Assembly: GCA_944326315.1 (NCBI GenBank)
Contig: CALVDP010000022.1
Coordinates: 1-35,970 of the forward strand
Direction: 5' to 3'
Length of the DNA stretch: 35,970 nt
Origin: an uncultured Bacteroidales bacterium
GTDB lineage: Bacteria > Bacteroidota > Bacteroidia > Bacteroidales > UBA932
Part shown: positions 1 through 35,970 of the stretch, piece after piece
How positions within the stretch are numbered: position 1 is the first letter of the stretch
How the letters are laid out: the number at the start of each line of letters is the position of its first letter
The notes under the pieces: model-generated
Told to the model about the DNA's origin: nothing
Database searches by the model: none
Seen by the model: only the letters and a program-made list of their open reading frames with translations
Translations under genes and position numbers: made by a program

Positions 1-35
1 CCTCCTTACGCCGGACTTCGTCCTCTATAGAGGTA

Positions 36-82
36 ATTCTCTGAAATTCATTTCATTCATTTCATCGAATTCACGTTGATTT
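36..82 (-). repeat. Post-stop intergenic repeat, copy 1
   Basis: Read on the minus strand, this 47-bp stretch begins at the yidD stop codon. About 40 of 47 positions match 23352-23397, which begins 5 bases after the stop of the YbaK/ProX gene. The first 26 bases differ at one position. Both copies have the same orientation relative to the gene they follow. Function unknown; it could be a 3'-UTR element or a small dispersed repeat. Confidence 0.6.
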
Positions 83-329
83 AAGGTACCGGATCATACC
101 CGCTGCCGCCCCACGGATGACACCGCATCAGCCTTCTGACGGTAAGATACAGCCCCTTGAACGGCCCGTGTTTTCTGAACGCTTCCAGGGCATATTCGGA
201 GCATGTCGGAGTGAATCTGCAGCTTGGAGGGGTGAACGGGGATATACATTTCCTGTAGAACATGATAAGGAAGACAAAAGGGAAGATTGCTGCCTTCTTC
301 AGTATTTCCTTAGCCTTTCCTTGCCTCAT
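81..329 (-). CDS. yidD: Membrane protein insertion efficiency factor YidD
   Basis: An 82-residue basic protein of usual YidD length. It has a hydrophobic N-terminal segment (about residues 12-25) followed by the family signature: Y-R-K-C-I-S-P at about 25-31, C-R-F-x-P-T-C-S-x-Y-A at about 37-47, and C-H-P-W-G-G-x-G-x-D-P-V-P at the C-terminus. YidD is a peripheral inner-membrane protein thought to help YidC-dependent membrane insertion. Its first 20 bases overlap the end of rnpA, the classical rnpA-yidD arrangement, so the two are probably translationally coupled. It is the last gene of a five-gene leftward operon inside the window. Confidence 0.95.
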
Positions 330-687
330 TGCATATATCTTTCATTATCTGCCCCACGGTAGAGAATATTTCGTGCCAGGCGGATATTTCCTTGCTGTTG
401 TAAATGAACAGAATGTCTGTCCCGGCATTATCCGGCAGGAGTTCTTTCTGAAGCCTGTAGCTTTCTCGGATTCTTCTTCTGATCAGATTCCGTTTCACGG
501 CCCTCTTGAACATCCGTTTCGGGACAGATATCATTATCCTGCTGAAAGTAAGTCCGTTGTCTTCCCGGAAGCAATACCTTATGTTGCGGCATGTCCGGAA
601 CTTGCCTTTCTCAAAAAGGGCCGCAATGTCTTTCTTCACATGCAGCCGCTCGTCTTTGGGCAGCAGATGCCGGACATTTTCAGCCAT
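310..687 (-). CDS. rnpA: Ribonuclease P protein component
   Basis: A 125-residue, strongly basic protein that binds the RNase P RNA and assists removal of tRNA 5' leaders. The hallmark RNR helix is visible as [15 protein letters not shown] at about residues 62-76. Upstream, [12 protein letters not shown] matches the family N-terminus. The start lies directly after the hemD stop codon with no gap, and its end overlaps yidD by 20 bases. Length and order (hemD, rnpA, yidD) are usual for Bacteroidota. Confidence 0.95.
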
Positions 688-1428
688 TTACTTGTTTTTC
701 TCAAGATAAAGCTCGATGGCCTTGGCCACTGACGGGGCAGTGGAGGTCGGAGCTGAAATTTCTATCTGCAGTCCTGCGTCATCCATGGCTTTCACCACAG
801 ACTTTCCATAGGACACGAATTTGATGTCTCCCTGGTTGAACTCCGGGAAGTTCTCATACAGGGACTTCACGTCGGACGGGTTGTAAAGCACGATCATGTC
901 GTACGAAGCCGGAGATATTTCCTTGAGATCCCTTGATACGGATTTTACGAAAATCGCGCTTTTGAAGTCAAGCCCGCTCTCCTCGAACTGCCTTGTGATG
1001 TCGTTGCCGGTCGAATCCGATGTGGCGATAAGGAATTTTTCACCTTTGTGCTTGGTCCCGATGAGAGTCAGCAGCGATGAGGCCGTTCCGTCACCGAAGA
1101 AAATCTTCCGTTTCCTGTAGACGATATGTTTCTGCAGGTACATGGCTACCGCTTCCGTCGTACAGAAATATTTCATGGTCTCGGGGATTTTGACCCTCAG
1201 ATCGCCGCACAAGTGGAAAAATGCGTCGATGGTGGATCTTGCCGAGAATACTATTGCGGTGTAATCCAGTATGTTGACTCTCTGGGTCCTGAATTCCCTG
1301 GAGGAAAGTGGCTCTATGGAGAAGAAAGGGACAAAATCGAACTTGACCCCATATTTCGCAGTTATGTCCGAATACGGTGAGTTCGCCTTGGGAGGCTGCT
1401 GTGAAATAAGTATGTTCCTTACTGTCAT
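688..1428 (-). CDS. hemD: Uroporphyrinogen-III synthase family protein
   Basis: A 246-residue soluble protein with the two-lobed, low-conservation pattern of uroporphyrinogen-III synthase, which cyclises hydroxymethylbilane in tetrapyrrole synthesis. Recognisable parts are the N-terminal I-L-I-S-Q-Q-P-P, the Y-T-A-I-V-F-S-A-R-S-T-I-D-A-F segment (about 56-70), and the C-terminal S-A-P-T-S-T-A-P-S-V-A-K-A-I-E pattern (about 225-239). The family is weakly conserved, so the call also rests on position: in Bacteroidota this gene commonly sits between a DUF4271 gene and rnpA, as here. No other haem genes are nearby, so a role other than bulk haem synthesis cannot be excluded. Confidence 0.82.
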   Translation of the reverse strand: MTVRNILISQQPPKANSPYSDITAKYGVKFDFVPFFSIEPLSSREFRTQRVNILDYTAIVFSARSTIDAFFHLCGDLRVKIPETMKYFCTTEAVAMYLQKHIVYRKRKIFFGDGTASSLLTLIGTKHKGEKFLIATSDSTGNDITRQFEESGLDFKSAIFVKSVSRDLKEISPASYDMIVLYNPSDVKSLYENFPEFNQGDIKFVSYGKSVVKAMDDAGLQIEISAPTSTAPSVAKAIELYLEKNK

Positions 1429-1429
1429 A

Positions 1430-2053
1430 TTATAAAAATACTGCCGGAACTATCAAAATGGCGGCCGGCAAAATTTCCAGGGCGCAAAGATACAAAATTG
1501 ACGATAAAAAAGAGCAACAGTTTCTGAAAATTTGAAATTTCCTGAAAATGAAGATAATGTATGAAACCAGAAGCACATAGAGCAGGACATGTCTTGTGAC
1601 TTCTGTGGAAATGTCTGAGAATGAACACATTCCGGCTGCTGTCAGAACGGCTGCCGCCATAATGCAGAAAAAACTGTATGAAGTCTTGCGTGCGGCTGCG
1701 AAGGTCTTCTCTCCGGCTTTCGGCTTCCTGACCGAAACTCCTGCCAGAAGACATATCAGGATGTAGCACAGGAAGACTCCACAGATGCATCCCAGATATG
1801 CCGGCATGTCTATGCCTGCCAGGAAATCAGGGTTGTACAGACGGTATTCCGCAGCAACGAGAAGAAATGGGACTGTCATGAATGCGGCGAACACGTTCCT
1901 GTCCCTGCACAGTTTCATGCTGTCTTCCAGGTTCAGACATTCTTTCCAGCGCAGAAGACAGCCTGCCAGCGACGGGAGCACATTGACAATGGGCCTGAGA
2001 AGCAGGATGCCTGCTATGACGCAGACTGCCGCCAGGATTCTGGTAAGTTCCAT
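1430..2053 (-). CDS. DUF4271 membrane protein
   Basis: A 207-residue integral membrane protein with about six hydrophobic segments (roughly residues 5-25, 55-70, 85-105, 125-145, 155-170 and 180-205). It has no recognisable catalytic motif. Hydropathy, length and a place directly before hemD match the Bacteroidota family DUF4271, whose function is unknown. One base separates it from the SUI1-type gene upstream and one from hemD downstream, so it is certainly co-transcribed with both. Confidence 0.75.
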   Translation of the reverse strand: MELTRILAAVCVIAGILLLRPIVNVLPSLAGCLLRWKECLNLEDSMKLCRDRNVFAAFMTVPFLLVAAEYRLYNPDFLAGIDMPAYLGCICGVFLCYILICLLAGVSVRKPKAGEKTFAAARKTSYSFFCIMAAAVLTAAGMCSFSDISTEVTRHVLLYVLLVSYIIFIFRKFQIFRNCCSFLSSILYLCALEILPAAILIVPAVFL

Positions 2054-2054
2054 T

Positions 2055-2399
2055 TCAATTGCCTCTTTTCGCCTTGTATCCCATCCCGATGAGAAGTTCA
2101 GTGACCTTGTCCCTGAAGTCTCCCTGTATCGTTATTTCCCCGTTCTTCGCGCTTCCGCCGACCCCGCATTTCATTTTCAGGGTCCGTCCGAGTTCGGCCA
2201 GGTCGTCCTCCGAGCCTATGAAGCCCGATACGAGGGTGACCTGTTTGCCGCCCCTGTTTCTCCTGTCGATGGTCACAGTGAGCTTCTGTGCACCAGGTTC
2301 GGGAGTCTGCGGCTCTTCCTCAGTCTCTTCTTCATATTTGAAATCCGGATTGGTGGAATACACCACTCCGAGCCTTTTTTTCCAGTCGTTGTCAGCCAT
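2055..2399 (-). CDS. SUI1/YciH-type translation initiation factor
   Basis: A 114-residue protein. An acidic, proline-rich linker (about residues 20-37) leads into an SUI1/eIF1-like fold: L-T-V-T-I-D-R-R-N-R-G-G-K-Q-V-T at about 40-55, then L-K-M-K-C-G-V-G-G-S-A-K-N-G-E-I at about 75-90 and I-Q-G-D-F-R. Bacterial SUI1 proteins (YciH) are thought to affect start-codon selection fidelity. It is the first gene of the leftward operon; its promoter -7 box (TATATTTG on the minus strand, 2457-2450) gives a leader of about 45 nt. Confidence 0.88.
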   Translation of the reverse strand: MADNDWKKRLGVVYSTNPDFKYEEETEEEPQTPEPGAQKLTVTIDRRNRGGKQVTLVSGFIGSEDDLAELGRTLKMKCGVGGSAKNGEITIQGDFRDKVTELLIGMGYKAKRGN

Positions 2400-2449
2400 C
2401 AGCCAAATTTTTAATTGTCAAAATCAAGACCTGCTTCCTGAAATTTCTG

Positions 2450-2466
2450 CAAATATAGTATATTTG
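2450..2466. promoter_or_regulatory. Palindromic back-to-back divergent promoter
   Basis: The 17 bases CAAATATAGTATATTTG are a perfect inverted repeat around a central G. The right half (2459-2466) is a TATATTTG -7 box for the DUF2723 gene. The left half (2457-2450) is the same box on the minus strand for the SUI1 operon. No good -33 TTTG is seen on either side. Because the boxes are one base apart, polymerase bound on one strand would block the other. Confidence 0.7.
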
Positions 2467-2492
2467 CCATTTTGAAAGAAATGATACGACAG

Positions 2493-5400
2493 ATGGATAG
2501 TAGGAAATTCAAATTTTGGAACAGGATATCCGCAGTATTCGTGCTTGTGGTGTCTGCCGTCACATATCTTATGACGATAGAGCCGACGGCGTCATTCTGG
2601 GACTGCGGCGAGTTCATAGCATCTTCATACAAACTGGAAGTGGGCCATCCGCCGGGAAACCCTGTATTCCAGTTGATAGCACGTTTTTTCACCATGTTCG
2701 CGGACAATATGCACGCTGCCGTGGCGGTGAACGTGATGAGCGCATTGTGTTCTGCGCTGACAATATTTTTCCTGTATCTCACCATCGTCTTCCTGGCCAA
2801 GAGAACGGTACGTCCTGACGCGGACGGAAATTACACGGTTTCCAGAGCGATAGCTGTCTACGGTTCCGGTATCGTGGGCTCTCTGATCTATTGTTTCTCT
2901 GACACATTCTGGTTCTCTGCAGTCGAAGGCGAGGTCTATGCCATGTCATCCCTGTTCACGGCGATTGTGTTCTGGGCTATGACCAGATGGTACGAACAGG
3001 CCGATACTCCTTATGCCAACAGGTGGATTGTCCTGATATCGTTCCTGATGGGACTCTCGATAGGGGTACATCTGCTGAACCTCCTGACCATACCGGCACT
3101 CGTGTTCATGTTCTATTACAAGAAGCGGGAGAACGGCCATTACTCTTTCTGGGAATATGTGAAAATATTCGTGATTTCGGCTGTCATACTTGCGGTGATA
3201 CTGTTCGGCATCATCCCGTGGCTGCCGAAACTTGCGGCCTACACGGACCTGTTCTTCGTGAACGTTCTCGGGCTGCCATTCAATTCCGGTGCGGCATTCT
3301 TTATGGTTGTGCTTCTGGCCGCTTGTTTCTGGGGCCTTTTCGCGACCATGCGGAAGAAGGCGGCTGTAGCCAATACGATTCTATTGTGCTTCACTGTGAT
3401 AGTGATAGGATTTTCCGTATTCTCGGTGGTAATAATCAGGTCTGCCGCCAAGACTCCGACCAACGAGTACCAGCCGGACAATCCTTTTACTCTTATAAGG
3501 TATCTGGGCAGGGAGCAGTACGGTTCCAACCCTATCCTTTACGGGCAATATTTCGATGCTCCGTATGAGGTGGTGACCCCGAAATACTGGGCGCCTCTCA
3601 ACGGGAAATATGTGCGTACCGACAGTCCGGGAGAGCTGAAATACCCGGCTGAAGGCAAGATGCTCTTCCCTCGCATGTGGGCTGGAAGCGACCAGCGGTA
3701 CATAGATTTTTATGAATCGTATATGAACGGCAAGGGCACGCCTGTCCCTGGATCAGAGCACATGAAGCCGACTTTCGGTACGAACCTGTATTTCTTCCTT
3801 GACTATCAGCTGAACTGGATGTATTGGCGGTATTTCATGTGGAATTTCGCCGGCAGGCAGAATGATATCCACAGTCCTTCCCCTGGAGAGCTTTTTGCCG
3901 GAAACTGGGAGAGCGGCATCGGCTTCATAGACAAGGCCAGACTCGGAGACCAGAGCAATGCTCCTGCATACCTCAAGGAGAACAAGGGCAAGAATCATTA
4001 TTATATGCTGCCTCTGCTCCTTGGCCTGATCGGGCTTTTCTTCCAGTTCGCGAGAGACAAGAGAGGTACATGGCTGACATTCCTGCTCTTTTTCATGACG
4101 GGTATCGCCATTGTTATATATCTCAACCAGCCGCCGTATCAGGTGAGGGAAAGGGACTATGCCTATGCCGGGTCATTCTATGCTTTCTCGATATGGGCCG
4201 GACTGGCTGTGCTGGCTATCTATTCACTGATAGAGAGCATGCTTCTGGGCAAGACCGGGGAGACAGACGGGAATGCCGGGACTGGGCATGGCGGCAAGGC
4301 GTTCGTTACTGCCGCTTCTGCAGTGTCTCTGCTTTGTCTCGGGGTGCCGGCGCTTATGGCTCAGCAGAACTGGGACGATCATGACAGAAGCCACCGTTAT
4401 ACGGCTGTGGAGCTTGCGCGCAACTATCTGAATTCGGTCGGTGAGAACGGTATTCTCATAACGCACGGTGATAATGACACCTTCCCTCTGTGGTATGCGC
4501 AGGAAGTGGAGAATGTCAGGACAGATATCAGGATATGCAACACTTCACTACTCGGCACGGACTGGCATATAGACCAGATGAAGTATGCATGCAACGAATC
4601 CGCTCCTCTGCCGCTGACTGTCGGCATGGACCAGTATCTCTACGGTACCAACGAACTGGTGTTCATATATGACGTCCGTGATACGGTCATATCCATTTCG
4701 GATGTTATGCGTGTATTCAAACATCCGCGGGCCAAGGTGGAGCTTACCAGCGGCAAGATGGTGGACTATATCATGTCTCGCAAGATAAGTGTCCCCGTGA
4801 ACAAGGAGAATGTCATCAAGTACGGTATTCTCGATGAGAAATATGCCGATATGATACCTGACGAGATCATCCTGGAGATGCCGAAGAGCAAGACTTTCAT
4901 CACCAAGCCAGAGCTCTTCCTTCTGGACCTGCTGTCCAATTACCAGTGGGACCGTCCTATCAATATGCTTTCTATGGGCGGAGACCTCGACATAGGTCAG
5001 AAGAGCTATCTGATGTATGAAGGCTTTTCTTATAAACTGGTGCCGGTCAAGGGCCCGATGAGCAGTTCGGAAGTCGGCTTCACGGATACTGAGGACCTTT
5101 ATTACAAGATGAAGAATGTCTTCACGTGGGATGCCTTGAAGAGGGACGACTATTTCGTGGACTATCAGAATTTGTATACATTCTGCGGCGTGATGTCTCA
5201 GCGCAATCTTTTCCTGAATGCAGCGGACAAGATGATGCAGGAAGGGCAGGACGACAGGGCGCTGGAGATGCTCGACATGTGCGTGGAGAATGTGCCGGAA
5301 TATAATTTCCCTCTGGATATGACATTCCTCGGCTTCAGCAACGAATACATGGTGCTCCGTATGATTTCCATGTATTATGAGCTGGGCCATGGCGACAAGG

Positions 5401-5630
5401 CGAGGGACATTGCCGGCCGTTTCGCCGACGAGCTTATGTCATCGGCTGATTTCTTCCTGTCATTCTATGACTACAGGGAGGATGACTTCAACAATGTCTT
5501 CACTTATATCCAGAATCTGCAGTATATCTACGCGGCGAACGGGGACAAAGAGCTGGCTGATGACCTTCAGTCAAGAATCACTTCTCTGATTGATCCGACG
5601 GGAGAAATGTCTGCCGGGATTGGAAATTAA
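2493..5630 (+). CDS. DUF2723 GT-C-type membrane glycosyltransferase-like protein
   Basis: About 1045 residues. The N-terminal part carries many membrane helices and the DUF2723 signature: W-D-C-G-E-F at about 36-41, then K-L-E-V-G-H-P-P-G-N-P at about 47-57. The conserved Asp and Glu there recall the catalytic acidic residues of GT-C enzymes such as protein O-mannosyltransferases. More helices run to about residue 620, followed by a long soluble C-terminal part, probably periplasmic, with TPR-like helices near the end. A role in glycosylating secreted proteins or glycans is inferred. I chose ATG 2493 because the promoter at 2459-2466 predicts transcription from about 2472; ATG 2481 is possible, and a TTG at 2472 is unlikely. 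Confidence 0.85.
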   Translation: MDSRKFKFWNRISAVFVLVVSAVTYLMTIEPTASFWDCGEFIASSYKLEVGHPPGNPVFQLIARFFTMFADNMHAAVAVNVMSALCSALTIFFLYLTIVFLAKRTVRPDADGNYTVSRAIAVYGSGIVGSLIYCFSDTFWFSAVEGEVYAMSSLFTAIVFWAMTRWYEQADTPYANRWIVLISFLMGLSIGVHLLNLLTIPALVFMFYYKKRENGHYSFWEYVKIFVISAVILAVILFGIIPWLPKLAAYTDLFFVNVLGLPFNSGAAFFMVVLLAACFWGLFATMRKKAAVANTILLCFTVIVIGFSVFSVVIIRSAAKTPTNEYQPDNPFTLIRYLGREQYGSNPILYGQYFDAPYEVVTPKYWAPLNGKYVRTDSPGELKYPAEGKMLFPRMWAGSDQRYIDFYESYMNGKGTPVPGSEHMKPTFGTNLYFFLDYQLNWMYWRYFMWNFAGRQNDIHSPSPGELFAGNWESGIGFIDKARLGDQSNAPAYLKENKGKNHYYMLPLLLGLIGLFFQFARDKRGTWLTFLLFFMTGIAIVIYLNQPPYQVRERDYAYAGSFYAFSIWAGLAVLAIYSLIESMLLGKTGETDGNAGTGHGGKAFVTAASAVSLLCLGVPALMAQQNWDDHDRSHRYTAVELARNYLNSVGENGILITHGDNDTFPLWYAQEVENVRTDIRICNTSLLGTDWHIDQMKYACNESAPLPLTVGMDQYLYGTNELVFIYDVRDTVISISDVMRVFKHPRAKVELTSGKMVDYIMSRKISVPVNKENVIKYGILDEKYADMIPDEIILEMPKSKTFITKPELFLLDLLSNYQWDRPINMLSMGGDLDIGQKSYLMYEGFSYKLVPVKGPMSSSEVGFTDTEDLYYKMKNVFTWDALKRDDYFVDYQNLYTFCGVMSQRNLFLNAADKMMQEGQDDRALEMLDMCVENVPEYNFPLDMTFLGFSNEYMVLRMISMYYELGHGDKARDIAGRFADELMSSADFFLSFYDYREDDFNNVFTYIQNLQYIYAANGDKELADDLQSRITSLIDPTGEMSAGIGN

Positions 5631-5649
5631 AAGAAAAGCGTTATATTTG
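5620..5649 (+). promoter_or_regulatory. Promoter of tRNA-Ala
   Basis: TTG (5620-5622), a 19-base spacer, then TATATTTG (5642-5649): a good match to the Bacteroidota housekeeping promoter. The -33 part lies inside the last codons of the DUF2723 gene. Transcription would start near 5656, about 22 nt before the tRNA. Confidence 0.75.
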
Positions 5650-5677
5650 CATCCGGGATCGAAGAGGTCCCGGTGAC

Positions 5678-5751
<74 letters not shown>

Positions 5752-5758
5752 CAGAAAA

Positions 5759-5908
5759 GAGGGTGACTCAAAAGTGACTTTTGGTCACCCTCAAACGTCT
5801 TTCTTCGAAAGACTGGACCCATCCTAACCCCCTGTACCCCCTATTAGGGGGATATCGCTTCCTCCGGTCGCGGTCCCTTCGGGACTTTTGACCCAGCCTC
5901 TTTTTTTT
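5759..5908 (+). repeat. Multi-hairpin, MITE-like or RNA element after tRNA-Ala
   Basis: The ends 5759-5774 and 5885-5900 are inverted repeats matching at 13 of 16 positions, and an A-run and a T-run extend them outward. Inside are four local hairpins: 5759-5792 (15 bp with one bulge), 5797-5813 (7 bp, TTC loop), 5837-5851 (5 C:G pairs) and 5873-5885 (C(TTCG)G loop). Eight T follow at 5901-5908. It may be a small miniature transposable element, or a folded RNA or terminator for the tRNA transcript. It has no coding capacity. The remaining bases to 6033 show no clear signal beyond the small frame at 5942-6037. Confidence 0.5.
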
Positions 5909-5941
5909 AGACAGGTTCAGGTAAAACTGAAGTTTTTCGGA

Positions 5942-6037
5942 TCACCGGGGAAAGTTTTTCCATATCCTCACCTCGGCAATTTGGGAAGGCACAATTGCAC
6001 TCTGTTCGTCAATGGTTTCGTAGAAAGACATATTCAT
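5942..6037 (-). CDS. Possible 31-residue small protein
   Basis: An ATG at 6037-6035 overlaps the stop codon of the methyltransferase gene in the ATGA arrangement typical of translational coupling. It opens a 31-codon frame starting M-N-M-S-F-Y-E-T-I-D-E-Q and ending W-K-N-F-P-R. Composition is protein-like (mixed charged and hydrophobic residues), but I recognise no family. It could be the surviving N-terminus of a gene lost when the element at 5759-5908 arrived, or chance. Only the ATGA overlap supports it. Confidence 0.3.
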   Translation of the reverse strand: MNMSFYETIDEQSAIVPSQIAEVRIWKNFPR

Positions 6038-6984
6038 CTTAACACCGGATCCTCTTTCCGGAGTCTTACGAATATGCTCAGAGGCAGGTTTTTCCCGTAT
6101 CTGTCTTTCAGCACGAGTTCTCCGCATTCAATGCCGGGATAATCTCCTCCAAGCCCGAAAGCCTGTCTGACCACCGTCTCACCGAGGACGGCGGAATATC
6201 CGTTGGAATAAAGGTTGAGGACCATGAAGCTGTTTTCCGGCGCCAGAATGGAAGCCACGCATTTCATTATTTCATAGAGACATTCGTCAAGCTTCCATTT
6301 CTCTCCGTCCGGACCGTGGCCGTATGCCGGGGGGTCAAGTATGATTCCCTGATACAGGTTTCCTCTCCTGGCCTCCCTCCTGGCGAATTTCAATGCATCC
6401 TCTACGACCCACCTGATATTGTCCATTCCGCTGAGTTCCATATTGTTCCTGGCCCAGGTCACCACCTGCCGTACGGAATCAAGATGGGTGACATCGGCTC
6501 CGGCAGCCTTCGCCGCAAGTGATGCCGCCCCGGTGTAGGCGAAAAGGTTGAGTACCTTCGGCTTGCCTGCTCCTTTCCGACTGGCGTTCTCCACCACCCT
6601 TGTCGTGTTCCTGAATATGTATTCCCAGTTCGGGGCCTGTTCGGGGAAGACTCCCACATGTTTGAATGCGGTCAGCCCGAGCCTGAGTGACAGGTCAAGG
6701 CCTTTCTGAGCCCCGTTGTATCTTATCACCCACTGGTCTTCCATCTTCCTGGATTTGTCCCAGGTCCCGCTGTCTTCCTTGCCGGCTTTCCCGAAACCGG
6801 CACCTGGCTTGAATCTCACATTGATGGTACGGTTCCATTCTGTTTCTGGCAATGTTTTGTCCCACAATGCCTTAGGTTCGGGCCTCGCAATATAGTAAGG
6901 ACCGAATCTCTCCAGTTTTTCAAAGTTTCCGGAATCCACGAGCTCGTAGTCTTTCCAGAAGTCGCCGGGGCTCTCTATAGTCAT
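6034..6984 (-). CDS. Class I SAM-dependent methyltransferase, RlmI/COG1092-like
   Basis: A 316-residue protein. Motif I is V-L-N-L-F-A-Y-T-G-A-A-S-L-A (middle of the protein), followed by the acidic V-T-H-L-D-S strand end and the catalytic-loop motif I-L-D-P-P-A-Y-G-H-G. This layout is that of COG1092 enzymes, several of which methylate 23S rRNA bases; the exact target is unknown. There is no clear N-terminal PUA domain, unlike E. coli RlmI. The start is ATG 6984, because a perfect promoter (7039-7042 and 7018-7011, minus strand) would begin transcription near 7004. A longer frame reaching 7053 would begin upstream of that start site. It reads leftward, divergent from pgk. Confidence 0.85.
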   Translation of the reverse strand: MTIESPGDFWKDYELVDSGNFEKLERFGPYYIARPEPKALWDKTLPETEWNRTINVRFKPGAGFGKAGKEDSGTWDKSRKMEDQWVIRYNGAQKGLDLSLRLGLTAFKHVGVFPEQAPNWEYIFRNTTRVVENASRKGAGKPKVLNLFAYTGAASLAAKAAGADVTHLDSVRQVVTWARNNMELSGMDNIRWVVEDALKFARREARRGNLYQGIILDPPAYGHGPDGEKWKLDECLYEIMKCVASILAPENSFMVLNLYSNGYSAVLGETVVRQAFGLGGDYPGIECGELVLKDRYGKNLPLSIFVRLRKEDPVLR

Positions 6985-7010
6985 AGAAGTATGTTTAATC
7001 AAGACAGGGG

Positions 7011-7095
7011 CAAAGATACGCAGAAGCCGAGTGCAATGCAAACAAGTTTGCAATTGCCGAGGCGCTACAGTATAAATGCCCGAAGGGCAAATATA
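7011..7095 (-). repeat. Hairpin-promoter repeat, copy A; promoter of the methyltransferase
   Basis: Read on the minus strand the order is: TATATTTG (7095-7088); a 5-bp hairpin with TTC loop (7089-7077); the block GCGCCTCGG (7065-7057); a second hairpin (7056-7034, 10 bp with one bulged base); the block CTCGGCTTCTG (7031-7021); and TATCTTTG (7018-7011). A TTTG at 7042-7039, inside the second hairpin's 3' arm, stands 20 bases before TATCTTTG. The unit therefore contains a consensus promoter, and the methyltransferase start follows about 20 nt after the predicted transcription start. The same layout recurs at 24278-24445. Confidence 0.85.
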
Positions 7096-7130
7096 AGGAA
7101 AAAATTTGCGGCAGGGACATTTTTAAATTA

Positions 7131-7159
7131 TTGTATTTTGCTGAAAATTGTTATTTTTG
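7131..7159 (+). promoter_or_regulatory. Promoter of pgk
   Basis: TTG (7131-7133), an 18-base spacer and TATTTTTG (7152-7159), a consensus -7 box. Transcription from about 7166 leaves a leader of about 38 nt before the pgk ATG. Confidence 0.6.
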
Positions 7160-7203
7160 CAAAGATGTATTGGAGAGGATTTAATTTATAATCATTTTAA
7201 TAT

Positions 7204-8457
7204 ATGCAACAGAGTATTGATACTTACGATTTTTCAGGAAAGAAAGCTATCGTAAGGGTGGACTTCAATGTTCCGCTCAATGAAAAGTTCGAGATTACCG
7301 ATGACACCCGAATCAGGGCTGCCATCCCTACTTTGAAGAAGGTCCTTGAAAAAGGAGGCGCACTTATCATAATGTCGCATCTCGGCCGTCCGAAGGGCGT
7401 TTCAGAGAAATTTTCTCTCAAGCATATCCTCGGAAGGCTCGAAGAGCTTCTCGGTGTGCCGGTGAAATTCGCTGACGACTGCATGAATGCAGATGACAAG
7501 GTGGCTGCCCTCAAGCCGGGCGAAGTCCTTGTGCTTGAAAACCTCCGCTTCTACGCAGAAGAGGAAGGGAAGCCGAGAGGACTTGCAGAGGATGCTTCTG
7601 ACGACGAGAAGAAGGCCGCCAAGGCAGCTCTCAAGGAAAGCCAGAAGAAGTTTGTGGCCAAGCTCGCTTCTTATGCCGACTGCTATATCAACGATGCGTT
7701 CGGTACAGCCCACAGGGCACATGCTTCTACAGCGCTTATTGCCGAATATTTCCCTGAGGACAAGATGTTCGGCTATGTGATGGAAGGCGAGATCAAGGCT
7801 ATCGACCGTGTGCTCAAGACTCCGGAGCATCCTGTGACTGCCATCATCGGCGGCGCCAAGGTGTCATCCAAGATCGGTATCATCGAGCATCTTTTCGATG
7901 TCGTGGGCAATATGATTATCGGCGGAGGTATGGTATATACCTTCATCAAGGCACAGGGCGGCAAGATCGGTAACTCTCTCTGCGAGGATGATCAGCAGCA
8001 GCTTGCCCTTGATACCATCAAGAAGGCAGAAGAGAAAGGCGTAAAGCTTTATCTTTCAAAGGAAGTTGTCATTGCAGACGCATTCTCCAACGATGCCAAC
8101 ACCAAGATCTGCCGCAACGATGAGATTCCTGACGGCTGGGAGGGAGTAGATGCTGCTCCGAGCACTCTTGCAGCATGGGAGGATGTCATCATGAAATCCA
8201 AGACCATCCTTTGGAACGGACCTGTAGGCGTATTCGAGATACCTGCATTTGCCAAGGGTACAAACAAGGTCGCAGAGATGCTTGCCAAGGCTACGGAGAA
8301 CGGTGCGTTCACCCTTGTCGGCGGCGGTGACTCAGTGGCTGCTGTCACCCAGATGGGCTATGCAAACAAGGTAAGCTACGTGTCTACAGGCGGCGGCGCC
8401 ATGCTTGAGTATCTTGAGGGCAAGGAGCTTCCTGGTATTGCTGCTATCCGCAAGTAA
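7204..8457 (+). CDS. pgk: Phosphoglycerate kinase
   Basis: A 417-residue cytoplasmic glycolytic enzyme that makes ATP and 3-phosphoglycerate from 1,3-bisphosphoglycerate and ADP. The N-terminal signature [12 protein letters not shown] (about 14-25), the substrate-binding M-S-H-L-G-R-P-K-G (about 58-66), the [11 protein letters not shown] hinge strand and the nucleotide-binding G-G-G-D-S-V-A-A near the C-terminus are all present. Length is normal. It is a single-gene unit, with its own promoter and a strong terminator about 100 bases after the stop. Codon use is the GC-richer style of highly expressed genes here. Confidence 0.98.
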
Positions 8458-8556
8458 TTCCATTTGCCGGAAATATTATTATAAGAAGATGGTGGTTCTG
8501 AGATTAATGTGCTACACAAAAGTTAAACGGATTAAAATAAGGAATCATCAATTGTT

Positions 8557-8590
8557 AAAGAGTTCGGTATTGTACCGGACTCTTTATTTT
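8557..8590 (+). terminator. Rho-independent terminator after pgk
   Basis: Stem AAAGAGTTCGGT (8557-8568) pairs with ACCGGACTCTTT (8574-8585), 12 pairs with one T.G wobble and loop ATTGT, followed by ATTTTT. The rest of 8458-8809 holds no gene; an isolated TATCTTTG at 8676-8683 has no partner -33 box. Confidence 0.85.
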
Positions 8591-8715
8591 TAATCTCAGT
8601 TGGATGCGGTCGTAATAATGAAATGCATTCTTCCTTTATATTCCATAATGGCAACGTATATAATAGGATGAACAATATCTTTGAATACACTTAGCCTCTC
8701 AGTATAGCCCTGTTT

Positions 8716-8788
8716 CTTTTTTGACATAACATACCCCGAAAGTTGGACAAAAAACTTTCGGGGTGCAAGTCATAATAGCTTTTTTGAC
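8716..8788. repeat. 11-bp perfect hairpin framed by 10-bp direct repeats
   Basis: CCCCGAAAGTT (8734-8744) and AACTTTCGGGG (8753-8763) form a perfect 11-bp stem with an 8-base loop. On either side stands the exact 10-mer CTTTTTTGAC (8716-8725 and 8779-8788). The arm plus GGACA resembles the CCCC-n-AAAGTTxGACA ends of IS3-family (IS150-like) insertion sequences, so this may be an insertion-sequence relic. It could also terminate the leftward lipoprotein operon, although no good T-run follows the stem on that strand. Confidence 0.45.
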
Positions 8789-8809
8789 CGTTACGATGAT
8801 GTAGCTTGG

Positions 8810-10207
8810 TCAAAGTTCTGCGCCGATTTTTCCTCCAGTAGTCGAAGCTGTTGCAGACTTCGATGATGGAGAATATCCGAACGTATAGACTTTGCCAAGT
8901 TCTATACCAACGATTCCATCTTCATCCACAAACCATTCTTGGCCTACATATGTCTCGTCTGGGGCATCAGGATTGGACATATACAAGTCAATGAAATCAT
9001 AATGGATTGGAGCCGGATTGTCAAAAGCCAGTATTTCACTGAAATTGTTTTCAAATTTCAGTTTTCCATGTTCCAAAAGATACTGTCCCTCTTCAGAGAG
9101 TTCTGTAGGAGCAAGAGCGGTTTCCGGATACTTATTGTAAAGAGCTGTCATTTCTTCCGTATTAAAGACATTGTTATTACGGATAATAATATCCATACCT
9201 GAGATGTCAGTCTCCTCGTCTGCGTTCATAATATTCCAGAACACATCGTCATACTCAGTGGTCTGCGTTACAGAATCGAATTCGATAGCGGTTGCTGCAT
9301 TACGAAAGCCAACGTTCGCGAAAATATTGTTTTCGATCAGAGCCGAAGCCGGTCTTGCAATTTCGGGCACAGTACCGTCATTATAGAATGTGCTCTGGCT
9401 CATTACAAGCCTTTTAACTTGGGCTCCATCAAATCTGACTATGGCTCCAAAATTATTATATACCAAACAGTTATTAATAAGGACCGTATCTGTATCCATT
9501 TTACGCAAGTCAATCAGACGTCCGTTTGAACTGGCATTGTAGGCCATATTCCTGAATGTCGAATTTCTGAGATATATCTTCGAACCTGTGTTCTGGACAT
9601 AAATGAAAAAATTGTGGCAGTAGTCGGCAAAACAACTGTCGAGCGTAAGCCGCAAATTTTCACCATCTATACGAAGCATCCTTTGCTGGTCGACACCTGT
9701 CATTGCTTCTTTTCCGAGAAAATACAGCCCCTCAAAATGTACGTTCGCCTCAAGCCTTATCATATCCGCATTTATGTTTCCTGTCTCATCGGCAAGAATT
9801 TGGATAATAGGCATAGGACCTTCGGAATCGAAAGCTTTTACGGTAACATCATTCTTTATTACCCATTTGCCTTCACAATAGTAATGTCCGCCGTTTTCAA
9901 GCAAGAACACATTACTGCATTGTACTTCTTCACCAGTCGCTGTGACGGAGATTGTTTTGTCTGCACAATTTTCTATCGCATTCAGCAGTCCGTTTACCCT
10001 GTCCACACCATTATCCATCTGGACCAGGACAGAGCCGTCTTCATAAATACAAAGTCCGTTTTCGAATACAGGATCTTCTGTCTCTGGGCCATCGGGCCCT
10101 GGAATTTCATCAACAGGATTGTCCGTAACAGGATCGTCTGTAGTACATCCGATGCATACAAGCATTGCTGCAGCCATCAGACCACACATGAATTTTACAG
10201 TTTTCAT
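8810..10207 (-). CDS. Right-handed beta-helix lipoprotein (PUL surface protein)
   Basis: A 465-residue predicted lipoprotein. The signal peptide ends in L-V-C-I-G-C with the lipidated Cys at residue 21, followed by a flexible Asp/Pro/Glu-rich linker (about 22-47). The body is made of short beta-strand rungs with asparagine ladders (for example I-Y-L-R-N-S-T-F-R-N and L-I-N-N-C-L-V-Y-N-N), as in parallel beta-helix proteins of the DUF4957/DUF5123 type common in Bacteroidota glycan loci. It may bind the polysaccharide or be a beta-helix lyase; I see no catalytic signature that decides. It is the last gene of the four-gene leftward operon, 20 bases after the phosphatase. Confidence 0.75.
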   Translation of the reverse strand: MKTVKFMCGLMAAAMLVCIGCTTDDPVTDNPVDEIPGPDGPETEDPVFENGLCIYEDGSVLVQMDNGVDRVNGLLNAIENCADKTISVTATGEEVQCSNVFLLENGGHYYCEGKWVIKNDVTVKAFDSEGPMPIIQILADETGNINADMIRLEANVHFEGLYFLGKEAMTGVDQQRMLRIDGENLRLTLDSCFADYCHNFFIYVQNTGSKIYLRNSTFRNMAYNASSNGRLIDLRKMDTDTVLINNCLVYNNFGAIVRFDGAQVKRLVMSQSTFYNDGTVPEIARPASALIENNIFANVGFRNAATAIEFDSVTQTTEYDDVFWNIMNADEETDISGMDIIIRNNNVFNTEEMTALYNKYPETALAPTELSEEGQYLLEHGKLKFENNFSEILAFDNPAPIHYDFIDLYMSNPDAPDETYVGQEWFVDEDGIVGIELGKVYTFGYSPSSKSATASTTGGKIGAEL

Positions 10208-10227
10208 ACAATGAATGATTAATTTGG

Positions 10228-11451
10228 TTAGTATGTAAGTAAATTTCCGTCCAAGATTATTTTTGAAGGAATTTCAGTGTTGTCGTACCATCCGGTAAAT
10301 CTCTCTGCACCTTTTCCGACAGCGAAAACAGGAACAGGCATCGCTGTATGGCTTTCTCCACTCCAACCGACATTTGAGGCTTTGTTGAGTTCCGAATTCG
10401 TCCCGTCATCCAGAATATCCTTTTTCCCGGCTTCTGACCAAGAATCCGAAAGTCTTTCCCAGTCTATGTTATTGCCATTTCCGCACCCGAGAGCCAATCC
10501 CCCTGTCTCATGATCGGCGGTCACGACTATCAATGTTTCTTCCGGATGGGCAAGATAAAAACGATAGGCAGCTTTCACAGCCGCGTCCAGTTCCATAACT
10601 TTTTCCGTCAGGGCCATAGTCCTGTTATGATGACCTGCCCAGTCTATAGTTCCTCCCTCTGCCATTATAAAAAAAGGTTCGTCATCTCCAGAAAAACGAG
10701 ATATGGCAGTCTGGACCATATCAGCAAGGGATATCTCACTGTCTTCCGTATGTTTCACGATATAATCCCTATTGCCGGACTTTCTGTTATCGTCCTGACA
10801 CAATATGAGTTTGTCGCATTTCTCCACTCTTTCATAATCGCCCATACCATAGCACACTTTATATCCCCGACGGTCCAGCACTTCATCGATATTCTGCAGA
10901 TTCTTGTCTTTCCCGTTGAAATCCTTGAAACCGTCACCTGCAAAAAAATCGAAACCGCTTTCCGGTATCTGCAGGCTGATTTCATAATAGTCATGTCTGG
11001 AATCGGCATTGGCATAAAATGATGCCGGTGTAGCATGGTTGACAGGTCCGTTGCTTATGATACCTATCCGGTATCCATTGTCTTTCAGAATATATGGGAA
11101 TGCTTTAAGATCCTTACCATCAGGTGTCCTGCCCAAGATAGAATTGTTTGTCTTGTGTCCCGTGGCCAAGGCTGTTCCAGCAGCGGAAGAACACGTTATG
11201 TTTCTGTTTGCAGAATAGGTAGTAATCATCCCTGTATAAGGAAATTTTGTAAACGACAGCCTTCCGGTCCCTCCGAGTTCGTCTTCTGTCCACGCTAACC
11301 ATGATTCGGCGGCATATACTTGTGCCGGTCCCATACCATCACCTATGAACAGGAAAATGTACTTTGCCGGCATTGTGTCTTCCTGTATTTTACCGCAGCC
11401 ATGTAACGTGCATGCTATCAAGACCATGCATAGATAAACAAAATTTTTCAT
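10228..11451 (-). CDS. Alkaline phosphatase family lipoprotein
   Basis: A 407-residue PhoA-superfamily phosphomonoesterase, predicted to be lipid-anchored at Cys19 (L-H-G-C). Metal-site motifs are complete: G-D-G-M-G (Asp38), A-E-G-G-T-I-D-W-A-G-H-H (Glu, Asp and His ligands), T-A-D-H-E-T-G-G and the C-terminal S-H-T. The nucleophile segment reads C-S-S-A-A-G-T-A-L-A-T-G, so the serine (about residue 88) is kept while the preceding Asp of E. coli PhoA is Cys. Place inside the glycan operon (17 bases after the receptor gene, 20 before the beta-helix gene) suggests it removes phosphate from the imported glycan or its fragments rather than serving general phosphate supply. Confidence 0.9.
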   Translation of the reverse strand: MKNFVYLCMVLIACTLHGCGKIQEDTMPAKYIFLFIGDGMGPAQVYAAESWLAWTEDELGGTGRLSFTKFPYTGMITTYSANRNITCSSAAGTALATGHKTNNSILGRTPDGKDLKAFPYILKDNGYRIGIISNGPVNHATPASFYANADSRHDYYEISLQIPESGFDFFAGDGFKDFNGKDKNLQNIDEVLDRRGYKVCYGMGDYERVEKCDKLILCQDDNRKSGNRDYIVKHTEDSEISLADMVQTAISRFSGDDEPFFIMAEGGTIDWAGHHNRTMALTEKVMELDAAVKAAYRFYLAHPEETLIVVTADHETGGLALGCGNGNNIDWERLSDSWSEAGKKDILDDGTNSELNKASNVGWSGESHTAMPVPVFAVGKGAERFTGWYDNTEIPSKIILDGNLLTY

Positions 11452-11468
11452 ATCATTATGTGGCTAAA

Positions 11469-14408
11469 TCAGAATATGTTGTACTTCAACCCAATATATG
11501 CGCATGTACCATAGTACTCAGTCCGTACGGGGTAGTCTGTAATATAGCGGGCTTTCCTATCTACGGCGAAATTCATGTTCGACCAACTTGCATATACTGC
11601 AAGATGCTTGTTTATGGTATATTTGAACTGGGAGTCCAGTTTTATGAAAGGTTTGGTTATTTCCTTGTCTGCAGCATCCGACCTTTGTTGTGGAGTAACC
11701 AGTACCCCGTCCTGGTAATTGCATGACACCCTCACTGAAAACTTCTTGTAATCATATCCGATAGAAGTATTGAAGAGATAAGTAGGCTGGTCTATGAGCC
11801 GGTCTTCATAATAGGTATCGTTGTTTACCTGTACAAACGGGGCTTCTCCCGGCACTGTCCCGTAATCAGGATTTGCAGCTCTGGAAAGAGTCGTGGTATG
11901 GTACTTCATATTGGAATCCATCAGTGTAAAGTTCGCCGTAATTACGAATCCTTTCAGAAAATTGTCGAGATTATGAAGCAGTAGCTGGGCTTCGAGTTCA
12001 ATTCCACGAATCGTAGCTCTTGTAGGACTGTTAAGAGGATAAGTGACCACATAGCCTGCATACGAATCATCAATACCGAAATACGAAGGATCCGTATCAG
12101 TATCACGTAGTACCGCAGCTGTACGGGTATATATGAAATTTTTTATGTCCTTGTAAAATCCGCTTATTGTGAAAAGGCCCCAGTTGTCAGGATAAAACGA
12201 TACTGTCAGATCATAGTTCCGTGACAGGGCAGGCTTCAGATTGGTCCTGCTCCAGTCGATTGTATTGGAACTTGGTTTTATTATTGTCCGTGGCGACAGA
12301 AGATTATAGTCCGGGCGGGAGAGGGTCTCAGTGTATGCAAGCCTTATGTCCATCCAAGGCGCAGGCTTGACTTTCAGATGAATCTGAGGCAACCAGTAGC
12401 CGAAATGCTCGGAATCAGAATCCGCCTCGTACGAATACTGCTGCTCATTTGATTCATCATCGTTGACATTGGAACCGCTGTATCCGGTGTACCGCAGGTA
12501 AGACCAGTCATATCTGACTCCCGGAATGAATGTGACCCAGTCTCCGATGTTGAGTTCTGCCATGACATATCCGGCATAGATTTCCTCATGACCGGTATAA
12601 TCGTTTTCCATGGTCTCCGAAAGTAATTTGTAATACATGTACCCGTTGGCATCATAGAAATGTCTCATCTTTTCATCATCGAGTGCAAAACGGAAGTTGC
12701 AGTTTGGATACAGACCCCTGAGAAAATTTCCGGTATTCCTGTAGTGTTGGTCAAGAAAATAGTCAATTCCTATGTTCCTGCCGTCTGCCATGCTTGAATG
12801 GGTCAGTTCCGGCATGTTTATGAATGCCTGGTTATATGCTTCGGATAAATCGAAACGTCTGTAATATGATGACAGTTCGGCGGAGCGGTCTTTCATCCTG
12901 AACTTTCCTCCTGCCTTAACATAGCCGCTGACATGCCTGCCTATAGCGAAAGGATATTTCCAGTCAAGCCATGCGCTTATCTCCCTCTCATTCGTCTTTT
13001 CTGTTTCATTCTGTCCATTATAAAGATACCATTTCGCAATATCATCCTCAGTAACATGTTCCGGTGCTATGGCGTCATATGGAGGAAGCGTCTCAATTAT
13101 GGAGATGTCTGTGGTGAATGGCGTGTTCATGCGGAATTCCAACTGGTTACTCCACGGAGTTCTCATCCACGCACTGCTGTGGCCAGCTCCGATCTCAATC
13201 AACGACCCGGCAAGGTTGAGTTCGGCTTTAAGTATATTGGAAAGATTCGATGTTCCTGAATTAAGATCAGTCTGCCGATATCTGAGGCGGGAGCCATCAA
13301 GATTATAGTTCTTGGACCTGTTATCCCTGTCTCTTCCCATATTGCTGAATATGTTCGAGAATTTCAATCTGACCCTGTCAGATATGTTCCAGTCGAAATT
13401 CAGATTTATATTGTACCGTGTACGGACTTCAAGGTTGGATTGAATGCTGGTCGTAGTCAGCCATGGACGTGTATAGTCATAACCCGGAGTCGGAGTACTG
13501 CCGTTAACATTGTAGCTCGCGCTGAAGGTGTCGTTACTCCTGTCCGTCCGGTCGAATGCGGCAGCGAGAATAATACCCAGACGATCTTGAAAGAAACGGT
13601 TGCTTGCGGTCAAGCCGATTTTATACCTTCCTATATTGTTTATCTGCGAATGATATCCTGTTTCACCGGCCACTGCAAGCCTCAATCCATAAGGTGCATC
13701 CTTCATGATAAGATTTACTGTTCCACCGAGCCCGTCGGCATCTTTATCTGCTGTATTTGCCTTCATCACTTCCACACCTGCCACCATGTCCGGCGATATC
13801 ATGTTCAGGTCAGTACTTCTGTCAGAAGAACTTGTGGACGGTGCACTCATCCCGTTTATGGCCACAGTATTGTATTTCGGCGCAAGTCCTCGTATTATTA
13901 TCTTCTGACCTTCACCGCCGTCACGCTGTATCATCAGACCGGGAAGACGACCTATGGCGTCAGCTACATTGACATCCGGGAGTTCATTCAGTTTCTCCTC
14001 CGATACTGCATTGATTATTCCGGCAGCGTTTATCTGGCTGTTGATAGCTGCAGCCTGGCCTTTTGCCTGAGCACTCACTACGACCCCATCAAGAACCTCA
14101 CTGTCGGAATACAACGTGATATTGAACGTCCTTACCTGATTCGGAGACAATTCTATTTCGTATTCCCCCGACTTGTACCCAAGGAACTCGCAACATACCG
14201 TGATTTTGCCGGCAGGGACGGAAATATTATAATTTCCATTGGCATCGGCTATCGTCCCTGTAGCCGTGCCCTTGACATAGACATAAGCGCCTACGAGGAA
14301 ATCGTTCATATCCCCGTCCTTGACTGTACCTGCAAGCGTTGCATTCTGAGCATGGCAGAATACCATGCACAAAAGTGTCATAAGAAATGTGGTCAGTGTC
14401 TTTTTCAT
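11469..14408 (-). CDS. TonB-dependent outer-membrane receptor (TonB-Xanth-Caul-like)
   Basis: A 979-residue receptor. A signal peptide (residues 1-20, ending C-H-A-Q) precedes a carboxypeptidase-regulatory-like domain (about 24-105). The plug domain (about 130-240) has E-L-P-D-V-N-V-A-D-A-I-G-R-L-P-G and R-D-G-G-E-G-Q-K-I-I-I-R-G-L. A 22-strand barrel ends in the usual C-terminal aromatic (Y-N-I-F). The plug pattern is that of TonB-Xanth-Caul receptors, which import oligosaccharides without a SusD partner, and no susD gene is present here. It lies between the lyase and phosphatase genes with 21- and 17-base gaps. Confidence 0.93.
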   Translation of the reverse strand: MKKTLTTFLMTLLCMVFCHAQNATLAGTVKDGDMNDFLVGAYVYVKGTATGTIADANGNYNISVPAGKITVCCEFLGYKSGEYEIELSPNQVRTFNITLYSDSEVLDGVVVSAQAKGQAAAINSQINAAGIINAVSEEKLNELPDVNVADAIGRLPGLMIQRDGGEGQKIIIRGLAPKYNTVAINGMSAPSTSSSDRSTDLNMISPDMVAGVEVMKANTADKDADGLGGTVNLIMKDAPYGLRLAVAGETGYHSQINNIGRYKIGLTASNRFFQDRLGIILAAAFDRTDRSNDTFSASYNVNGSTPTPGYDYTRPWLTTTSIQSNLEVRTRYNINLNFDWNISDRVRLKFSNIFSNMGRDRDNRSKNYNLDGSRLRYRQTDLNSGTSNLSNILKAELNLAGSLIEIGAGHSSAWMRTPWSNQLEFRMNTPFTTDISIIETLPPYDAIAPEHVTEDDIAKWYLYNGQNETEKTNEREISAWLDWKYPFAIGRHVSGYVKAGGKFRMKDRSAELSSYYRRFDLSEAYNQAFINMPELTHSSMADGRNIGIDYFLDQHYRNTGNFLRGLYPNCNFRFALDDEKMRHFYDANGYMYYKLLSETMENDYTGHEEIYAGYVMAELNIGDWVTFIPGVRYDWSYLRYTGYSGSNVNDDESNEQQYSYEADSDSEHFGYWLPQIHLKVKPAPWMDIRLAYTETLSRPDYNLLSPRTIIKPSSNTIDWSRTNLKPALSRNYDLTVSFYPDNWGLFTISGFYKDIKNFIYTRTAAVLRDTDTDPSYFGIDDSYAGYVVTYPLNSPTRATIRGIELEAQLLLHNLDNFLKGFVITANFTLMDSNMKYHTTTLSRAANPDYGTVPGEAPFVQVNNDTYYEDRLIDQPTYLFNTSIGYDYKKFSVRVSCNYQDGVLVTPQQRSDAADKEITKPFIKLDSQFKYTINKHLAVYASWSNMNFAVDRKARYITDYPVRTEYYGTCAYIGLKYNIF

Positions 14409-14429
14409 AAAATCAATAATATGTGGTTA

Positions 14430-16343
14430 CTACCATTCTTCTATATTTCCGGTTTTTCGCCAGTAATTTGTCCTGACTCCAGGAGGATACATCGTTATGG
14501 TAAATGCATATTTCCTGTCACCTGACAGGACAGTACTGAAACCTATCATGACTGTTCCGGGATTAGGCGCATCATAGTAATGAGGTGGATCTGTCGGATA
14601 AGTTTCAAGCTTTATTCCTGGACCTTCCGCTTTTACCAGAAGACTGTCTCCATTCATTGTCAGTAATGCTGTCCGGTCGTCTACAAGCGTAACATCTGAC
14701 GGTGTCAGGGCGGCCCACCTGATTTTAATGTCTGTACCGGAGGTGTTTATCTCATCCCGCACGATGAAATGGTTGTCATCCACTATGGCTATCCCCCTGA
14801 CATACTTATCAACAAGACCTCCTTGGATATCGGTCAGATCAGTAGCTGCATAGACAAAACCTTCTCTGTCTCCGTACTTGCCGATTATGGCTGTAGGCTC
14901 AACCCGTTGCAATGAATCCTCGAATATAATCTGGTTGTGGGAGTACATTCCGACCCTGAAAGGTTTCCATCTTGGAGAATATTGGGACCTCTCGAAAAGG
15001 TCTATACCTTCTTTTTCCAGCGAATTGTAATCTTGGTTACCCAGGTCCTTGAACCATTCATTATTACCCATATACATAACGAAACTACCTATATCCATGT
15101 GTGCATGCCCGGTATTACAGGATCCGCCTTTAAGTCCGGCAAAAATTTCATCGTTACCACCGAAATGATTACGGAGTAATGCGACAGGTGTTTCACCCTG
15201 CCCGACAAAGATCCGTTTCTCAGGAGCTGGATTGTCTCCGATACAGTTCTCTGGAGCCCACACGAGAATAGACGGAAGCAGGCGGAAAGTAAAAAGGGAA
15301 TCTCCTTTACCGGCCTCTTTTAGATATCTTATTCTTTCTGCCTCACCGTATAAAAGGGACAGATCGTCATTGACGCCAGCCATCCAGAACAGCGGAATAC
15401 ACAGTTTGTTTTCCCAGACATTGCAGTCAGAATATGCAAAACACCCGAAATCCTGGGTTGTCATGTGCGCCATATAATAGCCAGAATTCATGAATGCTTT
15501 GTCATTCTGAAGCAGGAGTTCCAAATTTGTAGCCTTGTTTACGATATCTGCAAGCATAACAAGGAAATTAGTCCCATAATTCCAGTACATGTAGCCTTCT
15601 GGATAATTCCCGTCTGGACGGTATTCGGCCAAAGAGTTTTCTTGTGCGGACTTCACAGACCTGGCAATTATCGATGACGCCAGTTCGGGACAATCTTCAT
15701 ATACAGCAACGGCACCGCATACCATTCCCATATTGCATACTGCATTCCAGTTATTCCTCTTCTTCATCCAATGCAGATTTTCAGGATGGTCCGTCATTTC
15801 CGGTACCGACTCCTTAAGACCTTTGGTGATAATTGCTTTCCTTACTACTGACTTCGTCTCCTCATCAAGAAATCCGTAAAGCCAATCGTACCCTATGGCC
15901 ACGGCAGCTGTCATCTCCGCCACATCCAGGAAATGAGAAGGATTCCAGTCTGGGAAAGCACATACATCAAGCATAACCTTTTCAGCTTGCCGCGCAAAAT
16001 GTTCATCTCCTGTCATCCTGTAGCTGTAAGACAGATAATAGATCTGCTTCAATGCACTTCTTGACACAGAAAGAAGCCGTTTACCAGTCTTTACATACTC
16101 AAGAGTCGGATACTCCAGCATTTTTCTGCTGTTTTCCAAAATGGCTTCATGGACTTCCTGGAGAAATCCGCCTGCCTCGACTTTCTGTCGGACCTTGCCC
16201 TCCTCCCCTTTCAGAAGCAGAATGCGCGGATGTCCGCATACGACATGAGCCGGCAGTGTCCCGGAATTATCAGCCGATATGGGCATGGCATTCGTCATGG
16301 ACAGAAGTGCCGCAATATTCAGAAAAATCAACAAACGCTTCAT
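14430..16343 (-). CDS. Heparinase II/III-family polysaccharide lyase
   Basis: A 637-residue secreted protein. After a signal peptide (M-K-R-L-L-I-F-L-N-I...) comes H-P-R-I-L-L, then an alpha/alpha toroid domain (about 40-370) with N-N-W-N-A-V-C-N-M-G and Y-P-E-G-Y-M-Y-W-N-Y-G. A heparinase II/III C-terminal beta-sandwich follows, with G-H-A-H-M-D-I-G-S-F at 412-421. The Asn, Tyr and His positions fit lyases that cleave uronic-acid polysaccharides by beta-elimination; the exact PL family and substrate cannot be read. ATG 16343 is preferred over the longer frame to 16451 because it begins the signal peptide. It is the first gene of the leftward operon, divergent from GH88/105. Confidence 0.85.
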   Translation of the reverse strand: MKRLLIFLNIAALLSMTNAMPISADNSGTLPAHVVCGHPRILLLKGEEGKVRQKVEAGGFLQEVHEAILENSRKMLEYPTLEYVKTGKRLLSVSRSALKQIYYLSYSYRMTGDEHFARQAEKVMLDVCAFPDWNPSHFLDVAEMTAAVAIGYDWLYGFLDEETKSVVRKAIITKGLKESVPEMTDHPENLHWMKKRNNWNAVCNMGMVCGAVAVYEDCPELASSIIARSVKSAQENSLAEYRPDGNYPEGYMYWNYGTNFLVMLADIVNKATNLELLLQNDKAFMNSGYYMAHMTTQDFGCFAYSDCNVWENKLCIPLFWMAGVNDDLSLLYGEAERIRYLKEAGKGDSLFTFRLLPSILVWAPENCIGDNPAPEKRIFVGQGETPVALLRNHFGGNDEIFAGLKGGSCNTGHAHMDIGSFVMYMGNNEWFKDLGNQDYNSLEKEGIDLFERSQYSPRWKPFRVGMYSHNQIIFEDSLQRVEPTAIIGKYGDREGFVYAATDLTDIQGGLVDKYVRGIAIVDDNHFIVRDEINTSGTDIKIRWAALTPSDVTLVDDRTALLTMNGDSLLVKAEGPGIKLETYPTDPPHYYDAPNPGTVMIGFSTVLSGDRKYAFTITMYPPGVRTNYWRKTGNIEEW

Positions 16344-16364
16344 CTTCGTTACATTTTCTTTTAT

Positions 16365-16396
16365 GCAAAGCAATAAAATTATTCCATTGCTTATGC
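16365..16396. promoter_or_regulatory. Candidate operator in the divergent PUL promoter region
   Basis: AGCAAT (16369-16374) and ATTGCT (16386-16391) form an inverted repeat spaced by 11 bases, within an imperfect longer one (GCAAAGCAAT against GCATAAGCAAT). It lies 26 bases upstream of the lyase start and overlaps a near-consensus minus-strand -7 box (TTGCTTTG). Neither divergent gene has a good -33 box, consistent with activator-dependent promoters, possibly driven by the adjacent HTCS regulator. Confidence 0.3.
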
Positions 16397-16526
16397 TGGC
16401 TTCCTGACGTTTGGATTCGTTTTGAACAATACAGCAAAACCAATGGGACATACAGAAAAGTCACGATACTGGAGCCTTGTTAATATTGCATTGTATACGA
16501 TATGTCAAACAAAAAATGAGATAAAC

Positions 16527-17630
16527 ATGAAGCATGTATTGTTCTGTCTGATGCTTATATGCATCGTCATTGATAATGTTACCGCCGATGATTTTTCCGG
16601 GAAACTGGAAAATAATGCCGTCATGGAAGTCTGCTGTGCAGTTACCCGTTGGCAGGCGGAACATCATGATGAATGTCAGCACCATGATCTGGATTGGACC
16701 AACGGTGCCCTTTACCGCGGTATTATAGAATGGAGTAAGACGTCCGGGGATACATTAGGTATCGGCTTTGTAAAATCCATATGCGAAAAGAATGGATGGT
16801 CGGTACTTGACAGAGTCTATCACGCCGATGATATCTGCATCGGACAGGCATATATAGAATTGTTCAGATTATATCAGGACAAAAGGATGATCCAGCAACT
16901 TATGGAGAGGGCCTTTTATGTTTCGTCGCATCCAAGTGTTGCGGTGTTGAGCAAAAAGGACAAGCGCGGGAAAGACGAGAGATGGTCTTGGTGCGATGCT
17001 CTTTTCATGGCACCTCCGGTATATGCTGCATTGTATGAAATGACCGGAGAAAAAACATACGTAGAATATATGGACAGAGAATTCAGAATATGTACGGATT
17101 CTTTGTTTGATTATAACGAAAATCTGTACTATAGGGACTGCATCAGGATACCGCTCAGAGAACCGAACGGTCAGAAGCAATTCTGGGCAAGAGGTAACGG
17201 TTGGGTATTCGCAGGCATACCACTTATCCTTGAAAATCTTCCTGAAAACCATCCGACAAGATTCTATTATGTGGACCTATTCAAGAAAATGGCATCCAAA
17301 ATAGCCTCTTTGCAAGATAGCAGAGGTGCCTGGCACGCAAGCCTGTTGGATCCGGTGACATATCCCTTTCCGGAAAATAGCGCCTCAGCGTTTTTCTGCT
17401 ACGGATTTGCATGGGGAATCAACAACGGGCTGCTTGCAGTTGAAGAATATTCCAGAGTATTGGAAAAAGGCTGGGCCTCACTTGTATCTTGTGTCAGCCA
17501 AGACGGGAAGCTCGGTTATATACAACCGGTCGGAGCGGCCCCGGCTTCTGTCGGCATGGAATCCACGGACGTTTACGGAATAGGAGCGTTTTTACTGGCA
17601 GGAAGTGAAATACTGAGATTTGTTCGATAG
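16527..17630 (+). CDS. GH88/GH105 unsaturated uronyl hydrolase
   Basis: A 367-residue secreted glycoside hydrolase that removes the 4,5-unsaturated uronic acid left at oligosaccharide ends by polysaccharide lyases. Motifs: H-A-D-D-I-C-I-G-Q at 99-107, S-W-C-D-A-L-F-M with the probable catalytic Asp157, and W-A-R-G-N-G-W at 220-226. The C-terminal G-M-E-S-T-D-V-Y-G-I-G-A-F-L-L-A-G-S-E is typical of the (alpha/alpha)6 family. ATG 16527 opens a hydrophobic signal sequence; upstream codons in frame look non-coding. It pairs functionally with the divergent lyase and is followed after 57 bases by its likely regulator. Confidence 0.92.
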   Translation: MKHVLFCLMLICIVIDNVTADDFSGKLENNAVMEVCCAVTRWQAEHHDECQHHDLDWTNGALYRGIIEWSKTSGDTLGIGFVKSICEKNGWSVLDRVYHADDICIGQAYIELFRLYQDKRMIQQLMERAFYVSSHPSVAVLSKKDKRGKDERWSWCDALFMAPPVYAALYEMTGEKTYVEYMDREFRICTDSLFDYNENLYYRDCIRIPLREPNGQKQFWARGNGWVFAGIPLILENLPENHPTRFYYVDLFKKMASKIASLQDSRGAWHASLLDPVTYPFPENSASAFFCYGFAWGINNGLLAVEEYSRVLEKGWASLVSCVSQDGKLGYIQPVGAAPASVGMESTDVYGIGAFLLAGSEILRFVR

Positions 17631-17687
17631 GCCATCGCATATTTTGTTAACTTCGTATATCCTTTGAAATATGAAATAGTCACAGCT

Positions 17688-20600
17688 ATGAAACTTGCTT
17701 TTATAATTATGGCTATGGCTGCCATGGCGATGCCTGCATACAGCCGGACGGATGAAGCACCGGTCCGATATGACTTCATGAACATCACTACGACTGAAGG
17801 GCTTTCGCAACTGTCGGTCTTGACTATATTCCAGGATAGTAGAGGATATATGTGGTTTGGAACGAGAGACGGATTGAACAGATTCGATGGGCAGAAATTC
17901 GATCATTATTTCCACAGGCAAGACGACAGTACTTCTTTAAGCAGTAACTATATAAGATGTATTGATGAGGATATGAACGGTAATATATGGGTCGGAACCG
18001 GTTTCGGATTGAACATGCTCAATCTTGACACAGGCAAATTCCGACGCTACCTCATTGATAAAAATCAGCCGTTCGGAGAAACCAATCATATCAAAGTTCT
18101 GCATATAAACAGATCTTCCGGCAGAATATTCGTAGGATGTTTCAGCGGACTGTATATATTCGATCCGGTCGCAGACTCATTCTCGAAAGTTGAGGAAATC
18201 AAAGGTAGGGTAAACGATATCGAGGAACTCGGAGATACGGTCTTTGTCGGAACGTATTCAGGTCTCTGGCTTATAGCGCGGGACAAAGTATCGTATTATT
18301 CTCCCTTCAATAACGATGACGGTTCTGGCAATTCTGTCGACATGCTGTATGCAGACAATGAAAACAAGCTATGGCTTTCTTCTTATAAAAACGGCATAGT
18401 GCGTATAGACACTGCTACATGGGAGCGCTTGGACTTCTACGATTTCCCCGGCAACTTATCGATTATCAAGAATGAAGTTAGGGCGATGTCCATGATGCAG
18501 AACGGATGTATGCTTCTGGGAACAAACAGCGGACTTATGGTTTATGACAGAATACGGAAATGTACGTACAGTGCCGGGCATCAGTTTACAAACTGCCCGA
18601 TAGAATCCCTGTTTGTGGACAATCAGGGGGGATTGTGGGTCGGAACATACTCAGAGGGTATAGGATACTCGCATCCATACATAGACAGGTTCAAGCAGCA
18701 CAGATTGCCTCAAGACAAATTGGCAGCAGGGACAACGGGACCTATGACAGTATATGACGATATATTATATATGGGTACGGAAGGCAGAGGCCTTGTAACT
18801 TATGATATGATTAAGGATACCTGGCAGAGTTATCCATGTATAAGTCATAGCGGAAATACATTCAGAGACAACAATGTCAAAAGCATGTTTTTTTCGGACG
18901 GGGCCATTTATATCGGGCTGTATTCAGGCTGGGTTTATGTTTTCGACATAAAGGGTAGAAAATACATCGCCAAATACGGAATACCCGGTTCTCCACCTGT
19001 CTATTCAATCATAAAGATGGGAGAAAAAATCCTTGCAGGGACATATTCGTCCGAAGGAATATGGGAGCTTCGGCCAGGATTTGGTTTTGTAAAATATCGT
19101 TTTGCTGATACAAATACGGGCAAAATCTCGCAGGTATCCGCACTGCTGAATTCCGGAGACGGACTCTACATAGGAACAAAAGCTGACGGTCTTTACCGAT
19201 ATGATGGCAAACTGATGCACCACTATGTGCTTGAGGACGGCAGATATCTTACCGGCAAGATGATATCAACAATCAAAATAGACAAAAAAGGCAACCTCTT
19301 GGTAGGCTCATACGATGGAGGTCTGAGCATTCTGAAATGCAACGAGAAGTTTTTTTCAAGGATTACAAGAGATGAGGGACTTAACGATGACATGATATGT
19401 TCGATCATCGAAGGCAATGATGATAATATTTGGGTCATAACTCACGGCGGAATATCGAGGCTTGACAGAAATTTCAAGGTATTGAATACCTATTCTCAAA
19501 CCAGGGATCTGAATATAAAAGAGTTTTCCGTATCTTCGGCAACAATGTCGGATGAAGGAGTAATATATGCTGGAGGTGACAACGGCTTCGTTTCGTTCAG
19601 ACCGGACAATCTTCAGAACAACACGAGTACACCGCCGGTACTGGTGGAATCCGTTATAGTTAACAATGTGCCATACACTCTTTCGGAAAGAAAAGGCATC
19701 TCATTGTCGGGGCGAAGAAATAGTCTGACATTCAGATATGTTACACTGAATTATATATATCCTGAACAGAATATATATGCATGCATGCTTGAAGGTACGA
19801 AAGATACCTCGTGGACTTTCATGGATAACGTTCGTTCGATAAGCTACGCCAATCTGTCCCCCGGAAAATATGTGTTCAAAGTAAAAGGAGCAAACAATGA
19901 CGGAATATGGAATAGCGCCGCCACGGAAATACCGATACACATACATCCTCCTTTCTGGCTTTCCTGGTACGCATTCGTCTTCTATCTTCTTATTTTTTCC
20001 CTTGCCGGCACATTTATCGTACATTATCTGTTGATGCGTCAGGATTTACGGCATCAGATGATATCGAAACAGAATGAAAAAGCCTTCTTCCAAGCAAGAA
20101 TCGACATGTTCACCAAATTCTCCCATGAACTCAGAACGCCGCTCATGCTTGTCCAGGGACCAGTTGAGGAAGTTATTCAGACCGACGACACCTCCAAGAT
20201 GACTATCGATTCGTTCAAGACACTCAACAACAACCTGAACAGGATGCGGCTTCTTCTCGACCAACTCCTGGCATTCAGAAAAAAAGAGAACGAATCCCTT
20301 AAAATCAATGTATCAGAAGGTGACTTCATTGGTTTTGCCAGAGAAATAAAGCTATCATTCAATTCACTTGCACGACTTCACAAAATAGATTTCCGTATAG
20401 AAGAAGGTGAAGTGCCGACAGATATCTGGTACGACAGGTCATTGTTCGAAAGAGTGTTGATGAACATACTTTCAAATGCATTCAAGTACACTCCGGACGG
20501 AGGAAAGATAAAAATGAGTCTTGATTATGTATCTGGTGACTACGCTTCAAGTATCGGACGAATTACACCCGGAGCATATAGTAGAAAACCAGACAGATTC

Positions 20601-21713
20601 CTTAGGATAAAAATAGAAGATACTGGTCCGGGAATCCCTGAAGATGCTCTGGAAAAAATATTCGAGCCTTTTTTCCAGGTATCAGAAGAAAAAGGAGGCA
20701 CAGGAATAGGCCTGGCGCTGTCTGCAGAGATCGTACGGCTTCATCACGGGACGTTATGGGCTGAAAACAGACAGGAGGGCGGAGCATTATTCACAGTTCT
20801 CATTCCTGCAGGGCGAGAGCATTTCAATGAATCTGAAATCACCAGAAACTATCAGGACAGCGAAAACATAAACAGATATTACAAAGAGAATAAAGACCTT
20901 CATACTTACATAAAACCATTCAAGAGCGAAACGGTACTTATAGTGGAAGACAACAGGGAATTGCGGGAATACATGGTATCGGTTTTGTCCGGATATTTCA
21001 AGGTAGTGCAGGCTCCTGACGGAAGACAGGGACTCATTGCTGTAAAATCGGCAATGCCAGTACTGGTAGTAAGCGACATTATGATGCCTGTAATGAACGG
21101 GCTTGAACTCTGCAGTGAAATTAAATCAGATCCAAGTTTGTGTCATATTCCTGTAATACTTCTTACCGCCAGGGCACTTGCTATCCAAATGCATGAGGGA
21201 CTGAAACTGGGAGCCGATGACTATATTACAAAACCGTTCAATGTAAACACTCTGGCGCTCAAGATATCCAACATTCTTTCCTCTCGGGAAAATCTAAAAA
21301 ATCTTTATGCCCATAATCTGACATTCAAGAATATGGGAATAGATGTCCAGTCGTCTGACGAGAAATTTCTGTTGAAACTCAATGAAACAGTCGCATCGAA
21401 AATCTCAGATCCTGACCTTGATGTTGGACAATTCTGTTCAATGCTGGGACTGAGCAGATCAAGTCTTTACAGAAAACTCCAGTCCGCTACGGGCATGTCC
21501 CCTTCTAAATACCTTCATACAGTACGTCTGCATATAGCAGCACGCATGCTGAAAGAAACAAGTCTGTCAATACAAGAAATAATGGATGCCACCGGCTATG
21601 TCAATGCAGCGCATTTTTCTGTAAGTTTCAAGAAAAAGTATGGAATGTCACCATCTGCATACAGATTAGATGAGAAGATAAATTTAACTCACCCTCAAAA
21701 AGAGACCACATAG
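17688..21713 (+). CDS. Hybrid two-component system regulator (HTCS)
   Basis: A 1341-residue one-protein signalling system. Order: signal peptide (1-20); about fourteen beta-propeller Reg_prop repeats (W-F-G-T-R-D-G-L-N-R-F-type units) to about 640; a Y_Y_Y domain; one membrane helix (about 757-780); a histidine kinase domain with phospho-acceptor His813 in F-S-H-E-L-R-T-P; an ATPase domain with N-box N-I-L-S-N-A-F-K-Y and G-boxes D-T-G-P-G-I-P and G-G-T-G-I-G-L; a receiver domain with Asp1130 in V-V-S-D-I-M-M-P; and a C-terminal AraC-type helix-turn-helix (about 1240-1335). The periplasmic propellers normally sense an oligosaccharide of the target glycan. ATG 17688 begins the signal peptide; a TTG eight codons upstream is less likely. 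Confidence 0.97.
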   Translation: MKLAFIIMAMAAMAMPAYSRTDEAPVRYDFMNITTTEGLSQLSVLTIFQDSRGYMWFGTRDGLNRFDGQKFDHYFHRQDDSTSLSSNYIRCIDEDMNGNIWVGTGFGLNMLNLDTGKFRRYLIDKNQPFGETNHIKVLHINRSSGRIFVGCFSGLYIFDPVADSFSKVEEIKGRVNDIEELGDTVFVGTYSGLWLIARDKVSYYSPFNNDDGSGNSVDMLYADNENKLWLSSYKNGIVRIDTATWERLDFYDFPGNLSIIKNEVRAMSMMQNGCMLLGTNSGLMVYDRIRKCTYSAGHQFTNCPIESLFVDNQGGLWVGTYSEGIGYSHPYIDRFKQHRLPQDKLAAGTTGPMTVYDDILYMGTEGRGLVTYDMIKDTWQSYPCISHSGNTFRDNNVKSMFFSDGAIYIGLYSGWVYVFDIKGRKYIAKYGIPGSPPVYSIIKMGEKILAGTYSSEGIWELRPGFGFVKYRFADTNTGKISQVSALLNSGDGLYIGTKADGLYRYDGKLMHHYVLEDGRYLTGKMISTIKIDKKGNLLVGSYDGGLSILKCNEKFFSRITRDEGLNDDMICSIIEGNDDNIWVITHGGISRLDRNFKVLNTYSQTRDLNIKEFSVSSATMSDEGVIYAGGDNGFVSFRPDNLQNNTSTPPVLVESVIVNNVPYTLSERKGISLSGRRNSLTFRYVTLNYIYPEQNIYACMLEGTKDTSWTFMDNVRSISYANLSPGKYVFKVKGANNDGIWNSAATEIPIHIHPPFWLSWYAFVFYLLIFSLAGTFIVHYLLMRQDLRHQMISKQNEKAFFQARIDMFTKFSHELRTPLMLVQGPVEEVIQTDDTSKMTIDSFKTLNNNLNRMRLLLDQLLAFRKKENESLKINVSEGDFIGFAREIKLSFNSLARLHKIDFRIEEGEVPTDIWYDRSLFERVLMNILSNAFKYTPDGGKIKMSLDYVSGDYASSIGRITPGAYSRKPDRFLRIKIEDTGPGIPEDALEKIFEPFFQVSEEKGGTGIGLALSAEIVRLHHGTLWAENRQEGGALFTVLIPAGREHFNESEITRNYQDSENINRYYKENKDLHTYIKPFKSETVLIVEDNRELREYMVSVLSGYFKVVQAPDGRQGLIAVKSAMPVLVVSDIMMPVMNGLELCSEIKSDPSLCHIPVILLTARALAIQMHEGLKLGADDYITKPFNVNTLALKISNILSSRENLKNLYAHNLTFKNMGIDVQSSDEKFLLKLNETVASKISDPDLDVGQFCSMLGLSRSSLYRKLQSATGMSPSKYLHTVRLHIAARMLKETSLSIQEIMDATGYVNAAHFSVSFKKKYGMSPSAYRLDEKINLTHPQKETT

Positions 21714-21749
21714 CCAGGCTTGCCGGTAATGTATTTAGCGACATTCTCC

Positions 21750-21778
21750 TTGTATTTCGCTGAAAATTGATACCTTTG
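21750..21778 (+). promoter_or_regulatory. Promoter and GC-rich leader of lgt
   Basis: TTG (21750-21752), an 18-base spacer and TACCTTTG (21771-21778) predict transcription from about 21785, giving a leader of about 89 nt (to 21873). The leader is GC-rich in its first 65 bases, with self-complementary parts such as GTCCTG (21809-21814) against CAGGAC (21845-21850), then abruptly AT-rich before the start codon. Confidence 0.6.
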
Positions 21779-21873
21779 CAGGATTGTCTTCCGGAGGTGC
21801 CGGCTCCAGTCCTGTCTGGCGGATGCCCGGAGTCTGCGGAGGACCAGGACCGGTAAATTTAAACTTTAAGTTC

Positions 21874-22755
21874 ATGATGGATTTTCTTACAGTATACTGG
21901 AATGTAGACCCGGAGATATTCCACATTGGATCGATGTCCATCCGTTGGTATTCCATACTTTTCGTGTCAGGATTCGTACTCGGATGGTTTATTTTCAAGT
22001 GGTTTTTCAAGAGGGAAGGACTTCCGCTTTCATTGCTTGATCCTCTGCTTTATACATTGCTTATAGCCACTATTGTAGGCGCAAGGCTCGGGCACTGTAT
22101 CTTTTACCAGCCGGATTACTATTTCGGCAGCTGGCAGGGCTTCTGGGAGATTTTCATGCCGTGGAAGGGAGGCCTGGCAAGTCACGGAGGCACTATTGCA
22201 CTGTTTCTGGCCATGTGGTGGTACGCACACCATTACGGCAGGAAATATGATTTCGACCTGTTGTGGATATTGGACAGGCTGTGCATTGCCGTATGCTTCG
22301 CGGGAGCGCTTATACGTCTGGGAAACCTTTTCAATTCGGAGATTTACGGCGATGTCACGGGATTGCCCTGGGGCTTTGTCTTTGAGCTCAGGGGCGAGAC
22401 CGAGCCCAAGCATCCGACCCAGCTGTATGAAGCCTTGAGCTACACAATACTCGGGATTGCGCTTCTGTGCATGTACAAATACCGTCTCGACAAGCTCAAG
22501 AGAGGTACGATAGTGGGTATCTTCTTCATTGTCCTGTTCGGCATGCGTTTCCTTATAGAATTTATCAAGGAGCCTCAGGTGGGCTTCGAGGAGAACATGG
22601 TCCTGAATATGGGGCAGCTCCTCAGCATACCTTTTATCCTGATCGGCATAGGTATACTGGTATATAGCCTGAAATGGGGCAAGCCTGCGAAAATAGTACA
22701 TCCGCAGAAGCCGAAGCCACAGCCGACGCATTATGCCAGAAGCCTGAACAAATAA
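21874..22755 (+). CDS. lgt: Prolipoprotein diacylglyceryl transferase
   Basis: A 293-residue inner-membrane enzyme that transfers diacylglycerol from phosphatidylglycerol to the lipobox cysteine, the first step of lipoprotein maturation. Seven hydrophobic segments are visible. Conserved motifs are G-G-L-A-S-H-G-G, the signature G-A-L-I-R-L-G-N-L-F-N-S-E, and H-P-T-Q-L-Y-E. The start is ATG 21874 (or 21877); codons upstream are open from a TTG at 21784 but lie in the transcribed leader and do not look like Lgt. One base separates its stop from the next gene's ATG, so the two form an operon. Confidence 0.96.
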   Translation: MMDFLTVYWNVDPEIFHIGSMSIRWYSILFVSGFVLGWFIFKWFFKREGLPLSLLDPLLYTLLIATIVGARLGHCIFYQPDYYFGSWQGFWEIFMPWKGGLASHGGTIALFLAMWWYAHHYGRKYDFDLLWILDRLCIAVCFAGALIRLGNLFNSEIYGDVTGLPWGFVFELRGETEPKHPTQLYEALSYTILGIALLCMYKYRLDKLKRGTIVGIFFIVLFGMRFLIEFIKEPQVGFEENMVLNMGQLLSIPFILIGIGILVYSLKWGKPAKIVHPQKPKPQPTHYARSLNK

Positions 22756-22756
22756 T

Positions 22757-23347
22757 ATGGAGGCACACAAGGAGAAGGCCGGCATCATGACCGGGAATCC
22801 CAGGATTGACAAAGTGCTTTCTTTCCTGGATGGGTATTCCATTCCGTATGAGCTTTATACCCATCCGCCGCTGCCGACGATAGAGGAAGCTCTGAAATAC
22901 TGGAAGAATCTGGATTCTACTCATTGCAAGAATCTGTTTTTCAGGAATCACAAGGGCAACAGGCATTATCTTGTCGTGCTGGAATGCCACAAGACATTGG
23001 ACATACATGCATTGGAACACAAGCTCCGTCAGGGGAAGCTTTCATTCGCTTCTGCCGAACGGATGGAAAGATGCCTTGGTCTGGCTCCAGGTTCGGTATC
23101 CCCGTTCGGACTGATAAATGATATCGCTCCGGAGAATCCTGATCCTCGGGAACTCTACGGGAACGGCCACAGGGTCAAGCTGTTTCTTGACAGTGACTTG
23201 CGGAATGCGGAAAGGCTGAGCTTCCACCCATGTGACAATACTGCAAGCGTTGTCATCGGTCATGACGGTTTCATGCGCTTTCTGGATATATGGGGCGGAG
23301 AATTCGAGTGGTTCGGGACAGACTGGGAGGAGGCGGACATGGCGTAG
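22757..23347 (+). CDS. YbaK/ProX-type aminoacyl-tRNA deacylase
   Basis: A 196-residue protein of the prolyl-tRNA-synthetase-associated (INS-like) editing family, which hydrolyses mischarged tRNAs such as Ala-tRNA(Pro). Visible signs are the N-terminal helix, the H-P-P-L-P-T-I-E-E-A segment, the key Lys58 in T-H-C-K-N-L-F-F, the L-S-F-A-S-A-E-R-M strand-helix, the G-L-x-P-G-S-V-S-P-F-G-L-I motif and C-terminal F-H-P-C-D-N-T-A-S-V. It is a free-standing editing protein, not fused to a synthetase. It directly follows lgt and is followed by an intergenic repeat. Confidence 0.88.
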   Translation: MEAHKEKAGIMTGNPRIDKVLSFLDGYSIPYELYTHPPLPTIEEALKYWKNLDSTHCKNLFFRNHKGNRHYLVVLECHKTLDIHALEHKLRQGKLSFASAERMERCLGLAPGSVSPFGLINDIAPENPDPRELYGNGHRVKLFLDSDLRNAERLSFHPCDNTASVVIGHDGFMRFLDIWGGEFEWFGTDWEEADMA

Positions 23348-23351
23348 CCGC

Positions 23352-23397
23352 AATCAACGTGAATCCGATGAAATGAAAGATTGGATTTCAGGGAATT
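23352..23397 (+). repeat. Post-stop intergenic repeat, copy 2
   Basis: Begins 5 bases after the stop of the YbaK/ProX gene. It shares A-A-T-C-A-A-C-G-T-G-A-A-T at its left end and T-T-T-C-A-G at its right with the copy at 36-82 (about 40 of 47 positions overall, one gap). Same orientation relative to the upstream gene as copy 1. Confidence 0.6.
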
Positions 23398-23421
23398 TGA
23401 AAGGATGACACGTAAATAAGA

Positions 23422-23497
23422 AGGGATTCCTGAGAAAACGTAACGTCAGTTCGGCAGAATCCCTGATACCAAGTAAAATAATTCGTCGAACTGGCGT
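23422..23497 (+). ncRNA. Candidate pseudoknot leader RNA of the HAD phosphatase gene
   Basis: Two interleaved helices. Helix 1: 23422-23429 with 23457-23464, 8 perfect pairs. Helix 2: 23443-23453 with 23487-23497, 11 pairs including one G.U. The 5' arm of helix 2 lies in the loop of helix 1 and its 3' arm lies outside, the topology of an H-type pseudoknot. Connecting loops of 13, 3 and 22 nt are sterically reasonable. The start codon follows 8 bases after helix 2, so folding could affect translation. No clear promoter is seen between the upstream stop and this element. Confidence 0.5.
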
Positions 23498-23505
23498 GAA
23501 TATTT

Positions 23506-24279
23506 ATGGTAAAGGCAATTTTCTTTGATATAGACGGGACTCTGGTCAGTTTCAGGACGCATGAGATCTCCAGGACGACCCTTGACGCCTTGTACTGCTT
23601 GAAGGATAAGGGAATAAAACTGTTCATAGCAAGCGGCAGGCATCTGCTTATCATGGATAATCTCAGCGGCTTCCCGTTTGACGGTTATGTCTGTATGAAC
23701 GGATCGCTTATCTATGACAAAGGCGAGGTCATATACAGCCGGCCGCTTGACAGTGACGATGCCGCTGCAGTAGTGGATTTCGCAGAGAAAAACAATGTTC
23801 CGTGCGTGGCTTTTGCGGAAAAAGAGATAGTGATGAATTGCAGCAACGATCTTACAGAGAGGGTTTTTGAAATGATACGTCTGCCTCATCCTGTGCCATC
23901 TCCGCTTGCTCCTTATGCCAGCAAGCCGGTCTGCCAGTTCACGATATTCGTGGACCGTGCGACTGAGGACAGGTATCTGACCCCTGTACTGAAGCACTCG
24001 GTCACGGCACGCTGGCATCCTGAATTCACTGACATTGATCCGGAGAACATATCCAAGGCTGAAGGTATAGAGAGGATTATTTCACGCTACGGGATACGGA
24101 AAGATGAGGTGATGGCTTTCGGTGACGGAGGGAATGATGTGGAGATGCTGGAATATGCCGGTATAGGGGTGGCTATGGGCAATGCCGTACCTGATGTACA
24201 GGCGCATGCCGACTATGTGACGTCTACGGTGGATGAGGACGGGATTGTCGCTGCCGTGCGTCATTTCGGCCTTCTGTGA
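23506..24279 (+). CDS. Cof-type HAD-IIB family phosphatase
   Basis: A 257-residue soluble phosphohydrolase. Motif I is F-F-D-I-D-G-T-L, with nucleophile Asp8 and acid/base Asp10. Motif II is I-A-S-G-R. Motif III/IV is a Lys before G-D-G-G-N-D-V-E-M-L. An alpha/beta cap sits between motifs II and III, as in Cof-type HAD-IIB enzymes that act on sugar phosphates, PLP or thiamine intermediates; the substrate cannot be read. Its last codons and stop lie within the start of the hairpin-promoter repeat array, and a pseudoknot-like leader precedes it. Confidence 0.92.
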   Translation: MVKAIFFDIDGTLVSFRTHEISRTTLDALYCLKDKGIKLFIASGRHLLIMDNLSGFPFDGYVCMNGSLIYDKGEVIYSRPLDSDDAAAVVDFAEKNNVPCVAFAEKEIVMNCSNDLTERVFEMIRLPHPVPSPLAPYASKPVCQFTIFVDRATEDRYLTPVLKHSVTARWHPEFTDIDPENISKAEGIERIISRYGIRKDEVMAFGDGGNDVEMLEYAGIGVAMGNAVPDVQAHADYVTSTVDEDGIVAAVRHFGLL

Positions 24280-24445
24280 TATTTGACTTCGTCATTTATA
24301 CTGTTGCGCCTCGGTAATCGCAAGCAAGCTTGCATTACTCTCGGCTTCTGCGTATATTTGGCCTGCGGCCACATATTCGGTGGCGCCTCGGTAATGCAAA
24401 TTGAACAAGTTCATTTGCATTACTCTCGGCTTCTGATTATATTTG
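24278..24445 (+). repeat. Tandem hairpin-promoter repeats, copies B and C
   Basis: Copy B runs 24278-24360 and copy C 24353-24445, sharing one TATATTTG. Each has: a -7-like box; a short hairpin (24284-24294, 24359-24371); GCGCCTCGG (24306-24314, 24383-24391); a second hairpin with a one-base 5' bulge and AA loop (24315-24337, 24392-24422); CTCGGCTTCTG (24340-24350, 24425-24435); two bases; and TATATTTG (24353-24360, 24438-24445). CTTG/TTTG at 24329-24332 and 24414-24417 stands exactly 20 bases before each final box, so each copy holds a full promoter aimed at trxA. Stem sequences differ between copies but pairing is kept. The 100 bases from 24446 to trxA show nothing else. Confidence 0.85.
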
Positions 24446-24545
24446 TCCTGCATGTTTACTGTCGGAGGGCAGGGAAGGCGGCCGAGCCATCCCGCAGCAT
24501 GCAGTGAAACCGACTTATGTTTAATTTAACAATACAGAAACGATT

Positions 24546-24860
24546 ATGGAAAAAATAGTTACAGACGCGAATATCGCGGAGATCCTGGCTTCTGACAAGC
24601 CTGTCATGATAGATTTTTGGGCGACATGGTGCGGACCATGCAGAATGCTTGCCCCGACAGTCGAAGAGATCGCAAATGAATATGAGGGCAAGGCCGTTAT
24701 ATGCAAGTGCAATGTGGACGAGGCATCCGATACTCCGATGAAATACGGGATCAGGAACATCCCGACTCTTCTTTTCTTCAAAGGAGGAGAACTTGTCGGC
24801 CGTCTCGTAGGCGCAGTGCCGAAAAGTGAAATCACAGCCAAGTTGGACGCACTTCTCTGA
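24546..24860 (+). CDS. trxA: Thioredoxin
   Basis: A 104-residue cytoplasmic thioredoxin that reduces protein disulfides. The active site W-C-G-P-C is at residues 28-32 in F-W-A-T-W-C-G-P-C-R, and the cis-proline segment R-N-I-P-T-L-L-F-F and the G-x-L-V-G-R-L-V-G turn are present. Length is standard and there is no signal peptide. It is driven by one or both hairpin-promoter repeats upstream and followed after 4 bases by an outer-membrane protein gene. Confidence 0.95.
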   Translation: MEKIVTDANIAEILASDKPVMIDFWATWCGPCRMLAPTVEEIANEYEGKAVICKCNVDEASDTPMKYGIRNIPTLLFFKGGELVGRLVGAVPKSEITAKLDALL

Positions 24861-24864
24861 CGCC

Positions 24865-25512
24865 ATGAAAAGGATGATAATGATAGCGGCAGCAGTGCTG
24901 TCGCTTATGTTTGCAGGTACTTTCGCAGCATCTGCACAGGTGGGCTTCGGTGTTATCGGAGGCGCTACATTCTCCAAGCTGAGCAAGGATGTCCTGAAAG
25001 GGGAGAACATGACCCAGTATCATGTCGGCGGCACAGTCCAGGTGCGCTTGCCTCTCGGCTTCTCCATACAGCCTTCCCTGATATATAATGTCAAGGGATC
25101 CAAGTTCGCCTTCGACCAGATACCTGACGCACCTACCGGTGACTTGTCTGTTGGTTACCTTGAATTGCCTGTGTCGGTGCAGTGGGGACCGGATCTCCTG
25201 CTTTTCAGACCCTTCCTTGATGTGACCCCGTTTGTCGGGTACGGATTGAACAACAAGCTCAGCGTCCCGGGTGCGGATATCATCAAGAATACATGGTCTT
25301 CCAGCAGCATCAGCCGCTGGGAATACGGTATAGGAGTAGGTGTCGGCCTTGAAATCTGGAAATTCCAGGTTATCGGCCGGTACAACTGGAACCTCGGTTC
25401 CCTTGTGGACCTCAAATCCGATATCGACGGAGGATTCGGTACTCTTCTGAGAAATTCTTTCGAGAGAGGAAAATTCGGTGGTTTCACGCTTACGGCGGCA
25501 ATCTTGTTCTGA
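24865..25512 (+). CDS. Outer-membrane beta-barrel protein (PorT-like family)
   Basis: A 215-residue protein with a clear signal peptide (residues 1-25, ending A-S-A-Q). Alternating amphipathic strands follow, of the small 8-stranded outer-membrane barrel type often annotated as porin family or PorT-like. Examples are V-G-F-G-V-I-G-G-A-T-F-S-K-L and the repeated Y-G-I-G-V-G-V-G-L-E-I. The C-terminus ends L-T-A-A-I-L-F, with the terminal Phe expected of a barrel. I cannot assign a specific role. ATG 24865, four bases after the trxA stop, begins the signal peptide. Confidence 0.8.
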   Translation: MKRMIMIAAAVLSLMFAGTFAASAQVGFGVIGGATFSKLSKDVLKGENMTQYHVGGTVQVRLPLGFSIQPSLIYNVKGSKFAFDQIPDAPTGDLSVGYLELPVSVQWGPDLLLFRPFLDVTPFVGYGLNNKLSVPGADIIKNTWSSSSISRWEYGIGVGVGLEIWKFQVIGRYNWNLGSLVDLKSDIDGGFGTLLRNSFERGKFGGFTLTAAILF

Positions 25513-25574
25513 GGCAGTCACGGATAAGCCCTCGGACCTGTGCAAACTTAGCCGCCTAAACAGTCAGATGTGAC

Positions 25575-26561
25575 ATGGATATAAAAGATTTGAAGAACTT
25601 TTGCGGCAAGGATTGGGAGAGGGTCGGCGAACATATTGCCGATGCGCTGAAAAGCGATATCGACTTGCTCAATTCCACCAATGACATGATCCTTTCCCAT
25701 TCGGGGAAGCAGCTCAGGCCATTGCTTGCCCTGCTTGTGGCCAAGGCTTGTTCCGGAGACGGGGCATTGCCTGAAGACAGTATCAGGGTGGCGGCTGCGG
25801 CTGAACTTCTGCATAACGCCACTCTTCTGCATGACGACGTGGCGGACGAGAGTGACTGCAGACGGGGAAATCCTACGCTCAACAGCCTTATGGGACCGTC
25901 TGTTTCAGTCCTTGTGGGAGACTATTGGCTGGTGGCTGCGATGAACGAGATACAGTCTGCGGAACATTTCGGGCCACGGCTTATTTCCATTTTTTCAAGG
26001 ACTCTGACACATCTGACTGAGGGCGAGATGCTTCAGCTCCAGAAGGCACAGAGCGGCAATACGGTGGAAGACGACTATCTGAGGATAATATTCAGCAAGA
26101 CGGCATCACTGTTCGAGGCTGCTGCCATTGCTGCCGCCATTTCCGTCAATGCATCCGGGGAGGCGGAAGCTGCAGTGAAACAATATGCCGTATCGCTCGG
26201 CATCGCTTTCCAGATACGGGACGATATATTCGACTACTCGATGGATCCTGCCATAGGCAAGCCGGTGGGGGTGGATATCCTGGAACAGAAAATCACTATG
26301 CCTCTGCTCGGCGCCTTCCGTAATTCGACAGCTGCGGAAGAGGCTGCCATAAGGTCGAAGGTGGACGGTATAGCCGGACATCCGGAATATAAGAGTGAAA
26401 TTCTGGATTTTGTAAGGGAGAAGGGTGGCATATCCTACGCTGAAAAGAGGCTTGACGACTATATAAGGAGCGCCAAGGAGGCAATCTCCCGTCTGCCGCA
26501 GACAAGGTCGAGGCTCTATCTTGAAGAAATGACTGACTATGTGGCCAGACGGACGGTGTGA
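25575..26561 (+). CDS. Polyprenyl diphosphate synthase
   Basis: A 328-residue trans-isoprenyl diphosphate synthase that elongates farnesyl diphosphate with isopentenyl diphosphate, probably to the side chain of menaquinone. The first Asp-rich motif is D-D-V-A-D (87-91) followed by R-R-G, the second is D-D-I-F-D (216-220), and G-K-Q-L-R-P (44-49) is the usual substrate-binding segment. IspB-like long-chain enzymes have this layout; chain length cannot be read safely. It is separated from the previous gene by 62 bases without a clear promoter, and from holB by 58. Confidence 0.92.
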   Translation: MDIKDLKNFCGKDWERVGEHIADALKSDIDLLNSTNDMILSHSGKQLRPLLALLVAKACSGDGALPEDSIRVAAAAELLHNATLLHDDVADESDCRRGNPTLNSLMGPSVSVLVGDYWLVAAMNEIQSAEHFGPRLISIFSRTLTHLTEGEMLQLQKAQSGNTVEDDYLRIIFSKTASLFEAAAIAAAISVNASGEAEAAVKQYAVSLGIAFQIRDDIFDYSMDPAIGKPVGVDILEQKITMPLLGAFRNSTAAEEAAIRSKVDGIAGHPEYKSEILDFVREKGGISYAEKRLDDYIRSAKEAISRLPQTRSRLYLEEMTDYVARRTV

Positions 26562-26619
26562 CAATGTCTGCCGGCAGTCCTGGACTCTTGAATATGACAG
26601 GGATCAGTAACGAAGTTTT

Positions 26620-27747
26620 ATGCGCTTTGCCGACATACCGGGAAATGAAGGGCTGAAGAAGGCCCTTGTATCCATGGCCGATTCCGGACGGGTCAGCCAT
26701 GCCATGCTCCTGTATGAGAATGAAGGCTGCGGAGCCTTGTCTCTTGCTCTTGCTTTCATCCAGTATCTGAACTGTACCCATCGCCATGACGGGGATTCCT
26801 GCGGAGAATGCCAGTCGTGCAGGCAGATATCGGGCCTGGTGCATCCAGATACGCATTTCATCTATCCGGTGAACAGCAGCAGGAAGACCGATGTCCAGAA
26901 GCCGACATCGGAAGCTTTCCTTGATCTGTGGCGCGGACTCGTGCTGAAGAACCCATACTTTCTTGAATCTGAGCTGTATTCGACTCTCGGTATAGAAGGC
27001 AAGTCCGGTGTCATTGCCATAGCGGAGGCCAGATTCATATTGGAGAAGCTGTCTTTGGCGGCAATCGGAAACGGCTACAGGGCTGTCGTGATGTGGCTGC
27101 CGGAAAAAATGAACGCGGAGACGGCCAACAAGCTTCTGAAGTCGGTGGAGGAACCGCCGGAGAAAACCATTTTCGTTTTTGTCACGCACAATCCGGACAG
27201 GGTGCTGCAGACGATATTTTCACGGTGCCAGAGCTACAGGGTGCTCCCTCTTCCTAAGGATACGCTCGCCGATGTCCTCGTGTCGAAGACAGGTTTAGAT
27301 CATGCTTCGGCCGAAGAGCTGGCTTCCGCTTCCGGCGGCAGCCTCGGCGCCGCCCTCAATGCCATGGGGGAGCGTGAGGAATATAATGAATTCATGGATA
27401 TCTTCAGGATGCTTGCCGAAGGGCTTGCTGCCAGGGATCTTCAGTCGGTGCTGGATGCCGCTGACATGATGTCGGCCCTTGATTCCCGTGAAAAACAGAA
27501 AGCTTTTTGTATATTTGCAGGTAGCTGTCTGCGGAAAATATTCATGTTCCAGCAGAAAATGCCTGAAATTGCCTTTGCCGTACATGATGAGCCTGAGTTT
27601 TATTCCCGGTTGGCGGAAAAGGCAGGAAAGACATTCTGCCGCAAGGCAATGGATCTGGTTGACAGGGCCGCATTGCTGCTTGACCGCAATGTAAACGCCA
27701 AGATTGTGTTCTGTGACCTGGCCGGGCAGATGTTTTTAATTTTTTGA
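26620..27747 (+). CDS. holB: DNA polymerase III delta-prime-like clamp-loader subunit
   Basis: A 375-residue AAA+ protein of the replicative clamp loader. The N-terminus F-A-D-I-P-G-N-E and H-A-M-L-L match the family. The zinc-binding cysteines are C52, C61, C64 and C67. The P-loop position (Y-E-N-E-G-C-G-A-L, about 32-40) lacks the GKS/T, so it does not bind ATP in the standard way, as in delta-prime. N-K-L-L-K-S-V-E-E-P-P-E and the S-R-C-Q (SRC) motif follow. An internal TATATTTG at 27510-27517 could be a weak promoter for ricT but has no -33 box. Confidence 0.92.
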   Translation: MRFADIPGNEGLKKALVSMADSGRVSHAMLLYENEGCGALSLALAFIQYLNCTHRHDGDSCGECQSCRQISGLVHPDTHFIYPVNSSRKTDVQKPTSEAFLDLWRGLVLKNPYFLESELYSTLGIEGKSGVIAIAEARFILEKLSLAAIGNGYRAVVMWLPEKMNAETANKLLKSVEEPPEKTIFVFVTHNPDRVLQTIFSRCQSYRVLPLPKDTLADVLVSKTGLDHASAEELASASGGSLGAALNAMGEREEYNEFMDIFRMLAEGLAARDLQSVLDAADMMSALDSREKQKAFCIFAGSCLRKIFMFQQKMPEIAFAVHDEPEFYSRLAEKAGKTFCRKAMDLVDRAALLLDRNVNAKIVFCDLAGQMFLIF

Positions 27748-27755
27748 TCATTATT

Positions 27756-28955
27756 ATGGAAGGTTTTGATACTAACGAGGCCAAACAGTTCGACTGCTCC
27801 CGTGGTTGCATTGTCGAAAGGGATTCCGAGGGTGAGTTGAAATGCACATACAGGCCCGGATGCTGCAAGCTGGAGGTTTATGACTGGCTTCCAGGCGTGG
27901 TGCAGGAAAAATACAGGAACTATTTTGAAGTGCGGTTCAAGAACACGCGCAAGGGCATATATGTCAATGCTTCCGGCCAGACAGTCAAGATGGGCGATTT
28001 GGTGATAGTGGAGGCCACGAACGGCCACGACCTTGGAATAGTCACCCTTGAAGGTCCTGTGGTAGCGAGGCAGATGCTCTGCAAGAAGATTGATCCTGAG
28101 ACTGCCGGACTTAAACGCATATATCGCAAGGCCAAGCTTTTTGACATAGAGAAGTGGCAGGAAGCGATTGCCAGGGAACACGAGACGATGATAAGGGCGA
28201 GACAGATTGCCGCAGAGCTCGGGCTGGAGATGAAGATAGGCGATGTCGAGTTTCAGGGGGACGGTACCAAAGCCATATTCTACTATATAGCCGACGGCAG
28301 GGTGGACTTCCGTCAGCTGATCAAGGTCTTCGCGGAGGAATTCCGTATCAGGATAGAAATGAAACAGATCGGCGCGCGTCAGGAGGCCGGCCTCATAGGT
28401 GGTCTCGGTGTCTGCGGACGCGAGTTGTGCTGCTCGAACTATATTTCGTCCTTCCAGTCCATAACGACAGCTTCAGCGAAATGCCAGGATCTTTCCCTGA
28501 ACCCACAGAAGCTTGCAGGACAGTGCGGGAAACTGAAATGTTGCCTCAATTATGAGACTGCAGCCTACCTGGATGCACAGTCGAGGATACCCAAGGTGGC
28601 GAACCCTCTTGAATTCCAGGACGGACTTGCCTACCTGATGAAGACAGACATCCTCAGGGAAGTGATGTATTTCTCGTATGATCCCAAGAGTTTTGCGAAT
28701 CTCTATCCTCTGGCGGCATCGGATGTCATGGACATATTGCGCATGAACAAGCGCGGCGAGAAGCCGGAATCCCTCAAGACAGAGCCGGAGCCGGCAGGAC
28801 TTGAATTTGTCACTGCGGTAGGGGATGACAGCATCACCCGTTTTGATGACAATCGCAAGAAGAAGAGGAAGAGCCGCCAGCGCAAGCCGGAAGAAGGCAA
28901 GACAAACAGACCACAGAAGTCCAGGAAAAACAACCAAGGCCAGCAGAATCAATGA
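27756..28955 (+). CDS. PSP1-domain, RicT-like iron-sulfur regulatory protein
   Basis: A 399-residue cytoplasmic protein. The PSP1 domain contains G-A-R-Q-E-A-G-L-I-G-G-L-G-V-C-G-R-E-L-C-C and, after a gap, C-G-K-L-K-C-C-L-N-Y-E. These are the cysteine clusters of RicT (YaaT), which binds an Fe-S cluster and in Bacillus acts with RicA and RicF in RNA processing by RNase Y. N-terminal Cys residues (C-S-R-G-C, Y-R-P-G-C-C) are extra. The C-terminal about 40 residues are a basic, disordered tail. ATG 27756 is 8 bases after the holB stop; a TTG at 27744 is less likely. Its end overlaps trmB by 4 bases. Confidence 0.88.
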   Translation: MEGFDTNEAKQFDCSRGCIVERDSEGELKCTYRPGCCKLEVYDWLPGVVQEKYRNYFEVRFKNTRKGIYVNASGQTVKMGDLVIVEATNGHDLGIVTLEGPVVARQMLCKKIDPETAGLKRIYRKAKLFDIEKWQEAIAREHETMIRARQIAAELGLEMKIGDVEFQGDGTKAIFYYIADGRVDFRQLIKVFAEEFRIRIEMKQIGARQEAGLIGGLGVCGRELCCSNYISSFQSITTASAKCQDLSLNPQKLAGQCGKLKCCLNYETAAYLDAQSRIPKVANPLEFQDGLAYLMKTDILREVMYFSYDPKSFANLYPLAASDVMDILRMNKRGEKPESLKTEPEPAGLEFVTAVGDDSITRFDDNRKKKRKSRQRKPEEGKTNRPQKSRKNNQGQQNQ

Positions 28956-29716
28956 GCGGAAAAGACAAATTACGCAAATTTCGGGAGAATGAGACTTTCT
29001 CATGTCTCATACAGCCGGCTACGTCAGAGGTGCTGGGGTGTGACCATCCCCTGAAAGGCCATTGGAACGGCAGTTTTTTCAAGGAAAGCCGTCCTCTGGT
29101 GGTGGAACTGGGCTGCGGCAAGGGCGAATATACGGTAGACCTCGGGCTGAGAAACCCGTCATTCAATTATATCGGAGTCGATATCAAGGGTGCACGTCTG
29201 TGGAAAGGAGCTAAGTTCGCACATGAGAACAGTCTTCCGAACGTGGGCTTCCTTCGGACAAGGATTGAATTCATCGAGTCACTGTTCGGGCCCGGGGAGG
29301 TGTCTGAAATATGGATAACATTCGCGGATCCGCAGATTGGCAGGGAGAAGAAACGCCTCACTTCCCCTCTCTTCCTGTCCAGATACAGGAATTTTCTGAA
29401 ACCGGGAGGCATCGTCCATCTGAAAACGGACAGCCGTTATCTTCATGAATATTCGAGGGCTGTAGCTGAACAGAACGGATTGAAGATACTGGCCTGTGCC
29501 ACGGATATCTACGGCAAGGACAGGGAGGCTCTGTACTCCAGCCGCATATCTTCTGTCTGCGGGAAGGATGCTGTCGATGCTCTGTTCGAGGTGCAGACAT
29601 TTTATGAGAAACAGTATCTTGCACAGGGGCTTCCGATAACCTACCTTGCCTTCACTATTGACCATGAGGGACCCTATGTCAGCCCGGAATGGGATCCTGA
29701 CCTTTGGGAGCGGTGA
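28952..29716 (+). CDS. trmB: tRNA (guanine-N7-)-methyltransferase
   Basis: A 254-residue enzyme forming m7G46 in tRNA. SAM motif I is V-V-E-L-G-C-G-K-G-E-Y. The next strand is Y-I-G-V-D-I-K-G-A-R, followed by I-W-I-T-F-A-D-P-Q-I-G-R-E-K-K-R, which corresponds to the family's F-P-D-P-W-P-K-x-R-H with altered Pro/Trp positions, and L-K-P-G-G-I-V-H-L-K-T-D. The start overlaps the ricT stop in an ATGA junction. It ends 28 bases before the convergent miaA with no evident terminator. Confidence 0.93.
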   Translation: MSGKDKLRKFRENETFSCLIQPATSEVLGCDHPLKGHWNGSFFKESRPLVVELGCGKGEYTVDLGLRNPSFNYIGVDIKGARLWKGAKFAHENSLPNVGFLRTRIEFIESLFGPGEVSEIWITFADPQIGREKKRLTSPLFLSRYRNFLKPGGIVHLKTDSRYLHEYSRAVAEQNGLKILACATDIYGKDREALYSSRISSVCGKDAVDALFEVQTFYEKQYLAQGLPITYLAFTIDHEGPYVSPEWDPDLWER

Positions 29717-29744
29717 AATGTGCGGTGTGAGGCCGGGACAGGCA

Positions 29745-30737
29745 TCAGACTCCGGTCCAGTGTATCCGCACTCCCTTGCGTTCCATGCCTCTGAACCATG
29801 TCATCTGGCGCTTTGCGAACTGATGTATGGCAATGGCAAGCAGATGTCTCATCTCATCATAGCTTAGCACACCTGTGATATGCAGGGTGACGAATTTGTA
29901 TTCAAGTCCGTAATATATCAGGTCTTCAGCCTTCAGCCCGCTGTCGAGAAGCCTGCGCACTTCATCCACCATTCCTTCTTCAAGCCTGGCGTCGAGCCGC
30001 TTGTCTATCCTTCTGTTGCGTTCCTCCCTGCTGACAAGTGTGCCTATGAAGTATGTGCGTTTCGGCAGGGACGCTGTACGTGTCACCGGGCGATTTTTCT
30101 CGTATTCAGCTATTTCTATGGCACGTATCAGTCTTTTTTTCGTGTCGAAATCCGTCGAATTGTGCGGGGTCTTCAGTGATTCGAGCCTTCGTGCCAGCGT
30201 CTCCATATCCTCTTTTTCAAGTTCTTCTCTCAGAGCGTTGTCCGCCGGGACGTCGGGAAGGGAATATCCCATCGTAGCCGCTTCTATGTAAAGCCCGGAA
30301 CCTCCGCACAGTATCGGAATATTGCCTCTTTCCCTTATATTGTTCCACGCTTTCTCGAAATCCTTCTGATACTGGTAGATGTTGTATTTTTCGCCGGCAT
30401 CCGCTATATCTATCAGATGGTAGGGAATGTCCCCGTATTCTTCCAGGTCTTTCCCCGTGCCGATATCCATGCCTCTGTACACCTGCCTGGAGTCCCCGGA
30501 AATTATCTCGGCTCCGATGCCTCCGGCGATGATGCCGCTTCGGGCCATCTTCCGTATTTCTTGCGCCAGCCTTACGGCGTATGCGGTCTTTCCCGAGGCT
30601 GTAGGCCCGAGCACGCATATCAGGTCGATACTCCCGTCAAGGTATTTACGTATAATCTCGTCTGTCCTTATTTCTTCTGCCTGCGGCAATTCCGCCATGG
30701 GCGGCACACCTGCGGCTGGTATGGCTTTTGTCTTCAT
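29745..30737 (-). CDS. miaA: tRNA dimethylallyltransferase
   Basis: A 330-residue enzyme that adds a dimethylallyl group to A37 of tRNAs reading UNN codons. The P-loop G-P-T-A-S-G-K-T is at 44-51, then [18 protein letters not shown], and G-G-S-G-L-Y further on. The N-terminus is about 35 residues longer than usual before the P-loop. The promoter-like box at 30804-30797 allows the first ATG (30737); ATG 30698 (residue 14) is an alternative. It is leftward, divergent from smpB. Confidence 0.95.
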
Positions 30738-30796
30738 GTCCGGCTCTGTCTCGTTTCTGGCCGTGGTGACATCCGTCGAAGGATCGGCCTGAAGGG

Positions 30797-30804
30797 CAAA
30801 ATTA
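30797..30804 (-). promoter_or_regulatory. -7 box of the miaA promoter
   Basis: TAATTTTG on the minus strand (30804-30797) matches TAnnTTTG. Transcription would start near 30790, about 53 nt before the miaA ATG. No matching -33 TTTG at 19-21 bases. Confidence 0.45.
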
Positions 30805-30830
30805 CAAAAATCCTCAAAACAGCACAGCCT

Positions 30831-30863
30831 TGTTTTATTTGTTGTTTGTTGTTTTGTTTGTTG
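30831..30863 (+). repeat. Low-complexity G/T tract between miaA and smpB
   Basis: Thirty-three bases containing only G and T apart from one A, built from TTTG/TTG units (TGTTTT-ATTTG-TTGTTTG-TTGTTTTG-TTTG-TTG). It lies upstream of both divergent promoters and supplies several possible -33 TTTG sites for smpB in different spacing. Confidence 0.6.
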
Positions 30864-30872
30864 CGGATTTTA

Positions 30873-30903
30873 TTTGATAAAACGAAAACTGCATATAAAT
30901 TTG
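30873..30903 (+). promoter_or_regulatory. Promoter of smpB
   Basis: TTTG (30873-30876), a 19-base spacer and TAAATTTG (30896-30903), fully consensus. Transcription from about 30910 gives a leader of about 17 nt. Confidence 0.8.
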
Positions 30904-30926
30904 CAGATTCCGAAACATTGGTTTGT

Positions 30927-31376
30927 ATGCCGAAAGCGAAAAGCAAAGTAGAAATCAGGAACAGGAGGGCCTCTTTTGACTATGAATTCATAGAGACCTA
31001 CATTGCCGGTATCGTGCTGACAGGGACAGAGATCAAGTCCATCCGTGCCGGCAAGGCTTCCCTTGTGGACGGATTCTGCTATTTCAACAATGGAGAACTG
31101 TATGTCAAGAACATGCATGTGGCCGAATATCATTGGGGCAGTTGGGGAAAGCATGATCCGAGACGGGACAGGAAGCTCCTCCTCAAGAAGAAGGAACTGT
31201 CCAAGCTCCAGCGTGCAGTCAAGGAGAAGGGGCTGACGATCGTGGCCGTGAAGCTTTTCATTGCGGACAACGGCTATGCCAAGCTTCAGATTGCCCTTGC
31301 CAGAGGAAAGAAAGAGTATGACAAGCGGCAGTCCATCAAGGAGAAGGATCTCAGACGTGAGATGGAAAGATATTGA
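30927..31376 (+). CDS. smpB: SsrA-binding protein
   Basis: A 149-residue tmRNA-binding protein of trans-translation, which rescues stalled ribosomes. Family motifs are [10 protein letters not shown] near the start, [21 protein letters not shown] (about 28-48), and the C-terminal [14 protein letters not shown], the basic tail that inserts into the mRNA channel. ATG 30927 is set by the promoter at 30873-30903; the frame is open far upstream but that part is not transcribed. The tmRNA gene itself is not in the window. Confidence 0.96.
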
Positions 31377-31410
31377 TGTATAAAAGGATATTCAAAGGTA
31401 CAATATTATT

Positions 31411-32400
31411 ATGGCCAGGAAAATCTCGACAATAGGAATACTCACCTCAGGAGGTGATGCTCCCGGAATGAATGCTGCCATCAGGGCCGTGACCCGTGCA
31501 GCTATATATAACGGATGGAAAGTCAAGGGTATCTATCGTGGATACGAGGGACTCATAAACAATGAAATCAAGGACCTTACGACAGAGAGCGTCAGCAGCA
31601 CCATACAGCGCGGCGGTACCATACTGAAGACGGCACGCTCCATGGAGTTCATGACTGAGGCCGGCAGGGCCAAGGCGTATGACAATCTTGTGGCCAACGG
31701 TATAGACGCCCTTGTGGTCATCGGAGGAAACGGCTCTCTGGCAGGGGCGCAGGCATTGGCCCAGGAACACGACATCACGTGCATAGGGCTTCCGGGGACG
31801 ATAGACAATGACCTGTACGGCACGGATTCCACAATAGGATATGATACAGCGCTGAATACGATAGTGGAGTGCGTGGACAAGATCAGGGACACGGCGACTT
31901 CCCACGACCGTATTTTCTTCATAGAGGTCATGGGCCGCGATGCCGGTTTCCTGGCGCAGAACAGTGCCATCGCCGCCGGTGCGGAAGCAGCCATCATCCC
32001 TGAAGACCAGACTGATATCGACCAGCTGGAGCAGTTCATAAGCAGGGGAGTGAGAAAGAGCAAGAATAGCAGCATCGTCATTGTGGCGGAGGCTTCCAAG
32101 GACGGCGTCGGTGGTGCCATGCATTATGCCGACAGGGTCAGGAACGAATATCCGCAGTATGACGTGCGTGTGACCATACTCGGACATCTGCAGCGGGGAG
32201 GAAAGCCGAGCGCCTTTGACAGGATTCTTGCGAGCCGTCTCGGGACAGCGAGCATCGATGCTCTCCTGGAAGGACAGAGAAACGTGATGATCGGCATCTC
32301 CAACGACCAGATAGTGTATGTGCCGTTCTCCAAGGCCATCAAGAAGGACAAACCGATAGACAAGGAGCTGATAAACGTGCTTAATATCCTGTCGATCTGA
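31411..32400 (+). CDS. pfkA: ATP-dependent 6-phosphofructokinase
   Basis: A 329-residue glycolytic enzyme phosphorylating fructose 6-phosphate. Motifs: [11 protein letters not shown] (nucleotide site), [19 protein letters not shown] (catalytic Asp) and V-M-G-R-D-A-G-F. The Gly in G-G-N-G-S and the Gly in P-G-T-I-D-N-D are the residues that mark ATP rather than pyrophosphate users. The usual Asp of G-G-D-G-S is Asn here. No own promoter is evident in the 34 bases after smpB, so the two are probably co-transcribed. Confidence 0.95.
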
Positions 32401-32447
32401 TCCGCCGGTATTCCGTCCAGCGGTTTTTCATCCTTTTTCAGATATAA

Positions 32448-32500
32448 GGTGTAGCCTGAAAACCTTTTACGGAGTTTTTGGGCTGCACCGGTTTTGTGTT
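32448..32500 (+). terminator. Long hairpin ending the pfkA transcript
   Basis: 32448-32463 pairs with 32474-32489 along 16 positions (13 Watson-Crick, 3 wobble) around a 10-base loop, followed by GGTTTTGTGTTTT. Probably the smpB-pfkA terminator; a weaker hairpin with TTTTT lies at 32402-32428. The T-rich tail doubles as the -33 region of the rplM promoter. Confidence 0.6.
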
Positions 32501-32523
32501 TTGGAAAATTATTCTTACCTTTG
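32493..32523 (+). promoter_or_regulatory. Promoter of the rplM operon
   Basis: TTTG (32493-32496), a 19-base spacer and TACCTTTG (32516-32523), a consensus promoter. Transcription from about 32530 leaves a leader of about 54 nt, AT-rich before the start. Confidence 0.82.
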
Positions 32524-32583
32524 CACCCCCTATATAGGATAGGGATCGCAATTTTTAGTATTAACCATTTAAAGATCAAGACA

Positions 32584-33036
32584 GTGGACACACAAAGCTA
32601 CAAGACAGTATCGCTGAAAGCCGGCGATATCAAAAAAGAGTGGGTTCTGATTGATGCCACAGACGTGGTTCTGGGCCGTCTTGCATCCAGGGTTGCGCTT
32701 GTGCTTCGCGGGAAGAACAAGCCAAGCTACACTCCGCACATGGACTGCGGAGACAATGTCATCATCATCAATGCTGACAAGATAAAGCTTACCGGGACGA
32801 AGATGACCGACAAGGTGTACGTGCGTCATACCGGATATCCGGGCGGACAGCGTTTCACTACACCGAAGGAAATCATGAAGAAGAGGCCGACAGAACTTAT
32901 CAGGATGGCCGTTAAAGGCATGCTTCCTAAGAACCGCCTCGGGGCCAAGCTCATCAACAACCTTTACCTCTATCAGGGAGGCGAGCATCCGCACGAGGCC
33001 CAGAAACCAAAGACAATCAAGTTAAACGAAATTTAA
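32584..33036 (+). CDS. rplM: Ribosomal protein uL13
   Basis: A 150-residue large-subunit protein. [11 protein letters not shown] is the usual Bacteroidota N-terminus, followed by [16 protein letters not shown] (about 20-35), [12 protein letters not shown] and Y-R/H-H-T-G-Y-P-G-G. The start codon must be GTG 32584: no in-frame ATG lies between the promoter's start site and the conserved N-terminus. It is followed after 7 bases by rpsI, the universal uL13-uS9 pair. Confidence 0.96.
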
Positions 33037-33043
33037 GCAGAGG

Positions 33044-33433
33044 ATGAAATCAGTAAACGCCCTTGGAAGACGTAAATCGGCAGTCGCTCGTGTTTATGTC
33101 GTTGCTGGCAAAGGCAACATCACCATTAATGGTCGTGAAATCAACAACTATTTCAAAGAAGACGCGCTCCGTTATATCGTGAACCAGCCTTTTGAAGTGA
33201 CCGGAACGGCAGGACAGTTTGACGTGAAGGTAAATGTCGACGGAGGCGGAATCAAAGGTCAGGCTGAGGCAATCAGGCTCGGAATCGCTCGCGCACTTTG
33301 CGAAGTCGATAAGGAAGCTTATCGTCCGGCATTGAAATCCAATGGATTCCTTACCCGCGATGCACGCGAAGTCGAGAGAAAGAAGCCTGGTCAGCCTGGT
33401 GCACGTAGGCGCTTCCAGTTCAGCAAACGTTAA
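33044..33433 (+). CDS. rpsI: Ribosomal protein uS9
   Basis: A 129-residue small-subunit protein. [11 protein letters not shown] is at the N-terminus, [19 protein letters not shown] is in the middle, and the basic C-terminal tail ends R-R-R-F-Q-F-S-K-R, the Ser-Lys-Arg end that contacts P-site tRNA. Length is standard. It is second in the rplM operon. Confidence 0.98.
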
Positions 33434-33648
33434 TGTCTGTCTGACGATTTACATGACTGTACAGTCCGCTTTGAAAATCCTGCGGATCTCTTGCGGAGAT
33501 GGGAATCTCCGGGAGCTGCCCGGATTTGGCGAGGCTGTGTAAAATTCAGGAGACCGGCATTGTCCGTTACTCCGGATTGATGTAGAACGCTCTCAGGCGA
33601 AGAGGCAACAGCCTGGGGGAAAGTAGAACAAGTAAAAAATTAATTACA
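33434..33648 (+). ncRNA. Structured leader upstream of rpsB (candidate autoregulatory RNA)
   Basis: A 215-base gap inside a ribosomal operon, unusually long. GAGAT (33496-33500) can pair with ATCTC at 33486-33490 or, as part of GGAGAT, with ATCTCC at 33505-33510, so the two hairpins are mutually exclusive. The second also competes with CCGGG/CCCGG (33509-33513, 33519-33523). Later come CAGGC/GCCTG around 33594-33615 and a GTAGAAC direct repeat (33582-33588, 33623-33629). No consensus promoter is seen. A ribosomal-protein leader acting on rpsB-tsf is inferred. Confidence 0.45.
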
Positions 33649-34518
33649 ATGCCAAGAACAAATTTCCAGGAGCTTCTTGATGCCGGTGTTCACTTCGGAC
33701 ACCTTGCCAGGAAGTGGAATCCTAAGATGGCTCCTTATATATTCGACCAGAAGAACGGGATCCATATCATCGACCTGCAAAAAAGTATAGTAAAGATTGA
33801 TGAGGCCGCGAATGTTATGAAACAGCTTGCACGCTCAGGCCGCAAGATACTTTTCGTGGCTACCAAGAAACAGGCAAAGGAGATTGTGGCCGAGAAGGCT
33901 GCATCTGTCAACATGCCGTATGTGACAGAAAGATGGCCGGGCGGAATGCTTACGAATTTCCCTACCATCAGAAAGGCTGTCAAGAAGATGAATACCATCG
34001 ACAAGATGATAGAGGATGGTACTTTCGACACTCTCGCCAAGCGTGAGCGTCTCCAGATTACACGCCAGAGGGCTAAGCTTGAGAAGAACCTCGGCTCCAT
34101 CAAGGATATGAGCCGTCTTCCTTCAGCCCTTTTCGTCGTAGATGTACAGAAAGAAATGAATGCAGTCAAGGAGGCTAATCGTCTGAATATCCCGGTTATC
34201 GCTATGGTTGATACTTGCTGCGATCCTACTCCTATAGATTATGTGATTCCGGCCAATGACGATGCCGCAAAATCCATTTCTTACATCATTGACGTACTTT
34301 GCCAGGCCGTATCTGAAGGATTGAGCGAAAGGAAGCTGGAGAAAGAGAAGGAAGTTCCCGAGCAGAACGACGCACAGCCGTCTGCAGGAAAGAAGCTCCG
34401 CTCCCGCAAGGTTAAGTCCGATGATGCCGAGACTGTTGTAGAGGCTGCCCCTGCAGCCAAACCGGAGGAGGCTCCGGCAGCAGAAGAGGCACCGGAGGCA
34501 GAAGCCAAGGCCGAATAG
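33649..34518 (+). CDS. rpsB: Ribosomal protein uS2
   Basis: A 289-residue small-subunit protein. The N-terminus L-L-D-A-G-V-H-F-G-H, K-W-N-P-K-M-A-P-Y-I-F, the R-W-P-G-G-M-L-T-N segment and I-P-V-I-A-M-V-D-T-C-C-D-P are all conserved. It is longer than E. coli S2 because of a C-terminal tail (about 245-289) rich in Ala, Glu and Pro, probably disordered, as in many Bacteroidota. It precedes tsf by 29 bases, the usual rpsB-tsf pair. Confidence 0.97.
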   Translation: MPRTNFQELLDAGVHFGHLARKWNPKMAPYIFDQKNGIHIIDLQKSIVKIDEAANVMKQLARSGRKILFVATKKQAKEIVAEKAASVNMPYVTERWPGGMLTNFPTIRKAVKKMNTIDKMIEDGTFDTLAKRERLQITRQRAKLEKNLGSIKDMSRLPSALFVVDVQKEMNAVKEANRLNIPVIAMVDTCCDPTPIDYVIPANDDAAKSISYIIDVLCQAVSEGLSERKLEKEKEVPEQNDAQPSAGKKLRSRKVKSDDAETVVEAAPAAKPEEAPAAEEAPEAEAKAE

Positions 34519-34547
34519 TACAAACATTCTAAATTCTTGAGAATATT

Positions 34548-35543
34548 ATGGAAATCAAAGCAGCTGACGTAGCTAAATTACGTAAAATGACAGGTGCCGG
34601 AATGATGGACTGCAAGAAAGCCCTTGTAGAGGCTAACGGCGACTATAACAGGGCGCAGGAAATCATTCGTGAGAAAGGCAAGCTCGTTGCAGCCAAAAGG
34701 GCTGACAGGGAAACTTCTGAAGGAGCGGCTATCGCCAAGGTCGAGGGCAACAAGGCTATTCTCGTGGCTCTCGGATGCGAGACTGACTTCGTGGCCAAGA
34801 ACGAAGAGTTCCAGGCCCTTGCAAACGCTATCGCTGATGCAGCCATAGCTCAGTTCCCTGCAGATGCCGAGGCTCTCAAGTCTTGCACCCTTGCAGACGG
34901 ACGTACTGTCGAGGCAGCTGTCACAGAGCAGACCGGCAAGACAGGTGAGAAGCATTCCATTGCATATTATGCATGCGTAGAGGCTCCTTACATATCTTCA
35001 TATATCCACAAGATCAACGGCAAACTCGCTGCCATAGTAGCATTCAGCAAGGAGATCCCTGCTGAGGCCGGCAAGGGTATCGCGATGCAGGTGGCATCTA
35101 TGAATCCGGTGGCAGTGAACAAGGAATCCGTTCCTCAGAACGTCATTGACAACGAGCTTGCAGTGGCTGTGGAGAAGACTAAGGAGGAGCTTGTGAAGAA
35201 GGCTGTGAATGCCGCCCTTGAGAAGGCAGGCATCAATCCTGCTCATGTTGACAGCGAGGACCACATCGAGTCCAATACTGCAAAGGGCTGGATTACACCT
35301 GAGCAGGCTGACCAGGCGCGCGAGATTATCAAGACTGTCTCAGCAGAGAAATCTGCAAATCTTCCTGAGGCAATGATCAACAACATCGCCAACGGCCGTC
35401 TGAACAAGTTCTTCAAGGAGAATACACTCGAAGAGCAGGAATATCAGATGGGAGACGGCAAGATTTCAGTCAAGGACTATCTTGCAGGCGTAGACAAGGA
35501 TGCAAAGATTCTTTCATTCAAGAGATTTTCTCTGAACGACTAA
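34548..35543 (+). CDS. tsf: Elongation factor Ts
   Basis: A 331-residue guanine-nucleotide exchange factor for EF-Tu. The N-terminal UBA-like domain has [19 protein letters not shown], and the exchange motif [10 protein letters not shown] is at about 79-88. The core domain includes [10 protein letters not shown]. It is longer than the E. coli protein (283) but typical for Bacteroidota. It is the last gene of the rplM-rpsI-rpsB-tsf group and is followed by a strong terminator. Confidence 0.97.
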
Positions 35544-35564
35544 GGAATTCTGCAAATCATAATC

Positions 35565-35604
35565 AAAGAGGGCGGGTCTGAAAATTTTGACCTGCCCTCT
35601 TTTT
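35565..35604 (+). terminator. Rho-independent terminator after tsf
   Basis: AAAGAGGGCGGGTC (35565-35578) pairs with GACCTGCCCTCTTT (35589-35602), 14 pairs with one G.T, loop TGAAAATTTT, followed by further T. Ends the ribosomal operon. Confidence 0.95.
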
Positions 35605-35741
35605 GATTCGTATCCAGATGGAGTCCGGGTTCGGATATCCAATTCTCAAAAAAGGGGGGAATTTCTTTTTTGTAGTTTGTTTTTTCGTTTTTTCCGCGAG
35701 GCCGACCTCTGCTTCTCTTTCATATTTCTGGGTCTTGTCCC

Positions 35742-35815
35742 TTTATTTGGCTTCGGTCACATATACTGCAGCGCCTCGTTGCTGTGTCAAAATAGGTGCA
35801 GCCTATTTTCCTCTG
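35742..35815 (+). repeat. Degenerate hairpin-promoter repeat, copy D
   Basis: TTTATTTG (35742-35749), a hairpin with TTCG loop (35748-35759), ACATATACTG, GCGCCTCG (35771-35778), then a second hairpin with unrelated sequence (35789-35796 with 35802-35809, 8 bp) and CTCTG. It keeps the layout of copies A-C but has lost CTCGGCTTCTG and the final TATATTTG, so it no longer carries a promoter. The 35605-35741 stretch before it is T-rich with no gene. Confidence 0.55.
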
Positions 35816-35843
35816 ATGTACACAAATTATTGTATTACTGTTA

Positions 35844-35924
35844 CCGAAAGAGAAAATTTTCTTTCAGAAAAAGAAAAGATTTCTTTCGGAAAAATAAAAT
35901 GTCAGGATTTTCTTTTTCTGAAAG
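35844..35924. repeat. Nested and crossing inverted repeats at the window's right end
   Basis: A perfect 17-bp inverted repeat joins 35861-35877 and 35908-35924. An 8-bp one joins 35844-35851 (CCGAAAGA) and 35882-35889 (TCTTTCGG). The first arm of the longer repeat lies inside the loop of the shorter, so the two cross. GAAAATTTTC (35852-35861) adds a small palindrome. The bases to 35970 contain no gene; the target is probably a gene starting beyond the window. Confidence 0.6.
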
Positions 35925-35970
35925 CCTGTCCGGTATTCTTGTCATATATTCGCATATCGGCGTCCGGGGC

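Follow-up and report, generated by a model that had tools for sequence, protein, structure and literature searches.

In Neisseria, Correia elements (CREE) are short mobile repeats with inverted repeats, present in about 120 copies in gonococci and often located 5′ of genes, where they can supply promoters (PMC2649163). In the so-called Black promoter, the element contains the -35 sequence and a partial -10 sequence, with the insertion site providing the rest. For strain FA1090, the potential promoters of the two kinds number 18 and 15. The BrickBuilt MITE of Porphyromonas gingivalis is an intergenic element with a leader, a tail, and internal 23-nt tandem repeats (PMC4596501). Its 19 copies in ATCC 33277 lie 49-591 nt from genes, and with bidirectional promoters and promoter activity in Escherichia coli probes it is described as a putative mobile promoter. 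REP sequences and GTAG- or CGTC-tagged palindromes occur in high copy number, also in arrays, and show compensatory stem changes (PMC3733652); the tagged palindromes are 20-40 bp long, and the GTAG types are linked to RAYTs. The Bacteroidetes sigma-ABfr promoter has a -7 box TAnnTTTG and a TTTG around -33 (PMC7366714).

Repeat units of the window and their relatives

The window, i.e., the whole stretch of 35,970 nt analyzed here, is contig C22 of a 2.4-Mb draft genome of 103 contigs. It contains the following units and neighboring genes:

24278-24360, plus strand: unit 1, consisting of box GATATTTG (24278-24285), small hairpin, GCGCCTCGG (24306-24314), large hairpin, CTCGGCTTCTG, and box TATATTTG (24353-24360)
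24308-24345, plus strand: large hairpin of unit 1; the outer pairs are GCC/GGC, and a single base bulges from the 5′ arm
24329-24332, plus strand: -33 CTTG of unit 1, 20 nt before TATATTTG
24353-24445, plus strand: unit 2, terminal, sharing box 24353-24360 with unit 1; GCGCCTCGG at 24383-24391
24385-24430, plus strand: large hairpin of unit 2
24414-24417, plus strand: -33 TTTG of unit 2, 20 nt before TATATTTG
24438-24445, plus strand: terminal -7 box TATATTTG, 100 nt before the ATG of the thioredoxin gene, whose promoter it presumably is
24546-24860, plus strand: thioredoxin gene (TIGR01068, E 1.7e-35, above cut-off)
7011-7095, minus strand: single-unit element, with left box TATATTTG and right box TATCTTTG; the gene at 6984-6034 has its ATG 26 nt past the right box
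6034-6984, minus strand: methyltransferase-like gene downstream of the single unit (matches below curated cut-offs only)
35742-35794, plus strand: partial, decayed unit with the small hairpin and GCGCCTCG, followed by an unrelated hairpin

The unit order is box, small hairpin, spacer, GCGCCTCGG, large hairpin, CTCGGCTTCTGN, G, and box. The same box in direct orientation bounds the unit at both ends, CTCGG motifs are fixed, and no terminal inverted repeats were seen by eye. An earlier note on this DNA had described the two-unit layout at 24278-24445, with its coordinates and the 20-nt spacing between -33 and -7 boxes, and all of this was correct; the third copy that it placed on the minus strand at 7011-7095 is real. 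However, the left box of unit 1, given there as a -7 box, reads GATATTTG rather than TAnnTTTG. The array starts with this box inside the stop codon of the gene before it (window 24270-24279). In two relatives (L290 and L323), homology to that gene stops at most 3 bases from the left end of the array. In the half unit at 35742-35794, a hairpin AAAATAGG...CCTATTTT replaces the usual large hairpin.

The units belong to a dispersed family. The 11-base core CTCGGCTTCTG occurs exactly 73 times in the genome, largely in tandem arrays, and at least two of these exact copies (in L010 and L016) lie outside the repeat. With one mismatch, 108 + 76 places were found, versus 31 + 46 in the reversed control; for the 21-base right end CTCGGCTTCTGNGTATATTTG, there were 26 + 25 places, versus 0 in the control. 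The earlier note had proposed a dispersed family spreading promoters, to be checked by a search for further copies; with 73 exact cores in the genome, the proposal is not refuted and is supported by the data. A script delimited 38 arrays, single units included, in the fetched stretches of the genome. Successive unit cores are spaced by 56-61, 74-79, or 82-88 bases, and a single core-to-core gap of 400 bases is filled by longer units. Since several arrays extend into contig ends, all copy numbers are lower bounds. A covariance model trained on 33 units of the genome matched 7011-7095 (E 2.4e-20) and 24278-24360 (E 2.3e-19), both of which are in the training set. Unit 2 (24353-24445) was not listed separately, and weak matches were obtained at 24293-24377 on the minus strand (E 3.5e-4) and at the partial fourth unit, 35742-35794 (E 0.028). 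The Rfam scan of the window gave nothing above the gathering score except one tRNA. No account of such repeats in Cryptobacteroides was found in the literature, which is a weak negative, with unrelated papers swamping part of the results.

The right end CTCGGCTTCTGNGTATATTTG (at most 1 mismatch) was present in 21 of the 149 genomes sampled from the taxonomic family, representing 5 of 25 genera (reversed control 0), and in only 2 of the 41 genomes of the genus sample. Order-wide, 2 of 344 sampled Bacteroidales carry it, both from the same genus as the window, and it was absent from the 339 sampled Bacteroidales genomes of 119 other families. In a collection of named genomes, the right-end pattern was found in at least 116 stretches. 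Most of the 80 matches listed belong to Candidatus Cryptobacteroides, Coprenecus, Merdivivens, or unnamed Bacteroidales; Muribaculum sp. An289 contributes several, and Egerieousia and Onthomorpha one each. On this basis, Candidatus Cryptobacteroides is the most likely genus of the window. The gut habitat of the carriers is taken from their names. We do not claim transfer to another family via Muribaculum sp. An289, as its NCBI name is the sole sign of a different family. Viral contigs do not contain the right-end pattern in its exact form, and a phage origin was rejected.

A second dispersed repeat, with the core GGTCGCGGTCCCTTCGGGACTT, occurs in 18 + 14 places of the same genome (at most 3 mismatches; reversed control 0) and contains CCCCTATTAGGGGG-like hairpins. 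It lies at 5757-5890 of the window, directly after a tRNA gene, and at seven further loci (L157, L164, L165, L167, L168, L171, and L186); outside the window it is a long unit embedded in arrays. At L182, a left-truncated unit comes straight after the stop codon of a gene to the left of the array. This gene is rich in RxEGRxEG-like repeats and is reminiscent of Rpn-type nucleases.

Promoter motifs and hairpin covariation

In 75 of 78 element copies, a TTG lies exactly 20 bases before the -7 box, so that the element contains the sigma-ABfr motif TAnnTTTG with a TTG at the native spacing. Native spacing was taken from 155 native boxes near gene starts (from the window, 80 loci of the named collection, and 34 loci of the same genome), where TTG spacers of 19 and 20 were the commonest (11 and 12 cases) and spacers of 18, 21, and 22 occurred in 7, 6, and 7 cases. 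The right box reads TATATTTG in 74/78 element copies, compared to 22/155 native boxes. Near-identical promoter sequences thus precede unrelated genes, and motif and spacing suggest that the array ends serve as promoters of the genes downstream. The array at 24278-24445 would accordingly be the presumed driver of the thioredoxin gene.

Large-hairpin interiors were compared at the ends of all loci fetched by then, where a copy truncated by the end of one locus but complete in a second may enter the count two times. The 158 ends with a TAnnTTTG box had 101 distinct interiors, and 157 of the 158 were at least 20 nt long. At ends with the GATATTTG box, the interior was shorter than 15 nt in 14/27. 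A complete promoter is therefore not carried by every unit, contrary to the earlier note. Relative to mononucleotide shuffles, folding z-scores below -2 were obtained for 68 of 100 distinct interiors of at least 16 nt and for 5 of 18 interiors of the GATATTTG kind.

Two large-hairpin alignments were selected by length, the shorter class also by subtype (23/30). In the 46-nt class (19 distinct hairpins), 96.0% of the cells were paired, and changes on both sides of a pair were found in 22 cells versus 5.5 in shuffles. In the 38-nt class (23 distinct hairpins), such changes occurred in 12 cells versus 3.2, with one of five measures (further pair types) not above shuffles. The small hairpin had both-sides changes in 29 cells versus 12.5, again with further pair types not above shuffles; its first pair was G-C in 14, T-A in 14, and other in 5 cases. 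The covariation of the hairpins, with the one-base bulge kept in the 5′ arm, as described in the earlier note, was thus borne out against shuffles. Only 6 of 69 changed-but-paired cells were wobble pairs, which hints at DNA rather than RNA folding, with the caveat that related copies do not count as independent events.

Position relative to genes and native -7 boxes

The arrays point toward genes. For 22 of the 34 arrays of the genome and 65 of 108 from other genomes, a long ORF has its first ATG 4-60 bases beyond the array end (12 and 43 fail this strict test). The same holds for 60/1050 and 207/3420 random points (6%) and for 0/24 and 7/95 left ends of arrays. A looser first test was passed by 32/34 and 97/108 arrays; it was replaced by the strict one because its random rate was 44-45%. 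One array stops 9 nt before a tRNA gene, a case free of ATG bias, and an Rfam scan of six other arrays without a gene call gave no match. The downstream genes include those for thioredoxin, rsfS, galactokinase, phosphoglycerate mutase, RuvX, thymidine kinase, SurE, holA, and RlmN. Thirty of 33 downstream proteins were scanned, of which 20 had a match at E 1e-10 and 10 had none; about a dozen are housekeeping proteins by name, and no transposase was among the 30. At L187, the ATG of holA follows the terminal box after a mere 6 nt, so the transcript may be leaderless; in two relatives, the native box is 6-8 nt before the ATG.

Seventeen arrays, including that at 24278-24445, were compared with orthologous upstream regions. 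Relatives were picked by DNA similarity of a single gene, pgk (the closest include G189, G254, G378, G062, G324, and G147; the first five were used), and the comparison is based on one genome per species, drafts broken at repeats, and simple ORF calls. An orthologue was taken as element-free if it had no CTCGGCTTCTG-like end; one of these (L290) holds a piece of a unit. TAnnTTTG was found at most 90 nt from the ATG in 49 of the 51 scored orthologues without an element end. In 8 of the 51, the alignment to the filled site begins exactly at the box, and in none does it begin further upstream, within the unit; a ninth box-exact alignment (L292) was unscored for want of an ATG. The box-exact alignments belong to 5 of the 17 genes. 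Flush junctions are seen at phosphoglycerate mutase (native TATCTTTGCAGATTGG versus filled TATATTTGCAGATTGC), at L180:3854 (TACATTTGCAGCC versus TATATTTGCAGCC), and at thymidine kinase (TATATTTGCAGAGCC versus TATATTTGCAGACCC). At RuvX, the element box abuts a box one base shorter than the native one and is therefore adjacent rather than box-exact.

A permutation test on the box-to-ATG distance only was not significant (550/2000), and flank-based tests were therefore added; they were devised after the flush pattern had been seen. Over the 10 nt after the element box and the native box, summed identity was 93 versus 69.9 permuted (1/5000 permutations), and identity of at least 7/10 was found in 5/17 genes (11/5000 permutations; 54 orthologues). 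On the left, 2 of the 11 genes tested (L155 and L180:3854) were identical at 15/16 positions right up to the native box, with a sum of 123 versus 111.9 (1/300 permutations).

Three sites differ from this flush arrangement. In the thioredoxin, galactokinase, and Clp ATPase genes, the element box is displaced upstream from the native position by about 40-75 nt; the thioredoxin array box is 100 nt from the ATG, compared to 24-26 nt for the box in two relatives. At rsfS, differing element versions occur in four relatives, and the element is absent in G324. The 7011-7095 site was seen without the element in the 24 relatives shown, most of which have a native box close to the gene on its upstream side. 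By eye, TATCTTTG is the commonest of these native boxes, and it is also the right box of the window's element (7011-7018), which has a box on both sides. Elsewhere, left boxes are mostly decayed or untraceable, so that a true target duplication is only putative.

Insertion model, alternatives, and known systems

The reading that fits best, and that we consider probable, is that non-autonomous mobile repeats enter host promoters at the -7 box or close to it and bring along a -33 of their own. We infer mobility, as against another copying process, as well as duplication of the box at insertion. The element would be a repeat-forming unit with a period of 56-88 bp, composed of the small hairpin, GCGCCTCGG, the large hairpin, and CTCGGCTTCTGNG, with a TATATTTG-like box on each side. 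It would insert at the host -7 box (TAnnTTTG), or some tens of bases upstream of it, and read toward the gene. The box would be kept on both sides and the native -33 displaced upstream. The role of the latter would pass to a -33 in the 3′ arm of the large hairpin, exactly 20 bases ahead of the right-hand box, and transcription of the gene would thus continue. Arrays would then expand by tandem duplication, with internal boxes often turning into GATATTTG and many internal units losing the -33 hairpin, while the terminal unit is retained. Box-to-box integration in one orientation, a promoter-restoring -33 within the element, and subsequent tandem growth would be the simplest account. A more tentative version, which we regard as a genuine but lesser possibility, is that the -7 box itself is the place where the replicating repeat integrates. 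The repeat would enter the strand that RNA polymerase has opened there, pairing box with box and invariably facing in the reading direction. It would restore the broken promoter through its own hairpin -33 and could thereby colonize essential genes harmlessly.

Alternatively, a whole promoter (-33 and -7) might move without any target preference, with selection sparing only the insertions that lie close to a gene, point toward it, and take over from its native promoter. The predominance of TATATTTG as the element's right box agrees with this, since the box would then mostly come with the element, as do the three genes whose insertions lie some 40-75 nt ahead of the native box. However, random insertion followed by selection accounts for the orientation and not for the flush junctions: base-exact replacement of the native box in 5/17 genes, the flush left flanks at two genes, and TATCTTTG at 7011-7018 are left unexplained, and we consider this alternative rather unlikely. 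It is improbable that the units form a conserved regulatory module, in which hairpins or cruciforms bind a regulator of a gene set and spread by duplication. The strong covariation, the fixed CTCGG motifs, and the location of arrays mostly upstream of genes would suit a module of this kind, but its presence at the same gene varies among related species, the named genes have no evident common theme, and arrays contain promoter-less units.

A REP/RAYT-like process, in which a Y1 (HUH) transposase recognizes single-strand hairpins, copies units, and makes arrays, has a similarly small chance of being correct. It is suggested by the imperfect hairpins with a conserved bulge, the tandem arrays, the high copy number, the intergenic location, and the scarcity of G-U pairs, which is what folding as DNA would predict. 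Y1 matches occur in 16 of the 21 carrier genomes of the family sample, but also in 78 of 128 non-carriers, which is a small difference, and five carriers, the window's own genome included, have no match at E 1e-3. The least probable explanation is an RNA element, i.e., a riboswitch, a terminator, or a stabilizing 5′ leader. The hairpins are stable when folded as RNA; yet the predicted start lies 3′ of the box, and terminal hairpins should thus be absent from the mRNA, no U-tract was seen by eye, wobble pairs are few, and Rfam matched only the tRNA in the window. Start position and wobble counts likewise disfavor the RNA switch considered in the earlier note, and its other suggestion of a cruciform or regulated promoter is still conceivable.

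As a candidate engine for the preferred insertion at -7 boxes, Y1/RAYT was rejected: PF01797 is found in 94 of the 149 family-sample genomes, and there are 0 matches in the own draft genome (G000) even at E 10. Among 463 clustered neighboring ORFs (at least 100 aa, at most 1.5 kb from array ends), no recurrent family was found; the largest cluster comprised 5 loci, was judged FtsH-like from its sequence, and lies next to rsfS at L155. Neither the Y1 search nor this clustering gave a mobilizing enzyme.

If insertion at -7 boxes is true, a mobile repeat has taken the place of the upstream half of the promoter at dozens of genes in gut Bacteroidales, including many housekeeping genes, and differently between related species. 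This would be a route to rapid promoter rewiring and would offer a natural promoter set for the group; the repeat also accounts for some contig ends in these draft genomes. The compared parts of the literature contain no precedent for the -7 box as a target.

The sigma-ABfr promoter, as described in the parts of its source compared, shares the -7 TAnnTTTG and the TTTG around -33 with the element; here, a dispersed repeat carries the two together, and the -33 lies in a hairpin arm that covaries. As with REP sequences and tagged palindromes, high copy number, compensatory stem changes, and arrays are found. In contrast to REP, the genome has no Y1 match; the compared sections of PMC3733652 describe no promoter role for REP. 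A GTAG or CGTC tag is absent from the palindrome end, which is flanked by GCGCCTCGG and CTCGGCTTCTG (by eye, A1). By analogy, the element would work as Correia elements do, and perhaps as BrickBuilt does. BrickBuilt likewise belongs to Bacteroidales, is intergenic, and has tandem repeats; judged by its description rather than its sequence, it is set apart by the 23-nt repeats, leader and tail, and bidirectional promoters. CREE, in the compared parts of its description, resemble the element as promoter-supplying short repeats upstream of genes, whereas the element has no inverted ends, forms tandem arrays, has a box at both ends, and in some genes sits flush on the native -7 box. Judged by the features compared, among them the absent inverted ends and the tie to the -7 box at part of the sites, we regard the element as a new form of mobile promoter repeat, a member of neither CREE nor BrickBuilt.
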